From Candidatus Kapaibacterium thiocyanatum (GTDB taxonomy: Bacteria > Bacteroidota > Ignavibacteria > Kapaibacteriales > Kapaibacteriaceae): 64,000 nucleotides of DNA. The notes beneath the pieces were generated by a model, which saw only the letters and a program-made list of their open reading frames with translations, did not search any database and was not told where the DNA came from. The stretch covers positions 62,001 to 126,000 of the forward strand of contig MKVH01000002.1 of NCBI GenBank assembly GCA_001899175.1, written 5' to 3'. Positions 1 through 64,000 of this stretch are shown in pieces (the stretch's first letter is position 1; each line of letters opens with the position of its first letter). The position numbers and the translations under genes are program-made.

Positions 1-1
1 T

Positions 2-1144
2 ACGCCGATCGGTGCCTTCATGGGATCGCTCGCCGATCTGTCCGCTCCCCACCTTGGTGCCGTGGCCATCAGGAGTGCCGTGGAGCGCGCCGGTATCGCC
101 CCCGATGCCGTCAGTGAAGTGATCATGGGAAATGTCCTGACCGGTGGAGTAGGGCAGGCGCCGGCCCGCCAGGCCGCCCTGTTCGGCGGACTGCCGAATA
201 CGGTTCCCTGCATGACCATCAACAAGGTCTGCGGATCGGGTCTGAAGAGCGTGATGCTGGCCGACCAGGCGATCCGTTGCGGCGATGCCGACGTGGTCGT
301 GGCCGGTGGACAGGAATCGATGACGAATGCACCCTATGCCCTCCCCAAGGCCCGCGGGGGATACAAATACGGTCATGGCGAAATGCTGGACCTGCTGCTG
401 CACGACGGCCTCTGGGACGTCTACAACAAGTATCCGATGGGCAATGCCGCCGAACTGTGCGCCACAGAATGCAACATCTCGCGTGAGGAGCAGGACGCCT
501 TTTCCATCGAAAGCTACAAGCGTGCCCTGGCCGCCCAGGAGCAGGGCTGGTTCAAGGACGAGATCGTTCCCGTCGTGGTAGCCGGCCGCAAGGGCGACGT
601 CACGGTGGACAGCGACGAGGAGCCGGGCCGCAGCAACTTCGACAAGATTCCGCTCCTGAAGCCCTCCTTCAAGAAGGACGGTACGATCACGGCCGCCAAC
701 GCTTCCTCCATCAACGACGGCGCCGCCGCCATCGTCGTGGCCGGCGAAGCCGCGCTCAAGTCCCACAACCTCACGCCGATGGCCCGCATCGTGGCCCAGG
801 CGTCCTTCGCCCATGATCCGGCATGGTTCACGACGGCCCCCATCGATGCCATCAAGCGCGTCGCAGGCAAGGCCGGTCTGTCTATCGACGACATCGACCT
901 CTTCGAGATCAACGAAGCCTTTGCCGTCGTGGCGCTGGCCGCACAGAACAAGCTGGGCATTCCGGCGGACAAGCTGAACGTCCACGGCGGCGCCGTGGCT
1001 CTCGGTCATCCCATCGGTGCTTCGGGTGCGCGCCTGCTCACGACGCTGGTCCATGCACTCAAGCGCTACAACAGGAAGTACGGTCTGGTCACGCTCTGCA
1101 TCGGCGGTGGCGAAGCCAGCGCGATGATCGTCGAACGTGTCTGA
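2..1144 (+). CDS. Acetyl-CoA C-acetyltransferase (thiolase), 5' end outside window
   Basis: This is a thiolase that condenses two acetyl-CoA or cleaves acetoacetyl-CoA. The reading frame is open from base 2, and the residues before the first internal Met (TPIGAF) already match the usual thiolase N-terminal strand, so a few codons lie outside the window. The nucleophilic Cys sits in NKVCGSGLKS, the catalytic His in GHPIGASG and the second Cys in the C-terminal CIGGGEA motif. About 380 visible residues fit the family length of about 390. It is followed after about 60 nt by isocitrate dehydrogenase on the same strand. Family assignment is firm; whether it serves synthesis or degradation cannot be told from this locus. 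Confidence 0.93.
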   Translation, partial: TPIGAFMGSLADLSAPHLGAVAIRSAVERAGIAPDAVSEVIMGNVLTGGVGQAPARQAALFGGLPNTVPCMTINKVCGSGLKSVMLADQAIRCGDADVVVAGGQESMTNAPYALPKARGGYKYGHGEMLDLLLHDGLWDVYNKYPMGNAAELCATECNISREEQDAFSIESYKRALAAQEQGWFKDEIVPVVVAGRKGDVTVDSDEEPGRSNFDKIPLLKPSFKKDGTITAANASSINDGAAAIVVAGEAALKSHNLTPMARIVAQASFAHDPAWFTTAPIDAIKRVAGKAGLSIDDIDLFEINEAFAVVALAAQNKLGIPADKLNVHGGAVALGHPIGASGARLLTTLVHALKRYNRKYGLVTLCIGGGEASAMIVERV

Positions 1145-1206
1145 GGATACTCCCGGCCGACGGCTATGAACTACAAGACATTTACAAGCTTCAAGGAACG
1201 GAACGA

Positions 1207-2592
1207 ATGCAACGACGTACGGTAACTTTGATCGAAGGTGATGGAATTGGTCCTGAAATCTGCGCCTCAGTGGTTCGCGTCTTCGAAGCAGCCGGAGTAC
1301 CTGTAGACTGGGAACGTGCCGAAGCCGGCCTGACCGCCATCGAGCGGACTGGAAGCGGCGTTCCCGACGAAACGCTCGCGTCCATCAAGCGCAACAGGCT
1401 CGCCCTGAAAGGCCCCACGACCACGCCGGTCGGTGGTGGACACAAGAGCGTGAACGTCACGATCCGCAAGGCCCTCGACCTCTATGCCAATATCCGTCTG
1501 GCACGGACGATGCCGGCGGTCCATACCCGCTTCGACAACGTCAACATCCTCGTCGTGCGCGAAAACATCGAGGACACGTATGCCGGTATCGAGAACTGGC
1601 AGACGCCGAACGTCGCCCAATGCCTCAAGCTGATCACGAGGCCCGGTTCGATGGCCGTCATCCGTTATGCGTTCGAAGAAGCCCGCAAGCTCGGTCGCAA
1701 GCGCGTGACGTGCGTGCACAAGGCCAACATCCACAAGATCACGGACGGTCTCTTCCTCGAAGTGTTCCGTCAGGTGGCAGCGGAATACACCGATATCGAA
1801 GCCAGCGACATCATCGTCGACAACTGCTGCATGCAGCTCGTCACCCGTCCCGATCAATTCGACGTCCTCGTGCTGCCGAATCTTTACGGCGACATCGTCT
1901 CCGACCTCTGCGCCGGTATCGTCGGCGGTCTTGGCGTAGCTCCGGGAGGGAACATCGGTCGCGACTGTGCGATCTTCGAAGCCGTGCACGGTTCGGCACC
2001 CGACATCGCAGGCAAGGGCCTGGCCAATCCTACGGCTCTGCTTCTGAGCGGTGTGCAGATGCTGCAGTTCATGGGATACGTCGGCTATGCCGACGCCATC
2101 CAGGACGCCCTCTCGGCGGCCCTGGCTTCCGGTACCCGCACGCGCGATCTCGGTGGTTCGGCGTCGACGGAAGAATTCACCAACGCCATCATCGACAACC
2201 TCCGCCCCGTCACGAGCACGGAACCCGTGTCCGTATCCGCTCCGGGCGTCGCAGGGACTGCCGCGCAGGATGCCATCGACGAAGAATGGACGCTGCAGGG
2301 CGTCGATGTCTTCGTCCGTTCCAATGGTCTGCCCGATGTGCCCGATACCGTCGGCCCGTTCACGCTGCAGATGAAGTCCAATCGCGGTACGAAGGTGTGG
2401 CCGGGTGCCACGCCGAACATTCTCCTGGTCGATCATTACTGCTGTCGCTATGTTGCGCCGGGAGCCATCACGCGTACGGATGCAGGCAATCTGATCGCCG
2501 ATCTCACGTCCCGATCCGTCGATTGGGTACACGTGGAACTGCTCCATACCGCCAATGGCCAGGTTCGATATTCCAAAGCTCAGGGTGAATAA
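1207..2592 (+). CDS. Isocitrate dehydrogenase, NAD-type, with C-terminal extension
   Basis: The protein has 461 residues. It is a beta-decarboxylating dehydrogenase converting isocitrate to 2-oxoglutarate in the TCA cycle. The N-terminus MQRRTVTLIEGDGIGPE is the family start and an AAGGAA sequence lies about 8 nt upstream, so I start at 1207 rather than further upstream inside the thiolase. The metal-binding segment YGDIVSDL and the cofactor loop HGSAPDIAGKG are present. Asp-Ile in that loop, where NADP enzymes have Lys-Tyr, points to NAD. After the core of about 335 residues there is an extension of about 120 residues of the kind seen in Thermus-type IDH. Isopropylmalate dehydrogenase is less likely because of that extension. 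Confidence 0.9.
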   Translation: MQRRTVTLIEGDGIGPEICASVVRVFEAAGVPVDWERAEAGLTAIERTGSGVPDETLASIKRNRLALKGPTTTPVGGGHKSVNVTIRKALDLYANIRLARTMPAVHTRFDNVNILVVRENIEDTYAGIENWQTPNVAQCLKLITRPGSMAVIRYAFEEARKLGRKRVTCVHKANIHKITDGLFLEVFRQVAAEYTDIEASDIIVDNCCMQLVTRPDQFDVLVLPNLYGDIVSDLCAGIVGGLGVAPGGNIGRDCAIFEAVHGSAPDIAGKGLANPTALLLSGVQMLQFMGYVGYADAIQDALSAALASGTRTRDLGGSASTEEFTNAIIDNLRPVTSTEPVSVSAPGVAGTAAQDAIDEEWTLQGVDVFVRSNGLPDVPDTVGPFTLQMKSNRGTKVWPGATPNILLVDHYCCRYVAPGAITRTDAGNLIADLTSRSVDWVHVELLHTANGQVRYSKAQGE

Positions 2593-2604
2593 CCCGCGTC
2601 CCCT

Positions 2605-5600
2605 GTGACGACATCCGAATCACCGACATCCATAGCACCGGCGCGTTCCTTCGTGAAACGCGCCGGTCTCTTCCTGGTTCGCTGGACGTACCGTCTGGTC
2701 GGCCTCGTAGTGATCGTCAGTGCCCTCGTCATCGCCTTTGCCCAGACGCAGATCTTTCGCGACTGGTTGCGCACCTATGCGCTGAGTGCGCTGAACGGCG
2801 CGCTCGATGGCAAGGTGGCCTGCTCCGATATCCGTATCGACATCTTCCGGGGTATCGTCCTCGACCGGCCACAGCTCTATGCCAACGGCACGACCGTTCT
2901 GGACGCCGCAGAGTTGCGCGTTGCCTACGACCTCGCTCCGCTCGCGCGCAGCGTCATCGCCGTCAATGAAATACGGTTGCTGCGGCCACGGATATTCGTC
3001 GTGCGTACACCGCGCGACTCCGTCTGGAACGTGTCCAGGATCGCCAAACCTTCGGCCGATACCACGACCTCGGCACCGCCCGACATCTTCATCGCCCTGC
3101 GCAGATTCGAAATCGTCGACGGTACGCTTCTCGTCAATGACGCCACGGTGCCGTGGCCCGACGGGAAGCACTTCGATCCGATGCACCTGCATGTCGCCGA
3201 TCTGCAGTTGCGCCTTTCGGCCTATGCCGCGCTGAAGGACCAAGATATCTCGCTCGCCATCGACCGCCTGGCCTATCGCGATCTTTCCTCGCCGTTCGTG
3301 CTGGGAGACTTCGCGCTCGCGGCCCATGTGACGCGCAAGGGTATCGACATTCCGATGCTGCAGATCAGACTGCCGCAGACCGACGTATCGGTACGCGCGG
3401 CGATGCAGGACGTGAACATCTTCGAGGGCTTCACCGACAGTACGCTCCGCAAGCATCCCGTCGTCGGACAGGTCACGACCGAGCGTATCCAGGGAGCTGA
3501 TCTCGCCTTCTTCCTGCCGGACATCGTCCTGCTCGACAGCTACGGCATGACGGCCAACGTCACGTATTCCGGTCAGGCCGTACGTGTGAAGAACCTGGTT
3601 CTCACTGCCGGTGACGCGCGGATCAATGGCGACGTCCTGGTGGATCATCTCGATGGAGCCAGGCCGCTGGCGCTTGATATCAAGCTCGAGCGTTCCACGG
3701 CACGATACGCCGACATCCGGCGACGTCTGCGCTTCGTTCCTCTGCCGGACCTGCCGTTCCTCGGCACGGCGAAGATGGATCACGTCCACCTCCGAGGTGA
3801 ACCGTCGGACAGTCTCTGGTTCGAAGTCCATGGCGAGGATCGTCCGGGACGCGTCGACGGTGCGATGACGCTCTATCTGAACAAGCCGAAGCTTGGCTAT
3901 CAGGTCGACATGAACATCCGTCGCGGTCAGCTCGGCGTCTTCATGCCCGCCGACACCACGATATCGACCGATCTCAACGGTCGTGTGATGATGGTGGGGA
4001 GCGGTACGACGCTCACCGATCTGAGAGGGACGACGCAGGTGGAACTGGACGTATCGACCATCCTCGGACGCACCGTGCGTTCCGCGCGGACGATCATCCA
4101 CGCCGACGGCGAAGGAGAGCTTCGTATCGATACCATGTTCGTCAACCTCACGCCATTCAAACGCGACTCGCTGGACAGCATCCTGGATATCGGCAACCGT
4201 CAGCAGATGGCCGCCAGTGGGGTGATGCACCTGGGAGACGTGGCGCATCCGAGATATACGCTCAACGTAACGACCGACGGCCTCGATCTCGCGACCCTGT
4301 TCCGCGATCCGTCCCTGCCCTCGAGAATGACGGCCGTCCTCGACATCGACGGCCAAGGCTTCGAACTCGACAGCATGATGGGGAGAGTCGCCATGAGAAT
4401 GAGCGAGTTCGCTCTCGACGACAGGGCGCTTCTGCCGTTCTCCGCGACCGTGGACCTGCAACACGATGGCGATATGCGATCGTTCACGATGCGTTCGGCC
4501 ATCGCCGACGTGGATATCAGAGGACGCTTCGTTCCCACGACGCTGATCGGTGCCATTTCGGAGACCATCACGACGGTGGCCGATGTCGTGATGGACCGTG
4601 CGCGTCACATCGTCGACAAAACCGTCGACATACGTCGGGCCGAACCACTGAAGAGCCCCGTCGACGTCACGGTTTCCGCCGACATCCGCGATGCGTCGAT
4701 CTTCAATGCATTCATCCCGGATATGAGCGTCACGTTCACGGGTGTGGTGCGCGGACGTCTCGCAGCGGGCATCGATACGGTGATGGTGGACATGGATACG
4801 GTCGACGTCGTCGATCTCGGGATCCAGGCCAAGGGCCTCAATATTTCGAGTGATCCCGCATCGTTGCGCACGAAGGTCCGTCTTGCCGATCTCACCGTAC
4901 GGCCTCGCGTCGCCGAGTTCTCCATTACGGGTACCTGCGATTCCGTCCTCTACGTCAACGATTTGATGCTTCGCTATCCGTTCGTCGAGATCCGTCTCGT
5001 CGGTGATACGGGGGATCTCAGGGTCTCGACCGGCATCAACAGGATGCAGGCATCGCTCGGCGCCCGTCTCGAATTCAGCGAGGGGAGCAGCATCATGCAT
5101 GTCGATACGGCCGGCTTCGTCCTCGACCGCGATGCAGGCCTGGAATGGCGTACGATACGATTCGCCGACGTCACCGTCGTCAACGGAGTCTATACCGTCC
5201 AGGGCCTTTCCTTCCAGCGTGCCTGGGGCGAGACCGTGAGCGTGAACGGATCGTTCTCGCCGACGGTCTTCCGCGATACGAAGATCGAGATCGACAACTT
5301 CCCGATGCGCGACATCTCGAGGTTCGTGGCCCTGCCGCAGGGCCACCCTGTACGATTGCTCCAGGGACTCGTGAACAAGGCGACCATCTCGCTCACGGGA
5401 TCGTGGGAAGAGCCGCTCATCGACGTCGTCATGGACGCGACGAACGTCGCCTACAACCAGGAAGTCATCGGAACGCTGCATACCGAGCTGCGCCACGCCG
5501 GCCGGAACGTTTCGGGCAAGGCGACCATCGTGAATCCCAACCTCAAGCAGAAGGTGGAGGCGCTCGTTCTCGACGTCAATGCCGTGCCTCTCGACCTCGG

Positions 5601-7254
5601 CCTGAAGAACGTCGAATCACGCTGGGTCGATGGCCGTCCGATCGATATCCGCCTGATCGCCAACAAGCTCTCGCTCGCTGCCGTCGAGCCCTTCCTGCCC
5701 GCCATCGAACGGGTGAGGGGATCCGCCGACGCCGTGATCACCGTGGAAGGCACCGTGCCGAACGATGTGAAATACGGTGGCAGCGCCCGGTTCAACAACA
5801 TCTCGTTCGTGGCCGCGCCCACGAACATATCCTATCGTGCCGATGGCGTTCTGCGTCTCCAGGGCAGCGAGCTGATCTTCGATACGCTCGTCGTGCGGAA
5901 CGTCTCGCGTGACATGCCGGGCGGCATCGCCAATGCCACGGGCACGGTATGGTTCGACGGACTCTCCGTCGACCGTATGGACTTCACGGTCCGTACACCC
6001 GGTATCGTCGTACTCAACATGCAGTCCCAGGCAACGAGCCCCGACGTCTACGGAGACCTGCGCATCGCCAGCGGCAGCAGTCCGATACGGTTGCACGGAT
6101 CGCTGAATGCGCCGAAGCTGGAAGGGGACATCAACGTCCTCTACGGCGACATCATCTTCCCGAAGGAGCGTTCGACGACGAAGCGGCGGTACACGTCGGC
6201 CGACTATCTGTCCGCCGATGACGTGGCGCGACAGAAGTACGGAAGCATCGTCGACTATGTACGGCCCGCCACGCGCGTGCCGATCGACACCCTGCAGGAC
6301 GATACGTCGTCGATGGCGCTGACGACGAAGAACGTCCAGGACGTGGTGGATCGTTCCGTCCGCGTCATGTCGGGATCGTTCGCCGACATTCTCGAATACG
6401 ACCTCAATATCTCGCTCAATGGCCGTATGCTTCTGACGATGGTACTCGGCATCACGGAAATCCTCATCGCCGATCTCGAGCTCGCCGATTCGCGGAGGCC
6501 GCTGACATTCACGGGGTCCTTCGGTACGGCCACGAATCTGCGGGGCAAGGTGCGGGTGAAGGAGGGCACGTCCACGTACAAGTTCTTCAAGTCCTTCTCC
6601 GTGAGTGGAATCCTGAGCTTCGACGAAGGGGGAATGACGAATCCATCGCTCGACCTTCTCGCCGTCTACCAGGACAGCCGCTATATGGACAAGAGTCAGG
6701 GCGGCGTGAGCCGCGAAACGTTCCGCGTGGAGATCGTCATCACCGGCACGAAGGAGCGGCCCAATACGAAGTTCCGTGTCTATCGCAACGACAGGCAGGT
6801 CACGGGGGATTCGGCCAAGATCGCCGGTGACGCCATCATGCTCATCCTCGTCGGCCGTACGCAGGACGAATTGTTCGCCAGTGGCCAGGGCAATCTCGTG
6901 AGCGAGGTCAATGCCAGCATGAGTGCAGTGGCGACCAGTGCCCTGGGAGATATTCTCAGTGGCGTAGGGGGAATCGTGCAGAATGCACAGGTGGATCTCG
7001 GTTCGGATATCTCGCAATCGCGTCTGACGCTCAGCGGTCAGCTCTTCGGCAACGTCTCCTATCGTGTGTCGGGTGCCATCGCGGATTTCTCGGGGAACAG
7101 TACCTTCACCGTCACCGTACCGCTCAGTGTCTTCGGCGATGCCGAAGCGCTCAAGTTCTTCATGCTCGACTTTTCCCGAAGCGTGAACCAGACGGGGAAC
7201 ATCACCCGTCAGCAGCGGGATTGGGAAATCAAGATCGGGGCACGGTTGCCCTGA
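2605..7254 (+). CDS. TamB/DUF490-family translocation and assembly module protein
   Basis: A 1549-residue protein with one N-terminal membrane helix (about residues 24-46), followed by a very long beta-rich periplasmic body and a C-terminal DUF490/TamB-like domain (about residues 1190-1549). TamB proteins span the periplasm and work with an Omp85 partner in outer-membrane protein insertion or lipid transport. No Omp85 gene is visible nearby. The start is a GTG 12 nt after the isocitrate dehydrogenase stop and has no clear ribosome-binding site. Its stop codon lies inside the first arm of a strong hairpin shared with the convergent acyl-CoA dehydrogenase gene. Architecture is clear; the exact partner is unknown. 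Confidence 0.85.
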   Translation: MTTSESPTSIAPARSFVKRAGLFLVRWTYRLVGLVVIVSALVIAFAQTQIFRDWLRTYALSALNGALDGKVACSDIRIDIFRGIVLDRPQLYANGTTVLDAAELRVAYDLAPLARSVIAVNEIRLLRPRIFVVRTPRDSVWNVSRIAKPSADTTTSAPPDIFIALRRFEIVDGTLLVNDATVPWPDGKHFDPMHLHVADLQLRLSAYAALKDQDISLAIDRLAYRDLSSPFVLGDFALAAHVTRKGIDIPMLQIRLPQTDVSVRAAMQDVNIFEGFTDSTLRKHPVVGQVTTERIQGADLAFFLPDIVLLDSYGMTANVTYSGQAVRVKNLVLTAGDARINGDVLVDHLDGARPLALDIKLERSTARYADIRRRLRFVPLPDLPFLGTAKMDHVHLRGEPSDSLWFEVHGEDRPGRVDGAMTLYLNKPKLGYQVDMNIRRGQLGVFMPADTTISTDLNGRVMMVGSGTTLTDLRGTTQVELDVSTILGRTVRSARTIIHADGEGELRIDTMFVNLTPFKRDSLDSILDIGNRQQMAASGVMHLGDVAHPRYTLNVTTDGLDLATLFRDPSLPSRMTAVLDIDGQGFELDSMMGRVAMRMSEFALDDRALLPFSATVDLQHDGDMRSFTMRSAIADVDIRGRFVPTTLIGAISETITTVADVVMDRARHIVDKTVDIRRAEPLKSPVDVTVSADIRDASIFNAFIPDMSVTFTGVVRGRLAAGIDTVMVDMDTVDVVDLGIQAKGLNISSDPASLRTKVRLADLTVRPRVAEFSITGTCDSVLYVNDLMLRYPFVEIRLVGDTGDLRVSTGINRMQASLGARLEFSEGSSIMHVDTAGFVLDRDAGLEWRTIRFADVTVVNGVYTVQGLSFQRAWGETVSVNGSFSPTVFRDTKIEIDNFPMRDISRFVALPQGHPVRLLQGLVNKATISLTGSWEEPLIDVVMDATNVAYNQEVIGTLHTELRHAGRNVSGKATIVNPNLKQKVEALVLDVNAVPLDLGLKNVESRWVDGRPIDIRLIANKLSLAAVEPFLPAIERVRGSADAVITVEGTVPNDVKYGGSARFNNISFVAAPTNISYRADGVLRLQGSELIFDTLVVRNVSRDMPGGIANATGTVWFDGLSVDRMDFTVRTPGIVVLNMQSQATSPDVYGDLRIASGSSPIRLHGSLNAPKLEGDINVLYGDIIFPKERSTTKRRYTSADYLSADDVARQKYGSIVDYVRPATRVPIDTLQDDTSSMALTTKNVQDVVDRSVRVMSGSFADILEYDLNISLNGRMLLTMVLGITEILIADLELADSRRPLTFTGSFGTATNLRGKVRVKEGTSTYKFFKSFSVSGILSFDEGGMTNPSLDLLAVYQDSRYMDKSQGGVSRETFRVEIVITGTKERPNTKFRVYRNDRQVTGDSAKIAGDAIMLILVGRTQDELFASGQGNLVSEVNASMSAVATSALGDILSGVGGIVQNAQVDLGSDISQSRLTLSGQLFGNVSYRVSGAIADFSGNSTFTVTVPLSVFGDAEALKFFMLDFSRSVNQTGNITRQQRDWEIKIGARLP

Positions 7255-7274
7255 CGGGCCGGAACCCGTCAGGG
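7249..7274. terminator. Convergent hairpin terminator between TamB and acyl-CoA dehydrogenase genes
   Basis: A perfect 10-bp stem (CCCTGACGGG / CCCGTCAGGG) with a 6-nt loop lies between two converging genes. The TamB stop TGA is within the left arm. There is no clear U-tract on either side, so termination may depend on the stem alone or on Rho. Confidence 0.6.
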
Positions 7275-7290
7275 ACGATTCTATCTGTCG

Positions 7291-8439
7291 TTACAGATCC
7301 TTCAGCAGCTCGCGTGCGATCACGATGTGCTGGATCTCGCTCGTGCCTTCGTAGATCTCGGTGATCTTGGCATCGCGGAGATATCGTTCGACGAGGTATT
7401 CGCGTACATAGCCGTATCCGCCGTGCGTCTGGATGGCTTCCAGGGCCACTTCCACGGCCGTCTTGGATGCGAGGAGCTTGGCTTGTGCCGCGGCTTTGAT
7501 GTAGTTCTGATGCTGATCCTTCATGAAGGCGGCGCGATAGACCATCCATCGTGCGGCTTCTACCTTCGTGGCCATTTCGGCGATCTTCATCTGGATGGCT
7601 TGCAGCTCGGCGATGGGCTTGCCGAAGGCCGTGCGTTGCGTCGAATAGCGCAGCGCCGCTTCGAAGGCTCCCTTCGCGATACCGAGAGCTTGTGCGGCGA
7701 TACCGATGCGACCGCCATTGAGCGACTCCATGGCGATCTTGAAGCCCTGGCCTACTTCACCAAGGACGTTCTCGTCGGGCACGAAGACGTTCGTGAGACC
7801 GATCGAACACGTGTCGCTCGAGCGGATACCGAGTTTGTCTTCCTTGAGTCCGGGCTCGAAGCCTTCCGTCGCGCGTGGAATGATGAAGCAGGTGATACCG
7901 CGATGCTTCTTCTCGTAGTCGGTCTGGGCCATCACGAGATAGGTGCTGGCCGTGGTGCCGTTCGTGATCCAGTTCTTCGTGCCGTTGAGGACCCAGCCGC
8001 CGTCCACCTTCGTCGCCGTCGTATGCTGTTTCGTGGCGTCGGAACCGGCTTCCGGTTCGGAAAGACAGAAGGCGCCATGAACCTGTCCACTCGCGAGGGG
8101 TTTGAGGAAGCGTTCCTTCTGGTCGTCGTTGCCGTAGGTCTCGAGACCCCAGTTGACGAGGGAGTTGTTGACGGACATGACGACGCCGACGCTCGCATCG
8201 ACGGCGGAGATTTCCTCCATGGCGATGACGTAGCTGAGCGCGTCGAGACCGGAGCCTCCCCATTCGGGAGATACCATCATGCCGAGAAAGCCCAACTCGC
8301 CGAGTTTCTTCACGATGTCCGTGGGAAACGTGCCCTTGATGTCACGTTCGACGGAGGTTGGTGCGATCTCGTCCTGCGCGAACTGGCGTGCGGTCTGACG
8401 GATCATTTCATGCGTTTCGGAGAACTGGAGCGAGAACAT
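7291..8439 (-). CDS. Acyl-CoA dehydrogenase
   Basis: The protein has 382 residues, the standard length for the family, which oxidises acyl-CoA to trans-2-enoyl-CoA with FAD and passes electrons to an electron-transfer flavoprotein. It starts MFSLQFSETHEMIRQ. A longer frame to 8718 exists but the added residues resemble nothing in the family and run across the promoter. The catalytic base Glu lies in YEGTSEIQ near the C-terminus, and the FAD/substrate segment SEPEAGSD is present. Short- or medium-chain substrate preference is likely but not provable here. A TAnnTTTG promoter element sits 48 nt upstream of the start. Confidence 0.93.
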   Translation of the reverse strand: MFSLQFSETHEMIRQTARQFAQDEIAPTSVERDIKGTFPTDIVKKLGELGFLGMMVSPEWGGSGLDALSYVIAMEEISAVDASVGVVMSVNNSLVNWGLETYGNDDQKERFLKPLASGQVHGAFCLSEPEAGSDATKQHTTATKVDGGWVLNGTKNWITNGTTASTYLVMAQTDYEKKHRGITCFIIPRATEGFEPGLKEDKLGIRSSDTCSIGLTNVFVPDENVLGEVGQGFKIAMESLNGGRIGIAAQALGIAKGAFEAALRYSTQRTAFGKPIAELQAIQMKIAEMATKVEAARWMVYRAAFMKDQHQNYIKAAAQAKLLASKTAVEVALEAIQTHGGYGYVREYLVERYLRDAKITEIYEGTSEIQHIVIARELLKDL

Positions 8440-8486
8440 GGGCTGGACACCTTGGTTCAGGATACTGTGCACGTACTGAAGGGGGG

Positions 8487-8494
8487 CAAATTTA
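8487..8494 (-). promoter_or_regulatory. Promoter -7 element TAAATTTG for acyl-CoA dehydrogenase
   Basis: On the minus strand this reads TAAATTTG, a full match to the bacteroidetal -7 consensus TAnnTTTG. It lies 48 nt before the gene's ATG, giving a leader of about 40 nt. Confidence 0.6.
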
Positions 8495-8616
8495 CGGGAT
8501 TTCCATGTATGTGGTGTGTAGGGCGGGCAGGTGTTCGGCGAGGTCCCGGAGATAGTGTCCTGGCGGGAGAATGGCATATTGCCGAAAACAACATGCGACT
8601 CGGAAAGGTCAACCTG

Positions 8617-9072
8617 ATGATATTCTCCACAGGAATCGGTACGAACGTACGGGAGCTCATCGAAGGGCATATCGCCAGCCAGCCTGAATCGAAGCAGCGC
8701 GACATGCGGACGCTGCATACGCTCATCCTGCAGGCACTGCCAGGATGCAGGCTATGGTTCGATGATGGCAAGGACGGTGACGACAAGACGATCACCAACC
8801 CCACCGCAGGATATGGACTGCATACCATTACCTATGCCGACGGAAGCACCAGGGAGTTCTTCCAGATCGGGATGAGCGCGAACAGCACCGGGATCTCCAT
8901 CTACATCCTCGGAATCAAGGACAGGACGTATCTGGTCCGGACCTATGGAAAGGGGCTGGGCAAGGCGAAGGTGACGGGGTACTGTATCCGGTTCCGGCAT
9001 CTGGCCGATATCGACACCGGGGTTCTCGAAGCGGCCATCCGCGACGGAGTCGGGATGACGAGCGGAACGTAA
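8617..9072 (+). CDS. DUF1801-like (YdhG-type) small protein
   Basis: The protein has 151 residues. The pattern is that of DUF1801: a helical start (NVRELIEGHIASQPES), a HTLILQALPGCRLWFDDGKD segment, a central beta region ending in FFQIGM, and a C-terminal DIDTGVLEAAIRDG. The molecular role of the family is not established. I chose the ATG at 8617 because GAAAGG lies about 9 nt upstream; an in-frame ATG at 8593 is possible. The frame is open far upstream, but only because it runs antisense through the acyl-CoA dehydrogenase. The gene is divergent from acyl-CoA dehydrogenase and convergent with anmK. Confidence 0.78.
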   Translation: MIFSTGIGTNVRELIEGHIASQPESKQRDMRTLHTLILQALPGCRLWFDDGKDGDDKTITNPTAGYGLHTITYADGSTREFFQIGMSANSTGISIYILGIKDRTYLVRTYGKGLGKAKVTGYCIRFRHLADIDTGVLEAAIRDGVGMTSGT

Positions 9073-9091
9073 CGTACCGTTTGGCGTGGCC

Positions 9092-10234
9092 TTATCGGGC
9101 CGTGCGTGGCGTGGGAGCAGGAGCGATCTGGCCCAGCACGACGGCCCTCGATGCACCCGTGACGGAGGGGATGTTGCCCGGCAATCCCTGCAGCGTGCGC
9201 CAGCCGAGATAGGCGAAGCACATCGCTTCTTTCGCATCCGGCGAGATGCCGGCGCCGGCGCTCGACATGATGGAGCACGATGATGGCAGGTGATGGGCGA
9301 TACGCTCCATCAGGTAGGAGTTGTGGACGCCACCGCCGCTGACGATGACGTCGTCGGTCGTCGGCGCATAGCGTCGGATATGATCAGCGATGGACCAGGC
9401 CGTGAGTTCGGTCAGCGTGGTCACGAAGTCTTCGGATGGCGTGGAAGGGTGCATATAGCGCCGATACCACGTGGCCACGAGTTCGTCGTTGAACAGCTCG
9501 CGTCCCGTACTCTTCGGCGGTTCTTCGGCGAAATAGGGGAGTGTCTGCAGTTCTTCCAGGACCCTGGTCGCGATCCTGCCTGCGCGGGCGATGGAGCCGT
9601 CGTCGTCGTATCGCTTGCCGAAGGTCACACGTGCGGAGGCATCGATCAGGACGTTGCCCGGTCCCGTATCGAAGGCACGGATATGATCGGCTGCCGATGG
9701 ATCGAGGATCGTGATGTTGGCCATTCCGCCGATGTTCAGGGCCACGCGTCTGCGCGTGGCATGATGGAGCATCGTACGGTCGAACATCGGTACGAGCGGG
9801 GCACCTTGTCCGCCGGCCATGACGTCGGCCGTACGGAAATCGCTGATGACGGGAAGGCCGAGGAGGCCTGCGAGGGCCGTGCCGCTTGCCGCCTGGAGCG
9901 TCGAGCCCAGCGTGTGCCTGCCGATGGAATGCGGCTGGGGAGCGTGCCACAGCGTCTGACCATGGATCGCCACGGCTTCCACACCATCGAGGTCGAGGCG
10001 ACGGATGGCATCTGCATAGTCGCAGGCGAGGGCGATGGACAGGTCACACCATTCCTGTGCGGTCAGCGACTCGGTCAGGGCACGTTCCACCAGCTCCTTC
10101 GTGGGAGCGGAATAGTCTGCGGTAATGAAGGATTGCAACGTCACGACGTCATGCAGGCCATCGCCTTCGACATGACATCGTGCGACGTCGATACCGTCGA
10201 GTGACGTACCGGACATTACGCCGACGATCAGCAT
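9092..10234 (-). CDS. anmK: Anhydro-N-acetylmuramic acid kinase
   Basis: A 380-residue protein that phosphorylates and hydrolyses 1,6-anhydro-MurNAc to MurNAc-6-phosphate in cell-wall recycling. It starts MLIVGVMSGTSLDGID, the signature ATP-binding start of AnmK, followed by VAIHGQT, a GGMANIT segment and FDTGPGN, all family landmarks. Length matches the family (about 370). It is the last gene of nuoA-nuoB-anmK, beginning 17 nt after the nuoB stop, so it is probably cotranscribed with the complex I genes, an odd partnership. No MurNAc-6-P etherase (MurQ) is visible in the window. Confidence 0.93.
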   Translation of the reverse strand: MLIVGVMSGTSLDGIDVARCHVEGDGLHDVVTLQSFITADYSAPTKELVERALTESLTAQEWCDLSIALACDYADAIRRLDLDGVEAVAIHGQTLWHAPQPHSIGRHTLGSTLQAASGTALAGLLGLPVISDFRTADVMAGGQGAPLVPMFDRTMLHHATRRRVALNIGGMANITILDPSAADHIRAFDTGPGNVLIDASARVTFGKRYDDDGSIARAGRIATRVLEELQTLPYFAEEPPKSTGRELFNDELVATWYRRYMHPSTPSEDFVTTLTELTAWSIADHIRRYAPTTDDVIVSGGGVHNSYLMERIAHHLPSSCSIMSSAGAGISPDAKEAMCFAYLGWRTLQGLPGNIPSVTGASRAVVLGQIAPAPTPRTAR

Positions 10235-10251
10235 CGTTGCAGGTACCGGGC

Positions 10252-10788
10252 TCAGTAGTCGGTGACGATAAGATCGCTGCGGCGAACGTCGCCGCTGTCC
10301 TTACCGAGGTTGATGAGCTGCGGCTTGCTCTGGGCGACCTTGTCCTGGATGAACATCAGGGCCTTGATCAGGGCTTCGGGGCGTGGAGGGCAGCCCGAGA
10401 CGTAGGCATCGACCGGGAGGAACTGGTCGATGCCCTGTACGACGGGATAGCTGCGGAACATACCGCCCGTGGACGTACAGACGCCCATGGCGATGCACCA
10501 CTTCGGATCGGGCATCTGATCCCAGATCTTGCGTACGACCCAGGACATCTTGTAGGTTACCGTACCGGCCACGATCATGAGATCGGCCTGGCGCGGAGAG
10601 AACGAGAAGCGTTCGGAGCCGAAGCGCGACGAGTCCATGCGGGGGCCGCCGAAGGCCATCATCTCGATGGCGCAGCAGCTGATGCCGAGAGGCATCGGCC
10701 ACAGCGAATTCTTCTGTGCCCAGGCAATGGCGGCTTCGATGGTGGTCGTGACGAAGCCGTCGCGTTGGATTTGATCGTTCAGTCCCAT
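10252..10788 (-). CDS. nuoB: NADH-quinone oxidoreductase subunit B
   Basis: The protein has 178 residues. NuoB carries the terminal 4Fe-4S cluster N2 of complex I, next to the quinone site. The ligands are visible as the tandem Cys38-Cys39 ([10 protein letters not shown]), Cys104 (GVCTSTGG) and Cys133 (SGCPPRPE). The start at 10788 overlaps the 3' end of nuoA by 10 nt and has AAAGGG upstream; upstream in-frame residues are a read-through of nuoA. It is followed by anmK, not by nuoC/nuoD as in the classic 14-gene operon. Confidence 0.96.
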
Positions 10789-11147
10789 CGGAGTGCACCC
10801 TTTCTGATCACGTAGAGATAGCCGGAGAAGAGCAGAACCATGAAGAGGATCATGGCGCTGAAGCCGTACATTCCGAGCTTCTTGAATTGCACCGCCCACG
10901 GATACATGAAGACGATTTCGATGTCGAAGAGGATGAACATCATCGCCACGAGATAGAACTTCACGGAGAAACGTTCACGTGCCGTCTTCACGGGTTCCAT
11001 CCCGGATTCGTACGTGGACAGTTTCTGGCGTGTGGAACGGCGCGGCCCGAGGTTTTCGCTCAGGAAGATGTTGCTGATGCCGAAGATGACCCCTATCAGG
11101 ATCATCACCATGAGGGGGATGTAGGTTGCTACCATGCGTGATGCCAT
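10779..11147 (-). CDS. nuoA: NADH-quinone oxidoreductase subunit A
   Basis: The protein has 122 residues and three predicted membrane helices (about residues 6-28, 65-85 and 92-112). NuoA is a small subunit at the junction of the membrane and peripheral arms of complex I. The loop with [12 protein letters not shown] and YESGMEP and the [13 protein letters not shown] segment are diagnostic. The start may be 11147 ([11 protein letters not shown]) or 11135 (MVATYIP); neither has a clear ribosome-binding site. A TATATTTG promoter element ends 17 nt before the first candidate. It is the first gene of nuoA-nuoB-anmK. Confidence 0.94.
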
Positions 11148-11163
11148 CGTTTGGTGATCGTGG

Positions 11164-11171
11164 CAAATATA
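11164..11171 (-). promoter_or_regulatory. Promoter -7 element TATATTTG for nuoAB-anmK
   Basis: On the minus strand this reads TATATTTG (consensus TAnnTTTG). It lies 17 nt before the ATG at 11147 and 29 nt before the alternative at 11135. The very short implied leader slightly favours the 11135 start. Confidence 0.55.
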
Positions 11172-11224
11172 GCCCCTTGCAACCAAATGGATGCAAGCGT
11201 TCTCGTTGCCGGACGGCTTCGCTG

Positions 11225-11232
11225 TATCTTCG
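11225..11232 (+). promoter_or_regulatory. Promoter -7 element TATCTTCG immediately before the metallohydrolase ATG
   Basis: TATCTTCG is followed by only 5 nt (TGTCC) and then the ATG. If transcription begins the usual few bases after the -7 element, the first transcribed base is at or next to the A of ATG, making the mRNA leaderless. Confidence 0.5.
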
Positions 11233-11237
11233 TGTCC

Positions 11238-11867
11238 ATGACAGAACTATTCTCCGTCGAAGCAGGTCCCGTAGCCACGCTTGGCTACATGATCGTGGAT
11301 CCGTCCACATCGACGTCGGCCGTCATCGACGTTCCCTACGGCGCGGCGCGGACCTTCCTCGACGAGGCACGGCAACGGGGCTGCCGCATCACGCACATTC
11401 TGCTCACGCATACCCACTGGGATCATACTGCCGACGTTTCGGTCCTCGTCGAAGCCACGGGGGCACGCGTCGTCGTCCATGCCGCGGATACCTATCGCCT
11501 GACCGATCCGATGGCCCATACCGTCTGGCCATTGCCCTTCGTCATCGGAGCGGTCACTCCCGACGACTTCGTGGATCAGGGTGACGCGATCGATGTCGCC
11601 GGATGCCATCTGCGCATCCTGCATACACCCGGTCATACTGAAGGGGGCATCTGCTTCGTCGATGACGAAGCAGGACGGGCCTTCGTGGGTGATACGCTGT
11701 TCCGTGAGAGCGTCGGAAGGACCGATCTTCCGGGTGGCGATATGGACACGCTCATCGCCTCCATCCATGATCGGCTCATGCCCCTTCCCGACGCGATGAC
11801 GGTGTTTCCAGGCCATGGTCCGTCCACTTCCATCGGCCATGAACGACTCATGAATCCATTTCTCTGA
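11238..11867 (+). CDS. Metallo-beta-lactamase-fold hydrolase (glyoxalase II-like)
   Basis: The protein has 209 residues. The binuclear zinc motif THTHWDH is at about residues 54-60, followed by HTPGHTEGG and FPGHGPST, which give the remaining His and Asp ligands in the order seen in hydroxyacylglutathione hydrolases and similar thioester hydrolases. I start at MTELFSVEAG because the family begins there. An upstream in-frame ATG at 11151 adds residues overlapping the nuoA promoter. The gene is followed 2 nt later by the LptE-like gene, so they are probably one transcript. The substrate cannot be told; persulfide dioxygenase is less likely. Confidence 0.87.
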   Translation: MTELFSVEAGPVATLGYMIVDPSTSTSAVIDVPYGAARTFLDEARQRGCRITHILLTHTHWDHTADVSVLVEATGARVVVHAADTYRLTDPMAHTVWPLPFVIGAVTPDDFVDQGDAIDVAGCHLRILHTPGHTEGGICFVDDEAGRAFVGDTLFRESVGRTDLPGGDMDTLIASIHDRLMPLPDAMTVFPGHGPSTSIGHERLMNPFL

Positions 11868-11869
11868 AA

Positions 11870-12406
11870 ATGAAAATCTTCTCATCCATCCTTCACCATC
11901 TCATCATCGACCGCAGGATATTTTCGCGTGTCGCTCTGATCGGGCTGGCGGCTGCAGCAACCGCCTGTTACTCGTTCCGTGGCGGGTCAGTACCTGACCA
12001 CCTCAAGACGTTGTCCATCGCCTCGGTGGTGGATAACAGCGGGTACGGCAATCCGGAGTTTCGCGAATTCTGTACGGAAACCCTGGTGCGCCGCTTCCGG
12101 AGCGACAACTCCCTACAGTTGGTCGATGACAATGGCGATGCTCGGCTGTCACCCATCATCGTACGTATCCAGGACAGGATCCTGAACGTACAGAACGGTG
12201 ATCGCGAGAACCAGCGTCGTATCGTGGTGGCGGTGGAGGTCGAATACTTCGACGCGGTCAAGAACAGGCAGGTCTGGAAGCGTACGTTCGAGAACTTCGA
12301 TGTCTACGACGTGAACGCAGCGACTGCCGACCGCGAACGGGCGGTGCATGAAGCCATACGGCGCATCGTGGACGACATCCTTCTCGCCGTGGTATCCGAC
12401 TGGTAG
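11870..12406 (+). CDS. LptE-like lipoprotein (LPS assembly)
   Basis: The protein has 178 residues. The N-terminus has a signal sequence ending in a lipobox-like ATAC with Cys at about residue 33 (AAAATACYSFRG), so it should be a lipoprotein. The start of the mature part (YSFRGGSVPDHLKTLSI) and the alternating hydrophobic pattern with a terminal helix match LptE, the partner of LptD that inserts LPS in the outer membrane. It lies 2 nt behind the metallohydrolase and ahead of two glycosyltransferase genes, an envelope-biogenesis neighbourhood. Family assignment is from pattern and context; no LptD is visible in the window. Confidence 0.75.
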   Translation: MKIFSSILHHLIIDRRIFSRVALIGLAAAATACYSFRGGSVPDHLKTLSIASVVDNSGYGNPEFREFCTETLVRRFRSDNSLQLVDDNGDARLSPIIVRIQDRILNVQNGDRENQRRIVVAVEVEYFDAVKNRQVWKRTFENFDVYDVNAATADRERAVHEAIRRIVDDILLAVVSDW

Positions 12407-12475
12407 GGGATACAGGGACGCTACTACCGGTCACTATCCATCTCACTTCTCCCCGGCGGAGGTTCGGAACCAATT

Positions 12476-13927
12476 ATGGAAGATGTGCTACTCCTTGCCT
12501 ACTTCCTTTCGCTGTGCGTATTGTTCGCGTTCGGACTGCACGGCCTCGTCATGATCTACTACTACCACAAGACCCAGAGGGTGCGCCACGAGCCGGCCAT
12601 CGATATGGAACATGTGCCCGTGGTGACGATCCAGCTTCCGGTCTTCAACGAGATGTACGTCGTTGACCGCCTCGTGAAGGCGGTATGCGACATCGACTAT
12701 CCGAAGGATCATCTCGAGATTCAACTTCTCGACGACTCCACCGACGAAACGGTGGAAGTCTCCCGCAAGCTCGTCGCCGAATACTCGGCCATGGGCTTCG
12801 ACATCAAGCATATCCACCGCGTGGACCGCACGGGCTTCAAGGCCGGTGCCCTGAAGGAAGGTCTCGACAAGGCCAGGGGTGAGTACGTCGCCATCTTCGA
12901 TGCCGACTTCGTTCCGAAGTCCGACTTCCTGAAGAAGACGCTGCCGTATTTCCATGACGAGAAGATCGGCATGGTCCAGACGCGCTGGGAACACCTCAAC
13001 GAAGAGTATTCCTTCCTCACGCGTGCCCAGGCCCTGGCCCTCGACGGTCACTTCGTGATCGAACAGCAGGTGCGCCACAAGGCAGGCTTCTTCATCAACT
13101 TCAACGGTACGGCCGGACTCTGGCGCAAGAGCACGATCATCGACGCCGGTAACTGGCATTCCGATACGCTCGCGGAAGATCTCGACCTTTCGTACCGTGC
13201 CCAGTTGCGCGGCTGGCGCTTCGTCTTCCTGAACGACGTGACGTCCCCCGCCGAACTTCCTGCCGATATCAATTCGCTCAAGACGCAACAGTTCCGCTGG
13301 ACGAAGGGCGCCGTGGAAACGGCCAAGAAGCTTCTGCCGAAGGTATGGTCCAGCTCGCTGGCGCTCAAGGTCAAGCTCGAGTGCACGGTCCACCTTACGA
13401 GCAACATCGTCTTCCCGTTCATCCTGCTCGTCGCCTTCCTGAACGTACCGCTCGTCATCATCAAGAATGAAGTCGCCGGCTACGACAGGGTCTTCAGCTT
13501 CATGTCGATCTTCGTTCTCGCTTCGATCTCGACGTTCCTCTTCTATCTCTACGCCCAGCGCGCCATCCATCTCGACTGGCGCCGCCGCCTGCTGCTGTTC
13601 CCGGTCTTCATGGCCGGATCCATGGGCTTCGCGGTGAACAACAGCCGCGCCGTCGTGGAAGCCATCATCGGCAAGAAGAGCGAATTCAAGCGTACGCCGA
13701 AGTATCGTATCGTGGAAACGGACGATGACTGGAAGAAGAAGAAGTACGTGCAGAAGAAGATCGGCTGGGCCGTTATCGTCGAACTCCTGCTCGCCTCGTA
13801 TTTCGTCTTCGGTATCGCGATGTCGATCAGCTATCTCGAAATCGCTGCCATTCCGTTCCAGTTGATGTTCCTGTTCGGCTTCGGTACGGTAGGCATGCTG
13901 TCGCTCCGTCACGCCCTGTCGCGATAA
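12476..13927 (+). CDS. Family 2 glycosyltransferase, membrane-bound, cellulose-synthase-like
   Basis: A 483-residue processive-type GT2. It has an N-terminal membrane helix (about residues 4-26), a cytoplasmic catalytic domain with DDSTD, DADFVP and TLAEDLDLS, the QQFRW motif that contacts the acceptor, then about four C-terminal membrane helices. The D, D, D, Q/RxxRW set indicates an active enzyme. It probably adds sugar to a lipid or makes an envelope glycan; beta-glucosyl-diacylglycerol synthases look similar. It follows the LptE-like gene by 69 nt and is followed 6-21 nt later by a second glycosyltransferase gene. Confidence 0.88.
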   Translation: MEDVLLLAYFLSLCVLFAFGLHGLVMIYYYHKTQRVRHEPAIDMEHVPVVTIQLPVFNEMYVVDRLVKAVCDIDYPKDHLEIQLLDDSTDETVEVSRKLVAEYSAMGFDIKHIHRVDRTGFKAGALKEGLDKARGEYVAIFDADFVPKSDFLKKTLPYFHDEKIGMVQTRWEHLNEEYSFLTRAQALALDGHFVIEQQVRHKAGFFINFNGTAGLWRKSTIIDAGNWHSDTLAEDLDLSYRAQLRGWRFVFLNDVTSPAELPADINSLKTQQFRWTKGAVETAKKLLPKVWSSSLALKVKLECTVHLTSNIVFPFILLVAFLNVPLVIIKNEVAGYDRVFSFMSIFVLASISTFLFYLYAQRAIHLDWRRRLLLFPVFMAGSMGFAVNNSRAVVEAIIGKKSEFKRTPKYRIVETDDDWKKKKYVQKKIGWAVIVELLLASYFVFGIAMSISYLEIAAIPFQLMFLFGFGTVGMLSLRHALSR

Positions 13928-13948
13928 CGGGTCGTGGTGCTCCGGCAG

Positions 13949-15214
13949 ATGGGTCGGACGATACTGATGGCAGGACTCCTGACGATGCTCTGCATCGCAT
14001 CGGTGTCCGGGCCGCTGACCGATTCCACACGGATGCAGCTTACGGATCTGCCGACGTTCCAGGCCGCGGCCATCGCCCTGGCTCATGATGAAAATCCATA
14101 CGATCATGCGGTACTCGTCAAGACCATGACGGTACCGCATGGTCGTTTTCGTATCTACCCGTACGTCTATACGCCGCTGCTGGCCGCGATGCTCGGACCG
14201 GTGGCATCTCTCTCCACGGCACATCTGCAGACGGCATGGTTGCTGGCTCTGTGCGCCGCAGCGGGCATGCTCGTGACGTTGTCGTTGCGGCTGCTGCGCG
14301 AATCGTCGTTCGCAGGCGCACGCGTCGCAGTCTGGATGGCGTCGCGGCCACCGTGGCAGGAACTACTGCTGGCCGTCGGTATCCTGGTGGTGATGCCATT
14401 CCATACGGCCTTCATGAACGGTCAGATCGAAGCCGTCACAGCACTCGGAGTCGTGGGTACGCTGCTTCTGCTGGCGCACGGAAGGACGATTCCTGCGGGC
14501 ATCCTGTTCGCTGCAGTGCTCGTTACCAAGCATGCTTCGATCGTCCTCGTGCTCTACTTCGTCATCCGCGGTGAATGGCGGTTCATCGGCATCGTAGCGA
14601 TTGCGGCCGTCGTCATGGTCCTTGGTTCGACCTTCCTCATCGGTGTCCGGCCGTGGCTGGACTTCCTCGCCTTCGTGCGGACGTTCGATGCGGCCACGGC
14701 GGCTTCATGGAATCTGCCCGTCGACGGTTCCTACAACCTGTCCATTCCAGGGCTTCTTTCGCGTATGGTGATTCCGGCTTCGACGGCGATGAAGACGCTG
14801 CCGCTCGTTCTCGTGCTCGCGCTCGGTACGGTGGTATGGGTATTCCGCAGGACGTTGGCCGGGTTGACGCCTGCGCTCGTCTATGCCGCCGTAGCGCTCT
14901 CCGCATCGCTCATCATGCCGTACACGTGGTCCCACCACACCCTGTATGCATTGCCCGGTATCGTCGTTCTGTGCGTTCTTCCCGTCACCGGACGTATGAC
15001 GAATGCATATCGACTTCTCCTCCCGTGTGCCGTCGCACTGATCTTCTGGTCCATTCCTGGAATGATGATCGATGGCCATCTCCGTGGGTTGCTCGGTCTG
15101 ACGTCGGCGGCACCCATGGCGACATTCGTCACGACAGGCATGGTAGGTTTGACCGTCCTCTGTATCATTGTCGCTCTCCGTCAACAAACATCTACAATAC
15201 CCTTACCTTCATGA
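13949..15214 (+). CDS. GT87/DUF2029-like polytopic glycosyltransferase
   Basis: About 421 residues with roughly ten predicted membrane helices. The early sequence after the first helix (DLPTFQAAAIALAHDENPYD) and the periplasmic loop with YPYVYTPLLAAML match the DUF2029/GT87 mannosyltransferase-like family, which uses polyprenyl-phosphate sugars on the outer face of the inner membrane. The catalytic Asp is probably in TDLPTFQ, by comparison with the family. Starts at GTG 13934 or ATG 13949 are both possible; I prefer the ATG. Its stop overlaps the next gene's ATG (ATGA), so the two are translationally coupled. Specific sugar unknown. Confidence 0.75.
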   Translation: MGRTILMAGLLTMLCIASVSGPLTDSTRMQLTDLPTFQAAAIALAHDENPYDHAVLVKTMTVPHGRFRIYPYVYTPLLAAMLGPVASLSTAHLQTAWLLALCAAAGMLVTLSLRLLRESSFAGARVAVWMASRPPWQELLLAVGILVVMPFHTAFMNGQIEAVTALGVVGTLLLLAHGRTIPAGILFAAVLVTKHASIVLVLYFVIRGEWRFIGIVAIAAVVMVLGSTFLIGVRPWLDFLAFVRTFDAATAASWNLPVDGSYNLSIPGLLSRMVIPASTAMKTLPLVLVLALGTVVWVFRRTLAGLTPALVYAAVALSASLIMPYTWSHHTLYALPGIVVLCVLPVTGRMTNAYRLLLPCAVALIFWSIPGMMIDGHLRGLLGLTSAAPMATFVTTGMVGLTVLCIIVALRQQTSTIPLPS

Positions 15215-16206
15215 AGCTCGTAACATGGAATTCGGGTGTCGGCGGTCGTGCCGGCCTCTTGATCGACAACAGGATCATCGACGTCGCGGCGGCATATGCC
15301 CTGGCCCACGAACAGGGGACAGGATCGCTGCCGTCATTACCGACGACGGTGATCGACATCCTGCGTCTCGAAGAAGCGGGAATGAACGACCTTCGTGCCC
15401 TGCATGCCTGGTGCACGGCCCGCGGTGCCGCTGCACTGGCAGCGGTGGCTGCGCCCGCCGACGCATGGCTCATGGCTCCCGTTCCTCATCCGTCATCGAT
15501 GCGTGACGGCTATGCATTCCGTCAGCACGTCGAAGCGGCACGCCGCAACCGTGGCCTCGAGATGATTCCGGAATTCGACGAGATTCCCATCTTCTACTTC
15601 ACCAATCACCAGGCCGTCTATGGTCCGGGCGACGTTCCCGTCCAGACGCTGCACTGCAACCAGCTCGACTTCGAACTGGAATGTGCGATCGTGATCGGGA
15701 AGAAGGGGAGGAACATCAAGGCTTCGGAAGCGGACTCCTACGTCGCCGGTTACATGGTGATGAACGACTGGAGCGCTCGCGCACTGCAGATGCAGGAAAT
15801 GAAGCTCAACCTCGGTCCTGCGAAAGGAAAGGATTTCGCGACGTCGATCGGGCCCTGGCTGGTGACGCGCGAAGAACTCGCACCGCGCCGTATCGAGACG
15901 CCGAACGGTGAGACGTATGACCTCGTGATGAAGACCGTGATCAACGGTAAAGACGTCGCCCTGGGCAACCTGAAGGACATGTCGTGGACGTTCGCACAGA
16001 TCATCGAGCGCGCCAGCTATGGCGTGACGCTTCATCCGGGTGACGTCATCGGATCGGGAACGTGTGGCACGGGCTGCTTCCTGGAACTGAACGGCAGCAA
16101 GGTCTACGATCCGGCATGGTGGCTCAAGCCCGGCGACGTCGTGGAATGCTCCATCGACATGCTCGGAACGTTGTCCAACACCGTCGTTCTCGACGAAGGA
16201 CGCTGA
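15211..16206 (+). CDS. Fumarylacetoacetate hydrolase family protein
   Basis: The protein has 331 residues. The N-terminal domain (MKLVTWNSGVGGRAGLLID) and the catalytic C-terminal FAH fold are recognisable. Metal ligands are expected in the ELECAIVIGKKGRNI segment, and GSGTCGTGCFLE and PGDVVECSID are family landmarks. Such enzymes cleave C-C bonds in fumarylacetoacetate or act as acylpyruvate hydrolases or oxaloacetate decarboxylases. No tyrosine-degradation genes are visible nearby, so substrate assignment is open. It overlaps the upstream glycosyltransferase by 4 nt and abuts, without a gap, the stop codon of the convergent T9SS gene at 16207. Confidence 0.88.
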   Translation: MKLVTWNSGVGGRAGLLIDNRIIDVAAAYALAHEQGTGSLPSLPTTVIDILRLEEAGMNDLRALHAWCTARGAAALAAVAAPADAWLMAPVPHPSSMRDGYAFRQHVEAARRNRGLEMIPEFDEIPIFYFTNHQAVYGPGDVPVQTLHCNQLDFELECAIVIGKKGRNIKASEADSYVAGYMVMNDWSARALQMQEMKLNLGPAKGKDFATSIGPWLVTREELAPRRIETPNGETYDLVMKTVINGKDVALGNLKDMSWTFAQIIERASYGVTLHPGDVIGSGTCGTGCFLELNGSKVYDPAWWLKPGDVVECSIDMLGTLSNTVVLDEGR

Positions 16207-17586
16207 TCAGCGCAGAATGGTGAACGGGGCGGTGCGGAAGCGCCGCTCCGCATTCAGCACGATGACGTATCTGCCATTGGCGAGTGCACCGCACGGAATC
16301 GTCCGTTCGCCGATGCCCGGCTGCAGCTCGCCGCTCATGGCGAGGCGGCCATCGATACCGAAGATGGACCATGTTCTTTCCTGGTCGTTCGGTGCCGTAT
16401 CGATGAGGATCAGGGTTCCATCGGCATAGCGTGCCTGGAGCGTGGAAGGTGTCGAGGGCCGTTCATCGACTCCGACGGATTCGTCGAGGACGTAGAGGCC
16501 GACGCTCGTGCACATGTAGAGTCTGCGGCCGATGCTGTCCCAGCGTATCGACCATACGTTACGGATCGTATCTCCTACCTCGTTCGTTCCCCAGGGGATT
16601 CCTTCGAAGCGTGTCCACGTCTTTCCGCCGTCGGGCGAACGCATGACGATACTGTCGCCCTTGATGATCGTCTCCTGCGTGAACAGGCGGAAGCCGCCAA
16701 CGATGATGTCGTCGTCCACGCCGTTCGCGGCAGGGCGTACATCCACTGCCCACCAGCTTGTATCCACTCCGGCCGTCTGACGCCACGTGGCGCCACCGTC
16801 CGTCGTCTGGAGGATACCGCCGTTACCTGTGATGTTCAGCTCGTTGGCGATGGCCGATACGGCATAGCCACGCCGGGGATCGGTACTCGAGAAGACGATC
16901 TTCGGAATCTCCGAGTCGGGGAAGAGAGTCGTTTTTCCCGGTGCCACTTCGGTAGGATGGAAGGTTTGCCCGCCGTCGTCGCTGCGCAGTATCCTGCCGC
17001 CGATGCAGCCGAGGAATATGATATTGGTGGAATCGGGGCGGAGGGCCATCGTGCAGATGCGCGTCGTGATGTCCTTGCCTACCGTGCCGATCGAATCCCA
17101 CGTCGCGCCGTAATCGTCGCTCCGATAGAAGGCGTTCGATCCGGCACCGCGTGCGGCGAACATCCTTCCGGGAGAAGCGGGGTCCTCCACGATGGCTTCG
17201 GACACGTACCACATGCGGATGTTGTTGGTGTCGTTCAGTGCGCGTTTCCAGGTCCTGCCACCATCATCGGACCTGCGGATACCATCGAACTGGTAGCCTC
17301 CGATGACGATGACGTTCGTATCCGTGGCGCTGACGACCATCGACGTCAGGTAGTTCTCCGCGGCCAGGCTGCCGATCGGGACGATTTCCCAGCTCTTTCC
17401 GGCATCGTAGGAACGCAACAACTGATTGGCCCAGTTCCCCACATAGAGATGGTCGGGATTGAGGGCATTGATCTGGATCGTATACGATTGATAGGGGAAG
17501 AGGAGCTTCCAGCGTTGCGCCGTCATTGATGTGCATGCGAGAAGCAGGACCAGTGAACGTATGAGCCAGCGCGACATCATGACCAT
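16207..17586 (-). CDS. Secreted Asp-box beta-propeller protein with T9SS sorting tail
   Basis: About 459 residues with an N-terminal signal peptide (cleavage likely after SMTAQ). At least six Asp-box repeats of the form S-x-D-x-G-x-T-W are visible (SYDAGKSWE, SDDGGRTWK, SDDYGATWD, SDDGGQTFH, TTDGGATWR, SPDGGKTWT), the mark of sialidase or Ycf48-like propellers. The last 75 residues look like a T9SS type-A sorting domain (TWSIFGIDGRLAMSGEL, then ANGRYVIVL), so it is predicted to be exported and anchored at, or released from, the cell surface. No enzymatic residues can be named. Starts at 17586, 17580 or 17577 are all possible. It lies directly after an intrinsic terminator. Confidence 0.78.
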   Translation of the reverse strand: MVMMSRWLIRSLVLLLACTSMTAQRWKLLFPYQSYTIQINALNPDHLYVGNWANQLLRSYDAGKSWEIVPIGSLAAENYLTSMVVSATDTNVIVIGGYQFDGIRRSDDGGRTWKRALNDTNNIRMWYVSEAIVEDPASPGRMFAARGAGSNAFYRSDDYGATWDSIGTVGKDITTRICTMALRPDSTNIIFLGCIGGRILRSDDGGQTFHPTEVAPGKTTLFPDSEIPKIVFSSTDPRRGYAVSAIANELNITGNGGILQTTDGGATWRQTAGVDTSWWAVDVRPAANGVDDDIIVGGFRLFTQETIIKGDSIVMRSPDGGKTWTRFEGIPWGTNEVGDTIRNVWSIRWDSIGRRLYMCTSVGLYVLDESVGVDERPSTPSTLQARYADGTLILIDTAPNDQERTWSIFGIDGRLAMSGELQPGIGERTIPCGALANGRYVIVLNAERRFRTAPFTILR

Positions 17587-17592
17587 ATCCGT

Positions 17593-17625
17593 AAAAAAGA
17601 AACGGGCAACATTGCTGTTGCCCGT
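17593..17625 (-). terminator. Intrinsic terminator between two T9SS cargo genes
   Basis: On the minus strand a 10-bp perfect stem (ACGGGCAACA / TGTTGCCCGT) with a 4-nt loop is followed by TTCTTTTTTA. It ends the transcript of the 680-residue T9SS protein and lies only a few nt before the start of the next T9SS gene. Confidence 0.85.
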
Positions 17626-17655
17626 AGTTTACAAAATTTTGATCTGCGGCGATCC

Positions 17656-19698
17656 TTACTTCACGACGACGAGGGGCTTCGTGATACGTGCACCATCGAC
17701 CGTCAGCGATACGTAGTAGGAACCTGCGCTGATCGTAGCTGCGTTGATCGTCAGACCATGGACACCGGTGTCCATGGAACCGTTGGCCAGCGTGCGGACC
17801 TTGTTACCGAGAACGTCGTAGAGTTCGACGGCGACCATACCCGGGCGATCGAGCGTGAACGTCACTTCCGACGCAGACGTCGCGGGGTTCGGCGTTACGC
17901 CATTGAACTTGAACGAGTAGTTGATCGGATTCTGTTCTTCGACCGACGTGGGGTTCTCGGCATCGAAGTTCGAATAGCGGATGGTGTTCGGCGTGCGATA
18001 GTCCATCTGCGTTTCGAGCAGGATGTCGGGCAGTGCCTGCAGACCAGGAGCGTAGGGCGACTGCGCGTTGATCTGGGCCTTCGTGATACCCTGGCTGTAG
18101 ATGACCGGAACCTTGTTGATCGACTTGATGACGGCAGGGATACGCGTGCCCTTGTCGTACTTCGTGTCGTTCGTGATGTTGACGGCGGGGCTCCAGCTCG
18201 TAGAGCCGGCCTTGCGGTACGAATAGTACATGTCCGTCGTCATCATCGAATCGAGCGTACCCGTGTTCCAGCGGTTGTTCTGCTGATCGAAGGTAGCGAT
18301 GTTGACGGGCGAAGCGAAGCGGAACATGCCGTGTGCCGGGTTCTCGTCGATCCACTTCACGAGCAGGTTACCTGCGGCGTCGCGAGCGACTTCCACTTCG
18401 TGACCTTGAGGATTGCCATCGTAGTTCGACGTCCACGTAGCACGGGCTGCACCGTCCGTACCGCCGGAGATGGAGTCCTGGCGCGACGTGATGATCGGGA
18501 AGCCATTGATTTCGGCGATGCGGCGGATACCCCATGCGCCGGACTTGTAGTAGGCTTCGACGATGTGGATGTTGGCCCAGCGGTTGTCCTGGACTTCACC
18601 GACACGCATGATGTACGACCATTCGTTCTCACCGGTGACGGTGAAGGCATCCTGTTCGTAGGCACCGACCAGCTGGAGCGTACCCGTCCAGTTGGCTTCC
18701 GTACGATAGGCAGTCAGAGCCGAAACGGGGAGGCGGTTCCACGTGGTCCACGACGTACCGCGGTCATCCGAGATGGACACGGCGGGAACGCGGTTTTCCT
18801 GATCGTCGGCGAAGATGTTGTTGACGGCTGCATACGTGCGGCCATCGGGATCCGTGCTGATGTGGATCTGTGCGTTGTAGCTCGAGGCCGGATTCGGTGA
18901 CGGGCGGAAGTTCGAGACGTCCCATTGCGAGGGCATGGACGACGTGACGAAGTCTTCGCTCGAATAATCGAAGGCGAAGACGCCGTAGGCGCCGTACTGG
19001 GCATTGCCCGTACCGGTACCGAGTTCGCTGGCGAAGAAGGTGACAGGGTTGGCGCCGCCGGACGTGGCGATCGTGCCGTAGTTCCACGTGTAGCCGGCCG
19101 TGTTACCGTTTTCCGGTCCTTCGAGCGGGAATTCGAACGGATCGCCCGTCGTCTTGATCAGCGAAAGCTGTGACGTACGCGACCAGTTCGGGCCCGGATA
19201 CGTGAAGCCGTAGAGGAACCACATCATCTTCGTGGGATCCGATTCGTCGTTCGGATTGGCGACGGCGAAGGACGGCATGGCGAAGACGACGTTGGACTTG
19301 TCGAGGATGCGGCTTTCCGTCCACGATGCACCATCGTTGGTGGAGACGTGGAGTTCTACCTGACCACCGTCGAGAGTGTTGTTCGTGAAGCGGCGATGGT
19401 TCTGAACGAGGAACAGGGCGCCGGACTTGGGCTCCTGCACCAGTACCTGGTGGATCGTGAAGGTTTCGAACTGCGGGAAGAAGTCCGTTTGATACATGTC
19501 CTTATACGAGAGAGCCTGCGTGGAAGCGGCGTTGTTCTTCTCGAGCGGGACGCGGACGGGGGCTTCCGTCATCTTCACGTTGTTCAGAATCGACTGGGGA
19601 CTGTTCGTACGCAGCCCGGGATTGACGCGCACTTGTGCCGCCAATGTACCGCATGCGAGCATGGCAGCACTGCCTGCAAGCAGAAGCGATCTCTTCAT
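17656..19698 (-). CDS. Large secreted T9SS cargo protein with Asp-box motifs
   Basis: A 680-residue protein with a signal peptide (MKRSLLLAGSAAMLACGTLAAQ). The central part contains sialidase-like Asp-box motifs (STNDGASWTE, ISDDRGTSWTT) and long beta-rich stretches. The last 80 residues form a typical type-A sorting domain: NPATSASEVTFTLDRPG, LYDVLGNKV, AGSYYVSLTVDG and a terminal KPLVVVK. It should be translocated across the outer membrane by T9SS. Function of the body is unknown. It has its own promoter (TACATTTG, 62 nt upstream) and an intrinsic terminator 30 nt after the stop. Confidence 0.85.
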   Translation of the reverse strand: MKRSLLLAGSAAMLACGTLAAQVRVNPGLRTNSPQSILNNVKMTEAPVRVPLEKNNAASTQALSYKDMYQTDFFPQFETFTIHQVLVQEPKSGALFLVQNHRRFTNNTLDGGQVELHVSTNDGASWTESRILDKSNVVFAMPSFAVANPNDESDPTKMMWFLYGFTYPGPNWSRTSQLSLIKTTGDPFEFPLEGPENGNTAGYTWNYGTIATSGGANPVTFFASELGTGTGNAQYGAYGVFAFDYSSEDFVTSSMPSQWDVSNFRPSPNPASSYNAQIHISTDPDGRTYAAVNNIFADDQENRVPAVSISDDRGTSWTTWNRLPVSALTAYRTEANWTGTLQLVGAYEQDAFTVTGENEWSYIMRVGEVQDNRWANIHIVEAYYKSGAWGIRRIAEINGFPIITSRQDSISGGTDGAARATWTSNYDGNPQGHEVEVARDAAGNLLVKWIDENPAHGMFRFASPVNIATFDQQNNRWNTGTLDSMMTTDMYYSYRKAGSTSWSPAVNITNDTKYDKGTRIPAVIKSINKVPVIYSQGITKAQINAQSPYAPGLQALPDILLETQMDYRTPNTIRYSNFDAENPTSVEEQNPINYSFKFNGVTPNPATSASEVTFTLDRPGMVAVELYDVLGNKVRTLANGSMDTGVHGLTINAATISAGSYYVSLTVDGARITKPLVVVK

Positions 19699-19759
19699 TA
19701 GAGGTCTCCGAAGGTTCAGAAAAAGATACTCAGGATGTTAAGGTTCTGGGTAGGGACTG

Positions 19760-19767
19760 CAAATGTA
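19760..19767 (-). promoter_or_regulatory. Promoter -7 element TACATTTG for the 680-residue T9SS protein
   Basis: On the minus strand this reads TACATTTG, matching TAnnTTTG, 62 nt before the ATG at 19698. Confidence 0.55.
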
Positions 19768-19816
19768 CGCAGTTCGCGGATTCTCCGCTGAAGAACTCCG
19801 AAACGACCGATGGTCG

Positions 19817-19824
19817 TATTTTTG
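19817..19824 (+). promoter_or_regulatory. Promoter -7 element TATTTTTG for mrp
   Basis: TATTTTTG matches TAnnTTTG. It lies 72 nt before the ATG of the Mrp gene, in the 197-nt divergent region shared with the T9SS gene. Confidence 0.5.
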
Positions 19825-19895
19825 TCAGTCTATGCCGTTCCTTTCTGCCTGACACGAACGGGCATCTCTTGTTACAGTGGAGCTTGTCGATCATT

Positions 19896-20978
19896 ATGAC
19901 GCCACAACAGATCATCTCGATTATCGGATCAGTGCTCGATCCGGACTTCGGAACACGTCTCGATGTTTCCAACGCCGTCCACTCGGTGACGGTCGACGGG
20001 AACAAGGTTACCGTTTTTCTCGAAATCGTCCAGCCCCTGCACTGGGTCGCCGCGCGGCTCGATCACGACTGCAAGGCGAACATCCTGGCGAATTTTCCCG
20101 ATGCGGACGTGGAAGTCCTCGTCCGTGAACGGGCGGCCGACGCGATGCGTCCATCCACGCTCGCTGGTGTGAAGAACCTCATCGCCGTGGCCTCCGGCAA
20201 GGGCGGTGTGGGCAAGAGCACGGTAGCGTCCAACCTGGCTGCCGCACTCGCACAACGCGGTGCCAGCGTGGGACTGCTCGATGCCGACATCTACGGTCCG
20301 AGCCAGCCCACGATGTACGGCATGGCCAATGAACAGATGCGTGCCGAGAAGGGGCCCGATGGCAAGATCATCGGCTATCCGAACGAACAGTACGGCGTCA
20401 AGGTCGCCTCCATCGGCTTCGTGATGCAACGCGACCAGGCCGCCATCCTGCGCGGACCGATGCTGGCGGGATACTTCACCACGCTGGTCGAACAGATCCA
20501 GTGGGGCGAGCTCGACTTCCTGATCTTCGACCTGCCGCCCGGAACGGGCGATATCCAGTTGACGCTGACGCAGCGCATACCGCTGACCGGCGCCGTGGTC
20601 GTGACCACACCCCAGGAGATCGCCCTGGCCGACGTACGGCGTTCGATCCAGATGTTCCGAAAGGTCAACGTCGACGTCCTCGGCGTCATCGAGAACATGA
20701 GTTACTTCGTACCTCCCGACATGCCGGAGAAGAAATACTACATCTTCGGTGAAGGCGGGGGAGCCAGGGTGGCTGCCGAGTACGACGTTCCGTTCCTTGG
20801 TGGCATACCGATTGATGTACGTGTACGTGAAGGCGGCGACGAAGGATTTCCGTTCGTCCTGGATCCGGAATCGGTCTCGCTCGGTGACACGTTCAGGAGC
20901 GTCGCCGCAGCCGTCGTTTCCCAGGTCCGTGTCCACAATGCCCGCACTGCTTCGGCACCTCTGGATATCTCGTTATAG
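19896..20978 (+). CDS. Mrp/NBP35-family Fe-S cluster carrier ATPase
   Basis: The protein has 360 residues. A DUF59/MIP18-type domain (about 1-85) is followed by a deviant Walker A P-loop GKGGVGKST (101-109) and the Mrp ATPase domain with DADIYGPSQP and FDLPPGTGDIQLT. These proteins bind and deliver 4Fe-4S clusters. The start is MTPQQIISIIGSVLDP; upstream in-frame residues fall in the promoter region. A NifU-like gene follows at once, which supports a role in Fe-S assembly, for instance for the complex I subunits elsewhere in the window. Confidence 0.92.
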   Translation: MTPQQIISIIGSVLDPDFGTRLDVSNAVHSVTVDGNKVTVFLEIVQPLHWVAARLDHDCKANILANFPDADVEVLVRERAADAMRPSTLAGVKNLIAVASGKGGVGKSTVASNLAAALAQRGASVGLLDADIYGPSQPTMYGMANEQMRAEKGPDGKIIGYPNEQYGVKVASIGFVMQRDQAAILRGPMLAGYFTTLVEQIQWGELDFLIFDLPPGTGDIQLTLTQRIPLTGAVVVTTPQEIALADVRRSIQMFRKVNVDVLGVIENMSYFVPPDMPEKKYYIFGEGGGARVAAEYDVPFLGGIPIDVRVREGGDEGFPFVLDPESVSLGDTFRSVAAAVVSQVRVHNARTASAPLDISL

Positions 20979-20979
20979 A

Positions 20980-21225
20980 ATGCCTACGGTTGCGACCATC
21001 GAAGAACGCATCGAAGCTGCCCTCGTCACGGTACGTCCACATCTTGAACGTGACAACGGCAACGTCGAATTCATCCGGTTCGAAGCGGACACGGGTGTGG
21101 CCGTGCTGCGTTTCCAGGGTGCGTGCAGGACGTGCGCCATCAGCGCGCTCACGCTGCGTGCAGGCATCGAACGCGTCCTGCGTACGGCCATTCCGGAGAT
21201 ACGGCGCGTCGAAGCGATTTCGTGA
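20980..21225 (+). CDS. NifU C-terminal-domain Fe-S scaffold protein
   Basis: The protein has 81 residues and consists only of a NifU C-terminal (Nfu) domain with the cluster-binding pair Cys49-x-x-Cys52 (GACRTCAIS). It starts 2 nt after the mrp stop, so it is almost surely cotranscribed and may hand clusters to Mrp or to apoproteins. The usual Nfu motif is CxxC, as here. A longer in-frame ATG inside mrp is rejected because it overlaps known coding sequence. Confidence 0.88.
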   Translation: MPTVATIEERIEAALVTVRPHLERDNGNVEFIRFEADTGVAVLRFQGACRTCAISALTLRAGIERVLRTAIPEIRRVEAIS

Positions 21226-21263
21226 ACCGGCCACGAAGTTCTTCCTGGTTCGGAATGAATTCG

Positions 21264-21271
21264 TATCTTTG
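21264..21271 (+). promoter_or_regulatory. Promoter -7 element TATCTTTG for tRNA-Val
   Basis: TATCTTTG lies 8 nt before the first base of the mature tRNA-Val, exactly where the -7 element of a tRNA promoter is expected. Confidence 0.6.
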
Positions 21272-21279
21272 CTGCTCTT

Positions 21280-21355
<76 letters not shown>

Positions 21356-21387
21356 ACATCTTCAAGAGAATCCTGCAAGACATCCCT

Positions 21388-21471
21388 GCAAGAGTGGCGG
21401 AATTGGCAGACGCACCGGATTCAAAATCCGGCGGGGTAACACCCGTGCGGGTTCGACTCCCGCCTCTTGTA
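21388..21471 (+). tRNA. tRNA-Leu (CAA)
   Basis: An 84-nt class II tRNA with a long variable arm. The acceptor GCAAGAG pairs with CTCTTGT (first pair G-U), the D-arm contains GGCGGAATTGGCAGACGC, and the anticodon stem CCGGA/TCCGG encloses TTCAAAA with anticodon CAA. The T-loop contains GTTCGACTC. CCA is not encoded. It is probably cotranscribed with tRNA-Val 33 nt upstream. Confidence 0.95.
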
Positions 21472-21541
21472 CGCAGTACCCGCCCGCTAGCCTGTCGACT
21501 ATGCGGGCGTTTTCATTTCTCGTCAGCGATACGATGACGAT

Positions 21542-24328
21542 ATGTCGCAGCCGCTTCTTCTGACGAAATGCCATCGACCGCGCCCACGCGCAACGACCCT
21601 GCGCCGTGAACGGTTGTTCCGTCGCCTCGATCCCGCCACCACCGTTCCCGTTTCCCTGATCTCCGCACCTGCCGGCTTCGGCAAGAGTACGCTCGTGAGT
21701 TCGTGGCTTGACGACAGGGGACTCGCAGCGGCCTGGTTCTCGTGCGATGCCGGCGATACCGATCCTCATCGTCTGCTGCGATATCTCGTCCACGCCATCC
21801 GCACCGTCGCCGCCGACGTCCTCGCCGATGTCGCCGATCGCTGCGCCGATACCGTGCCACCTCCCGTCGATCATCTGATCACGCAGATCGCCAACGACCT
21901 CGCCATCCACGGCAAGGACGTTCTGCTGGTGATCGACGACGCTCACCTGCTGTCCGACGATCTGATCACGACCGTCATCATGCCGCTGATGGAACAGGTG
22001 GGCGAACATCTCAGACAGGTGCTGCTGTGCCGGAGCGATCCGCCGATACCCCTCGCACGCGAACGTACGCGCGGACGCCTCATCGAAGTGCGCGCAGCGG
22101 ATCTGCGTGTGCAACAGGATGAGGTAGGGGAACTGTTCGCTACCAGTCTCGCCGTACGTCTTACGGATTCGCAGGCCGCGATGCTGCTCGAGAAAACGGA
22201 AGGCTGGGTAGCCGGTCTGAAGCTTGCCGCACTGTCGCTGCAGAACCGTACCGATACGGACACCGATGCCTTCCTGCAGGCGTTCGCCGGGACGGATGCC
22301 TTCGTGCTGGACTATCTTCTCGAAGAAGTGCTCAACAGCCTCGACGCGCGGCTCCGCGGAGCCATCCTGCGCCTTTCCGTCCTGGAGCAGTTCAATGCCG
22401 AAGCGGCGGAACACGTGACCGGACTGGATGGCGAAGATCTCATTACCGAACTCGACCGCCGTAATCTCTTCCTCATACCGCTCGACTCGCAGCGGATATG
22501 GTATCGCTTCCATCATCTGTTCGCCGACCTCCTCCAGCGTCGTACACGACATGAGATGGCCGAAGCCGATACGCTGTTCTCGCTTGCGGCCGAGTGGTTC
22601 ATCCAGCATCGTCTGCCCGCTATCGGATTGCGCACGTTGCGCAACGTCGAGGATGCACAACTGCGCGCCGGTGTGATGCGCAGGGGATGGACGCATTTCA
22701 TGGCGGAGAACGTCATGGACGCCGTCCTTCGCGAGCTCGCCGGGCTGCCGCGTACCATGGTCGAGAACGATCCGCGTCTGCTGACCGCGGAGTGTAATGC
22801 CTTGATGAACCACTATCACTTCGCTCAGGTGACGGACATCTTCGACATGTGGCAGGCCGCACTGGATATGGAGAAGGACCCGGTCGCACACAAGTTCATC
22901 GAAGCTCGGTTGACGTTCGTCAAGGGCGTACTGCGTGTGATACGGCATGACTACAGTCAAGACGAAGGGTACCTCGAACGCTCGGCCACGCTGCTGCGCT
23001 CGATGTCGCGTGCGGATGCCGCCGAAGCCGGGATGATGCCGGAGGCCGTCGACATCGCTCTGCACGAAACGGAAGTACTGCTCTCGCGCAGCTTCATCGC
23101 TCTCGGAAGGATCGACGAAGCGCTCGATCTCCTGCACCGCATGAAGGACCGCCATCGGCTCCATGCCGACCACGCGGAGGAAGTACAGGCCATCGAGGAC
23201 ATCGTTCGTGTGCACGTCCTGATCGGCGATGTACGTGCCGCGCGTCGCATCATGGTGGAACACGACGAACTTGCGGAACGATACGGAATACGCTACGATC
23301 CCGCCAATGAAACGGAAGTCATCACTCTCCGTGCCCGCCTCGCCCTCGAACGTTGCGATTTCGACGAAGCCGTCTCATGGTGCAACAAGGCATACGACGT
23401 GCAGAAACGGGAACGCTATCTGCGTATCGTACAGGCCTTCAACTGCTATCAGACGGAACAGCGCATCGCCTGCATGCGTGGCGATTACGGCCGGGCCCAC
23501 GAGATACTGGATGTACTCCGCACCGCATCCTATCCCGGTCTGCAGGACTACTTCACCGAAGCCCTGCTGCTGATGGAGACCTGGATGGCCTTCATGAACG
23601 GAGAAGACGAGACGGTGGACCATTGGCTGGTTCGATGCGAACGGGACTATCTGCCCGAGTGGAACAAGCCGAAGCATCAGATATTCGGACGCATCGGTAC
23701 CATCGGCCTCTATCTCAATGTCCATGCACGACGGTCCGGACGCGAGCGTATCTCCGGTCTCCTCGCCGAAGCACTCGACTTCACGAAGACGCATCAGATG
23801 CCGCGCCAGCATGCCGAATTTCTCCTCGTGCGTATGATGATCGCCGTGCATGAGCAGCGTATGGACGAGGCCGTGGATGCATGCATGGATGCCCTGGCCA
23901 TCTGTGCCCGGTACGATATGACGTCGCCATTCTTCAATGTCTTCGACAGGAAGGATACGGTGACGGATCTGATCAATGCAGGGCTGAATCGTCGTACTCC
24001 GTCGGGGGATCTCGTCGCTGCCGCGGAACGGATACTCGGAACGTGGCCGGAAGGCAGCGGCAGGGCGAACGATACGGCCGCCAGACCTTCGCTCAACATC
24101 CAGTTGCGACTCAATCCCGATACGCAACGGCTGGATCTCACACCGCGCGAGATCGAGACGCTCGCTCTGCTCGTCCAGGGAAATACGAATCAGCGGATCG
24201 CCGACAAGCTCTATGTCTCGCTCGCGACGGTCAAGACCCACCTGTACAATCTGTATCAGAAGCTCGGCGTGGGGAATCGCGCCGAAGCCATCGTCCGCGC
24301 ACGCGGACTGGGTATCTCCGATCGCTGA
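21542..24328 (+). CDS. MalT-like LuxR-family ATP-dependent transcriptional regulator (LAL type)
   Basis: The protein has 928 residues. The N-terminal P-loop (SAPAGFGKST, residues 41-50) and DDAHLLSDD Walker B region belong to a STAND-type NTPase. A long alpha-helical TPR-like sensor region fills the middle, and the last 65 residues are a LuxR-type HTH (LTPREIETLALLVQG, IADKLYVSLATVKTHL). This is the MalT architecture, an inducer- and ATP-dependent activator. The inducer is unknown. The gene follows the two tRNAs and is followed by an Asp-box T9SS protein, a candidate target. A 16-bp palindrome lies 22 nt after the stop codon. Confidence 0.9.
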   Translation: MSQPLLLTKCHRPRPRATTLRRERLFRRLDPATTVPVSLISAPAGFGKSTLVSSWLDDRGLAAAWFSCDAGDTDPHRLLRYLVHAIRTVAADVLADVADRCADTVPPPVDHLITQIANDLAIHGKDVLLVIDDAHLLSDDLITTVIMPLMEQVGEHLRQVLLCRSDPPIPLARERTRGRLIEVRAADLRVQQDEVGELFATSLAVRLTDSQAAMLLEKTEGWVAGLKLAALSLQNRTDTDTDAFLQAFAGTDAFVLDYLLEEVLNSLDARLRGAILRLSVLEQFNAEAAEHVTGLDGEDLITELDRRNLFLIPLDSQRIWYRFHHLFADLLQRRTRHEMAEADTLFSLAAEWFIQHRLPAIGLRTLRNVEDAQLRAGVMRRGWTHFMAENVMDAVLRELAGLPRTMVENDPRLLTAECNALMNHYHFAQVTDIFDMWQAALDMEKDPVAHKFIEARLTFVKGVLRVIRHDYSQDEGYLERSATLLRSMSRADAAEAGMMPEAVDIALHETEVLLSRSFIALGRIDEALDLLHRMKDRHRLHADHAEEVQAIEDIVRVHVLIGDVRAARRIMVEHDELAERYGIRYDPANETEVITLRARLALERCDFDEAVSWCNKAYDVQKRERYLRIVQAFNCYQTEQRIACMRGDYGRAHEILDVLRTASYPGLQDYFTEALLLMETWMAFMNGEDETVDHWLVRCERDYLPEWNKPKHQIFGRIGTIGLYLNVHARRSGRERISGLLAEALDFTKTHQMPRQHAEFLLVRMMIAVHEQRMDEAVDACMDALAICARYDMTSPFFNVFDRKDTVTDLINAGLNRRTPSGDLVAAAERILGTWPEGSGRANDTAARPSLNIQLRLNPDTQRLDLTPREIETLALLVQGNTNQRIADKLYVSLATVKTHLYNLYQKLGVGNRAEAIVRARGLGISDR

Positions 24329-24349
24329 GAACGGACCACACCCGCGAAT

Positions 24350-24365
24350 TCAACCCAAGGGTTGA
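24350..24365. promoter_or_regulatory. 16-bp palindrome TCAACCCAAGGGTTGA, candidate operator
   Basis: Perfect inverted repeat with 7-bp arms and an AA centre, in the intergenic region after the LuxR-type regulator. A near-identical palindrome (TCAACCGAACGGTTGA) occurs at 34923-34938. The size and symmetry suit a dimeric repressor; weak terminator function is an alternative. Confidence 0.35.
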
Positions 24366-24479
24366 GGTTCCTCATACTCGTAACATGCGAAGTTTGTATC
24401 GTCTGATGGACGCATTTCGATATGTGCCCACACGTACGAGACGATCCCTCCAATCCCATGTGTTCAACCGTACGTCGCT

Positions 24480-24501
24480 GGCGGAGCCGTTCGGCTCCGC
24501 C
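24480..24501 (+). other. Perfect hairpin in the leader of the Asp-box T9SS gene
   Basis: GGCGGAGCCG and CGGCTCCGCC form a perfect 10-bp stem with a TT centre, 36 nt before the chosen ATG. No U-tract follows, so it is not a classical terminator; it may be a leader structure or an inefficient terminator. Confidence 0.4.
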
Positions 24502-24537
24502 ACGGCCATCGGTGTTCATCAATCGACATCGAACCCT

Positions 24538-25866
24538 ATGCTAAACCGCCCACACCGTTCTTCCTCCATCGTCGTCGGTCTGACGTCGTTCCTCGCCATG
24601 GCCTGGCCCGCTGCCGCACGAGCGCAGTCGATATGGGTCGAGAAGCCGATGGGCAGCACTGCCAACTACAGGTTCGTCGACGCGACGACGTCATGCGTCT
24701 TCGTCGGCGGACTGAATGGGACCAACGATGATGCGAAGTTCTTCCGCCAATGCGATACCACGTTCGAAAGCATCTACGTTTCCGGATGGGTGCCGATGCT
24801 GCCCATCGATCTGACCTTGCTATCCGAGCGGAACCTCGTGATGGTTGCCGACGACGTCTTCCACGACGAGCTGGAGGCGACGATCATCAAGAGTACCGAT
24901 GGTGGACAGACGTGGGTAGCCACATACCGCGCGGACAGTACGCGACCGTCGCTTCGCGACGTCACGTCGAAGGGCGATATGGTCCTGGTCGGTGGTGCCA
25001 TCGTCAAGGATCACGAGACCGGCCGTACCACGACACCCGTTCTCATGCTGTCGAACGACGCAGGACTCACCTGGTCGCGTGTCGACGGCTCTCTTCCCGA
25101 TTCCGTCATGGTATTGTCGTCGGCCATCGTCGATGCACGGACGTGGATGGTATCAGGACGGCACGGTGACGCGGGACAGGTCTGGATCACACGTGATTCC
25201 GGCGCTACATGGACATCACCGGTGCGTATCGATGGCGAACCGGTCCATACCGTCAAGACCAATGGAATCATTGCCGTTGCCGTGTCGCGTGCCACGATGT
25301 TCGTCTCGATCGACGGTGGAACGTCCTGGCGTACGATCAGGGACGGCTTCGGTGGCGTGCCGTCTATCGGTGACGTGGAATTGACGAAGGACGGCGACAT
25401 CGCATTCGTCTATCGATTGCTCGGAATCGGGTGGCTCTTCGGTACCGCGAAGCCGGACATGTCCGAATGGTCCGCGGAACAGGTCACCTTCGATGAATCC
25501 CTGTTCGGTCATCTCTCGTGCGGCGCGAACGGATACGACTGGATGACCGTTGGAGGCAAGGTCTACTATCGGCGCAACGGAACGACGTCCGTCGATGAAG
25601 ACATGGGTATGGTCGAAGCGTCCGTCATGCCCAACCCGGTTCTTCGGGGGATGACGGTAAGGATAGGATTGAAGGATGCCCGATCCTCCGTGCGCGGGAT
25701 ACGGTTGGTATATCCCGACGGAACGTCGACGCGCGTCGATACCGAGGATGGAGCCATGGGCACGATCGCGGTGCGCATCCCTTCGGAAGCACCTGCCGGC
25801 TGTGCGCTGCTCGTCGTGGATACGGGATATGGCGTCGAAACGTCGAAGGTCATGATCCAGCCATGA
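24538..25866 (+). CDS. Secreted Asp-box beta-propeller protein with T9SS-like tail
   Basis: The protein has 442 residues. I start at MLNRPHRSS because a standard signal peptide follows (hydrophobic SIVVGLTSFLAMAW, cleavage after ARAQS); an upstream in-frame ATG at 24385 adds 51 residues that resemble nothing. Four Asp-boxes are visible (STDGGQTWV, SNDAGLTWS, TRDSGATWT, SIDGGTSWR). The tail MPNPVLRGMTVRIGL, then AGCALLVVDTG, resembles a T9SS type-A sorting domain, though less canonical than others here. It lies downstream of the MalT-like regulator. Enzymatic function cannot be inferred. Confidence 0.75.
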   Translation: MLNRPHRSSSIVVGLTSFLAMAWPAAARAQSIWVEKPMGSTANYRFVDATTSCVFVGGLNGTNDDAKFFRQCDTTFESIYVSGWVPMLPIDLTLLSERNLVMVADDVFHDELEATIIKSTDGGQTWVATYRADSTRPSLRDVTSKGDMVLVGGAIVKDHETGRTTTPVLMLSNDAGLTWSRVDGSLPDSVMVLSSAIVDARTWMVSGRHGDAGQVWITRDSGATWTSPVRIDGEPVHTVKTNGIIAVAVSRATMFVSIDGGTSWRTIRDGFGGVPSIGDVELTKDGDIAFVYRLLGIGWLFGTAKPDMSEWSAEQVTFDESLFGHLSCGANGYDWMTVGGKVYYRRNGTTSVDEDMGMVEASVMPNPVLRGMTVRIGLKDARSSVRGIRLVYPDGTSTRVDTEDGAMGTIAVRIPSEAPAGCALLVVDTGYGVETSKVMIQP

Positions 25867-25910
25867 TACGGGCATCCTTCCATATCATCCATCAACCGGC
25901 GGCTTGCAGC

Positions 25911-26126
25911 ATGGAATCACGAAGCTATACGATCCGTCTTCGTACGGTACTGAGTACCGACTGGCACGACCGGTTCACGCCGATGAAGATACGTCATCGC
26001 GAGCCGGGGATCACGGAACTGTACGGAATCCTGCCGGACCAATCGGCCCTGCATGGCATGCTGCGTCAGATCCAGCGTTTCGGACTGGATATCCTGAGTA
26101 TGGAGAGCGAGTCGCTGTCCCGATGA
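25911..26126 (+). CDS. Small conserved hypothetical protein
   Basis: The protein has 71 residues. The pattern (MESRSYTIRLRTVL, DWHDRF, a central ITELYGILPDQSALHGMLRQIQRFGLDILSM split by short loops) resembles a widespread family of about 70-residue proteins with a conserved D-Q-[AS]-A-L-H-G segment, whose function I do not know. An in-frame ATG at 25863 overlaps the previous stop codon (ATGA), so translational coupling is possible; I choose 25911 because the recognisable part begins there. It is probably cotranscribed with the Asp-box protein gene. Confidence 0.6.
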   Translation: MESRSYTIRLRTVLSTDWHDRFTPMKIRHREPGITELYGILPDQSALHGMLRQIQRFGLDILSMESESLSR

Positions 26127-26169
26127 AAGGGGAGTGCAGGGATAGCACGGCGCGTGGGCCGTGTGGGGA

Positions 26170-26586
26170 TCAGAGTTTCCGGTGGACGCTCGTCACGATA
26201 CCGAGGACGCGGAAGTCGTCGTGTTCGGTGATTGTCATCGGCGCGTACTTGCGGTTCTCGGCTACCAGCATCACCCGGCCTTCGGCATCGTGCTGCAGGC
26301 GCTTCACCGTCAGTTCGCCGTTCAGCCATGCCACGATGATGTTGCCGTCGATCGTTTCACGACCGGCATCGATGACGAGCATGTCTCCTGCGAAGATGCG
26401 TGCATCCTCCATGCTGTCACCGGTGGCGATGACGCTGTAGGAATCGCGGGGATTGGGGACCCAGTATGCCGTGAAGTTGAGATCGGTCCCTTCGTCCTCG
26501 GTCATATGCGGAGCACGACCGCAAGGAGCGGCGGACATGAAGAATCGGATCGTCGTTTCGTCCGATGCACCGAGTTTCGTGATCAT
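26170..26586 (-). CDS. UmuD-like S24 serine peptidase
   Basis: The protein has 138 residues. It aligns along its whole length with UmuD: a Cys22-Gly23 pair where UmuD cleaves itself, the catalytic Ser58 in TGDSMED, Lys95 in ELTVKRL, and a C-terminal ITEHDDFRVLGIV. RecA-stimulated self-cleavage at Cys-Gly would yield UmuD', the active partner of the error-prone polymerase UmuC. No umuC is next to it; upstream lies a thioredoxin-like lipoprotein gene. AGGGGG lies before the ATG. The absence of a DNA-binding domain argues against LexA. Confidence 0.85.
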   Translation of the reverse strand: MITKLGASDETTIRFFMSAAPCGRAPHMTEDEGTDLNFTAYWVPNPRDSYSVIATGDSMEDARIFAGDMLVIDAGRETIDGNIIVAWLNGELTVKRLQHDAEGRVMLVAENRKYAPMTITEHDDFRVLGIVTSVHRKL

Positions 26587-26615
26587 GGTATCCCCCTTCG
26601 AAAATGTAGGTCGGA

Positions 26616-27116
26616 TTACTGCCTGAGGGCCCGGGCCATCAGGGAATCCGCGTTCGATCCGGTATAATCGCTATCGATGATGACACGCTTGATCTCGCCG
26701 TTGCGCAGCACGTAGACGGCGGGCAGGGCATTGAGCGTGATATCCTTCATGTAGGGATGCTTGTCACTGCTCGAACGCATGGAGTAGATTTCGACCTTGC
26801 GCATCGGAACGTCGGCCTGCATGAGGGATTTCATCACCTGCGGGAACAGCTTTTGCGTACCGCGGCATGCGCAGGAAGGTTTCACGAAGATCAGCAGTTG
26901 ATGCTGGGTCGTATCGAATTCCGTCCTGATCTCGTTGATCATCGTGGCATCCGGCGTGTAGGTCGACGTTTCGGCCGGGAACCAGGCATAGCCTGCCGTC
27001 GTGTTCAACTGTTGCACGGTGATGAGTTCGGCCCTGTACTCGGGATCGGTATTGGAGCATGCCGCCATGATCGCTGCGATGGCGATGCATCCGAAGGAAA
27101 GAAGAAGGCGCTTCAT
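26616..27116 (-). CDS. Thioredoxin-fold lipoprotein with CxC motif
   Basis: The protein has 166 residues. The signal sequence ends in a lipobox-like IMAAC, with the lipidated Cys at about residue 20. The body has a thioredoxin-like pattern: a strand QLLIFVKPSC, the pair Cys-Ala-Cys (SCACRG) at the position of CxxC, and a later cis-Pro-like LPAVYVL strand. It may be a periplasmic redox or metal-handling protein. I use the ATG at 27116 because GAGGA lies 6 nt upstream; the TTG at 27128 is less likely. It follows nuoK by 31 nt and probably shares its transcript. Confidence 0.65.
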   Translation of the reverse strand: MKRLLLSFGCIAIAAIMAACSNTDPEYRAELITVQQLNTTAGYAWFPAETSTYTPDATMINEIRTEFDTTQHQLLIFVKPSCACRGTQKLFPQVMKSLMQADVPMRKVEIYSMRSSSDKHPYMKDITLNALPAVYVLRNGEIKRVIIDSDYTGSNADSLMARALRQ

Positions 27117-27147
27117 CGGAGTCCTCAACAGTGTACGACGGTGATAC

Positions 27148-27459
27148 TTACCACTTCATGATGTTTACTTCGTCGACGTAGACGGTCTGTTTGTTCCGGA
27201 AGAGGGCGAGCACGATGGCCAGACCGACGGCCGCTTCCGCGGCGGCGACCGCCATGATGAAGAATACGAACATCTGTCCGGCGACATTCCCGGAATAGGC
27301 GGAGAAGGCGACCATCGTCAGGTTCACGGCATTGAGCATCAGCTCGATGGACATGAAGATGATGATGGCGTTACGGCGCGTGATCACACCGATGACGCCG
27401 ATGACGAACAGGACTGCCGAGAGGATCAGGTAGTAGTCGAGCGGGATGGTCGTAGGCAT
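27148..27459 (-). CDS. nuoK: NADH-quinone oxidoreductase subunit K
   Basis: The protein has 103 residues, the usual length, with three membrane helices (about 8-28, 32-52 and 64-86). The motif with two conserved glutamates, [11 protein letters not shown] and [13 protein letters not shown], is diagnostic of NuoK, a proton-pumping subunit related to MrpC. It follows nuoJ after 9 nt. The other membrane subunits L, M and N are not in the window. Confidence 0.96.
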
Positions 27460-27468
27460 GATGCTTCC

Positions 27469-27978
27469 TTACTTCAACGTACGCTTTGCGAGGATGACCG
27501 AACCGATCAGGGCTGCCAGCAGCAGAAGCGATACGGCTTCGAAGGGGAACAGGTAATGCGTGAACAGGCTCTGGCCGATGGCCTCCGTCGTGCCGATTTC
27601 CACGGCCTTGGGAGAGAGGGCATTGACGCCGGTAGGCTTGGACGTGAGGACGATGCCGATCTGTACGGCGAACAGCGCGGCCACGAGCCACCCGAGGGTG
27701 GACCGTAACGACGCCCGTTCCGTGAGCTGCCGTTCACTGCCGAGATTCAGGAGCATGATCACGAAGATCACGAGCACCATGATGGCGCCGGCATAGACCA
27801 GTACCTGCACGACGGCCACGAACTGGGCTTCGAGCGTGAGGTACAGACCCGACAGCATGAAGAAGTGAGCGATGAGCGACATGGCCGACGCGACGGGATT
27901 ACGACGCGTAATGGTCAGAAGGGCCGATGCCACCGCACCGATCGCGAACAGAGCAAAAAGGATGACTTGTAGGTTCAC
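27469..27978 (-). CDS. nuoJ: NADH-quinone oxidoreductase subunit J
   Basis: The protein has 169 residues and five predicted membrane helices. NuoJ is a membrane-arm subunit of complex I with a pi-bulge helix; the segment QVLVYAGAIMVLVIFVIML is characteristic. The start codon is GTG at 27978, and a TATATTTG promoter element lies 38 nt upstream. It is the first gene of the nuoJ-nuoK-lipoprotein-umuD-like run on the minus strand. Confidence 0.95.
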   Translation of the reverse strand: MNLQVILFALFAIGAVASALLTITRRNPVASAMSLIAHFFMLSGLYLTLEAQFVAVVQVLVYAGAIMVLVIFVIMLLNLGSERQLTERASLRSTLGWLVAALFAVQIGIVLTSKPTGVNALSPKAVEIGTTEAIGQSLFTHYLFPFEAVSLLLLAALIGSVILAKRTLK

Positions 27979-28015
27979 CGCGCAGGTACCCGAATAGGGG
28001 ACTGATACAACGGGG

Positions 28016-28023
28016 CAAATATA
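28016..28023 (-). promoter_or_regulatory. Promoter -7 element TATATTTG for nuoJ-nuoK
   Basis: On the minus strand this reads TATATTTG, matching TAnnTTTG, 38 nt before the GTG start of nuoJ. The same 8-mer precedes nuoA. Confidence 0.6.
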
Positions 28024-28047
28024 CGCAAAGGACCGTTCCGCGAAGGA

Positions 28048-30303
28048 TCACCCTTCAAAGCGTTCCACGGTACGTACGCCCTTGATCTTGTGGAGCTTGT
28101 CGAAGATCCTGTCCAGGTGGGCCGTATCGCGCACGTAGACGGTCAGGATTCCCTCGAAGAGAGAGTCGAAGGCGTCGATGTTCACACCGCGGATGTTGGT
28201 GTTGTCCACCGATATCACGGCCGTCGTGATGTCGTTCAGCATACCCGGGCGGTCGTCCCCCGTGATCTTGACGGCGGCCAGGAATTCGCTGCGCTGCTTC
28301 TTGCTCCACTGGAGTTCGACGAGGCGCGGACGGAGTTTGTCCTGCAGTTCGGCCATGTTGTGGCAGCTCGTGCGGTGGACCTTGATGCCGCTGCCGATGG
28401 TGACGATGCCGACGATGTCGTCTCCCGGTACGGGATTGCAGCACCGTGCGTAGGAAAACATGACCTTCGCGGCCGGGATGTTGTCACCGACGATGTAGAT
28501 GCCGTCCGACCGTTCCCGCGCCGAATTGCTGAAGTCGTGGAACGTGAACTCTTCCTGCGGCCTGGCCTCGGCGGGTGCTCCCGGAGACAGGCGTTCCATG
28601 ATCATCGCGGCTGCGGCTTCGGGCGTGAGCGTTCCCGTGCCGAGGGCGGCGTAGAAATCGGTCTTGCTGTCGTACTTGAGATGGGCGATCACCCGTTCCA
28701 GATCGTCTTCGTTGATATGGAGGTTGTGCTTCTTCGCCCGCTTCTCCCACAGGTCCTTGCCTTCGGCCACGCGGGCACGACGTTCCTCGTTGAGGATACG
28801 TCTGATGTGCGTCTTGGCCTTGTGCGTGATGACGATCCGCTCCCAGTCGCGATTCGGCGTCTGGTTCCGCGAGGTGAGAATTTCGACCTGGTCGCCGGTC
28901 GTCAGCTTGTGGTCGAGCGGTACGATGCGCCCGTTGACCTTGGCGCCGATACAGCGGGCTCCGACCTGCGAGTGGATATCGAAGGCGAAGTCGATGGGGG
29001 TGGCGCCCTTCGGGAGGATACGCAGATCGCCCTTGGGCGTGAAGACGTAGATCTCGTCCTGATAGAGGTTGAGCTTGAAACTCTCCATCAGTTGCTCGGG
29101 GGCTTCATCGCCGGCACTGTCGAAGATGTCGCGTACCCAGTTGGCCCACTCCTCGAGGTCGGAACTGTCCACCCACGTCGCCGTTGCGCCGCTCTGTGCC
29201 TTGTAACGGAAGTGGGCGGCAACCCCTCGCTCCGCGAACTCGTGCATGGCGCGTGTACGGATCTGCACTTCCACACGCTTGCCGTCGGCGCTGATGACGG
29301 TGGTATGCAGCGATTGATAGCCGTTTTTCTTCGGTACCGAGATGTAGTTCTTGAAACGTTCCGGAACGGGAACGTAGATCTCGCTGACGAGGCCATAGGC
29401 CAGGAAGCAGTCGTTGTTCTCGCGGGTTTCGAGAATGATGCGCACGGCGAAGAGATCGTAGAGCTCGTCCAGCGTCTTGCCCTGCGTGACCATCTTCTTG
29501 TAGATGGAATAGAGGTGCTTGGGACGCCCGCTGATCTCGAACTTGAGGCCGTTCTCCTTGAGACGGTCGGCGATCGGACGCGAGAACTTCTCGATGAAGT
29601 CCTCACGCTCCTCGCGCGTCGTGTTGAGCTGACGCTTGATGTCGTCGTATGCCGACCTGTTGAGAACCTTGAAGGACAGGTCCTCCAGTTCCCACTTGAT
29701 GTTTCCGAGGCCGAAGCGGTGGGCGAACGGAGCGTAGATCTCCATCGTCTCGCGTGCCAGACGTTCCTGGCGCTCGCGCGGCAGGACGTCGATGGTGCGC
29801 ATGTTATGGAGACGGTCGGCGAACTTCACGAGGATGACGCGGACGTCGTTGGCCATCGAAAGCAACAGCTTGCGATAGTTTTCGGCCTGCGTGATCTCGC
29901 GGCTCTTGAAGACGTCGTTGATCTTCGTCGCACCGTCGACGATGTCGGCCACTTCCGAACCGAAGTCCTCGCGGATGTCCTTCAGCGAATATTCGGTGTC
30001 TTCGACCACGTCGTGAAGCAGTGCCGCCACGACGCTGACGTCGTCGAGAGGAATTTCCCGGCAGACGATGATGGCCACCTGCAGGGGATGCGTGTAATAC
30101 GGCTCGCCGCTCGTGCGGACGTCCTTGCGGTGAGCCTCGACGCAGAAGCGGAATGCCCGTGTTACGAATTCCTCGTTGAACCTCGTGAGGTTCTGTTTGC
30201 CTTCATGAAGAAGAACTGCGAGATCGGCCTCGACGTCGAGGCCGAAGATATGTTCCGGTTCCTGGAGTGCCGGTGTCCGTCGTTTTGCTGCCGCTCTGGC
30301 CAT
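28048..30303 (-). CDS. Bifunctional (p)ppGpp synthetase/hydrolase Rel/SpoT
   Basis: The protein has 751 residues. An HD hydrolase domain (THPLQ, LLHDVVEDT with HD at 97-98) is followed by the RelA/SpoT synthetase domain (NGYQSLHTTV, VEVQIRT), a TGS domain (DLRILPKGATPIDFAFDIHS), a helical/zinc region with the RCCNPVPGD motif, and a C-terminal ACT domain. The intact HD motif indicates that hydrolysis is retained. It begins only 3 nt after the stop of the T9SS thioredoxin-propeller gene and has no promoter of its own in that gap, so it is probably cotranscribed or has a promoter within that gene. Confidence 0.95.
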   Translation of the reverse strand: MARAAAKRRTPALQEPEHIFGLDVEADLAVLLHEGKQNLTRFNEEFVTRAFRFCVEAHRKDVRTSGEPYYTHPLQVAIIVCREIPLDDVSVVAALLHDVVEDTEYSLKDIREDFGSEVADIVDGATKINDVFKSREITQAENYRKLLLSMANDVRVILVKFADRLHNMRTIDVLPRERQERLARETMEIYAPFAHRFGLGNIKWELEDLSFKVLNRSAYDDIKRQLNTTREEREDFIEKFSRPIADRLKENGLKFEISGRPKHLYSIYKKMVTQGKTLDELYDLFAVRIILETRENNDCFLAYGLVSEIYVPVPERFKNYISVPKKNGYQSLHTTVISADGKRVEVQIRTRAMHEFAERGVAAHFRYKAQSGATATWVDSSDLEEWANWVRDIFDSAGDEAPEQLMESFKLNLYQDEIYVFTPKGDLRILPKGATPIDFAFDIHSQVGARCIGAKVNGRIVPLDHKLTTGDQVEILTSRNQTPNRDWERIVITHKAKTHIRRILNEERRARVAEGKDLWEKRAKKHNLHINEDDLERVIAHLKYDSKTDFYAALGTGTLTPEAAAAMIMERLSPGAPAEARPQEEFTFHDFSNSARERSDGIYIVGDNIPAAKVMFSYARCCNPVPGDDIVGIVTIGSGIKVHRTSCHNMAELQDKLRPRLVELQWSKKQRSEFLAAVKITGDDRPGMLNDITTAVISVDNTNIRGVNIDAFDSLFEGILTVYVRDTAHLDRIFDKLHKIKGVRTVERFEG

Positions 30304-30306
30304 AGA

Positions 30307-33195
30307 TCATCGTTTTACGAGCGTGACGTGCGATACATCATGTGCTGTGCGCACGATCACGAAATACGTTCCTGCCGCAAGGGTGCTGCCTTCGATGGTG
30401 AGGTCGATTCCCTCCGCCGGTATGGCTCCTTCGAAAAGGGCCGCTACGCGCTGTCCCCCTACGGTATACAGACCGACCGTAGCCGGTATATCATTCGACA
30501 AGGACGAAGATACACGTACGTGCGTGTTCTCCGAGAAAGGATTTATTCCGGGCTTCAGGACGAAGCCGGCCTTCTGTTGTCCGGTCTCGGCGACGCTCGT
30601 CGGTGTGGTCGTATCGGGTACCGGTGCGAAGGCTTCCAGCCAGGCGAGGCCCTTGTCGAGAAGGTCGGTGCGCTGGGATGGACTCATGATGCGGGCGGGA
30701 TTGATACCGAGCATGATCGTGCGGTAGTCCTGGTTACGCTGATATCGTACGGCGCCGGTGATGGTGCCGCCGTCGCGGACGAGCATGCTGGCCGAGCCCG
30801 TGCCCTTGGCACGGAGCTTGACGTTAGGGACGATGACGTCGCCACGATGATGATAGAGGGCCGGAAGCTGGCAATCCATGGTACCGAGTTCACCGGTCAC
30901 GGGATCGTTCGGAACGCCGGAGAAGAGACGACGTCCGTCGTCACCGAAGCCCGGAGCATCCGCACCCACGAACGAGGCGCCGAAGGATTCGAAGAATCCG
31001 ATGGAATTCGTGAGGTCGGTACGGAGGATGAGGGGATCGTCTGCGGCCATGAAGATCTCGATGCCTCGCTTCAGGAGCGAGGAGATGATGGCATCGTCCG
31101 TCGTGTTGATGTCGCCGAAGCTTCCGGAGAACCAGAGTGTCGTCTGCAGTGAATCGAGATCGTCGGCGACGCGGACGAAGATGTCCCCGTCGATGGAGAC
31201 GTATCCGGTACGGTCGGTAAGGGCCACGGCTTCGGTGATGTCGAAGCCTTCCGTGGTACCGTCGTTGATGACGACGCGGCGCAGGCCCGACGAGACGAGC
31301 GTGGCTTTCGCGCGCAGGAAGTCCGACGTGAAGGCCGTGGCATCGCTTGCCGTCACCATGAGGTCGACGACGGGTGCCGCCGCTTCGGAGCGCGCGACGA
31401 CGACGGGAATGCGGGCCGTGGATTCGGCATCGATGGTGAGCGTCGTAGCGTTCGAAGGGGACTCGATGGTCCAGGGCGTGGAGTCGGCAGAAAGCCTGGC
31501 GCGTACGCTGATGGTCTTCTGTGATGTCGTGGCGTTGTGGTAGTCGAACCAGACGGTATCGACGGCATTGTAGGTATCCACTGCGGCTACCGGCGAGATG
31601 CGGTCGCGCAGTGCAGTCTCGAGACGCCCGACGGTACTGGCGCCACGGTCGACGAACCAGATATGATCGTCGGGTCCGAGCGTGATGCCGAGCAGTTCGG
31701 TGGCCTTCGTATCGACCGTTCCGAGCTTGCTGGCGGGAAGCGTCGAGATGTCGTAGATATGGACCAGGCCGGTCTTGCGGTCACCGACGATCATGCGGTT
31801 GTAGCGTACGTCGATGCCGACGGGTTCCTGAAGGCCGCTTGTGACGACGGTGTCGATGACGGCGCCGGTCACCTCCGAAAATTCCTGCAGCGCTTCCTCG
31901 CTTTCGGGCGGAGGCTGGAGCTGGCCTTTCACCGTACCGGTGTTGGTGTGCAGGCGCAGCACGCGTGCCGTACCGGGGTCGATGAAGTAGAGAAGATCGT
32001 TGTTACGGTCCATGGCCATGTGAGCAGGGCGGCCGCGTTCGACGGCCGTCAGCTTGACGTCGCTGTAGCGTCTGATGATGCCGTCGCGATGGTCCGTGCC
32101 GCCTACTTCGTGCGGATCCTGATAGTCGTAGCGTGTGATGTCCTTGTAGTAGGAATCGGATACCCAGTAGACGTTGTCGTGATCGTGGGCGATACCGAGG
32201 CCGTACGGACTCTGGTGCAGCATGTCGAGGTGGCTGGCGAGATATCCGTTGTCGTTCTGGTACTTCGACGCGAAGATGGCCGTATCGCTGGACCACAGCG
32301 TCGGGCCCATGAAGAGATACTGATAGTCCTGATCTCCAGGCTCGCCGTTCTCGGCCGTGCCGAAGGTGCCGTTGGTGGCCATGGCGATGGCCTGCGTGCG
32401 CCACATGAAGTGGCTGGCGCGCGAGTCCTTCTTGCGGCGTACTACCTGCTGGGGTGTTCCGGCATTGTGGACGAGGGCGATGGCATGACCGTTGCCTTCG
32501 CTCGTGACCACCCACAGATCGTTGGCGCTGATGATGCTGCGATTGAAGTCGAGATCGACGGGTTCGCGGATGCCGTCGTCGGGGCCAGCGATGATGTTGA
32601 CCGTCACCGGACTGCCGTTGAGATAGGAGAGCAGGTAGTTGATCGTGCCGTCCTCGTTGGCGACGACGGGTTCGGCGGCCGCGTTGATCAGTCGCTGCAC
32701 ATCCATGTACGGTTCGTTCGAATAGACGGAGAGTACGACCTTGCCCTTGCTGACCACGATGGCAACGTGGAGATCGAGCGTCGAATCTCCATCCGTCCGG
32801 AGGGCGCCGAACCTGCGGGCCATGCTGTTGTCCGGATCGCTGACGACGGACAGCACGTTCGTATCGAAGCCTTCGCGTTCGATCATGCGTCGGCACGTTT
32901 CCTCGTCGTCTTCGCTGAAGGCGATGACCCGGATACCGTGGGTGCGGAGCTGCTCGGCATGACGATTCAGATAGGCGATCTGGCGTACGCAATGGGAGCA
33001 GCTATAGCCGAGGTATCGGATGAGTATCGTCGGTCGTGCGTCATCGATCGCGACCTTCGTCGCAGGAAGGACGCTGCCCGTCGAGATCGTCGGTGCGTAG
33101 AAGCGGGGTCCCGTGTGATCGCCGGCCGCATGTGCAGTGGCCAGAGTGCCGGCAGCGAACAATGTGCAGATGAAAGGGCGGAACAATGGTGTCAT
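30307..33195 (-). CDS. Secreted thioredoxin-like plus beta-propeller protein with T9SS sorting domain
   Basis: A 962-residue protein with a signal peptide (MTPLFRPFICTLFAAGTLATAHA). Residues about 35-190 form an AhpC/TSA-like thioredoxin domain with the redox pair Cys-Ser-His-Cys (YSCSHCVRQ). Next comes an NHL-like propeller region (about 230-550; IVGDRKTGLVHIYDIS), then beta-rich domains. The tail (KPGINPFSENTHVRV, GLYTVGGQRVA, AGTYFVIVRT, LVKR) is a canonical T9SS type-A sorting domain. It should act at or outside the outer membrane as a thiol or peroxide enzyme. No close functional parallel comes to mind. Confidence 0.8.
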   Translation of the reverse strand: MTPLFRPFICTLFAAGTLATAHAAGDHTGPRFYAPTISTGSVLPATKVAIDDARPTILIRYLGYSCSHCVRQIAYLNRHAEQLRTHGIRVIAFSEDDEETCRRMIEREGFDTNVLSVVSDPDNSMARRFGALRTDGDSTLDLHVAIVVSKGKVVLSVYSNEPYMDVQRLINAAAEPVVANEDGTINYLLSYLNGSPVTVNIIAGPDDGIREPVDLDFNRSIISANDLWVVTSEGNGHAIALVHNAGTPQQVVRRKKDSRASHFMWRTQAIAMATNGTFGTAENGEPGDQDYQYLFMGPTLWSSDTAIFASKYQNDNGYLASHLDMLHQSPYGLGIAHDHDNVYWVSDSYYKDITRYDYQDPHEVGGTDHRDGIIRRYSDVKLTAVERGRPAHMAMDRNNDLLYFIDPGTARVLRLHTNTGTVKGQLQPPPESEEALQEFSEVTGAVIDTVVTSGLQEPVGIDVRYNRMIVGDRKTGLVHIYDISTLPASKLGTVDTKATELLGITLGPDDHIWFVDRGASTVGRLETALRDRISPVAAVDTYNAVDTVWFDYHNATTSQKTISVRARLSADSTPWTIESPSNATTLTIDAESTARIPVVVARSEAAAPVVDLMVTASDATAFTSDFLRAKATLVSSGLRRVVINDGTTEGFDITEAVALTDRTGYVSIDGDIFVRVADDLDSLQTTLWFSGSFGDINTTDDAIISSLLKRGIEIFMAADDPLILRTDLTNSIGFFESFGASFVGADAPGFGDDGRRLFSGVPNDPVTGELGTMDCQLPALYHHRGDVIVPNVKLRAKGTGSASMLVRDGGTITGAVRYQRNQDYRTIMLGINPARIMSPSQRTDLLDKGLAWLEAFAPVPDTTTPTSVAETGQQKAGFVLKPGINPFSENTHVRVSSSLSNDIPATVGLYTVGGQRVAALFEGAIPAEGIDLTIEGSTLAAGTYFVIVRTAHDVSHVTLVKR

Positions 33196-33286
33196 GGTGG
33201 TATCCGTGCGTGAACGATCGGGCTATGCAGTGCAGAACTACACAGCCCGTCGAAAAGTTACGCAATTCCACCAGCGCGTTCGTGGC

Positions 33287-33967
33287 TCAGGCAGCGCTCG
33301 CCGACAGGGCTTCCTCGAGCTTCGTGAAGTCCTTCGTCGTCATGTTGTTCCGGACGACGTCGAACACGCTGCGCACGAAGGGTTCGGGCGCTACCGTCTG
33401 CAATGTCGAGAGCAGGCCGACGCGTTCGGGGTGGCTGAGAGCAGGTACGATGAAGCGCAGTTCCATCAGCAGTTCTTCGGGAGCGTGCTTCGACATGATG
33501 ATGCCGGCATGTCCGTGCAGCTCTTCGTCCGTGAAGTGCTGCCAGAGCAGGTCCTGCGTGGTGGTTTCCTCGCCGGACATGTGTTCGAGATGTCGGGCGA
33601 CGAGACGATGGACACCGTCGGCGAAGGTATGTCCCATCGTCGTCACGTCTTCGGCCTTGCGCGAGCGGCCGCGCATGTCGGCCAACAGGGTTTCCAGTTC
33701 GTGCTGCAGGACGTGCAGGTCGTCGTGATCGTCGCGGTCATGGGCGGTCGATCCCGGAAGACGTTCCTCGAGCTGTGCCAGGACGACGTCGTTCTCGGCA
33801 TGCGCATGCAGATGGAGGAATCTGAATACGTCGTCGGCGAGGAAGGCCAGTTCCTCGACGTCGTGACCGTTGGTGTAGTCCGTGGTGCTGCAGCGCACGA
33901 CGAGTTGGGAGAAGGCGTTGCGCAGTCCCTTGTGAGGGACGTCATAGCTGCGATATCGGTGCGTCAT
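33287..33967 (-). CDS. Hemerythrin-domain protein
   Basis: The protein has 226 residues. It is almost all alpha-helical and rich in His and Asp/Glu spaced as in HHE cation-binding domains: HLHAHAEND near 52-60, HDDLHVLQHELETLL near 81-95, and HRLVARHLEHMSGEE near 120-134. A di-iron site binding O2 or NO is likely. There is no signal peptide, so it is cytoplasmic. Its ATG overlaps the stop of the di-haem cytochrome c gene (ATGA), which strongly links the two. Oxygen or nitrosative sensing is a reasonable inference only. Confidence 0.72.
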   Translation of the reverse strand: MTHRYRSYDVPHKGLRNAFSQLVVRCSTTDYTNGHDVEELAFLADDVFRFLHLHAHAENDVVLAQLEERLPGSTAHDRDDHDDLHVLQHELETLLADMRGRSRKAEDVTTMGHTFADGVHRLVARHLEHMSGEETTTQDLLWQHFTDEELHGHAGIIMSKHAPEELLMELRFIVPALSHPERVGLLSTLQTVAPEPFVRSVFDVVRNNMTTKDFTKLEEALSASAA

Positions 33968-34854
33968 GATTGTTTCGCCAGGAAAAGGTAGAGTGAACGG
34001 ATTTCATCGTCGGTCATGTTCGCGAAGGCAGGCCAGGGCATGTATTTCGGATCGAGCTTGCGTCCTTCGGGAGTCTTGCCCGTACGGAGCATCTGCAGGA
34101 AGGTTGCATCGGAATAGGATTTGATACGACCGGCCGGGGTGATGTCTGCTGCAGGCGGGAAGTCCGGCGGCATGCCGGGCAGGGGACCGCCCTTGAACGT
34201 GGACTGGTGGCAGCCCGTACAGGTCTGGGCCATGTACTGGCCGTGTTCGAGTGTGATCCCACGCCGGGGTTCCGTGGGAATGTAGGAGTGGTCGACGACC
34301 TCAGCCGGTACGAGATCGGGAACCTGGCCGAACATGTAGAGCGTCCGCATGAGGGGACCGATCGTGACTTCTGCATTCAGGTCAGGTGAATCGACCTTGG
34401 GGACGTTCTTCAGGTAGGCGATCATCTTGCCGAGATCCGTGTCCGAGGTACGGAAATAGTCCTTCGCCGGCATGATGATGTAGCAACGGCCTTCGGGGCT
34501 GACGCCGTGACGGATGGCACGATCCCAGTCACGCGTGGTGAAGGATCCGGTGCGGCTGCCCTGTCCACCCGTGATGTTGGGCGCCGTGGCGCGGCCGACG
34601 ATCGGACCCGGGTCCATGAAGGTCCGGCCGGCCAGGTTCGGGCCGTGACAGTCCGTACATGCGCGGAAGCTCACCATCCGCTTGCCTTCGGCGATGGACG
34701 CACTGTCCGTGGGAACGGGGATGTCTCTTCCGGGAATATCGTAGTGCTTGTTGAATGCGATGGACGACGTGGTGTATGCCGTCGCGAGAAGAAGTACGAC
34801 GATACCGACGACTCCGCCCAGCATCCATCCGACGATTTTGAGAAGACGTTTCAT
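33964..34854 (-). CDS. Membrane-anchored di-haem cytochrome c
   Basis: The protein has 296 residues. One N-terminal membrane helix (about residues 8-30) anchors two cytochrome c domains in the periplasm, with haem motifs Cys66-TDCH and Cys212-TGCH. Candidate sixth ligands include Met in IIMPAKDY and KYMPWP. It resembles the cytochrome subunits that accept electrons from periplasmic dehydrogenases. The neighbouring gene encodes a hemerythrin; no dehydrogenase is adjacent. The direct electron partner is unknown. Confidence 0.88.
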   Translation of the reverse strand: MKRLLKIVGWMLGGVVGIVVLLLATAYTTSSIAFNKHYDIPGRDIPVPTDSASIAEGKRMVSFRACTDCHGPNLAGRTFMDPGPIVGRATAPNITGGQGSRTGSFTTRDWDRAIRHGVSPEGRCYIIMPAKDYFRTSDTDLGKMIAYLKNVPKVDSPDLNAEVTIGPLMRTLYMFGQVPDLVPAEVVDHSYIPTEPRRGITLEHGQYMAQTCTGCHQSTFKGGPLPGMPPDFPPAADITPAGRIKSYSDATFLQMLRTGKTPEGRKLDPKYMPWPAFANMTDDEIRSLYLFLAKQS

Positions 34855-34922
34855 GACTGACCGACCTCAGGTAGATGTAATTGTGATGGTGCGAAATTGA
34901 GGCCTGACGAGTATGAGAGACT

Positions 34923-34938
34923 TCAACCGAACGGTTGA
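34923..34938. promoter_or_regulatory. 16-bp palindrome TCAACCGAACGGTTGA, candidate operator
   Basis: Perfect inverted repeat with 7-bp arms and an AA centre in the divergent region between the cytochrome c and lipoprotein genes. The right arm reaches the place where a -33 element would stand for a weak -7-like GATATTCG at 34945-34952, so a bound protein could block that promoter. It differs from the palindrome at 24350-24365 by one base in each arm. Confidence 0.4.
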
Positions 34939-34985
34939 TTTTGCCGATATTCGCGGTAAATCCACTTCACGATTACGGGTATCCG

Positions 34986-35618
34986 ATGAAACGTATCCTT
35001 CTTCTCGCCGTCGCCGGCGGTCTGTTCGTCTCTGCCTGCAGCGACAAGATGAACGAAGCTGCCGAATCGCTCAAGAACGTCCAGTCCATCGCCGAATCGG
35101 CCGACGAAGCGCAGAAGACACAAACGGAGCTGGAGAAGCGCCGTGACGAGCGTCGCGCGAAGGGCGATACGATCGCCCTGCCGTATGCCGAGTTGCAGAA
35201 ATATCTCCCCGGTGAGATCGCCGGCTACAAGGCCGGTGAACTCGAAGGTTCCAATACGGAAGTTCCCGGATATTCCGTCGGCAGCGCAAGTCGCGAGTAT
35301 ACGAAGGACGACGGTTCGTTCATCCGCATCACGTTGTCCGACTACAACAGCTCGGAAATGGGGTGGGCGGCCGCATCCACATGGATGGCCTTGAAGATCA
35401 AGACCGACAATTCGGAAGAGTACATGTCCACCTTCCAGACGGACAATCCGTACATCAACGGAATGGAGAAGCTTGGCAAGAAGGACAAATCGGCGACGAT
35501 CACCTACGGACTCGGTGGCCGCTTCCTCCTCGTCGTCGAAGCGAACAACCAGACAGATCTCACCGCCGTGAAGAAGGTGGCCGAGTCGATCGATCTGAAG
35601 AAGCTGGCCGCGTTCTGA
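34986..35618 (+). CDS. Lipoprotein of unknown function
   Basis: The protein has 210 residues. The signal peptide MKRILLLAVAGGLFVSAC ends in a good lipobox with the lipidated Cys at 18. A charged coiled-coil-like stretch follows (about 20-50; EAQKTQTELEKRRDE), then a beta-rich domain (YLPGEIAGYKAG, FIRITLSDYN, and a C-terminal FLLVVEANN strand). I do not recognise a functional family. It begins at the ATG at 34986; the in-frame ATG at 34935 overlaps the palindrome region. A clear terminator follows about 25 nt after the stop. Confidence 0.75.
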   Translation: MKRILLLAVAGGLFVSACSDKMNEAAESLKNVQSIAESADEAQKTQTELEKRRDERRAKGDTIALPYAELQKYLPGEIAGYKAGELEGSNTEVPGYSVGSASREYTKDDGSFIRITLSDYNSSEMGWAAASTWMALKIKTDNSEEYMSTFQTDNPYINGMEKLGKKDKSATITYGLGGRFLLVVEANNQTDLTAVKKVAESIDLKKLAAF

Positions 35619-35642
35619 TCGTACCGTAAGGACGTCCATGGA

Positions 35643-35678
35643 AAAGGGCAGTCATCATGGTGGTGGCTGCCCTTTCTT
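35643..35678. terminator. Intrinsic terminator, probably bidirectional
   Basis: A 12-bp stem (AAAGGGCAGTCA / TGGCTGCCCTTT, one G-U pair) with a 9-nt loop is followed by CTTTCTT on the plus strand, and by TTTT-rich sequence on the minus strand. It separates the convergent lipoprotein and antiporter genes. Confidence 0.8.
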
Positions 35679-35710
35679 CGTTTCATGGAGTTCCGGAACG
35701 ACGTCCGTTC

Positions 35711-37936
35711 TCACCCATACATGCTGTTGATGAGCGCGGGATCTCCTACGAGAAGGAGGACGTCGCCGTCGAGAAGTTCGAGCGATGAATCAGGATTGAG
35801 GATGCGCTCGCCGGCCCGTTCCACGCCGATGACGAGCGTCTTGGCTTTCTCGCGGATGCCCGACGTCCGTATCGTCTTCGACAGCAGTTGCGACCCGGCG
35901 GTGACCGGCAGCTTCAGCATTTTCAGCGTCGGCTGAGCCACATGATCCTGTTCCATGACGGCGGAATCGAAGGCGTCTTTCAGCGAGGCGATCTGCTCGT
36001 CCGTTCCCACGACCGTCAGCCGGTCGCCGGGATAGAGGTATTCCTTGCCACCCGGTATCGTGATGATCCTGCTTCCCCGTTCCAGCATGGCGATGTTCAC
36101 ACCGAAGCGTTCGCGGAACTTCAGTTCATCCAGGGTCTGTCCCACGATGGAGAGTTCGGGTGTGACGACGAAGTGCGACATGTCGGCATCCCATGGCGTC
36201 GTGCTCGGGAAGAGATCGTTGCCCTGTTCCTGCTCACGTTCGTTCAGGTTGGAGATGAATCGTGCTTCGACCCAGTCGTAGAACGATTGCAGCTTCTTCG
36301 ACAGGATGAGGATGGCGAGGGAGAAGACGATGGCGATGGCGGCGATGGCGATCCACGTCGAGAAGGACTGGGCGAGGAAGAAGCAGACGAGTATGGCCGC
36401 GAGAACGAGTCTGAGAATCTCCATCATCACGATAGGTCCGTGGCTGAACGATCCCTGCTTCCACAGGTCGGACGTCGCCCTGGTCCTGATGTTCCGGACC
36501 GCGAGTGCCCACAGGAACGGCGCCATGAGCAGGAGCGATACCGTCGTACCGACGATCGTACCGGCCATGCCTTCGCCGAAGGACCCGACGACGAAGCCGC
36601 GCAGATACATGGACGAGAACAGGATGATGGCGACGATGATGACGGAATAGATGGCGATGTTGAAGATGTAGGTTTTTATCAGCGACTTCCATTCCGCCGA
36701 GACGGAAACGAGCTGCGCACCCGTACGGTAGTGATTCAGGCGTTCCACCCAGGAGGTGGGAAGCATCCCTTCGATGCGCTGGGACAACGGATCGGAGAGC
36801 CGGATCATATAGGGCGTCGTCAGTGTCGTGATGGCCGACACGGCGATGGCCACGGGATAGAGGAAGTCGCTCGTCACACCGAGCGTCAGGCCGAGGCCCG
36901 CGATGATGAAGGAGAATTCGCCGATCTGCGATACGCTCATGCCGGACTGGATCGACGTCTTCAGCGACTGTCCCGATATGAGGGCGCCACCGCCCGTACT
37001 GATGATCTTGCCGACGATCGTGACGGCCGTGATGATGAGTACCGGACCGATGTGCGCCACGATCATCGCCGGATCGATCAGCATGCCGACGGAGACGAAG
37101 AAGACGGCGCCGAACAGGTTCTTGACGGGCTGGACGAGATGTTCGATACGTTCTGCCTGTGTGGTTTCGGCGAGGATCGATCCCATGACGAAGGCACCGA
37201 GAGCAGGGGAGAAGCCCACCTTCGTCGCGAGGATCACCATCAGCAGGCAGAAGGCGATGGAAACGACGAGCATCGTCTCGTCGTTCATCAGGTTCTTCGC
37301 CTTCTTCAGCCACGTCGGGATCAGGAATATTCCACCGAGGAACCACAGGATCAGGAAGAAGAACAGCTCGGCGACGGACGTCAGCATGGCCCATCCTTCG
37401 AACTGCCTGCTCACCGCCAGGGTCGACAGCAGGACCATGAGGACGATGGCGATAAGATCCTCCACGATCAGCACACCGAAGACCAGCTTCGCGAAATGCT
37501 TCGACTTCAGTCCCAGTTCTTCGAAGGCCTTGATGATGATCGTCGTCGAGGAGATCGCCAGCAGTCCACCGAGGAAGATGCTGTCCATCGTCGACCATCC
37601 CATCAGCATTCCCGTCGCGAAGCCGACGGTCATCATCACGGCGGCTTCCACGATGGCCATCACGGAGGCCGAGCCACCGACCTTCACCAGCTTCTTGAAA
37701 CTGAATTCCAGACCGAGACTGAAGAGCAGGAAAATGACGCCGATCTCACCCCAGATGTTGATGCTCCCGATGTCGATGACGGTGGGTAGCAGTGAGACGT
37801 GCGGTCCTACCAGCAAGCCGGCGACGATATAGCCGAGCACGACGGGTTGTTTGATCTTCTTGAAGACAAGGGTCGTTATTCCCGCCGCAGCCAGGATCAA
37901 TCCGAGATCGGAAATCAGTGCCGGTAGATGGACCAT
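35711..37936 (-). CDS. CPA2 cation:proton antiporter with two TrkA-C domains (Kef-like)
   Basis: A 741-residue protein with about twelve membrane helices of the Na+/H+ exchanger fold in residues 1-400, a second hydrophobic block at about 425-560, and two RCK/TrkA-C domains at the C-terminus (LSIVGQTLDELKFRERFGV with PGDRLTVVG, and GSQLLSKTIRTSGI with DGDVLLLVGD). The ligand-binding TrkA-N domain is absent. K+ or Na+ efflux in exchange for protons is expected. It stands alone, convergent with the lipoprotein gene, and downstream of tRNA-Pro on the same strand. Confidence 0.88.
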   Translation of the reverse strand: MVHLPALISDLGLILAAAGITTLVFKKIKQPVVLGYIVAGLLVGPHVSLLPTVIDIGSINIWGEIGVIFLLFSLGLEFSFKKLVKVGGSASVMAIVEAAVMMTVGFATGMLMGWSTMDSIFLGGLLAISSTTIIIKAFEELGLKSKHFAKLVFGVLIVEDLIAIVLMVLLSTLAVSRQFEGWAMLTSVAELFFFLILWFLGGIFLIPTWLKKAKNLMNDETMLVVSIAFCLLMVILATKVGFSPALGAFVMGSILAETTQAERIEHLVQPVKNLFGAVFFVSVGMLIDPAMIVAHIGPVLIITAVTIVGKIISTGGGALISGQSLKTSIQSGMSVSQIGEFSFIIAGLGLTLGVTSDFLYPVAIAVSAITTLTTPYMIRLSDPLSQRIEGMLPTSWVERLNHYRTGAQLVSVSAEWKSLIKTYIFNIAIYSVIIVAIILFSSMYLRGFVVGSFGEGMAGTIVGTTVSLLLMAPFLWALAVRNIRTRATSDLWKQGSFSHGPIVMMEILRLVLAAILVCFFLAQSFSTWIAIAAIAIVFSLAILILSKKLQSFYDWVEARFISNLNEREQEQGNDLFPSTTPWDADMSHFVVTPELSIVGQTLDELKFRERFGVNIAMLERGSRIITIPGGKEYLYPGDRLTVVGTDEQIASLKDAFDSAVMEQDHVAQPTLKMLKLPVTAGSQLLSKTIRTSGIREKAKTLVIGVERAGERILNPDSSLELLDGDVLLLVGDPALINSMYG

Positions 37937-37974
37937 CGAATGCCATGTATCGTGATGGATGAAGTGTAATCGGG

Positions 37975-37990
37975 TGCAGGGTCCCCTGCA
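37975..37990. other. Short perfect hairpin between tRNA-Pro and antiporter gene
   Basis: TGCAGGG and CCCTGCA pair around a TC centre. Placed on the minus strand between tRNA-Pro and the antiporter start, it could end the tRNA transcript, though no U-tract follows. Confidence 0.3.
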
Positions 37991-38104
37991 GTGATCTTCC
38001 CGGTTGACGCTATCGAAGATCCGTCCATATCGCGGATCGTTACGCTGGAATACGTCGAGATGGAAGGTGACGTAGAGCGTGGAAACTCTATTGCGAGGAA
38101 AGGG

Positions 38105-38179
38105 TCGGGGTGGCAGGATTCGAACCTGCGGCCTTCTGCTCCCAAAGCAGACGCGCTAACCGGGCTGCGCTACACCCCG
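38105..38179 (-). tRNA. tRNA-Pro (UGG)
   Basis: A 75-nt cloverleaf on the minus strand. The acceptor CGGGGTG pairs with CACCCCG, the D-arm contains TAGCGCAGCCCGGTTAGCGC, and the anticodon stem TCTGC/GCAGA encloses TTTGGGA with anticodon TGG. The T-arm has GGTTCGAATCC. CCA is not encoded. Confidence 0.96.
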
Positions 38180-38190
38180 AAACAGGGGCG

Positions 38191-38198
38191 CAAAGATG
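38191..38198 (-). promoter_or_regulatory. Promoter -7 element CATCTTTG for tRNA-Pro
   Basis: On the minus strand this reads CATCTTTG, one base off TAnnTTTG, 11 nt before the tRNA 5' end. The position matches the promoter of tRNA-Val. Confidence 0.5.
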
Positions 38199-38244
38199 CT
38201 GAAAAAGCCCGAACGATAAAATCGCCGATTGATCAAAAAAAGGG

Positions 38245-38276
38245 TTGCGTTCGACTATATGGCTGTTGTATCTTCG
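38245..38276 (+). promoter_or_regulatory. Promoter (-33 TTG, -7 TATCTTCG) for a structured transcript
   Basis: TATCTTCG at 38269-38276 with a TTG 21 nt upstream at 38245. Transcription would begin near 38281, exactly at the foot of a GTTACC/GGTAAC hairpin. The nearest downstream gene begins at 38740. Confidence 0.5.
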
Positions 38277-38280
38277 TACT

Positions 38281-38401
38281 GTTACCGATTGGTAACCGCT
38301 GTCACCGCGGTACGGAACATATCCGAATCGCAGTGAAAGTGAAAGGTGAGAAGGGGAGTGCCCCTAGACGAGTGGTGACGTCTAGGGGTATCTCACATTT
38401 A
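38281..38401 (+). ncRNA. Candidate structured leader or small RNA with competing hairpins
   Basis: From the predicted start at 38281 the sequence can form: a hairpin GTTACC-gatt-GGTAAC (38281-38296); a hairpin ACCGC/GCGGT partly competing with it (38295-38311); AGGGG-agtg-CCCCT (38352-38365); and a 10-bp stem CCCCTAGACG/CGTCTAGGGG with an 8-nt loop (38361-38388). The last two share bases 38361-38365 and cannot coexist. An outer helix AAAGGTGAGA/TCTCACATTT (38342-38351 with 38391-38400, one mismatch) encloses both. No known riboswitch, 6S, SRP or tmRNA signature is recognised. Confidence 0.4.
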
Positions 38402-38651
38402 GGGCCTTCCTCACGCCAGAACCCGCCCGTGCCGATCCCCCCTGGACATCGTTCCCGTTATCTTCGAGATTTCATGGCAAGCGTGGTTCATCATGCGGAA
38501 CCTGACGTTCCCCGTGGCAGAATGTTCCCGCCGCGGTGACACCCGTTCATCGTACGGACCAAATGGGACCATGTCGAATGGTATCCGGATGACCCGTTTC
38601 CGGTGGATGGGGGAACCTTCCGTGCGATCATGCCCCGGGGAACGGTGTGGC

Positions 38652-38670
38652 CTTGACCTATTCTTGACCT
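38652..38670 (+). promoter_or_regulatory. Direct repeat CTTGACCT x2, 11-bp period, overlapping a weak -7 element
   Basis: CTTGACCT occurs at 38652-38659 and again at 38663-38670, one helical turn apart. TATTCTTG at 38659-38666 is one base from TAnnTTTG. Together they suggest a regulated promoter for the amidohydrolase gene, with a leader of about 70 nt. Confidence 0.35.
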
Positions 38671-38715
38671 GATGCCCTGGCATATCGCCATAAGCTCGAA
38701 GGCCCTTCGTATTTT

Positions 38716-38734
38716 CCGGATTCCCAATCCGGAG
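38716..38734 (+). promoter_or_regulatory. Hairpin covering the ribosome-binding site of the amidohydrolase gene
   Basis: CCGGATT (38716-38722) and AATCCGG (38726-38732) form a perfect 7-bp stem with a 3-nt loop. The Shine-Dalgarno GGAG (38731-38734), 5 nt before the ATG at 38740, has its first two bases in the right arm, so folding would hinder initiation. Confidence 0.45.
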
Positions 38735-38739
38735 AATCG

Positions 38740-40038
38740 ATGCGTCGTTCATGGCTCCCTCTGCTTCTTGCCCTGATCCTGCCCGCTCTGCCCGTCGTTG
38801 CCGGCGAAGAGATTCCGGGCGCACCGCAGAAACAACCGATCGCCCTCGTCAATGCCGTCATCCATACCGTCGCCAACGGTACGATCCCGCATGGGACGGT
38901 CGTGTTCGACAATGGACGTATCACGGCAGTAGGTGATGCCGTCACGCCACCGTCCAATGCACGCGTGATCGACTGCGAAGGGAAGCATGTCTATCCCGGT
39001 TTCATCACGGCAAGTACGATCCTGGGACTATCCGAAATCGATGCCGTGCGCTCCACGCGCGACTTCTCCGAAGTTGGGACCATCAATCCGAACGTCCGTG
39101 CGGAAACGGCCTACAATCCCGATTCCGAGATCATACCGACGGTGCGCAGCAACGGCATCCTCATCGCCAACGTGACACCGGGTGGCGGCCTGATCGCCGG
39201 CATGGCATCCGTCATGCGTCTCGACGGCTGGACGCGCGAAGACATCGCCATCAAGCCCCGTGCGGCCATGGTGATGAACTGGCCTGCGATGGACGTGGCC
39301 ACCGGCTGGTGGGTACGCAAGAGCGCGGAAGAACAGCAGAAGGAGATCGACAAGGACTTCCGCGAGGTCTACAGGGTGTTCGATGAAGCACGGGCCTATT
39401 CGCAGATGGCGCAGGCACGTGTGGACACCAACCGCCGCGACATCAGGATGGAAGCCATGAGGGCCATCTTCGAGGACTCGCTTCCGGTCATCGTCTACGT
39501 CACGACGCGGCGGCAGATCGAGGCCACGCTGGACTTCGCGAAGCACTACGGTCTGCGCCTCATCCTCGCCGGTGCCGAAGACATCGGTCTCGTGCTGCCG
39601 CAGCTCCAGCGTGCCGGCGTATCGGTCATCATCCCGCGCGTCCATGCATTGCCGCGACATGACGAGGATGCCTACGACGCACCGTATGCGTTGCCTGCAC
39701 TGCTCGCACGCAACAACATTCCCTTCGCCTTCTCCGAGTTCGGCACATGGCAGCAGCGCAACCTGCCCTTCCATGCCGGTACCGCGGTAGCCTTCGGGCT
39801 CTCCGAAGCCGACGCCGAGCGCTCGCTCACGCTCGTGCCCGCACGCATGCTCGGGATCGACGCATCGTACGGAAGTATCGAAACGGGCAAGTCGGCCACG
39901 CTTTTCGTGAGTGCCGGCAATGCGCTCGATGCCCTGACGAACAAGGTCGAACAGGCCTTCATCGATGGCCGCAGCGTCGATCTCTCCAATCGCCATATCC
40001 GTTTGTCGAAGAAGTATCGGGAGCGGTACAAGCAGTGA
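38740..40038 (+). CDS. Secreted amidohydrolase-like protein lacking the HxH metal motif
   Basis: The protein has 432 residues. A signal peptide (MRRSWLPLLLALILPALPVVAG) precedes an amidohydrolase fold related to imidazolonepropionase-type proteins: the beta-sandwich start (ALVNAVIHTVANGTI), a DCEGKHVYPGFI strand, and the closing sandwich (TGKSATLFVS). Where active members have a His-x-His after PGFID, this one reads PGFITASTILG, so the first two metal ligands are missing and it may not be a hydrolase. A GGAG 5 nt before the ATG lies partly inside a hairpin. Its stop overlaps the next gene's GTG. Confidence 0.8.
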   Translation: MRRSWLPLLLALILPALPVVAGEEIPGAPQKQPIALVNAVIHTVANGTIPHGTVVFDNGRITAVGDAVTPPSNARVIDCEGKHVYPGFITASTILGLSEIDAVRSTRDFSEVGTINPNVRAETAYNPDSEIIPTVRSNGILIANVTPGGGLIAGMASVMRLDGWTREDIAIKPRAAMVMNWPAMDVATGWWVRKSAEEQQKEIDKDFREVYRVFDEARAYSQMAQARVDTNRRDIRMEAMRAIFEDSLPVIVYVTTRRQIEATLDFAKHYGLRLILAGAEDIGLVLPQLQRAGVSVIIPRVHALPRHDEDAYDAPYALPALLARNNIPFAFSEFGTWQQRNLPFHAGTAVAFGLSEADAERSLTLVPARMLGIDASYGSIETGKSATLFVSAGNALDALTNKVEQAFIDGRSVDLSNRHIRLSKKYRERYKQ

Positions 40039-40931
40039 TCGCCGACGGTACGCTCCTGGAAGCACGGCAGGTCGAGATACCTGCGAGTGCGTTGTCGATG
40101 GCACGGCGTTCGCTCGAGGGCCAGAACCTGGCTCGTTTCGAGCACGTGACGCTGCACGAAATCACCTATGCCAGTCAAGGACTGAAGATCAAGGGGTGGC
40201 TGGCGCTGCCGCATGCGGGCCAGGCCTCGTATCCCGCGCTGATCTTCAATCGCGGAGGATCCGGTCCGCGTGGCGCGCTCAGCGCCGAAGGCGCCATGGC
40301 CTTCGCCGGACTCTATGCGTCGTGGGGCTACGTCTGCGTTGCCAGTAACTACAGGGGACTCGGTGGTAGTGACGGTACGGAGGAATGGGGCGCCGGTGAC
40401 GTCGACGACGCCCTGAACCTGCTTCCTCTGCTCGACTCGCTCGGCTACGTGGACCGTTCACGGATCGGCATCATCGGAGGCAGTCGTGGCGGAATGATGG
40501 CACTCATGATGCTGGCGAGGACGGACAGATTCCGGGCCGCCGTCACGTTCGGTGCGCCGTCGATGATCCATGCAGTGGATCAGTCGGCCTACATCCGAAA
40601 GACAATGCTGAAACATTTATCGCCGGAAGCAGACATACAGTTGGAAGCGGAACGTCGCTCTGCCGTCCTCTGGGCCGACAAGCTGAACAAGGCGACTCCG
40701 CTGCTGGTACTGCATGGGACAGGGGACAGAAGGGTGACACCCGAACATGGACTGCATCTTGGAATGGCATTGCAGGAATGTCTGCATCCATACAAACTGG
40801 TGATGTACGACAATGCCGATCATGTTCTTGCCGGTCGCAGGGAAGAATCCAACGCCGATATCCGCTGGTGGGTCGACCACTACGTGCGCGATGGAAGCCC
40901 GTTGCCCAGAGTCGGTCCGCATGGCGCCTGA
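40035..40931 (+). CDS. Alpha/beta hydrolase, S9 prolyl-oligopeptidase-like
   Basis: The protein has 298 residues. The catalytic triad is visible: nucleophile Ser in GGSRGG (about residue 153), Asp in GTGDRRV and His in DNADHVL near the C-terminus, in the order of the S9 peptidase/dienelactone hydrolase superfamily. The GTG at 40035 overlaps the previous TGA (GTGA), implying coupling; a downstream ATG at 40098 would cut into the N-terminal region. There is no signal peptide, so it is probably cytoplasmic, unlike its exported upstream partner. Peptide or ester substrate unknown. Confidence 0.82.
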   Translation: MIADGTLLEARQVEIPASALSMARRSLEGQNLARFEHVTLHEITYASQGLKIKGWLALPHAGQASYPALIFNRGGSGPRGALSAEGAMAFAGLYASWGYVCVASNYRGLGGSDGTEEWGAGDVDDALNLLPLLDSLGYVDRSRIGIIGGSRGGMMALMMLARTDRFRAAVTFGAPSMIHAVDQSAYIRKTMLKHLSPEADIQLEAERRSAVLWADKLNKATPLLVLHGTGDRRVTPEHGLHLGMALQECLHPYKLVMYDNADHVLAGRREESNADIRWWVDHYVRDGSPLPRVGPHGA

Positions 40932-40970
40932 TCCCGTTTGTCGATTCACCGTTAGGAAAGAGAGAAGAGA

Positions 40971-43025
40971 ATGCCCTTGATTCTGATTGCGATGCTGGTC
41001 CTGGTCACGGCGGCATCGGCGCAACATCCCGTCGAAGGCAAGAGTGCCTATCACGATGCCTTCTTCCTCGACCCCCATCTTCGTGAAGCGGTGATGCCAA
41101 TGCATCCTCCCGCGCTCGTCTCCACCGCATTCCCGCACAAGGAATTGCAGGAACGCATCGACGTCATCTCCTATGACATCAAGCTCGACTGGTACTATGC
41201 ACTGACGACGCCCTCCGTGTTGCGCGGTCAGCGCAAGGCCACGGGCCACGTCCATGCGCGTATCCGCAGTATGGTGAACGGTCTCGATACGCTCGTGCTC
41301 GATGCCATTGCCCTGACCGTGGATAGCGTGTTCGTGGGTGGTGAACGAGTGCCGTTCTCCGGCAGCGTCACGGTATTGCGCATTCCGCTTCCTGTGGCGG
41401 TCGCTGCAGACGACACGATCGATGTCGACGTCCATTACGCCATCCGCACGTCGGACAGGGCCTTCTACGCATTCTCCCAGGAGGATGCGAACCAGTTGTC
41501 CCTGCCTCATCCCATCGCCTTCACGTTCAACGAACCCGAAGACGCACGACGCTGGCTTCCGTGTCACGACGTACCGTCGGACAAGGCGCTGTTCACCGTC
41601 GACGTCCGTGTTCCCGCTGGTTTGACCGTAGTGTCCAATGGTACGCCGCAACGCACGCTGAGCGACGGCGATACGGCGTCGTGGCAGTCATGGCATCATC
41701 CGCTGCCGATGCCGACCTATCTCTTCGCCGTCAATGCATCCGACTATGTGTCGTACGATCAGGTCTATCGCCGCATGTTCGGTGGCGAGGTGCCGATCTA
41801 CAACTATCATTGGGGAATGGACGATAACGGAGTGTTCTTCAATGCGCGCAATGCCCTGCGCAACATTCCCCGCATGTTCGAAGCCTTTGAGGACAAGTAC
41901 GGCGAATATCCGTTCCCGACCTATGGCCACGTGACAGTGGCGCCGATCCAGTTCGGCGGCATGGAGCACCAGAGCATGTCCACCATCAACCGCCGATGGC
42001 TGATGGGCGACGTCGAAACGGGCTATGCCCACGAGCTGGCCCATCAATGGTTCGGAGACATGGTGACGTGCGAAACGTGGGGCGACATCTGGCTGAACGA
42101 AGGCGGCGCGTCGTTCTCCGAAGCGGTATGGCTCGGATTCAGCGAAGGACCGGAAGGCTATCGCCGCCTGCTGGCGGATCGCCGCAACGTCTACATGAGG
42201 AACGGTCTTGCCGAACCGCCCGTCTACGACATTCCGATGGCGACGCTGTTCAACGAAGCCACGACCTATTGCAAGTCCGGCTGGGTCTACCATATGATGC
42301 GTCGTATGGTGGGGGACAACGCGTTCTTCCCGGCGATTCGCATCTATCTCCAACGCCATCGTCTGTCCACCGCCCAGACGGCCGATCTGCTCGAAACCAT
42401 GCAGGGAAGGATTCCGTCCGCTGTCGTACCGTGGGAAACGTTCTTCGATCAATGGCTGGTGAAGGCCGGCCATCCCGTCTTCGTCGCCGATGCCGTGCAG
42501 AACTGGCTGGCGGATGGACAGTACGTCACCATCGTCACGGTGGCCCAGACGCAGCAGGCGGACAACGTGCCGAATCCCTTCATCGTTCCGTTGACGATCC
42601 GTCTGTACGGACAAGGACAGACCAAGGACACGACCGTTTTGATGTCGACGTCGAACTTCCAGGTCGATATCGCCTCGGCCTTCGTGATCGATTCCGTCCA
42701 GCTCGATCCCGACGACGATCTGCTCTGCGAGAAAACCGTCAATACTGTCTCGTCCGTCGAGGGTGATGATGCGGTAGCCACGGCCACCTTACGACTGACC
42801 GGAAGCCATCCTGTCGAACACGGTATGCCCGCGCAGTTCGTCGTCGAAGGGGCTGCGGTCACGCTGCAGGTCGTGGATGCGATGGGACGCCAGGTCTTCG
42901 CTCACGATGCGGTGCCGGGTATCGTTACGGTACCGACGTCGACGATGGTACCGGGCCTGTATGTTGCCCGTCTCGTATCCTCGAAGTCCGAACCCGTATC
43001 GACCGTCACCTTTATCGTACGCTGA
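40971..43025 (+). CDS. Secreted M1-family metallopeptidase with T9SS sorting domain
   Basis: The protein has 684 residues. Signal peptide MPLILIAMLVLVTAASAQ, then an M1 aminopeptidase: the exopeptidase motif FGGMEHQSM (328-336), a variant of GAMEN, the zinc site HELAHQW (354-360) and the third ligand Glu377 in WLNEGGASF. The C-terminal 80 residues form a T9SS type-A sorting domain (LQVVDAMGRQVF, PGLYVARLVS). It should act on peptides outside the cell. A purine-rich ribosome-binding site (AGGAAAGAGAGAAGAG) precedes the ATG. The following pdxH starts 1 nt after the stop. Confidence 0.9.
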   Translation: MPLILIAMLVLVTAASAQHPVEGKSAYHDAFFLDPHLREAVMPMHPPALVSTAFPHKELQERIDVISYDIKLDWYYALTTPSVLRGQRKATGHVHARIRSMVNGLDTLVLDAIALTVDSVFVGGERVPFSGSVTVLRIPLPVAVAADDTIDVDVHYAIRTSDRAFYAFSQEDANQLSLPHPIAFTFNEPEDARRWLPCHDVPSDKALFTVDVRVPAGLTVVSNGTPQRTLSDGDTASWQSWHHPLPMPTYLFAVNASDYVSYDQVYRRMFGGEVPIYNYHWGMDDNGVFFNARNALRNIPRMFEAFEDKYGEYPFPTYGHVTVAPIQFGGMEHQSMSTINRRWLMGDVETGYAHELAHQWFGDMVTCETWGDIWLNEGGASFSEAVWLGFSEGPEGYRRLLADRRNVYMRNGLAEPPVYDIPMATLFNEATTYCKSGWVYHMMRRMVGDNAFFPAIRIYLQRHRLSTAQTADLLETMQGRIPSAVVPWETFFDQWLVKAGHPVFVADAVQNWLADGQYVTIVTVAQTQQADNVPNPFIVPLTIRLYGQGQTKDTTVLMSTSNFQVDIASAFVIDSVQLDPDDDLLCEKTVNTVSSVEGDDAVATATLRLTGSHPVEHGMPAQFVVEGAAVTLQVVDAMGRQVFAHDAVPGIVTVPTSTMVPGLYVARLVSSKSEPVSTVTFIVR

Positions 43026-43026
43026 C

Positions 43027-43674
43027 ATGAATCCGGATAAGCAGACGTTGCACGCCATCCGCACGGACTACAGCCGTGCGGAACTCGCCGAAGCCTCCGT
43101 GGCATCGGACCCGTTCGTCCAGTTCGGACGCTGGATCGACGAAGCCATCGCGGCCCAGGTCGCCGAGCCCACGGCCATGGTACTGTCCACGGTGGACGAT
43201 GCAGGACGTCCCGCGTCGCGCGTGGTGTTGCTCAAGGGCATCGTGGATGGTGGACTGCGGTTCTATACGAACTATGCGAGCAGGAAGGGGCGGCATCTTC
43301 TGACCAACCCTAGTGCGTCGCTCCTGTTCTTCTGGCCCGAGCTGGAGCGGCAGGTCCGCGTCGAGGGAGTCACGCGGCGTCTGTCGGAAGAAGAATCCTT
43401 CGACTACTTCTCGAGTCGTCCGCTGGAAAGCAGGATCGGTGCCTGGGCATCGGCACAGAGCACCGTCACGACCCGCGCCGACCTCGAACGTACCTACCGC
43501 GAGCTCAGCGAGCGCTTCGCCGATGGCAACGTTCCGCTCCCGCCGACATGGGGCGGATATGCCCTCCATCCCGATAGACTCGAATTCTGGCAGGGGCGTC
43601 CCTCACGCATGCACGACCGTATCCAATATCGCCTGGACCACGACGCATGGATCATCGAACGACTATCGCCATAG
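43027..43674 (+). CDS. pdxH: Pyridoxamine 5'-phosphate oxidase
   Basis: The protein has 215 residues. FMN enzyme that oxidises pyridoxamine or pyridoxine phosphate to PLP. Landmarks: DPFVQFGRWIDEAI, RVVLLKGIVDGGLRFYTNYASRKG (FMN and substrate binding), SRIGAWASAQS, and the closing WQGRPSRMHDRIQY with the substrate-binding Arg and His. Length matches the family. It begins 1 nt after the M1 peptidase stop and overlaps the next gene by 28 nt. Confidence 0.95.
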   Translation: MNPDKQTLHAIRTDYSRAELAEASVASDPFVQFGRWIDEAIAAQVAEPTAMVLSTVDDAGRPASRVVLLKGIVDGGLRFYTNYASRKGRHLLTNPSASLLFFWPELERQVRVEGVTRRLSEEESFDYFSSRPLESRIGAWASAQSTVTTRADLERTYRELSERFADGNVPLPPTWGGYALHPDRLEFWQGRPSRMHDRIQYRLDHDAWIIERLSP

Positions 43675-44225
43675 CGACGGCCGAAGGAGAACGATCGGTC
43701 GTCATACGGCCCGTACGTCAGGACGATCCGATATCGGACATCACCGCCCTCCTTCACAGGGCCTATCGTCCGCTTGCCGACATGGGGCTGCGCTTCCTGG
43801 CGACCTATCAGGACGACGACACGACGCGCGAACGCCTGTTCGATGGGATGGGATTCGTGGCCATCCTCGACGACGTCATCGTTGGAACCGTCAGTGCCTA
43901 TGCTGCGAGCAATGCCGAAGAATGCGCCTGGTACCGTAACGCCGGAGTATGGTGCTTCGGGCAGTTCGCCGTCGAACCGGACCTCCAGCAATCGGGCCTC
44001 GGTTCGGCCATGCTGCGATTCGTGGAAGATCTGAGCCGCAGGGAAGGCGGGCTCGAGCTGGCCCTCGACACCTCGGAACAGGCGACGCATCTCATCGACT
44101 ACTATACACGACGCGGCTTCCGCTTCGTCGCATACGTGAAGTGGCCTTCCACGAACTACCGCAGCGTCGTGCTGAGCAAGAACCTCGGCAACGGTGACGT
44201 CACGATCTCAGACGCGGATCGGTAG
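43647..44225 (+). CDS. GNAT-family N-acetyltransferase
   Basis: The protein has 192 residues. GNAT fold with a start VVIRPVRQDDPISD and the acetyl-CoA loop AVEPDLQQSGLGSAML (Q-x-x-G-x-G/A type), followed by SRREGGLELALDTSE and YYTRRGFRFVAYVKW. The substrate is unknown. Its ATG lies 28 nt inside pdxH; no later ATG or GTG gives a complete fold, so the overlap seems real. Its 3' end overlaps by 26 nt the convergent ABC permease gene. Terminal residues beyond the GNAT core are poorly conserved by appearance. Confidence 0.8.
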   Translation: MDHRTTIAIATAEGERSVVIRPVRQDDPISDITALLHRAYRPLADMGLRFLATYQDDDTTRERLFDGMGFVAILDDVIVGTVSAYAASNAEECAWYRNAGVWCFGQFAVEPDLQQSGLGSAMLRFVEDLSRREGGLELALDTSEQATHLIDYYTRRGFRFVAYVKWPSTNYRSVVLSKNLGNGDVTISDADR

Positions 44226-45255
44226 CATCGCGCAATGCATCGCCGATCAGATTGAAGGCGCTCACGGTGATGAAGATCATCAGTCCGGGATAGACGGCGA
44301 GCCACCATGAATACGTGCTCGACCGTGCCTTGAAGAGCACGGACCCCCAGGTGACGACGGTGGGCGGTACGCCGAAACCCAGGAAGGACAGGGCGCTTTC
44401 GAACAGGATGGCGCTCACGATGCCGAAGGCGGCATAGATGAGAACGGGGGCGATGGCGTTCGGCAGGACGTGACGGAAGATGACGCGGGGTGTCGAATAT
44501 CCCAATGCCGTTGCCGCGCTGACGTAGTCGAGATTCCGCACGCGCAGGACTTCACCGCGCATGAACCGCGCGATGTTCGTCCATCCCGTGATGCCGATCA
44601 GGGCCATGATCAGCCATATCGATCCCTGCTCCACGAGGGCCACGATGGTGATGATCAGGAAGAACCGGGGGAAGGTGATGACGATTTCGATGATACGCGA
44701 GATGGCGATATCGATGGTTCCACCGAAATAGCCTGCGATGGCACCCAGGATGACGCCGATGACGAGGGCGATGCCCATCGCGACGAAGCCGATGGACAGG
44801 GCATAGCGCGAACCGTGGATGAGACCCGACATCACGTCGCGTCCGATATCGTCCGTACCCAGCCAATGCTTCGCCGATGGCGCGCGTTCCTTCAGGGAGA
44901 CCAGCATCTTGTCCGTCGTCTCCGGTGAATAGGGTACCGGCGGGAACACGGCCCAGTCGTATTCCAGCCTGCGCCAGTCCACGTTCAGCAGGTGTTTGTC
45001 CCACGTGGCGATGCCGAGATCGACGGCATATTCCTTGAAGACGGGGAAGATCGTTTCGCCCTTGTAGCTTGCCACGATCGGCTTCTCGTTGGCGAGGACG
45101 TCGGCGAAAACGGCGATGACGAAGATGAAGGAGACGACGTAGAGGCTGATGATGCCGAAGGTGTTCTTGCGGAACTGACGTCGTACGAAGGCTCCATACG
45201 ATTCACCATCGTGACGTTCCGCGGCGGCTTGCTTGGTTTTTCTGAACAGGGCCAT
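44200..45255 (-). CDS. Peptide-type ABC transporter permease (DppC/OppC-like)
   Basis: The protein has 351 residues. An N-terminal cytoplasmic segment and a membrane helix (about 37-57), then a periplasmic loop with the sequence HWLGTDDIGRDVMSGLIHGSR that is typical of DppC/OppC, then five helices with the EAA-type loop ATALGYSTPRVIFRHVLPNA. It pairs with the DppB-like permease 13 nt upstream on the same strand. No substrate-binding protein or ATPases are adjacent. A microcin-C-like or dipeptide substrate is possible, since the extended N-terminus resembles YejE-type subunits. Confidence 0.88.
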   Translation of the reverse strand: MALFRKTKQAAAERHDGESYGAFVRRQFRKNTFGIISLYVVSFIFVIAVFADVLANEKPIVASYKGETIFPVFKEYAVDLGIATWDKHLLNVDWRRLEYDWAVFPPVPYSPETTDKMLVSLKERAPSAKHWLGTDDIGRDVMSGLIHGSRYALSIGFVAMGIALVIGVILGAIAGYFGGTIDIAISRIIEIVITFPRFFLIITIVALVEQGSIWLIMALIGITGWTNIARFMRGEVLRVRNLDYVSAATALGYSTPRVIFRHVLPNAIAPVLIYAAFGIVSAILFESALSFLGFGVPPTVVTWGSVLFKARSSTYSWWLAVYPGLMIFITVSAFNLIGDALRDATDPRLRS

Positions 45256-45268
45256 GATGATGCGTTCC

Positions 45269-46351
45269 TTAGGCGGCCTTCTTGCCGTATGAGATTCGTG
45301 GGTCGGCTACGGAATACAGAAGATCGGCCAGCAGCATGCCGATGAGTGTCAGTACGGCCGAGATGGTGAAGACAGCCATGATCATGGGATAGTCGCGTGC
45401 GATGAGCGCCCGATAGGAAAGTTCGCCCATGCCGGGAATACTGAAGATCGATTCGATGATGACGGAGCCGCCGATGAGGTTGGGGATCAGGGCGGCGACG
45501 ATCGTGATCAGGGGAATGAGGGCATTGCGGAAGGCATGGCGGAAGACGACGGCGCGCTCGCCGAGGCCCTTCGCCCGGGCCGTACGGATGAAGTCCATAC
45601 GGATGACTTCGAGCATGGACGACCGCATCTGCCGCGAGATGAAGGCGAAGTCGGCATAGACGTACACGAACATCGGAAGTGCCAGGTGCCAGGCATAGTC
45701 CGAGAACCGTTTCCATATGGACCAGTTCGACGTGAAGCCGGGTGATCGCAGGCCACCGCTCGGAAAGATGGAGAGGAATTCGGGATTGGCGAGGAAGGTC
45801 ACGGCCAGCGTACCGATCCAGAAGACCGGCAGCGAATAGAGGGCGAAGAGGACGAAGGTCGAGATCCTGTCGGTCAGCGTTCCCGAATGCGTCGCCGAAT
45901 AGATGCCGAGCGGGACGGCCACGGCATAGGCGATGAAGATTGCGAGGATGTTCATCAGCAGCGTTACCGGTACGCGTTCGAGCATCTTGTCGAAGACCGG
46001 TCTGTTATCCTGGAAGGACCTGCCGAAATCCGGACGGCCGGTGAACCTCAAGGCACTCCAGTTCGTGCCCTGATCGGTGAAGACGTTCTGCATATCGAAG
46101 GCGAGCAGTCCGCCGGTCCAGATGCAGTACTGTTGCCAGATGGGTTTGTCGAGATGCCATTGCTTGCGGATCATCTCGATGGTCTTCTCGTTGAGGCTCG
46201 AACGTCCGCTCATGCCTCCTTCCGCGCCCTGGCCTACCTTCGCGGCTGCAGGATCGCCCGGAGCCAGCCGGCTCACGCCGAAGGAGATCACGGTGATGAT
46301 GAAGAGCGTAGGGAGGAAGAGCAGCGTGCGCTTCAGAATGTATTGCCACAT
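45269..46351 (-). CDS. Peptide-type ABC transporter permease (DppB/OppB-like)
   Basis: The protein has 360 residues. It starts MWQYILKRTLLFLPTLFIIT, the hallmark of DppB/OppB permeases, with SRLAPGDPA immediately after the first helix and an EAA loop RTARAKGLGERAVVFRHAF. An upstream in-frame ATG at 46414 lies within yraN and is rejected. A longer periplasmic insertion (about residues 40-130) after the first helix is like that of YejB subunits. It is the second gene of yraN-dppB-dppC on the minus strand. Confidence 0.88.
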   Translation of the reverse strand: MWQYILKRTLLFLPTLFIITVISFGVSRLAPGDPAAAKVGQGAEGGMSGRSSLNEKTIEMIRKQWHLDKPIWQQYCIWTGGLLAFDMQNVFTDQGTNWSALRFTGRPDFGRSFQDNRPVFDKMLERVPVTLLMNILAIFIAYAVAVPLGIYSATHSGTLTDRISTFVLFALYSLPVFWIGTLAVTFLANPEFLSIFPSGGLRSPGFTSNWSIWKRFSDYAWHLALPMFVYVYADFAFISRQMRSSMLEVIRMDFIRTARAKGLGERAVVFRHAFRNALIPLITIVAALIPNLIGGSVIIESIFSIPGMGELSYRALIARDYPMIMAVFTISAVLTLIGMLLADLLYSVADPRISYGKKAA

Positions 46352-46400
46352 GGGCGCTAATCTCGTCAATCCTGACGAATCACGCTGCATCGCGGGCCGT

Positions 46401-46754
46401 TCACGTGAAGGCATCGACGAGGTGGCGCAGACCGCTGTTTCCCGTCATCATCTCGACGGCGATGACGTCGAACCGGCAGGGAACGTCGACGACGTTCCGC
46501 ATCGACAGCCACATGCCGGCCGTGCGCCGGAGGCGCTCGACCTTGCGTCGTGTGATGGATGCTTCCGGACTGCCGTAGCTCTGATAGGTGCGATACCGTA
46601 CTTCGACGAAGACGATGGTATCGCCGTGACGTGCCACGATGTCGAGCTCACCCACGCGGGCGAAGCGGAAGTTGCGGTCGAGGATCTCGTAGCCGTTGCG
46701 TACGAGATGATCACAGGCGCGTTGTTCGGCGCGCTGACCGAGGTCGGTAGACAT
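46401..46754 (-). CDS. YraN/UPF0102-family endonuclease-like protein
   Basis: The protein has 117 residues. The fold is a small restriction-endonuclease-like domain: RAEQRACDHLVRNGYEILDRNFR, GELDIVARHGDTIVFVEVRYR with the Asp...Glu-x-Val/Lys metal-site pattern (here EVR instead of EVK), and ITRRKVERL. Length is typical. The catalytic Lys of the usual EVK is replaced by Arg. It is divergent from ruvA with 66 nt between them, and 49 nt upstream of the dppB-like start. Confidence 0.9.
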   Translation of the reverse strand: MSTDLGQRAEQRACDHLVRNGYEILDRNFRFARVGELDIVARHGDTIVFVEVRYRTYQSYGSPEASITRRKVERLRRTAGMWLSMRNVVDVPCRFDVIAVEMMTGNSGLRHLVDAFT

Positions 46755-46808
46755 ACGTGCATGCGGGTGAAATCCACGTCGTCGTGTGACCGGGATTCCG
46801 AATCGGCG

Positions 46809-46816
46809 TAAGTTTG
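46809..46816 (+). promoter_or_regulatory. Promoter -7 element TAAGTTTG immediately before the ruvA ATG
   Basis: TAAGTTTG is followed by CGCC and then the ATG of ruvA. The start of transcription should fall on or beside the A of the ATG, so the ruvA mRNA would be leaderless. Confidence 0.5.
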
Positions 46817-46820
46817 CGCC

Positions 46821-47411
46821 ATGATTGCACAGCTCAGCGGATCACTTGCCGCACGTTCGGGTACCGACGTCGTCATCGACTGCGGTGGCGTTGGGTATGC
46901 CGTCAGCGTACCGCTGACGACGGCCGACCGGCTTCCCGGTATCGGTGAACGTGTGTCGTTGCTCACGATCATGGTCGTGCGCGAAGACGCCATGCAGTTG
47001 TTCGGCTTCCTTTCCGATGCCGAACGGGAGGCGTTCAAGCTGCTGACGGGAATACAGGGCATCGGCGGCCGTACCGCGCTCGGCATCCTGTCCGCGACGC
47101 CCCTGGCCGAGCTCCGGCTGGCCATCGTCAAGAGCAACGTAGTGGCCCTGCAGCGTCTTCCGGGCGTCGGCAAGAAGACGGCTGAACGCATGGTGGTCGA
47201 ATTACGCGAAAAGATCATCGGAATCGTCCCAAGCGAAGGTGCCGAACCAGCGATCCCGTCCTCTCAGACCACGGAGGAGGCATTGGCCGCGCTGCAATCA
47301 CTGGGCTATGCGAAGGCGGCCGCCGAAAAGGCGATCAAGGCCGTGCTGGCCGTCGACCCCGATGCCATCGCATCGAGCGAAACACTCATCCGCAAGGCAT
47401 TGCGCGTATGA
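46821..47411 (+). CDS. ruvA: Holliday junction branch-migration protein RuvA
   Basis: The protein has 196 residues. OB-fold domain I (MIAQLSGSLAARSGTDVVID), then two helix-hairpin-helix motifs (LLTGIQGIGGRTALGIL and LQRLPGVGKKTAERMVVELREKI), a flexible linker, and domain III (EEALAALQSLGYAKAAAEKAI) that contacts RuvB. RuvB is not in the window. The last codons overlap the ATG of the HisA-like gene (ATGA), an unexpected coupling of DNA repair with a TIM-barrel protein. Confidence 0.97.
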   Translation: MIAQLSGSLAARSGTDVVIDCGGVGYAVSVPLTTADRLPGIGERVSLLTIMVVREDAMQLFGFLSDAEREAFKLLTGIQGIGGRTALGILSATPLAELRLAIVKSNVVALQRLPGVGKKTAERMVVELREKIIGIVPSEGAEPAIPSSQTTEEALAALQSLGYAKAAAEKAIKAVLAVDPDAIASSETLIRKALRV

Positions 47412-48217
47412 TACCTTTTCTCGTCATTCCGGCCATCGACCTCGTTCAGGGACGATGCGCACGCTGTATCCTGGGGCAACCCGGGACGGAAACGCTGTAT
47501 TCGGACATGTCCGATCATCCCGTCGAGCTGGCCCAGCTCTGGCGCCGTGAGAACGCCAAGGCCATCCATGTCACGGACATCGATGCGATAAAGGGACTGG
47601 ACGACGACTTGACGATGCAGCAGGTCGTGCGGATGCAGAGGGCCGTCGACGTCCCCATCCAGTTCGTGACCGTGCAGAAGGACGTGGAATCGTATCGCCG
47701 TCTGCTGGCGGCAGGCGTCTATCGCGTTGCCATCAATCGTGTAGCGTGGACGGATCCGGACGGTGTGCGGGAACTGCTCGACGAATATTCTCCGAGCCGC
47801 GTGATCTTCGGTGTCCGTGCTCACAACAGCGACGTCGATCTCGGTCCTGATGTCGGCATGGTGACCGACGAGGAATTCATCCGCCACGTCTACGAACTCG
47901 GCGGCAGGCGCCTGATCTATACGGAATGCGACTGGGAGGGAAGTCTCACGGGACAGAATCTCGATACGATCCGGCGTATCGCCGGTCTCACGAACATGCG
48001 GATCACGACTGCAGGGGGCATCGCTTCACCCCGGGATCTCTGGGCCATCCAGGAACTCGCACCACTCGGCGTCGATAGTGTCGTCATCGGCCGGGCCATG
48101 TACGAGAACACGTTCCCTTGCCAGCGTATCTGGCGCGAGATCGAAGCGGAACTCGAGCCGGAACTGCATGCACGGTTCGACGACGACATGGAACAGTCGA
48201 GCATTTCACGACTGTAG
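47408..48217 (+). CDS. HisA-like TIM-barrel protein lacking key HisA motifs
   Basis: The protein has 269 residues. The barrel aligns with HisA: IPAIDLVQGRCARC at the start (Asp11 = the first catalytic Asp), AIHVTDIDAIKG, the Thr-containing LIYTECDWEGSLTGQN and the second phosphate loop TTAGGIAS. However, the first phosphate-binding GGGIR is replaced by FVTVQKD and the second catalytic Asp strand (FSLDTRGG in HisA) reads FGVRAHNSD. ProFAR isomerase activity is therefore doubtful. About 25 extra residues at the C-terminus. No other his genes are nearby; it overlaps ruvA by 4 nt. Confidence 0.8.
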   Translation: MIPFLVIPAIDLVQGRCARCILGQPGTETLYSDMSDHPVELAQLWRRENAKAIHVTDIDAIKGLDDDLTMQQVVRMQRAVDVPIQFVTVQKDVESYRRLLAAGVYRVAINRVAWTDPDGVRELLDEYSPSRVIFGVRAHNSDVDLGPDVGMVTDEEFIRHVYELGGRRLIYTECDWEGSLTGQNLDTIRRIAGLTNMRITTAGGIASPRDLWAIQELAPLGVDSVVIGRAMYENTFPCQRIWREIEAELEPELHARFDDDMEQSSISRL

Positions 48218-48228
48218 CCTCGCCGTCA

Positions 48229-48804
48229 TCAATTCGTCGGTAGAGCATAGACGACGCCGGCATGGATGCCGATCGTCCCGATCGCATCATCGGCGAACGT
48301 CCACGTATACCGTCCATACACGTCCACATCCAGCTTCTCGCTGACGGGTATCTGTATGCCGACCAGGCCTGCGACCGCGGGATTGACCTCGCTCACGCCG
48401 TCGATGCGGCGGGGGACGTTGGACACGAGCATATCGGCTTCGAGGTACGTCATCCCGGCCTGACCTTCCACCCAGGGCGTCCAGCCGTGCTTGACGAAGC
48501 GCCAGCGTGCGTTCGCCATCATCTGATACATCGTGACGGCGAAGTCCGAAAGGTCGTCGTTACCCACCGTGCCGAGCGTCATCCGCGTCCACGTACCGCA
48601 GACGCCGATGCGGAGCTGCCGTGTGGCCGCATAGTGGTAGCCGAGCGAGAATCCGAGTGCCGGTTTCGCCGCCAGATCGTCGGAAAGAGCGCCCTGTGGA
48701 AAAACATAGCTGATCGTCAACGGCAGGAAGTGGTCGTCCGTCGACGCGAACGTGGAACAGGGCAGGAGGGCGGCGAGGGCGAGGATTACGAGCGAACGTT
48801 TCAT
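48229..48804 (-). CDS. Small outer-membrane beta-barrel-like protein
   Basis: The protein has 191 residues. Signal peptide MKRSLVILALAALLPCSTFAS, then alternating amphipathic strands with many aromatic residues (LGFSLGYHYAATRQLRIGV, YQMMANARWRF, VDVYGRYTWTF), ending in VVYALPTN. The pattern is that of an 8-stranded outer-membrane barrel (OmpA/Omp-beta-brl type). Function unknown. The start at 48804 is chosen for the signal peptide; upstream in-frame residues overlap the promoter TATCTTTG at 48833-48840. Confidence 0.7.
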   Translation of the reverse strand: MKRSLVILALAALLPCSTFASTDDHFLPLTISYVFPQGALSDDLAAKPALGFSLGYHYAATRQLRIGVCGTWTRMTLGTVGNDDLSDFAVTMYQMMANARWRFVKHGWTPWVEGQAGMTYLEADMLVSNVPRRIDGVSEVNPAVAGLVGIQIPVSEKLDVDVYGRYTWTFADDAIGTIGIHAGVVYALPTN

Positions 48805-48832
48805 GGAGCGGCGGAATAAGGGTACGATGACG

Positions 48833-48840
48833 CAAAGATA
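48833..48840 (-). promoter_or_regulatory. Promoter -7 element TATCTTTG for the outer-membrane protein
   Basis: On the minus strand this reads TATCTTTG, matching TAnnTTTG, 29 nt before the ATG. Confidence 0.55.
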
Positions 48841-48901
48841 CGCACACGGGAAGTGTGACATTTGCTCCACGTCGTATCCTGTTCGCTAGCTCGAAAAATT
48901 G

Positions 48902-48909
48902 TATGTTTG
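48902..48909 (+). promoter_or_regulatory. Promoter -7 element TATGTTTG for nuoG-nuoH-nuoI
   Basis: TATGTTTG matches TAnnTTTG and lies 32 nt before the nuoG ATG. Confidence 0.6.
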
Positions 48910-48940
48910 CGCGATTTACGACCATTCTGCAGCGCACGAA

Positions 48941-50716
48941 ATGCCACAGATTATCATCGACGGGCAGATCATCGAGGCGGCCTCGGGCAAGACCATCATC
49001 GAGGCTGCTCTGGAGAACGGCATCACCATTCCCCACTTTTGCTGGCACCCGGCTCTGTCGGTTGCGGGCAATTGCCGGATGTGTCTGGTGAACGTCGGAT
49101 CGCACAAGAAGAATGCCGAAGGCGGGCTGATGTTCGACGACGACGGACAGCCGGTCGTGCAATGGATACCGAAGATGCAGATTGCCTGCGCTACGCCCGT
49201 TGCCGATGGTATGATCGTCGATACGAGCGGACCCAAGGCCGTCCAGGCGCAGGAATCCGTCATGGAGTTCCTGCTCATCAATCATCCCCTGGATTGTCCG
49301 ATCTGTGACGAGGCGGGGCAGTGCAAGCTGCAGGAATACGCCTTCGTCCACTCGAAGGGCAAAAGCCGCTTCGATGAGGAAAAGGTCCACAAGCCGAAGC
49401 GCGTCGAACTCGGTCCACAGATCATGTTCGACGGCGAGCGTTGCATCTCGTGCTCGCGATGCATCCGCTTCTCGGAGGAAGTGGCCGATCAGCCGGTCCT
49501 GTCCTTCGTGCGCCGTGGCGACAAGGTGACGATCGAGACCTTCCCCGGAACGACCTTCGACAGCCCCTATTCGATGAACGTCATCGATATCTGTCCGGTA
49601 GGCGCATTGACCAGCATCGACTTCCGTTTCCGTGCCCGCGTATGGGAGATGTCCTTCACGGACAGCGTCTGTACCGGATGCGCGCGCGGCTGCAACATCA
49701 AGGTCGGCGTGATGAACAACGAAGTGCTCCGCGTCGAGCCTCGTACGAACATGCACGTCAACACGTACTGGATGTGCGATCACGGACGTCTCACGACGCC
49801 TGCGAAGGCCAACGACAATCGCGTCGACGGTCCGCACGTCCGTCGTAACGGCATGCTCGCTCGCGTTTCGTGGGACGAAGCCATCGCCGCCGCCGCCGAT
49901 GCGCTGAAGGGACTGAAGGGCCAGGAAATCGTCGTTCTCGGTTCGGCCCATGCAACGAACGAAGACAACTATCTGCTGGCACGTCTCGCTCAGAACGTGC
50001 TCAAGACGAATAACATCGACTTCATCAAGCACAACGACCAGTCCTTCGGCGATACGAAGCTGAAGATCAACGACGTCTCAGCGAACGCCATCGGCGCTCA
50101 TGCCGTCGGCATCACGCCCGCCAATGGTGGTCATGGCGTCGATCAGCTCATCGATCGCATCAGGCACAATCACGTCAAGGCACTTATCGTGCTCGAGGAT
50201 ACGCTCGAGTCGCATTCGACGGCCCTGGCCGAAGCGGCCGCAGGCGTAGACGTCCTGATCGTTCTGTCGTCGACGATGTCGGTCACGGCCCGTCAGGCGA
50301 GCGTCCTGCTCCCGGCTGCGTCGTTCGCCGAACTCGAAGGCACCTACACGAATACCCTGCATCGCGTCCAGCATGTCCAGCCCGCTCTCGTCACGAAGGA
50401 GAACGCCCGGTACATGGGAATGAAGATGAGCCGCTGGGACAAGTTCGGTTCGCCGAACGACCGGTGGACGCATGGTGAACGCCGCGACTGCCGTCAGGCA
50501 TGGCGGATCGTACAGGACATCGCCAACGCCCTCGGTGCTGGATGGACGTACGCGCATTCGACGGACGTCTTCGCCGACGTGGCGACGCACGTGAAGAGCT
50601 TCCATGGCATGAGCTATGAAGTTCTGGATGCATATCAAGGTCTGATTCTTGGCAAGGGCGATCAGCCCGAACCGGTCGGCGTCATCTATGAGTCCCACGT
50701 TCTGAAGCCGAATTGA
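48941..50716 (+). CDS. nuoG: NADH-quinone oxidoreductase subunit G
   Basis: The protein has 591 residues. It begins with a 2Fe-2S ferredoxin domain (Cys34, Cys45, Cys48 and a fourth in QIACATP), then the His-Cys cluster segment HPLDCPICDEAGQC, a 4Fe-4S region (ERCISCSRCIRF and DICPVGAL), a CTGCARGCN segment for the extra cluster, and a shortened molybdopterin-oxidoreductase-like domain. NuoG carries electrons along the peripheral arm. The start MPQIIIDGQI is chosen by homology; the upstream in-frame ATG at 48899 overlaps the promoter. nuoH follows after 1 nt. Confidence 0.93.
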   Translation: MPQIIIDGQIIEAASGKTIIEAALENGITIPHFCWHPALSVAGNCRMCLVNVGSHKKNAEGGLMFDDDGQPVVQWIPKMQIACATPVADGMIVDTSGPKAVQAQESVMEFLLINHPLDCPICDEAGQCKLQEYAFVHSKGKSRFDEEKVHKPKRVELGPQIMFDGERCISCSRCIRFSEEVADQPVLSFVRRGDKVTIETFPGTTFDSPYSMNVIDICPVGALTSIDFRFRARVWEMSFTDSVCTGCARGCNIKVGVMNNEVLRVEPRTNMHVNTYWMCDHGRLTTPAKANDNRVDGPHVRRNGMLARVSWDEAIAAAADALKGLKGQEIVVLGSAHATNEDNYLLARLAQNVLKTNNIDFIKHNDQSFGDTKLKINDVSANAIGAHAVGITPANGGHGVDQLIDRIRHNHVKALIVLEDTLESHSTALAEAAAGVDVLIVLSSTMSVTARQASVLLPAASFAELEGTYTNTLHRVQHVQPALVTKENARYMGMKMSRWDKFGSPNDRWTHGERRDCRQAWRIVQDIANALGAGWTYAHSTDVFADVATHVKSFHGMSYEVLDAYQGLILGKGDQPEPVGVIYESHVLKPN

Positions 50717-50717
50717 T

Positions 50718-51767
50718 ATGGATTTGACCCAACTGCTGATCATTCTCATTCAGGGTGGCATTCTTGTCAATGTCATGCTCATTTCGGCAGCCTTCATGGT
50801 GTTGGCCGAGCGGAAGGTCGCTGCCTGGATCCAGAACCGTATCGGCCCGAACCGGGTAGGCCCATGGGGGTTGCTGCAGTCGTTCGCCGACGTGTTCAAG
50901 CTCTACATGAAGGAAGACGTCGTACCGGCGGCCGCCGATTATCGTTTTCATGCCCTGGCGCCGGTCATTTCGATCGCCGTCGCCATCACGGTCTATGCCG
51001 TGATTCCCTGGAGCGGTCCGTTCGTCGAGATCAACGGCATCCAGTACGGTCTGACGATGGCGCCGAACATGAACGTGGCGCTGCTCGTCATCCTGGCCAT
51101 GACGTCGGTCGGCGTCTATGGCGTGGCTCTCGCCGGCTGGTCGTCGAACAACAAGTATTCGCTCATGGGCGGTCTGCGCTCCGCGGCGCAGATGATTTCC
51201 TATGAACTGTCGATGGGCCTGTCGATCGTCGGCGTTCTCATGCTGGCCGGTTCGCTCAACCTCGTCGAGATCATCATGGCGCAGGTGAAGAGCGGCTGGT
51301 TCGTCTTCTATCAGCCCTTCGCCTTCATCATCTTCATCATCACGGCTCTCGCTGAAACGAACCGGGCTCCGTTCGACCTTCCTGAAGCCGAGCCCGAGCT
51401 CGTGGGTGGATATCACACGGAATATTCGGGCATGAAGTTCGGTCTGCTCTACCTGGCCGAATACGCCAACATGCTCGCGTCGAGCGCCATCATGGCCACG
51501 CTCTTCCTCGGTGGATGGGACCTCATCCCGTTCCTCGACGATTCGGCCATTCTGGGCCTGCCCCAGGGCTCGTTGCCCATGGCCATCCTCGGCTTCCTCG
51601 CCTTCGCAGGCAAGGCCGCCCTCATGGTCTTCGTCTTCATGTGGATCCGCTGGTCGCTCCCGCGCTTCCGCTACGATCAGCTCATGAACCTCGGCTGGAA
51701 GGTCCTGCTGCCACTCTCGCTGGTGAACATCGCCATTACCGGAGTCGTCCTGCTGCTGTTGCAGTGA
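50718..51767 (+). CDS. nuoH: NADH-quinone oxidoreductase subunit H
   Basis: The protein has 349 residues and eight to nine membrane helices. NuoH forms the quinone-access channel at the foot of complex I. Signature segments are ERKVAAWIQNRIGPNRVGP near residue 35 and ALAETNRAPFDLPEAEPELVGGYHTEY, with several conserved Glu. It starts 1 nt after nuoG and is followed 46 nt later by nuoI. Confidence 0.96.
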   Translation: MDLTQLLIILIQGGILVNVMLISAAFMVLAERKVAAWIQNRIGPNRVGPWGLLQSFADVFKLYMKEDVVPAAADYRFHALAPVISIAVAITVYAVIPWSGPFVEINGIQYGLTMAPNMNVALLVILAMTSVGVYGVALAGWSSNNKYSLMGGLRSAAQMISYELSMGLSIVGVLMLAGSLNLVEIIMAQVKSGWFVFYQPFAFIIFIITALAETNRAPFDLPEAEPELVGGYHTEYSGMKFGLLYLAEYANMLASSAIMATLFLGGWDLIPFLDDSAILGLPQGSLPMAILGFLAFAGKAALMVFVFMWIRWSLPRFRYDQLMNLGWKVLLPLSLVNIAITGVVLLLLQ

Positions 51768-51813
51768 GGCCCGGAAACCGTTAACATTCGAACGACACAC
51801 TCGAAATCCAGAC

Positions 51814-52314
51814 ATGGCAAACGTCAATACCAATACCGAAGCACAACGCATGACCTTCTGGGAGCGTATCTACCTCCCTGAAATCGCGCGTGGCCTGGGG
51901 CTGACGCTGCGTCAGATGTTCAAGCCCAAATTCACACGCCAGTATCCCGAAGAGCGCTGGGAACCGGAAGGTTCCTACCGTGGCCGGCCGGTACTGGTCA
52001 TGGAAGAGGATGGGGAACGCTGCGTGGCCTGCGGTCTGTGCTCACGCGTCTGCCCGGCCCTGGCCATCGAAGTCCGTGCCGCCGAGACGACGCAGGACAA
52101 GGAACGCTATCCCGAGAAGTTCGAGATCAACATGCTCCGTTGCATCTACTGCGGCTTCTGCGAAGAAGTCTGTCCGGAAGAGGCCATCGTCATGAGCAAG
52201 GATTACGAACTCGTCTTCGGATCGCAGGAAGAGGGCGTCTTCGGCAAGGAGAAGCTGCTCATTCCCGTGGCGCAGCTCCAGGATCGACTGGAGTTCCTGC
52301 GTCAATGGCGTTGA
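51814..52314 (+). CDS. nuoI: NADH-quinone oxidoreductase subunit I
   Basis: The protein has 166 residues. Two 4Fe-4S ferredoxin motifs, CVACGLCSRVCP and CIYCGFCEEVCP, bind clusters N6a and N6b that pass electrons to NuoB. The N-terminal half contains FWERIYLPEIARGLGLTLRQM, usual for NuoI. It ends the nuoG-nuoH-nuoI unit; an intrinsic terminator follows at about 30 nt. Confidence 0.96.
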   Translation: MANVNTNTEAQRMTFWERIYLPEIARGLGLTLRQMFKPKFTRQYPEERWEPEGSYRGRPVLVMEEDGERCVACGLCSRVCPALAIEVRAAETTQDKERYPEKFEINMLRCIYCGFCEEVCPEEAIVMSKDYELVFGSQEEGVFGKEKLLIPVAQLQDRLEFLRQWR

Positions 52315-52346
52315 TCGTCCGGCATCGTACATAGACCCTGAACATG

Positions 52347-52384
52347 AAGGGTGTCCCGTTCATTCCGGGACACCCTTTTTCTTT
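52347..52384 (+). terminator. Intrinsic terminator of nuoGHI
   Basis: A perfect 12-bp stem (AAGGGTGTCCCG / CGGGACACCCTT) with a 7-nt loop, followed by TTTCTTT. One of the clearest terminators in the window, closing the core region before the accessory patch. Confidence 0.92.
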
Positions 52385-52696
52385 GCTGCCCTGAATATCC
52401 CGCGGTACCGAACCGTCGTGCCATGCATGATCCGTATGACGAGAGCCGCGGGTAGTGCCCTGGTTCGGAGTCGTTGATATGGACAGCCCCGCGATGCAAG
52501 TCGCGATCGAGCTACGGAAGGTCGATGAACCACCGGGGATCTTGCATCGAAGCCCCTCCCGCAACGACGCCCATTGCTTTCTCCTTCGGTTATCGGAATT
52601 TCGGGACAAACAGGAAGTCACATCGTCCGGCTTCGATTCATCAAGTCAGCCGACGTCTCCGCATCACATCCGCAGATATATCAGGGGCGGCGTTCA
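52385..52696. other. Intergenic stretch without recognisable gene
   Basis: About 310 nt between the nuoI terminator and the GNAT gene. Short open frames occur on both strands but none shows a family pattern, signal peptide or ribosome-binding site. It may be debris at the left edge of the accessory patch. Confidence 0.5.
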
Positions 52697-53101
52697 ATGA
52701 TCGTACGTCGGGCAACTACCGTCGAAGCGAAGACGCTGAAGGGATTCGATCCCTTCATTGGCGAACGTCGTGTCGACAACTGGCGAGGCGAGCTGTTCGT
52801 ATGCGAAATAGAGGGTGCTGTCGCCGGGTTCATTTCCTTCAACCCCAACACGTTCTTCAACCGTCCCTTCATATGTGCCATTGCCGTCGAGCCGGCATAC
52901 CAGCGCAAGGGGGTCGCTTCTGCGTTGGTGCAAGCCGTGCTGAGCCAGTATGATGGCTTGGACGTGTGGACGTCGACCGAAGATTGGAACACGGCCGCGC
53001 TCGCACTTTTCGCCAAACATCGCTTCGTCCCGCAAGGTGCAATCACGGGGCTGAATGCCGACGGTGTGACCGAGATCGTGATGAAGCGGGTAGCAGGGTG
53101 A
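52697..53101 (+). CDS. GNAT-family N-acetyltransferase
   Basis: The protein has 134 residues. A compact GNAT domain: MIVRRATTVEAKTLKGFD, the strand LFVCEIEGAVAGFISF, the acetyl-CoA loop AIAVEPAYQRKGVASALVQ (Q/RxxGxA type), and DVWTSTEDWNTAALALFAKHRF. The acceptor is not known; such stand-alone acetyltransferases often confer small-molecule resistance or modify proteins. The longer frame from 52574 adds unrelated residues, so I start at 52697. It stands alone in the accessory region. Confidence 0.85.
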   Translation: MIVRRATTVEAKTLKGFDPFIGERRVDNWRGELFVCEIEGAVAGFISFNPNTFFNRPFICAIAVEPAYQRKGVASALVQAVLSQYDGLDVWTSTEDWNTAALALFAKHRFVPQGAITGLNADGVTEIVMKRVAG

Positions 53102-53320
53102 GTGGTTGGATTTGTATGTTATCTGCGTGGGCGGTCGAGCTTGTCCCGGTTCTGATCGACAGCGATCCTGCCTCGACATAACAATGATGGACGGAAGCGA
53201 CGATGGATAACCGTTGCGGTACGTGTTACGACGAGGCATCCGAACGTGAAGACCCGCATTCAATCGTCGAGGAATTCAGGGTACCGCACCTTTGCTTGAA
53301 GTGAATGCAGATTCTGACTT

Positions 53321-53338
53321 CCTAGCCTTCGGGCTAGG
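53321..53338 (+). other. UUCG-tetraloop hairpin upstream of a small secreted protein gene
   Basis: CCTAGCC-TTCG-GGCTAGG forms a 7-bp stem capped by the very stable UUCG loop, 34 nt before the ATG at 53373. No U-tract follows. It could protect or regulate the leader, or be a remnant terminator of an upstream transcript. Confidence 0.4.
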
Positions 53339-53372
53339 GCAACCTGTCATGTTACCTACATCTGAGGGGATA

Positions 53373-53807
53373 ATGAAGAATCTCACGTGCTCATTTCTGT
53401 GCCTGCTCACGATGACAGGCTTTGCCGTAGCTGGGGTCTCGGAGGACGTTAAGGCAGCGGCGAAGTCCTCGCTCCAGGGCTCACTGGTGAAGGATGTTCA
53501 GGTGAATGGAACAACCGCAACCATTACGTACAAGTCACTTGGAGCCAGTGATTGGAGTGGGGACTCCCGCGAACGAACAGCAGCTCGGTGTATCCCCAAA
53601 GTTCTTCAGAAGGTGTCTTCGATAAAGAAGGTTATCATCGTCATAGAGCAGGATTTCAGGGCGGTGATGACCCGATCTGATGCCAACTCCTTCTATGGAG
53701 TATTCACTTCTGATGATGACTTCAAGAAGAATGTGTCGGACGGCGTCGTCTACAACAAAGCTCGTCTTGCTCAGTGGAATAGGGAGTTTGTGGTACTGAA
53801 GAAGTAG
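53373..53807 (+). CDS. Small exported protein of unknown function, atypical base composition
   Basis: The protein has 144 residues. Signal peptide MKNLTCSFLCLLTMTGFAVAG, then a mixed alpha/beta domain (VKDVQVNGTTATITYKSLG, SSIKKVIIVIEQDF). I do not recognise a family. GAGGGG lies just before the ATG at 53373; an upstream in-frame ATG at 53292 is less likely because the signal peptide would be internal. AT-rich codons such as AAT, ACA, GTT and TCT are commoner than in its neighbours and overall GC looks lower, suggesting recent acquisition. Confidence 0.6.
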   Translation: MKNLTCSFLCLLTMTGFAVAGVSEDVKAAAKSSLQGSLVKDVQVNGTTATITYKSLGASDWSGDSRERTAARCIPKVLQKVSSIKKVIIVIEQDFRAVMTRSDANSFYGVFTSDDDFKKNVSDGVVYNKARLAQWNREFVVLKK

Positions 53808-53918
53808 AGATAACAGGGCCCCGAAGTGGCCACGTACGTAGTTGAGTCTCCATAACCCAGGGTATTGGTATCTTATCCGAAGATCCTGACTTCCGATAGC
53901 ATAACAACAACGACAATT

Positions 53919-54365
53919 ATGGACGATAATCTGCATCATGCCGTGATCGCCGACCGATTGACGGAAGTCTACACCGTGTTCGTAACGAAGGACATCAAGG
54001 CATGCAAGGACTTCTATCACGACTGGTTCGGCTTCAAGCCCGTCTTCGAGTCGTCCTGGTTCATCCTGTTGCAGTCGCCCGGTGCACGAGGGGCCTATCT
54101 GGCCTTCATGAACGAGGACCATCCCAGTTCACCACCTTCGCCGAAGCCGATGAACGGTGACGGTGCTTTCATCACGTTGCAGGTGGCAGATGCGCGGCAG
54201 GTACACGACGCGTTGCGGGCGGCTGGTCTGACGATCGCATATCCGCTTACTACCGAGGATTGGGGGCAACGTCGGTTCGCCGTCCATGACCCGAATGGAA
54301 TGCATGTGGACGTGGTGGAACAAGTGGAGCCGAAAGCCGGATACTGGGACAGGTATATGCAGTAG
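53919..54365 (+). CDS. VOC/glyoxalase-family protein
   Basis: The protein has 148 residues. Vicinal-oxygen-chelate fold with two beta-alpha-beta-beta-beta modules: VYTVFVTKDIKACKDFYHDWFGFKPVFES and AFITLQVADARQVHDALRAAGLTI, then RRFAVHDPNGMHVDVVEQVEP, where the Glu of VVEQ would be a metal ligand. These proteins act as glyoxalases, dioxygenases or drug-binding proteins; the specific role is unknown. The start at 53919 is the first ATG that precedes the conserved core with a reasonable leader; an ATG at 53865 is also in frame. Confidence 0.85.
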   Translation: MDDNLHHAVIADRLTEVYTVFVTKDIKACKDFYHDWFGFKPVFESSWFILLQSPGARGAYLAFMNEDHPSSPPSPKPMNGDGAFITLQVADARQVHDALRAAGLTIAYPLTTEDWGQRRFAVHDPNGMHVDVVEQVEPKAGYWDRYMQ

Positions 54366-54729
54366 GTTCTGTTCTCGGACGCGATCCTGAAGGTAGTGTG
54401 GAATCCAGGGGTCGAGGATACGGATAACGATCCGGATTGGGGACACGACATGCCGCATCATGAACCGGCATGCCGTACGGGCGATGCACAGGGAGCCGTC
54501 CGGTGAGGGATATCTCATAGTGGAATCAACATCATGAACATCGCGATGGTCGTACGTGACGAGGGTATCGAACGTCATGGATCCGACCGGCGTATCCTAC
54601 CCGCACTTCACGAAAACGGATTGTGATTCCCTGATGCATCGTGACGGGTGTCGCGTATCGTACATTCCGCATGCGCATCCGAGTATCCTGTGCGTCCTAC
54701 ACGTTCTTCACGAGAGCGTATCGCAGTTC
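54366..54729. other. Intergenic stretch without recognisable gene
   Basis: About 360 nt between the VOC protein and the convergent AhpD-like gene. Only open frames of about 30-80 codons without family resemblance are present on either strand. It looks like eroded sequence. Confidence 0.5.
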
Positions 54730-55182
54730 CTACGGATGTACCATCCGTGTGGCGACGGCGATCCTGTTCCATGAGTTGATCGAGACGATCTGCAGGATGA
54801 GACGGGCCAGGGTGTGTTCGTCGAAGACCTGCCGCGCTTCGTGATACGTTTCGTCCGTAAGGCCGTTCAGGGAGATGTCGGTGATCTCGTCCGTCATCGC
54901 CAGGACGACCCGTTCCTCGGGCGTGAAGAGGGGCGATTCATGCCATGCGCTGAGCGCGTAGATGCGTCGTTCCTCTTCGCCCAGTTCCCTCGCTTCCGTC
55001 GTATGGAGCTGGATACAGTATGCGCAGCCGTTGATCTGTGACGCCCTGATCCTGATGAGCTCCCGCAATCCGCGGTCGAGTCCCGTCGATCCGATGTACT
55101 TCTCCAGATTCAGGAGCGTATCGTAGGCATCCGGTTCGAGGTTCCTGATGCTCATGCGCGGTTCTATCGTGAAGGCTGCCAT
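54730..55182 (-). CDS. AhpD/carboxymuconolactone decarboxylase-family peroxidase-like protein
   Basis: The protein has 150 residues. All-helical AhpD fold with the redox pair Cys-Ala-Tyr-Cys in ASQINGCAYCIQLHTTEAR (the CxxC...H motif), and the following SAWHESPLFTPEERVVLAMTDEITD segment typical of the family. Such proteins reduce alkyl hydroperoxides or act as thiol-disulfide partners. It starts MAAFTIEPRMSI. It is convergent with the VOC gene and downstream of a region containing toxin-gene debris. Confidence 0.9.
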   Translation of the reverse strand: MAAFTIEPRMSIRNLEPDAYDTLLNLEKYIGSTGLDRGLRELIRIRASQINGCAYCIQLHTTEARELGEEERRIYALSAWHESPLFTPEERVVLAMTDEITDISLNGLTDETYHEARQVFDEHTLARLILQIVSINSWNRIAVATRMVHP

Positions 55183-55623
55183 GCGGGGAATGGAATGTTC
55201 GTGAACGTATATGGACGATGGTGCTACCAGACGATGAAAGGGGCCGCGAAAGTGTCTTCAGAGCCCACATGCCGGCGACTCGTCAACGCACAGTATGACG
55301 CTGTGCCCTTCGGAGACTGTTCGTACGGCGCCGGGCACCAAACCGGGGATCACCGGCATGGTCACGCAAGTCTCTCATACCTGTGACACGGCGTCGTGTA
55401 GCGGACGATGCGTTCTTCGGCCGTGTTCTGCGTTGCGCCCAACCATTTCAAGGATCACCGGTGCTCTTCAGGTCCTGCGCGCGTGTATACGATGCATGCC
55501 TTTCTGCTCACGAGCCATTCGATGAATCAGGTCCTGCGCGCGCGTGCATACGATACCGTACGTCAAGGGGGCGCACGCTTCCTGCATGGCCGATACGGTG
55601 AGGACATGCGCCGATAAGGAGAA
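55183..55623. pseudogene. Decayed repeats of the PIN toxin gene 3' end
   Basis: No intact gene. Three stretches resemble the 3' part of the adjacent PIN-domain toxin gene: near 55253-55345 (shares GTGTCTTCAGA and several later blocks), near 55363-55436 (shares CTCATACC and GCGTTCTTCGGCC, encoding an eroded AEERI), and near 55536-55615. A direct repeat beginning TCAGGTCCTGCGCGCG also occurs at 55468 and 55527. Together they look like successive partial duplications or recombinational remnants of toxin genes that have since lost their frames. Confidence 0.5.
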
Positions 55624-56022
55624 TCACCAGAGTGTCTTCAGACCTCTCATACCCGCGAACACGGCATCGCACGTCACGAGGATGCGCTCTTCGGCCATGG
55701 CCTGTACGGCGAGGACACGGTCGAACGGATCGCGATGTTCCCAGTCCATCGTTCCGGCACGCAAGGCGTGGCCGGCATCGATGGAGAGCGTTCCGAAGCC
55801 GTAGAGCTTCAGTAATCTCCCGGCATTGTCCAGCAGGGGCGCGGCCTCCGGAATCCCGCCGAGCCGATGCTTGTGAGCGAGCTCGTGCAACGACGCCGAC
55901 GAGATGCAGATATCGGTGATGCGGCTTCTGAGGATCTTGCGTACGTGTGGAGGCAGCCGTTCCGGCGCGGTATCGTACCACAGGAGTACATGCGTATCGA
56001 GCAGGTACCTGGGGACATTCAT
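55624..56022 (-). CDS. PIN-domain toxin (VapC-like)
   Basis: The protein has 132 residues. PIN-domain ribonuclease with acidic residues at Asp9 (YLLDTHVLLW), Glu in SLHELAHKHRLGG and Asp in RDPFDRVLAVQAM, followed by ILVTCDAVF, where the last Asp completes the metal site. These toxins cleave tRNA or other RNAs. The ATG at 56022 overlaps the antitoxin stop (ATGA), as usual for VapBC-type operons. The antitoxin is Phd-like, a common non-canonical pairing. Decayed copies of the toxin 3' end lie just downstream. Confidence 0.9.
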   Translation of the reverse strand: MNVPRYLLDTHVLLWYDTAPERLPPHVRKILRSRITDICISSASLHELAHKHRLGGIPEAAPLLDNAGRLLKLYGFGTLSIDAGHALRAGTMDWEHRDPFDRVLAVQAMAEERILVTCDAVFAGMRGLKTLW

Positions 56023-56282
56023 GCTTCGGCACACAGGACATCGTCTTCGTTCCATGCCGCCAGTTCCTCGGCCGTCATCGGAGTGAACAGTGCGCTGTCC
56101 GACGTCTCCGGCGAGATCGCTGCATTGAGTCCTATCGGGCGAAGCCCGGCCGACTCCGCGAGTGGCACGAGCATCGCGACGGGTGTGCCGTTCCGCGCGA
56201 GAAAGATACGTTCTCCGTTCATGACCTGCTCTACCAGTTGTGAAAGCGTTGACTTGGCTTCATGCATGTTGACGATCTTCAT
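56019..56282 (-). CDS. Phd/YefM-family antitoxin
   Basis: The protein has 87 residues. N-terminal DNA-binding domain starting MKIVNMHEAKSTLSQLVEQV, with FLARNGTPVAMLVPL, the hallmark of Phd/YefM antitoxins; the acidic C-terminal tail (EELAAWNEDD) would occupy the toxin active site. It should repress its own promoter together with the toxin. It overlaps the PIN gene by 4 nt. The longer frame to 56315 is rejected because the conserved start is at 56282. Confidence 0.9.
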   Translation of the reverse strand: MKIVNMHEAKSTLSQLVEQVMNGERIFLARNGTPVAMLVPLAESAGLRPIGLNAAISPETSDSALFTPMTAEELAAWNEDDVLCAEA

Positions 56283-56402
56283 GACATGTACTACTGCGAG
56301 GGTGAAGTGTGACAAGTGACTTCATTCGATCGAGTCGTCGCTGGTCGATCGGGTGCGAACATCGCCGATGCCTTTCGTAGGGAATACCCCCTTTGAAGGG
56401 GT

Positions 56403-57707
56403 CTACGATCCGATTTCGCGGAGCAAGGCCTGGCGCTCGATTTCCAGTTGCCGTATACGACGCTCGAGCGTATCGAGTTCCTCCGGCATCGAATCGATTT
56501 CGATGCGGAGTTTCGACGCGGCCTCGTCCATGAGGTCGATCGCCTTGTCCGGAAGGAAGCGATCCGTGATGTACCGGTTGGAAAGCTGCGCTGCGGCGAC
56601 GATGGCGGCATCGGTAATACGTACTCCATGATGGACTTCGTAGCGTTCCTTGAGACCGCGGAGGATGGAGATGGCGTCGTCGACGGACGGTTCGGGAACG
56701 AAGACTTTCTGGAAGCGACGTTCGAGTGCGGGATCCTTCTCGATATGTTTCTGGTATTCGTCGAGCGTCGTGGCACCGATGGCCCGCAGTTCTCCACGCG
56801 CCAGTGCAGGCTTGAGGATGTTCGCGGCATCCATCGCGCCTTGCGTCGCTCCGGCGCCGATCAACGTATGCAATTCGTCGATGAAAAGAATGAACTCTCC
56901 GTTGGAGTCGGTGACTTCCTTGACGACGGCCTTCAATCGCTCTTCGAACTGGCCGCGGAAACTCGTACCGGCGATGAGGGCACCCATGTCGAGAGAGAAG
57001 ATGACCTTCGTCTTCAGCATCTCCGGGACGTCTTGCGATACGATGCGCTGGGCGATACCCTCGACGATGGCCGTCTTGCCTACGCCTGGTTCTCCGATCA
57101 GGACGGGATTGTTCTTCGTACGGCGCGACAGGACCTGGAGTACGCGACGGATCTCGTCCTCGCGCCCGATGACGGGATCGATCTTTCCTTTCCGCGCTTC
57201 GTCGTTGAGATTACGCGCATAGCGCTGCAGCGACTGGTATTTGTCCTCGGGATTCTGATCGGTGACGCGCCTGTTGCCGCGGATGTCCTGGAGAACCTTG
57301 AGGATCGCATCGCGCGTAGCGCCCTGGTCCTTGAGCAACTGCGAGGCGGGGGAGCGGTATTCGGCCAGGCCGAGAAGCAGGTGTTCGGTGGAGACGTAGT
57401 CGTCCTTCAGGCTCTGCATCTCGTCGAAGGCCTTCTGCAAGGCACCGTTGAGATCCGTACCGAGATGCGTACCCGCGACACCCTGTACCTTCGGCAGGCG
57501 CTCCATGGCTTCGTTGACCTTGATCTTCAGATAGTTCATGTTGGCGCCGAGCTTCTGCAGCAACGGCGGCACGATACCTTCGGCGTCCTGAAGCAGTGCC
57601 GCCAAAAGGTGGATCGGTTCCAGGGCCTGGTTGTTGTAGCTCGCGGCGATTTCCTGCGCGGTCTGCAGGGCTTCCTGCGATTTCAGGGTGAGCTTGTTGA
57701 GATTCAT
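56403..57707 (-). CDS. clpB: Truncated ClpB: N-domain, first AAA+ domain and start of middle domain
   Basis: The protein has 434 residues, about half the usual 860. The N-domain (residues 1-145), Walker A GEPGVGKT (205-212), Walker [10 protein letters not shown] with Glu278, the arginine-finger region ALERRFQKV and the beginning of the middle domain ([16 protein letters not shown]) are all intact. A TAG then ends the frame at EIGS, and the second AAA+ domain is absent: neither shifted frame downstream shows it, and the Phd-PIN locus follows. It starts at [14 protein letters not shown]. As it stands it cannot form a normal disaggregase; an intact copy may exist elsewhere. Confidence 0.88.
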
Positions 57708-57801
57708 GGTGATGACCTGATCGATGTTGCTGGGGCTGTAGACGAACGAGGGGCCGTTTTCGTAAATCACATGACGTACCGCATCGTTCGCACGGCAACC
57801 G

Positions 57802-57809
57802 TATCTTCG
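57802..57809 (+). promoter_or_regulatory. Promoter -7 element TATCTTCG immediately before the thioesterase ATG
   Basis: TATCTTCG is followed by CGCC and then the ATG at 57814, the same layout as at ruvA, implying a leaderless mRNA. Confidence 0.5.
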
Positions 57810-57813
57810 CGCC

Positions 57814-58254
57814 ATGCAAACGTTTACGGTATTGAACCCCGACTTCCGCGAGACGATTCTCGCGCATCTCGAATGCCAGGAATTCATGAAGCACATCAAC
57901 TGCCGGCTGACGGTGATCGAACCGGGCTACGTCGAAGCCGAGATCGATCTCGACGTCATCCATCGGCAGCAGATAGGCCTCGTCCACGGTGGCGTCACCG
58001 CCACGATCGCCGACGTCGCCGCAGGCTTTGCCGGATTCACGCTCGTAGGACCCGATCAGCATACGGTCACGGCCGAGCTGAAGATCAGCTACTTCGCGAA
58101 AGGACGCGGACGCCGTCTGCGTGCCGTGGGACGTGTCGTGAAGCCGGGCCGGTCCCTGCATTTCTGCGAGGCCGACGTCTACTGTCATGACGACGACGAC
58201 CGTGCCGTGCTCATCGCGCGTGCCACGACGACGATGGCCGTGATCACTCCCTGA
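57814..58254 (+). CDS. PaaI-type hotdog thioesterase
   Basis: The protein has 146 residues. Hotdog fold with the active-site segment [20 protein letters not shown], where the HGG and the later Asp are typical of PaaI/YdiI-like acyl-CoA thioesterases, and [19 protein letters not shown], the usual second half. It hydrolyses small or aromatic acyl-CoAs by family inference. It is divergent from clpB with 106 nt between the starts. The -7 element lies only 4 nt before the ATG. Confidence 0.88.
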
Positions 58255-58321
58255 CGACAATAAAACCGGGATGGGCCGTCTCCACAAACGCAATTCCTGC
58301 TTCCACTCTCCAAGACAGACG

Positions 58322-59902
58322 ATGGAAAATACCAAGCGGATCCTCTGGGTCGATGACGAAATAGCGCTGCTGAAGCCTCATATCATCCTGCTGCAACAGC
58401 GTGGATATGATGTGGCTACGGCCACCAACGGCGAGGACGCCATCGAACTCGTCCAGGACCAGCGGTTCGACCTCGTTTTCCTCGACGAGAGTATGGTCGG
58501 TATATCCGGACTCGAGACGCTCGGTATCCTGAAGGACATCGATCCGGGGCTGCCTGTCGTGATGGTGACGAAGAACGAGCAGGAATCCCTGATGGAAGAG
58601 GCCATCGGCCGCAAGATCAACGACTACCTCACGAAGCCCGTCAATCCCACGCAGATCCTCGCCGCCTGCAAGAAATTCCTCGAAACGCAGCGTATCACCG
58701 AAGCCCGCATCACGCAGGAATTCCACCAGGAATACAGCACGATCACGCGCAAGCTTCTGGACAGGATGTCGTGGAGCGAATGGCTCGACGTCTACATCAA
58801 GCTCGTCCAGCGTTCGATCGATCTCGACCAGCATCCGGATGTGGGACTGGAACAATCGTTGCGCGACCAGTGGCGCGAATGCAATGCCGAGTTCTCCAAG
58901 TTCATCGAGCACGAGTATCGGGACTGGCTCGTGGACAAGGACAAGCGTGCCGAAGGCACGCCCATGCTTTCGCCCCATATCGTCGACAACTACGTCATTC
59001 CACGCCTCGCGAAGAAGAAGCCCACGTTCTTCTTCGTGATCGACTGCATGCGCCTCGACCAGTGGATGGTGATGGAGGAATTCATCCGGCCGTACTTCAC
59101 GGTACAGCGCGACTACTACTGCTCCATCCTGCCGACCGCCACACCATATGCGCGGAATTCGATCTTCGCCGGACTCTATCCCACGGAGATCAACAAGCAT
59201 TACCCACAGTTCACGATCGACGAACGGGGCAAGGACGAGCATACCCTGAATCGCAACGAGAAGGAACTGCTGTCCCTGCTGCTCCAGCGCCGGCGCATCA
59301 AGCTCGACAACGAACTGCAGTACATCAAGATCATCGACACGGAGTTCGGCAAGCGTATCGAGTCCGACATCATGCGCTATGCCAAGCACCACCTCACGGC
59401 CATCGTCATCAATGCCGTGGACATGATCGCGCATTCGCGGTCCGACTATCCGATCCTGAAGGAGATCGCACCCGACGATGCCGCCTACCGGTCGCTGACG
59501 AAGTCGTGGTTCCAGCACTCCAGTCTGTTCGGCATTCTCAAGACGCTGAGCACCATTCCCGACGTCCAGATCGTCATCACCACCGACCACGGTAGCGTCC
59601 GCTGCATGCGCGGCGTGAAGGTGATCGGCGACAGGGAAACCACCACGAACCTCCGCTACAAGATCGGCAAGAACGTCAAGGCCGACGATCGGGACGCCAT
59701 GGTGATCCGGAATGCCGAGGAATACAGGATCCCCGCTCCGGGGCTGGCCACGACGTGCGTCATCGCCAAGGAAGATCGCTACTTCGTCTATCCGACCGAC
59801 TACCATCACTACCTCCAGAAGTACCGAGACAGTTTCCAGCACGGTGGAATCTCCTTGGAGGAAATGATCCTTCCGGTAGTAATTTTGGGTTCCCGTTCCT
59901 GA
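58322..59902 (+). CDS. PorX-like response regulator with PglZ/alkaline-phosphatase-like output domain
   Basis: The protein has 526 residues. Receiver domain (1-120) with acidic pocket Asp11-Asp12, phospho-acceptor Asp55 in LVFLDESM and Lys in YLTKPVNP. A helical linker leads to a PglZ/alkaline-phosphatase-superfamily domain (about 205-526) with FFVIDCMRLDQW, the Thr-containing PTATPYARNS and a late metal-site TTDHGSVR. This is the PorX architecture; PorX takes part in controlling T9SS genes in Bacteroidota. The presence of T9SS cargo in the window supports that role. The sensor PorY is not visible. The chosen ATG is preceded by a weak site. Confidence 0.9.
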   Translation: MENTKRILWVDDEIALLKPHIILLQQRGYDVATATNGEDAIELVQDQRFDLVFLDESMVGISGLETLGILKDIDPGLPVVMVTKNEQESLMEEAIGRKINDYLTKPVNPTQILAACKKFLETQRITEARITQEFHQEYSTITRKLLDRMSWSEWLDVYIKLVQRSIDLDQHPDVGLEQSLRDQWRECNAEFSKFIEHEYRDWLVDKDKRAEGTPMLSPHIVDNYVIPRLAKKKPTFFFVIDCMRLDQWMVMEEFIRPYFTVQRDYYCSILPTATPYARNSIFAGLYPTEINKHYPQFTIDERGKDEHTLNRNEKELLSLLLQRRRIKLDNELQYIKIIDTEFGKRIESDIMRYAKHHLTAIVINAVDMIAHSRSDYPILKEIAPDDAAYRSLTKSWFQHSSLFGILKTLSTIPDVQIVITTDHGSVRCMRGVKVIGDRETTTNLRYKIGKNVKADDRDAMVIRNAEEYRIPAPGLATTCVIAKEDRYFVYPTDYHHYLQKYRDSFQHGGISLEEMILPVVILGSRS

Positions 59903-59938
59903 GCGAGCGGAGCACATGTTGCACATCATCGGTTCATC

Positions 59939-60415
59939 ATGGAGCCAGAGCTCCTTCGTTCCTCCAGTGAAGAAGAGACCATCGTCATCGGTGGAGATTT
60001 CGCCCAGCGCCTGCGCATCGGCGACGTCGTAGCTCTCTATGGAGATCTCGGTGCGGGGAAGACAGAGTTCGTCAAAGGAATCTGTACATTCTTCGCCGTA
60101 GAGGACATCGTAACGAGTCCTACGTTCACCATCATCAATCAATATGCCGGCACCACGCCGGATGGAGTGCCGGTCAAGATCTACCACGTGGATCTCTACC
60201 GTATCGAAACGCCCGAAGAGCTGGCAGAAGTGGGATTCGACGACTGCGTCTTCGCCCATGACGCCATCAAACTGGTGGAATGGTCGGAAAAGGCCGAACA
60301 CCTGCTTCCGCGAGCGCACTATACCGTGCGCATCACGGCCGACCCGGACGACGATAACATCCGTCTCATCGACATCCGCTACCAATCCGTACCGGTCGGA
60401 ATCGAGCGTCTGTAG
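59939..60415 (+). CDS. tsaE: tRNA threonylcarbamoyladenosine biosynthesis ATPase TsaE
   Basis: The protein has 158 residues. Walker A GDLGAGKT (35-42), then SPTFTIINQY, YHVDLYRIETPEEL and LVEWSEKAEHLLP, which are all TsaE signatures. TsaE works with TsaB and TsaD to make t6A37 on tRNAs reading ANN codons. It follows the porX-like gene by 36 nt on the same strand. TsaB and TsaD are not in the window. Confidence 0.95.
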   Translation: MEPELLRSSSEEETIVIGGDFAQRLRIGDVVALYGDLGAGKTEFVKGICTFFAVEDIVTSPTFTIINQYAGTTPDGVPVKIYHVDLYRIETPEELAEVGFDDCVFAHDAIKLVEWSEKAEHLLPRAHYTVRITADPDDDNIRLIDIRYQSVPVGIERL

Positions 60416-60475
60416 CGCGACCGATCCGGCATCCGGGCCCTTCCTGCGTCGTCATCATATACCGGACGATCTTGT

Positions 60476-60507
60476 CCGTGACACTGCCCGTGAGGGCAGT
60501 GTCACGG
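60476..60507 (+). terminator. Perfect 14-bp hairpin after tsaE, probable terminator without U-tract
   Basis: CCGTGACACTGCCC pairs completely with GGGCAGTGTCACGG around the GTGA loop (a GNRA tetraloop). It lies 60 nt after the tsaE stop and 36 nt before the promoter of the aminotransferase gene. No T-run follows, so termination would rely on the strong stem or on Rho; a protein-binding site is an alternative. Confidence 0.5.
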
Positions 60508-60543
60508 CCCATCGGCGGCGATCCGGGGCGTCGAAAGAAAGCG

Positions 60544-60551
60544 TATCTTTG
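60544..60551 (+). promoter_or_regulatory. Promoter -7 element TATCTTTG for the aminotransferase gene
   Basis: TATCTTTG matches TAnnTTTG and lies 42 nt before the ATG of the aminotransferase gene. Confidence 0.6.
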
Positions 60552-60592
60552 CGGTTGCGCACGTAGTAACCACCGATACAAGGATTGTCTTC

Positions 60593-61771
60593 ATGCATAT
60601 CGCGGAGCGGATCTCGCGTTTGGGAACGGAAACGGCATTCGAAGTTCTGGTCAAGGCCCGTGCTCTCGAAGCCAAGGGTAAGAGCGTGGTTCACCTGGAG
60701 ATCGGCGAGCCGGATTTCGATACCCCTCCGAACATCATTCAAGCTGCGAAGGATGCACTCGACAAGGGCTTTACGCATTACGGTCCGGCCGCAGGCCTGC
60801 CCGAAACACGTCAAGCCATTGCCGATTACATCAACAGGACGCGCGGCTACGATCTCTGGAAGCCGGAAGAAATCGTCGTCACACCGGGTGGCAAGCCCAT
60901 CATGTTCTTCGGAATGATGGCCTGCATCGACGAAGGCGATGAGGTGATCTACCCCAATCCGGGCTTCCCGATCTACGAATCGGTCATCAACTTCCTGAAG
61001 GCCAAGCCCGTTCCGTTGCCCCTGCGTGAGGAGAAGGAATTCCGCTTTGACGTCGCCGACCTGGAAGCGCGTATCACGCCGAAGACGCGCATGGTGATCC
61101 TGAACACACCGCAGAATCCCACGGGCGGTATCCTCACACGCGAGGACCTTGCCCAGATCGCCGAACTGGCCATCAGGCACAACCTGATCGTCCTGAGCGA
61201 CGAGATCTATTCGCAGGTGACGTACGGCGACTTCAAGCACACGTCGATCTCCGAATTCGACGGCATGAAGGAACGTACGATGATCCTCGACGGCTTCTCG
61301 AAGACCTTCGCGATGACGGGTTGGCGTATGGGATACGGCGCCTTCCCCGAGCACATCGCCAAGGTCGTGGCCAAGCTCCAGACCAACGTGACGTCGTGCA
61401 CGAGCTCGTTCACCCAGATCGCCGGTATCGAAGCCCTGAGCGATCGCACGTTGCCCTATGTGTCCGACTTCCTGAAGGAATTCGAACGTCGCCGTGACAT
61501 CATTGTGGACGGCCTGAACGCCATCCCCGGATTCCGCTGCCATAAGCCGCATGGCGCCTTCTACGTATTCCCGAACATCACGGGTACGGGAATGACGTCG
61601 CAGGAAGCTGCGGACTTCTTCCTCTACGAAGCCGGCGTGGCCTGCCTCAGCGGTACGGCATTCGGCGCTCATGGAGAAGGCTTCATCCGCTTTTCCTATG
61701 CCAACAGCGTGGAGAAGATCCAGGAAGCACTCAAGCGTATCGAAGCGGCCGTCGGAGCGAAGGTCGCCTGA
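60593..61771 (+). CDS. Class I/II PLP-dependent aminotransferase (aspartate aminotransferase-like)
   Basis: The protein has 392 residues. Fold type I aminotransferase of the AspC/AatA-gamma type: VVHLEIGEPDFDTPPNI, YGPAAGLPETRQAIADY, NTPQNPTGGI with the Asn that contacts PLP, SDEIYSQVTY with the Asp and Tyr ligands, and the Schiff-base Lys237 in GFSKTFAMTGWRMGY. It probably transaminates aspartate or an aromatic or branched substrate. The stop overlaps the ATG of the next gene by one base. Confidence 0.94.
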   Translation: MHIAERISRLGTETAFEVLVKARALEAKGKSVVHLEIGEPDFDTPPNIIQAAKDALDKGFTHYGPAAGLPETRQAIADYINRTRGYDLWKPEEIVVTPGGKPIMFFGMMACIDEGDEVIYPNPGFPIYESVINFLKAKPVPLPLREEKEFRFDVADLEARITPKTRMVILNTPQNPTGGILTREDLAQIAELAIRHNLIVLSDEIYSQVTYGDFKHTSISEFDGMKERTMILDGFSKTFAMTGWRMGYGAFPEHIAKVVAKLQTNVTSCTSSFTQIAGIEALSDRTLPYVSDFLKEFERRRDIIVDGLNAIPGFRCHKPHGAFYVFPNITGTGMTSQEAADFFLYEAGVACLSGTAFGAHGEGFIRFSYANSVEKIQEALKRIEAAVGAKVA

Positions 61772-62433
61772 TGTCGTTCGCCGATACCATCATCCGGACC
61801 TTCCGCGATCATGCCGATCCGGAGCAGGCCGCGGAGATGTCGGCGTACATGAAGGACAACTTCCCGTTCTTCGGCATTCCGATGCCGTTGCGCACAGCAT
61901 TGACGAAGGCTTGCCTGCTCGAGCACGGCAAGCCTTCGTCGTTCCGTACCGAGGTGGCGAAGCTCTGGGCCGTCCCGCAGCGCGAATGTCACTATGTCGC
62001 GTGCGCCTTGCTGATCAAGTACGCGAAGCAGTTGAAGCCTGCCGACCTGCCGGTGATCGAGAGCATGATCACGTCGAACAGCTGGTGGGATACCGTCGAC
62101 ATGCTTTCGTCCAAGATCGCCGCCGCCATCGTACGTGCCGATCCGGGGCTGCGGACATCGATCGCATCGAAATGGATCGAAGACGATAATTTCTGGCTGC
62201 AACGATCGGCCATCCTCCTGCAACTGCACTACAAGCTCGATACCGATCCAGAGCTGCTCTTCCGGTGCATTATGCGTCGTGCCGACAGCACGGAGTTCTT
62301 CGTCCGGAAAGGGGCCGGATGGGCGCTGAGGGAATATTCCAAGATCGATCCGAAGATCGTGCGCACGTTCATCGATGCACACTACGACGAGCTGTCGAGC
62401 CTGACGGTCCGCGAGGGATCCAGATACTGCTGA
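61771..62433 (+). CDS. DNA alkylation repair protein, AlkD-like HEAT-repeat glycosylase
   Basis: The protein has 220 residues. All-alpha HEAT-like structure with the AlkD landmarks FFGIPMPLRTAL, the ITSNSWWDTVDML segment with the Trp-Trp pair and Asp used in catalysis, WIEDDNFWLQRSAILLQL, and FFVRKGAGWALREYSK. AlkD removes N3- and N7-alkylated purines. Its start overlaps the aminotransferase stop (TGATG), so the two are coupled. It is convergent with the CDF transporter gene. Confidence 0.92.
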   Translation: MSFADTIIRTFRDHADPEQAAEMSAYMKDNFPFFGIPMPLRTALTKACLLEHGKPSSFRTEVAKLWAVPQRECHYVACALLIKYAKQLKPADLPVIESMITSNSWWDTVDMLSSKIAAAIVRADPGLRTSIASKWIEDDNFWLQRSAILLQLHYKLDTDPELLFRCIMRRADSTEFFVRKGAGWALREYSKIDPKIVRTFIDAHYDELSSLTVREGSRYC

Positions 62434-62454
62434 CCATCGACATGCTGCGTGCGA

Positions 62455-63342
62455 TCAGATATGATCGTGGGGCAGGGTCGTCGGTTCTAGGTGCGTGAAT
62501 ATTTCCGTCGGGAGGGGAATACGGGCGCGGAGCCGCTCCTCGGCGAGCGTCGCCAGGTTGTGTGCCGAGGCGATGGGCAGCTCATCGTTGAAGGTCATGT
62601 GGAAATCGATATGGACGCGTGCGCCCGTTTCACGCAGGCGGAATCGATGGTAACTGGCATCGTGTTCCGAGCAGAATGCATCCAGCTCGGCCTTGGCCAC
62701 AAGTTCCAGTTGTTCGTTGGTGCGATCCATCAGACCGTTCACGGACGCCTTCATCAGTGAAGAACCTTCGCGGATGATGTTGAGGCCGAACAATAAGGCC
62801 AGGATAGGATCGAGAATCAGCCAGCCGGTGAAATGAGCCATGAGCAGCCCGATGACGGCGCCAGCGCTCGTCCATGCATCGGTAAGGATATGCTTGCCGT
62901 TGGCCCTGATGACGAGTGAGTTCTCACGGCGTCCGGTACGGACCAGATACCAGCCCAGGCATGCGTTCACCGCGCCGGCTGCGCCGGTGATGGCCGCGCC
63001 GGTGCCGATGCGTTCCAGGGTGACGCCGTGGATCAGTTTGTCGATGGCCGTTACGACGATGACGCCTGCGGCAAGGATGATCAGGCCACCTTCCAGACCG
63101 GCCGAAAAGAAGCCTATCTTCTCGTGCCCGTAATGATGCTGATCATCGGGTGGGCGATACATGACCCGTAGCGAGTACGAGGCGAAAACCACCGCGATGA
63201 TATGGACGACGCTTTCGGCTGCATCCGAAAAGATGGCGACCGAGCCGGTCAACATGTATGCCAGCCATTTTGCGCCCAGCATCAACATCCCCACGGTAAG
63301 GGAGATGTTCATGGCCCGTGTCTCGACGATCGGTGGCTTCAT
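62455..63342 (-). CDS. Cation diffusion facilitator transporter (CDF/ZntB-unrelated, CzcD-type)
   Basis: The protein has 295 residues and six predicted membrane helices. Metal-site residues appear in helix II (IFSDAAESVV, with Asp and a Ser/Glu at the usual positions) and helix V (HILTDAWTS, His-x-x-x-Asp). The loop HHYGHEKIGFF is characteristic. A C-terminal cytoplasmic metallochaperone-like domain has HIDFHMTFNDELP. It exports Zn, Fe, Mn or Co; specificity cannot be assigned. It begins 7 nt after the rho stop, so it is probably cotranscribed with rho. Confidence 0.92.
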   Translation of the reverse strand: MKPPIVETRAMNISLTVGMLMLGAKWLAYMLTGSVAIFSDAAESVVHIIAVVFASYSLRVMYRPPDDQHHYGHEKIGFFSAGLEGGLIILAAGVIVVTAIDKLIHGVTLERIGTGAAITGAAGAVNACLGWYLVRTGRRENSLVIRANGKHILTDAWTSAGAVIGLLMAHFTGWLILDPILALLFGLNIIREGSSLMKASVNGLMDRTNEQLELVAKAELDAFCSEHDASYHRFRLRETGARVHIDFHMTFNDELPIASAHNLATLAEERLRARIPLPTEIFTHLEPTTLPHDHI

Positions 63343-63349
63343 GCCGATG

Positions 63350-64000
63350 TCACGAGTTCAGCGATTTCAGAAACTCCTGATTGGACTTCGTCGACTTCAT
63401 ACGGTCGAGCAGCGTTTCCATTGCTTCGATCGGCGTGTCCTCGCTGAGAACCTTGCGCAGTACCCATACCTTGGCCAGTTCGTCGGACGTCATGAGGAGC
63501 TCTTCTCGACGCGTACCCGAGCGATTGACATCGATGGCAGGGAAGATGCGGCGCTCGGAGATCTTGCGATCGAGGACGAGTTCCATGTTACCCGTTCCCT
63601 TGAACTCCTCGAAGATCACTTCGTCCATGCGGGAATTCGTTTCCACGAGAGCGGTGGCGATGATCGTGAGCGATCCGCCTTCTTCCACGTTCCGTGCGGC
63701 ACCGAAGAAACGTTTGGGCTTGTGGAGGGCGTTGGCGTCAACACCGCCGGAAAGGAGCTTGCCCGAATGGGGGATGACGGTATTGTGGGCGCGGGCGAGG
63801 CGGGTGATGGAGTCGAGCAGAACGACGACGTCCTGCTTGGCTTCGACGAGACGCTTGGCCTTTTCGAGGACCATGTCGGCGACCTGGACGTGGCGTTCGG
63901 GCGGTTCGTCGAAGGTCGAGGCGATCACTTCCGCGTTGACCGACCGCTGCATGTCGGTGACTTCCTCGGGGCGTTCGTCGATGAGAAGCACGATGAGCTT
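63350..64000 (-). CDS. rho: Transcription termination factor Rho, C-terminal part
   Basis: Only the last 216 residues are in the window; the gene continues past the right edge. The visible part has [17 protein letters not shown], with the Walker B segment [17 protein letters not shown], the Q-loop and R-loop region [20 protein letters not shown], and [10 protein letters not shown] with [16 protein letters not shown], unmistakable for the RecA-like motor of Rho. Rho terminates transcripts that lack intrinsic terminators, which fits the T-poor hairpins seen in this window. Confidence 0.96.

Follow-up and report, generated by a model that had tools for sequence, protein, structure and literature searches.

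The window analysed here, a stretch of 64,000 nucleotides from Candidatus Kapaibacterium thiocyanatum, contains a short intergenic element that is located between a divergently oriented tRNA gene, a neighbour common to many genomes of the same family, and an operon with an amidohydrolase-like gene in the first and an S9-type hydrolase gene in the second position (Table 1). The initial annotation had described a -33/-7 promoter aimed at a hairpin beginning at the expected transcript start. The TTG, the -7 box TATCTTCG and the stem-loop were all found in the sequence, and the position of the -7 box places the expected start near 38281. The distance of about 340 nt to the next gene was likewise confirmed, the gene start lying 339 nt past the element. 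As drawn initially, the outer helix pairs AAAGGTGAGA with TCTCACATTT (38342-38351/38391-38400) with one G-A mismatch. Folding of the region 38270-38420 yielded -63.4 kcal/mol compared to -45.1 +/- 4.3 kcal/mol for dinucleotide shuffles (z -4.28), and none of 200 shuffles reached an energy as low.

Table 1. Features of the element and its neighbours in the window.
Feature	Position	Strand	Basis or remark
tRNA-Pro(TGG), divergent neighbour	38105..38179	-	Rfam RF00005; ARAGORN
Putative promoter	38245..38276	+	TTG at 38245-38247 (-33-like) and -7 box at 38269-38276
5' stem-loop GTTACC-GATT-GGTAAC, predicted transcript start	38281..38296	+	Sequence and fold
Lineage-specific 5' domain, predicted long hairpin	38297..38341	+	Fold and alignments
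Conserved RNA core	38339..38404	+	DNA identity among relatives and covariance models
Outer helix P2, 38346-38351 with 38391-38396	38346..38396	+	Covariation
Unpaired conserved AGGGGAG between P2 and P3	38352..38358	+	GGGG at 38353-38356
Main hairpin P3 (12 bp), 38359-38370 with 38379-38390, loop AGTGGTGA at 38371-38378	38359..38390	+	Covariation
3' end of the conserved unit, weak U-run here (CACATTTA)	38391..38401	+	T-run statistics over 44 loci
Amidohydrolase-like protein, predicted signal peptide	38740..40038	+	ORF; weak C-terminal PF01979 match
Alpha/beta hydrolase, S9-type, start codon uncertain	40026..40931	+	PF00326, E 1.8e-28

Three genomes of the family, represented by the window (38281-38296), L101 and L112, have GTTACC/GGTAAC-type palindromes at the predicted start, and in the latter two they similarly come after the -7 box; the palindrome is perhaps a 5' stabilising hairpin. 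The PF01979 match of the amidohydrolase-like protein is confined to the C terminus and remains below the cut-off. As PGFITASTILGL replaces the HxH metal motif that the family normally carries, the protein may be an exported homologue that has lost its catalytic activity.

A search against Rfam 15 gave no family for the element at the gathering threshold, in agreement with the earlier statement that the region matches no known RNA class. Only tRNAs reached the threshold, and at E values up to 10 only tRNA and one chance miRNA match were obtained. At this level, the element also matched none of Chlorobi-1, Chlorobi-RRM, Lnt, and SAM-Chlorobi (RF01696, RF01697, RF01711, RF01724), structured RNAs from related phyla that were identified by comparative genomics (PMC2864571). 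The shape of the element is unlike that of 6S RNA, and RF00013 matched neither the element nor the genome, a genome-wide negative that is weak because RF00013 also misses the Bacteroides control. The literature searched contained no small-RNA work on Kapaibacteria, which are known almost solely via metagenomes.

Conservation and covariation of the RNA core

When 60 related genomes were searched at the DNA level, 44 yielded a single match each, with 74-98% identity; the matches spanned no more than about 70 nt, with the conserved core (38339-38404) at their centre. The flanks outside this stretch did not align in any of the genomes searched. In a model-based alignment of 44 sequences, 15 of the 18 base pairs of P2 and P3 vary at both positions, and pairing is maintained in 97.0% of the cells (P2: 5/6 pairs, 92.5%; P3: 10/12 pairs, 99.0%); none of 500 shuffle controls reached any of the covariation or pairing measures. 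The covariance analysis of homologues that had been suggested initially thus revealed compensatory changes. This alignment is biased towards structure. An alignment of 26 sequences made without the model does not have this bias; here, both partners vary in 8 of 18 pairs, and the proportion of paired cells is 97.8%, compared to 37-54% in slid controls. Conservation and covariation thus place the main structure far beyond chance, and the element almost certainly represents a real, new structured RNA family that is restricted to one class.

Paired changes can also preserve the symmetry of an inverted repeat, as expected if the element were a DNA site for a protein dimer, or else a terminator alone, and not a structured RNA. 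We consider this highly improbable: unpaired or asymmetric positions are conserved (AGGGGAG, the loop GUGGUGA, and the loop of the 5' hairpin), G-U pairs are frequent in the helices, and the U-run and the promoter occur on one strand only, while the 90% identity observed between families is not seen in plain terminators.

The initial annotation had further proposed that two hairpins compete for CCCCT inside the outer helix, and had taken this as the design of an attenuator or riboswitch. Both hairpins can be drawn, and GGGG (38353-38356) can pair with CCCC (38361-38364) in all 23 distinct rows of alignment A2. However, not a single pair of this competing hairpin changes on both sides in these rows, and in genus g3 the GGGG strand is gone and the main hairpin kept. 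A two-state switch is thus unsupported. Covariation is limited to the long hairpin and the outer helix, and several lineages carry the element away from the amidohydrolase and hydrolase genes, so that the attenuator or riboswitch interpretation was not upheld.

At the position occupied in the window by the lineage-specific 5' domain, most other families carry a conserved CUCCUUUCGUUGUGGUGGUGAAAGG hairpin. The sequence of the 5' hairpin UUUC-GUUGUGGUGGU-GAAA is conserved in families f3, f7, f8, f9, f10, and f16; f4 has a shorter version and f5 a modified one, and in much of f1, including the window, another sequence takes its place. Its pairing CCUUUC/GAAAGG occurs in most families, yet is either invariant or lost and is therefore unproven by covariation. 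GUGGUG(A) is found in the loops of both the 5' hairpin (GUUGUGGUGGUGA) and P3 (GUGGUGA). These loops are not universal, loop 1 missing in f4 and most of f1 and loop 2 in f5 and f6; f7, f8, f9, and f16 have the two of them intact. A long-range CUCC/GGAG pairing was rejected after inspection by eye, as neither f7 nor f9 retains it.

Frame-breaking length differences occur within the conserved stretch (GTGAAAGG/GTGAAAAGG; indels in f5, f3g9, and f16), and single-base insertions lie in the best-conserved stretch of the element, indicating that it is non-coding. Its sequence changes track base pairing. A short peptide (UUG/AUG-UGG-UGG-UGA or longer frames) was rejected, as the indels break the frames and they are lost in f1 and f4. 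In most families (for example at L108, L112, and L088), the 5' loop contains UUG or AUG followed by UGG-UGG-UGA, which resembles a minimal Met-Trp-Trp-stop frame, and a T-to-A change that keeps the start codon was seen twice. This resemblance is probably due to chance.

Distribution and predicted transcript ends

Of 123 genomes of the order, which comprises Candidatus Kapaibacterium and relatives, 59 contained the element according to the covariance model R1, each in one copy; with this model, no match was obtained outside the order among 296 genomes of the phylum. With model R2, four further genomes from another order of the class were obtained (59-76 bits), and model R3 recovered the element in four of five genomes of the second order and in no other class among 395 phylum genomes. 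The copy in the window scored 95.4, 91.7, and 89.9 bits with R1, R2, and R3, respectively. A lone weak match in G500 (E 0.0036) was judged by eye to be a different terminator-like hairpin and was discarded, and the covariance search found no element in family f2. A GTDB pattern scan returned matches only in Kapaibacterium, Ignavibacteria or unclassified Bacteroidota-type MAGs, and no exact match to the element pattern occurred in viral contigs. Among the relatives identified by the DNA search, the neighbouring amidohydrolase protein is 41-65% identical; an RNA that is kept once per genome in two orders, with near-invariant loops beside such proteins, is probably important to the cells.

Conservation, covariation, copy number, distribution, and the changes of neighbours are computational findings; transcription of the RNA, its termination and its action in trans are predictions. 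The housekeeping sigma factor of Bacteroides has a -7 consensus of TAnnTTTG and a TTTG-like -33 element (PMC7366714). When scored on this consensus, the best upstream box averaged 5.61 over 41 loci compared to 4.58 in shuffles; at several loci of f1 and f7, the upstream boxes are all weak. A TAnnTTTG-type promoter of its own probably drives transcription of the RNA, and the box positions predict a length of mostly 85-125 nt.

A run of at least four T within 16 nt after P3 was present at 61% of 44 loci compared to 9.7% of control windows further downstream. In f3g9 and f4, P2 is lost and the T-run comes directly after P3, a placement that fits a terminator. In most lineages, the P2/P3 hairpin together with the U-run would act as an intrinsic terminator that ends the transcript. 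The U-run of the window, like that of most f1 relatives other than those of g3, is only CACATTTA or weaker, and termination is therefore doubtful in these genomes. Some 50-130 nt upstream of the element, genomes of the second order carry an additional stretch (CTCTCTCTGATGGTGGTGTGCA...) that is conserved between genera and, at L185 and L186, contains another GGUGGUG, suggesting that the RNA may be longer there. The family provides a covariance model as well as a clear predicted start and end.

Promoter-like boxes were also found in front of the downstream gene. A box matching at least five of six positions stands just before the ATG at 11 of the 21 amidohydrolase-linked loci with enough sequence (4.2 expected), and f1g3 and f3g9 have a clear second promoter box. 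The layout is clearest in genome G012 (L120), where a TAGATTTG box, a short RNA and a hairpin with T8 are followed by another TAGATTTG box, which lies 7 nt upstream of the ATG of the amidohydrolase gene. The box scan of the upstream sequence gave no clear second promoter before the amidohydrolase in f5, f6, and f9, so that read-through would be possible in these families.

Gene neighbourhoods and possible mode of action

The element often lies 22-130 nt upstream of an amidohydrolase-like or S9-type hydrolase gene, just before the former in f1, f3g9, f5, f6, and f9 and before the latter in f7g50, f8, and f10. In f7g13 it either precedes obg by about 190 nt or is found elsewhere, and in f3g18 it is located between lspA and a convergent gene; both genes flanking it in f3g27 are antisense, and in f4 it is far from the amidohydrolase and hydrolase genes. 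At least three genomes of the second order have it near an nth-like endonuclease gene. A steady leader position 5' of related genes was not observed, with obg, nth or no sense gene downstream in several lineages; thus, the element is not tied to one downstream gene. Tested members of the order with neither the amidohydrolase nor the hydrolase gene beside the element carry both genes elsewhere. In G005 and G015, the amidohydrolase gene is retained and a TAGTTTTG or TAGATTTG box closely precedes its ATG, and the covariance search detected no element in either genome.

The initial annotation had offered two options, an independent small RNA or a long leader of the operon. As a cis-acting leader, P2/P3 would terminate transcription unless a ligand or a protein favoured another fold, similar to terminator-type riboswitches and attenuators, with which the element shares a terminator-like hairpin near the operon start in many genomes. 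The terminator-like 3' end, the position 22-130 nt before one of the two genes in most families, and the lack of a visible second promoter box before the gene in f5 are consistent with such a leader. The f2 genomes tested also have neither the element nor close relatives of the two genes; this joint absence fits a functional tie to the operon, but weakly, since it concerns one clade. However, both genes are absent from the vicinity of the element in f7g13, f3g18, f3g27, f4, and f16, and some loci have no downstream sense gene. The absence of covariation in the competing hairpin and the retention of the amidohydrolase in G005 and G015 also speak against a leader, and in contrast to terminator-type riboswitches and attenuators the element is not bound to an operon and its alternative fold is unsupported. 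The varied neighbours, together with G005, G015 and the layout of G012, favour a separate RNA gene over an obligate cis leader. We therefore regard the leader as unlikely; the usual place of the element beside the operon would reflect either old synteny or a functional tie.

An RNA with dual use, which serves as sRNA by default but whose transcription in some lineages continues into the gene next to it, would have both trans and cis effects. This would suit f5, with its strong element promoter and no second box, as well as f1g3 and f3g9 with their clear second box, but intergenic distance and sequence vary and the read-through is itself a prediction, which makes such a combination improbable. 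Of the two initial options, the independent small RNA is the better one, and we favour with reasonable confidence that the family consists mainly of free-standing sRNAs acting in trans.

In such an sRNA, the GUGGUG(A) motif would be displayed in the loops of the 5' hairpin and P3, and the AGGGGAG strand would be held unpaired. Most likely, either the single-stranded loops or the AGGGGAG strand would be offered to an mRNA or a protein. A duplex test of the RNA against the start regions of the amidohydrolase and hydrolase genes revealed no enrichment of complementarity over dinucleotide shuffles; the test is weak, as its energies come from long gapped duplexes. The genome has no Hfq. It encodes a single small RRM protein (L193, G000:C19:22165-22374, 107-aa frame). 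In Bacteroides, the RRM protein RbpB binds RNA on a global scale (PMC11697453). That the single-copy RNA binds a protein, for example the sole RRM protein, through its repeated GUGGUGA loops and thereby constitutes a new global regulator of Kapaibacteria is a tentative and rather improbable extension.

The closest parallels are GibS and the FopS family of B. thetaiotaomicron, Hfq-independent sRNAs that are also short and intergenic, that have a promoter of the TAnnTTTG type and a hairpin acting as terminator (both predicted here), and that occur in a genome without Hfq and with an RRM protein (PMC7366714, PMC11697453). In contrast to GibS and FopS, the element is present in one copy per genome, and its conserved hairpin is much longer and has loops that are also conserved; it shares no sequence with them, belongs to a different class of the phylum and has no Rfam match. 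CsrB and RsmZ are sRNAs that titrate a protein by means of the motif GGA. The element resembles them in the repetition of an identical motif in hairpin loops, but this motif is GUGGUGA instead of GGA and occurs in two copies only. The family may represent a case of riboregulation in a branch of the Bacteroidota that lacks Hfq and bears an RRM protein.

Further observations concern the sequences adjoining the element. At three f5 loci (L083, L085, and L089), a conserved TGCGTCAACAG block lies between the element and the amidohydrolase gene, and at L164 (G044:C259:11335-12213) the hydrolase gene beside the element contains one in-frame TGA.
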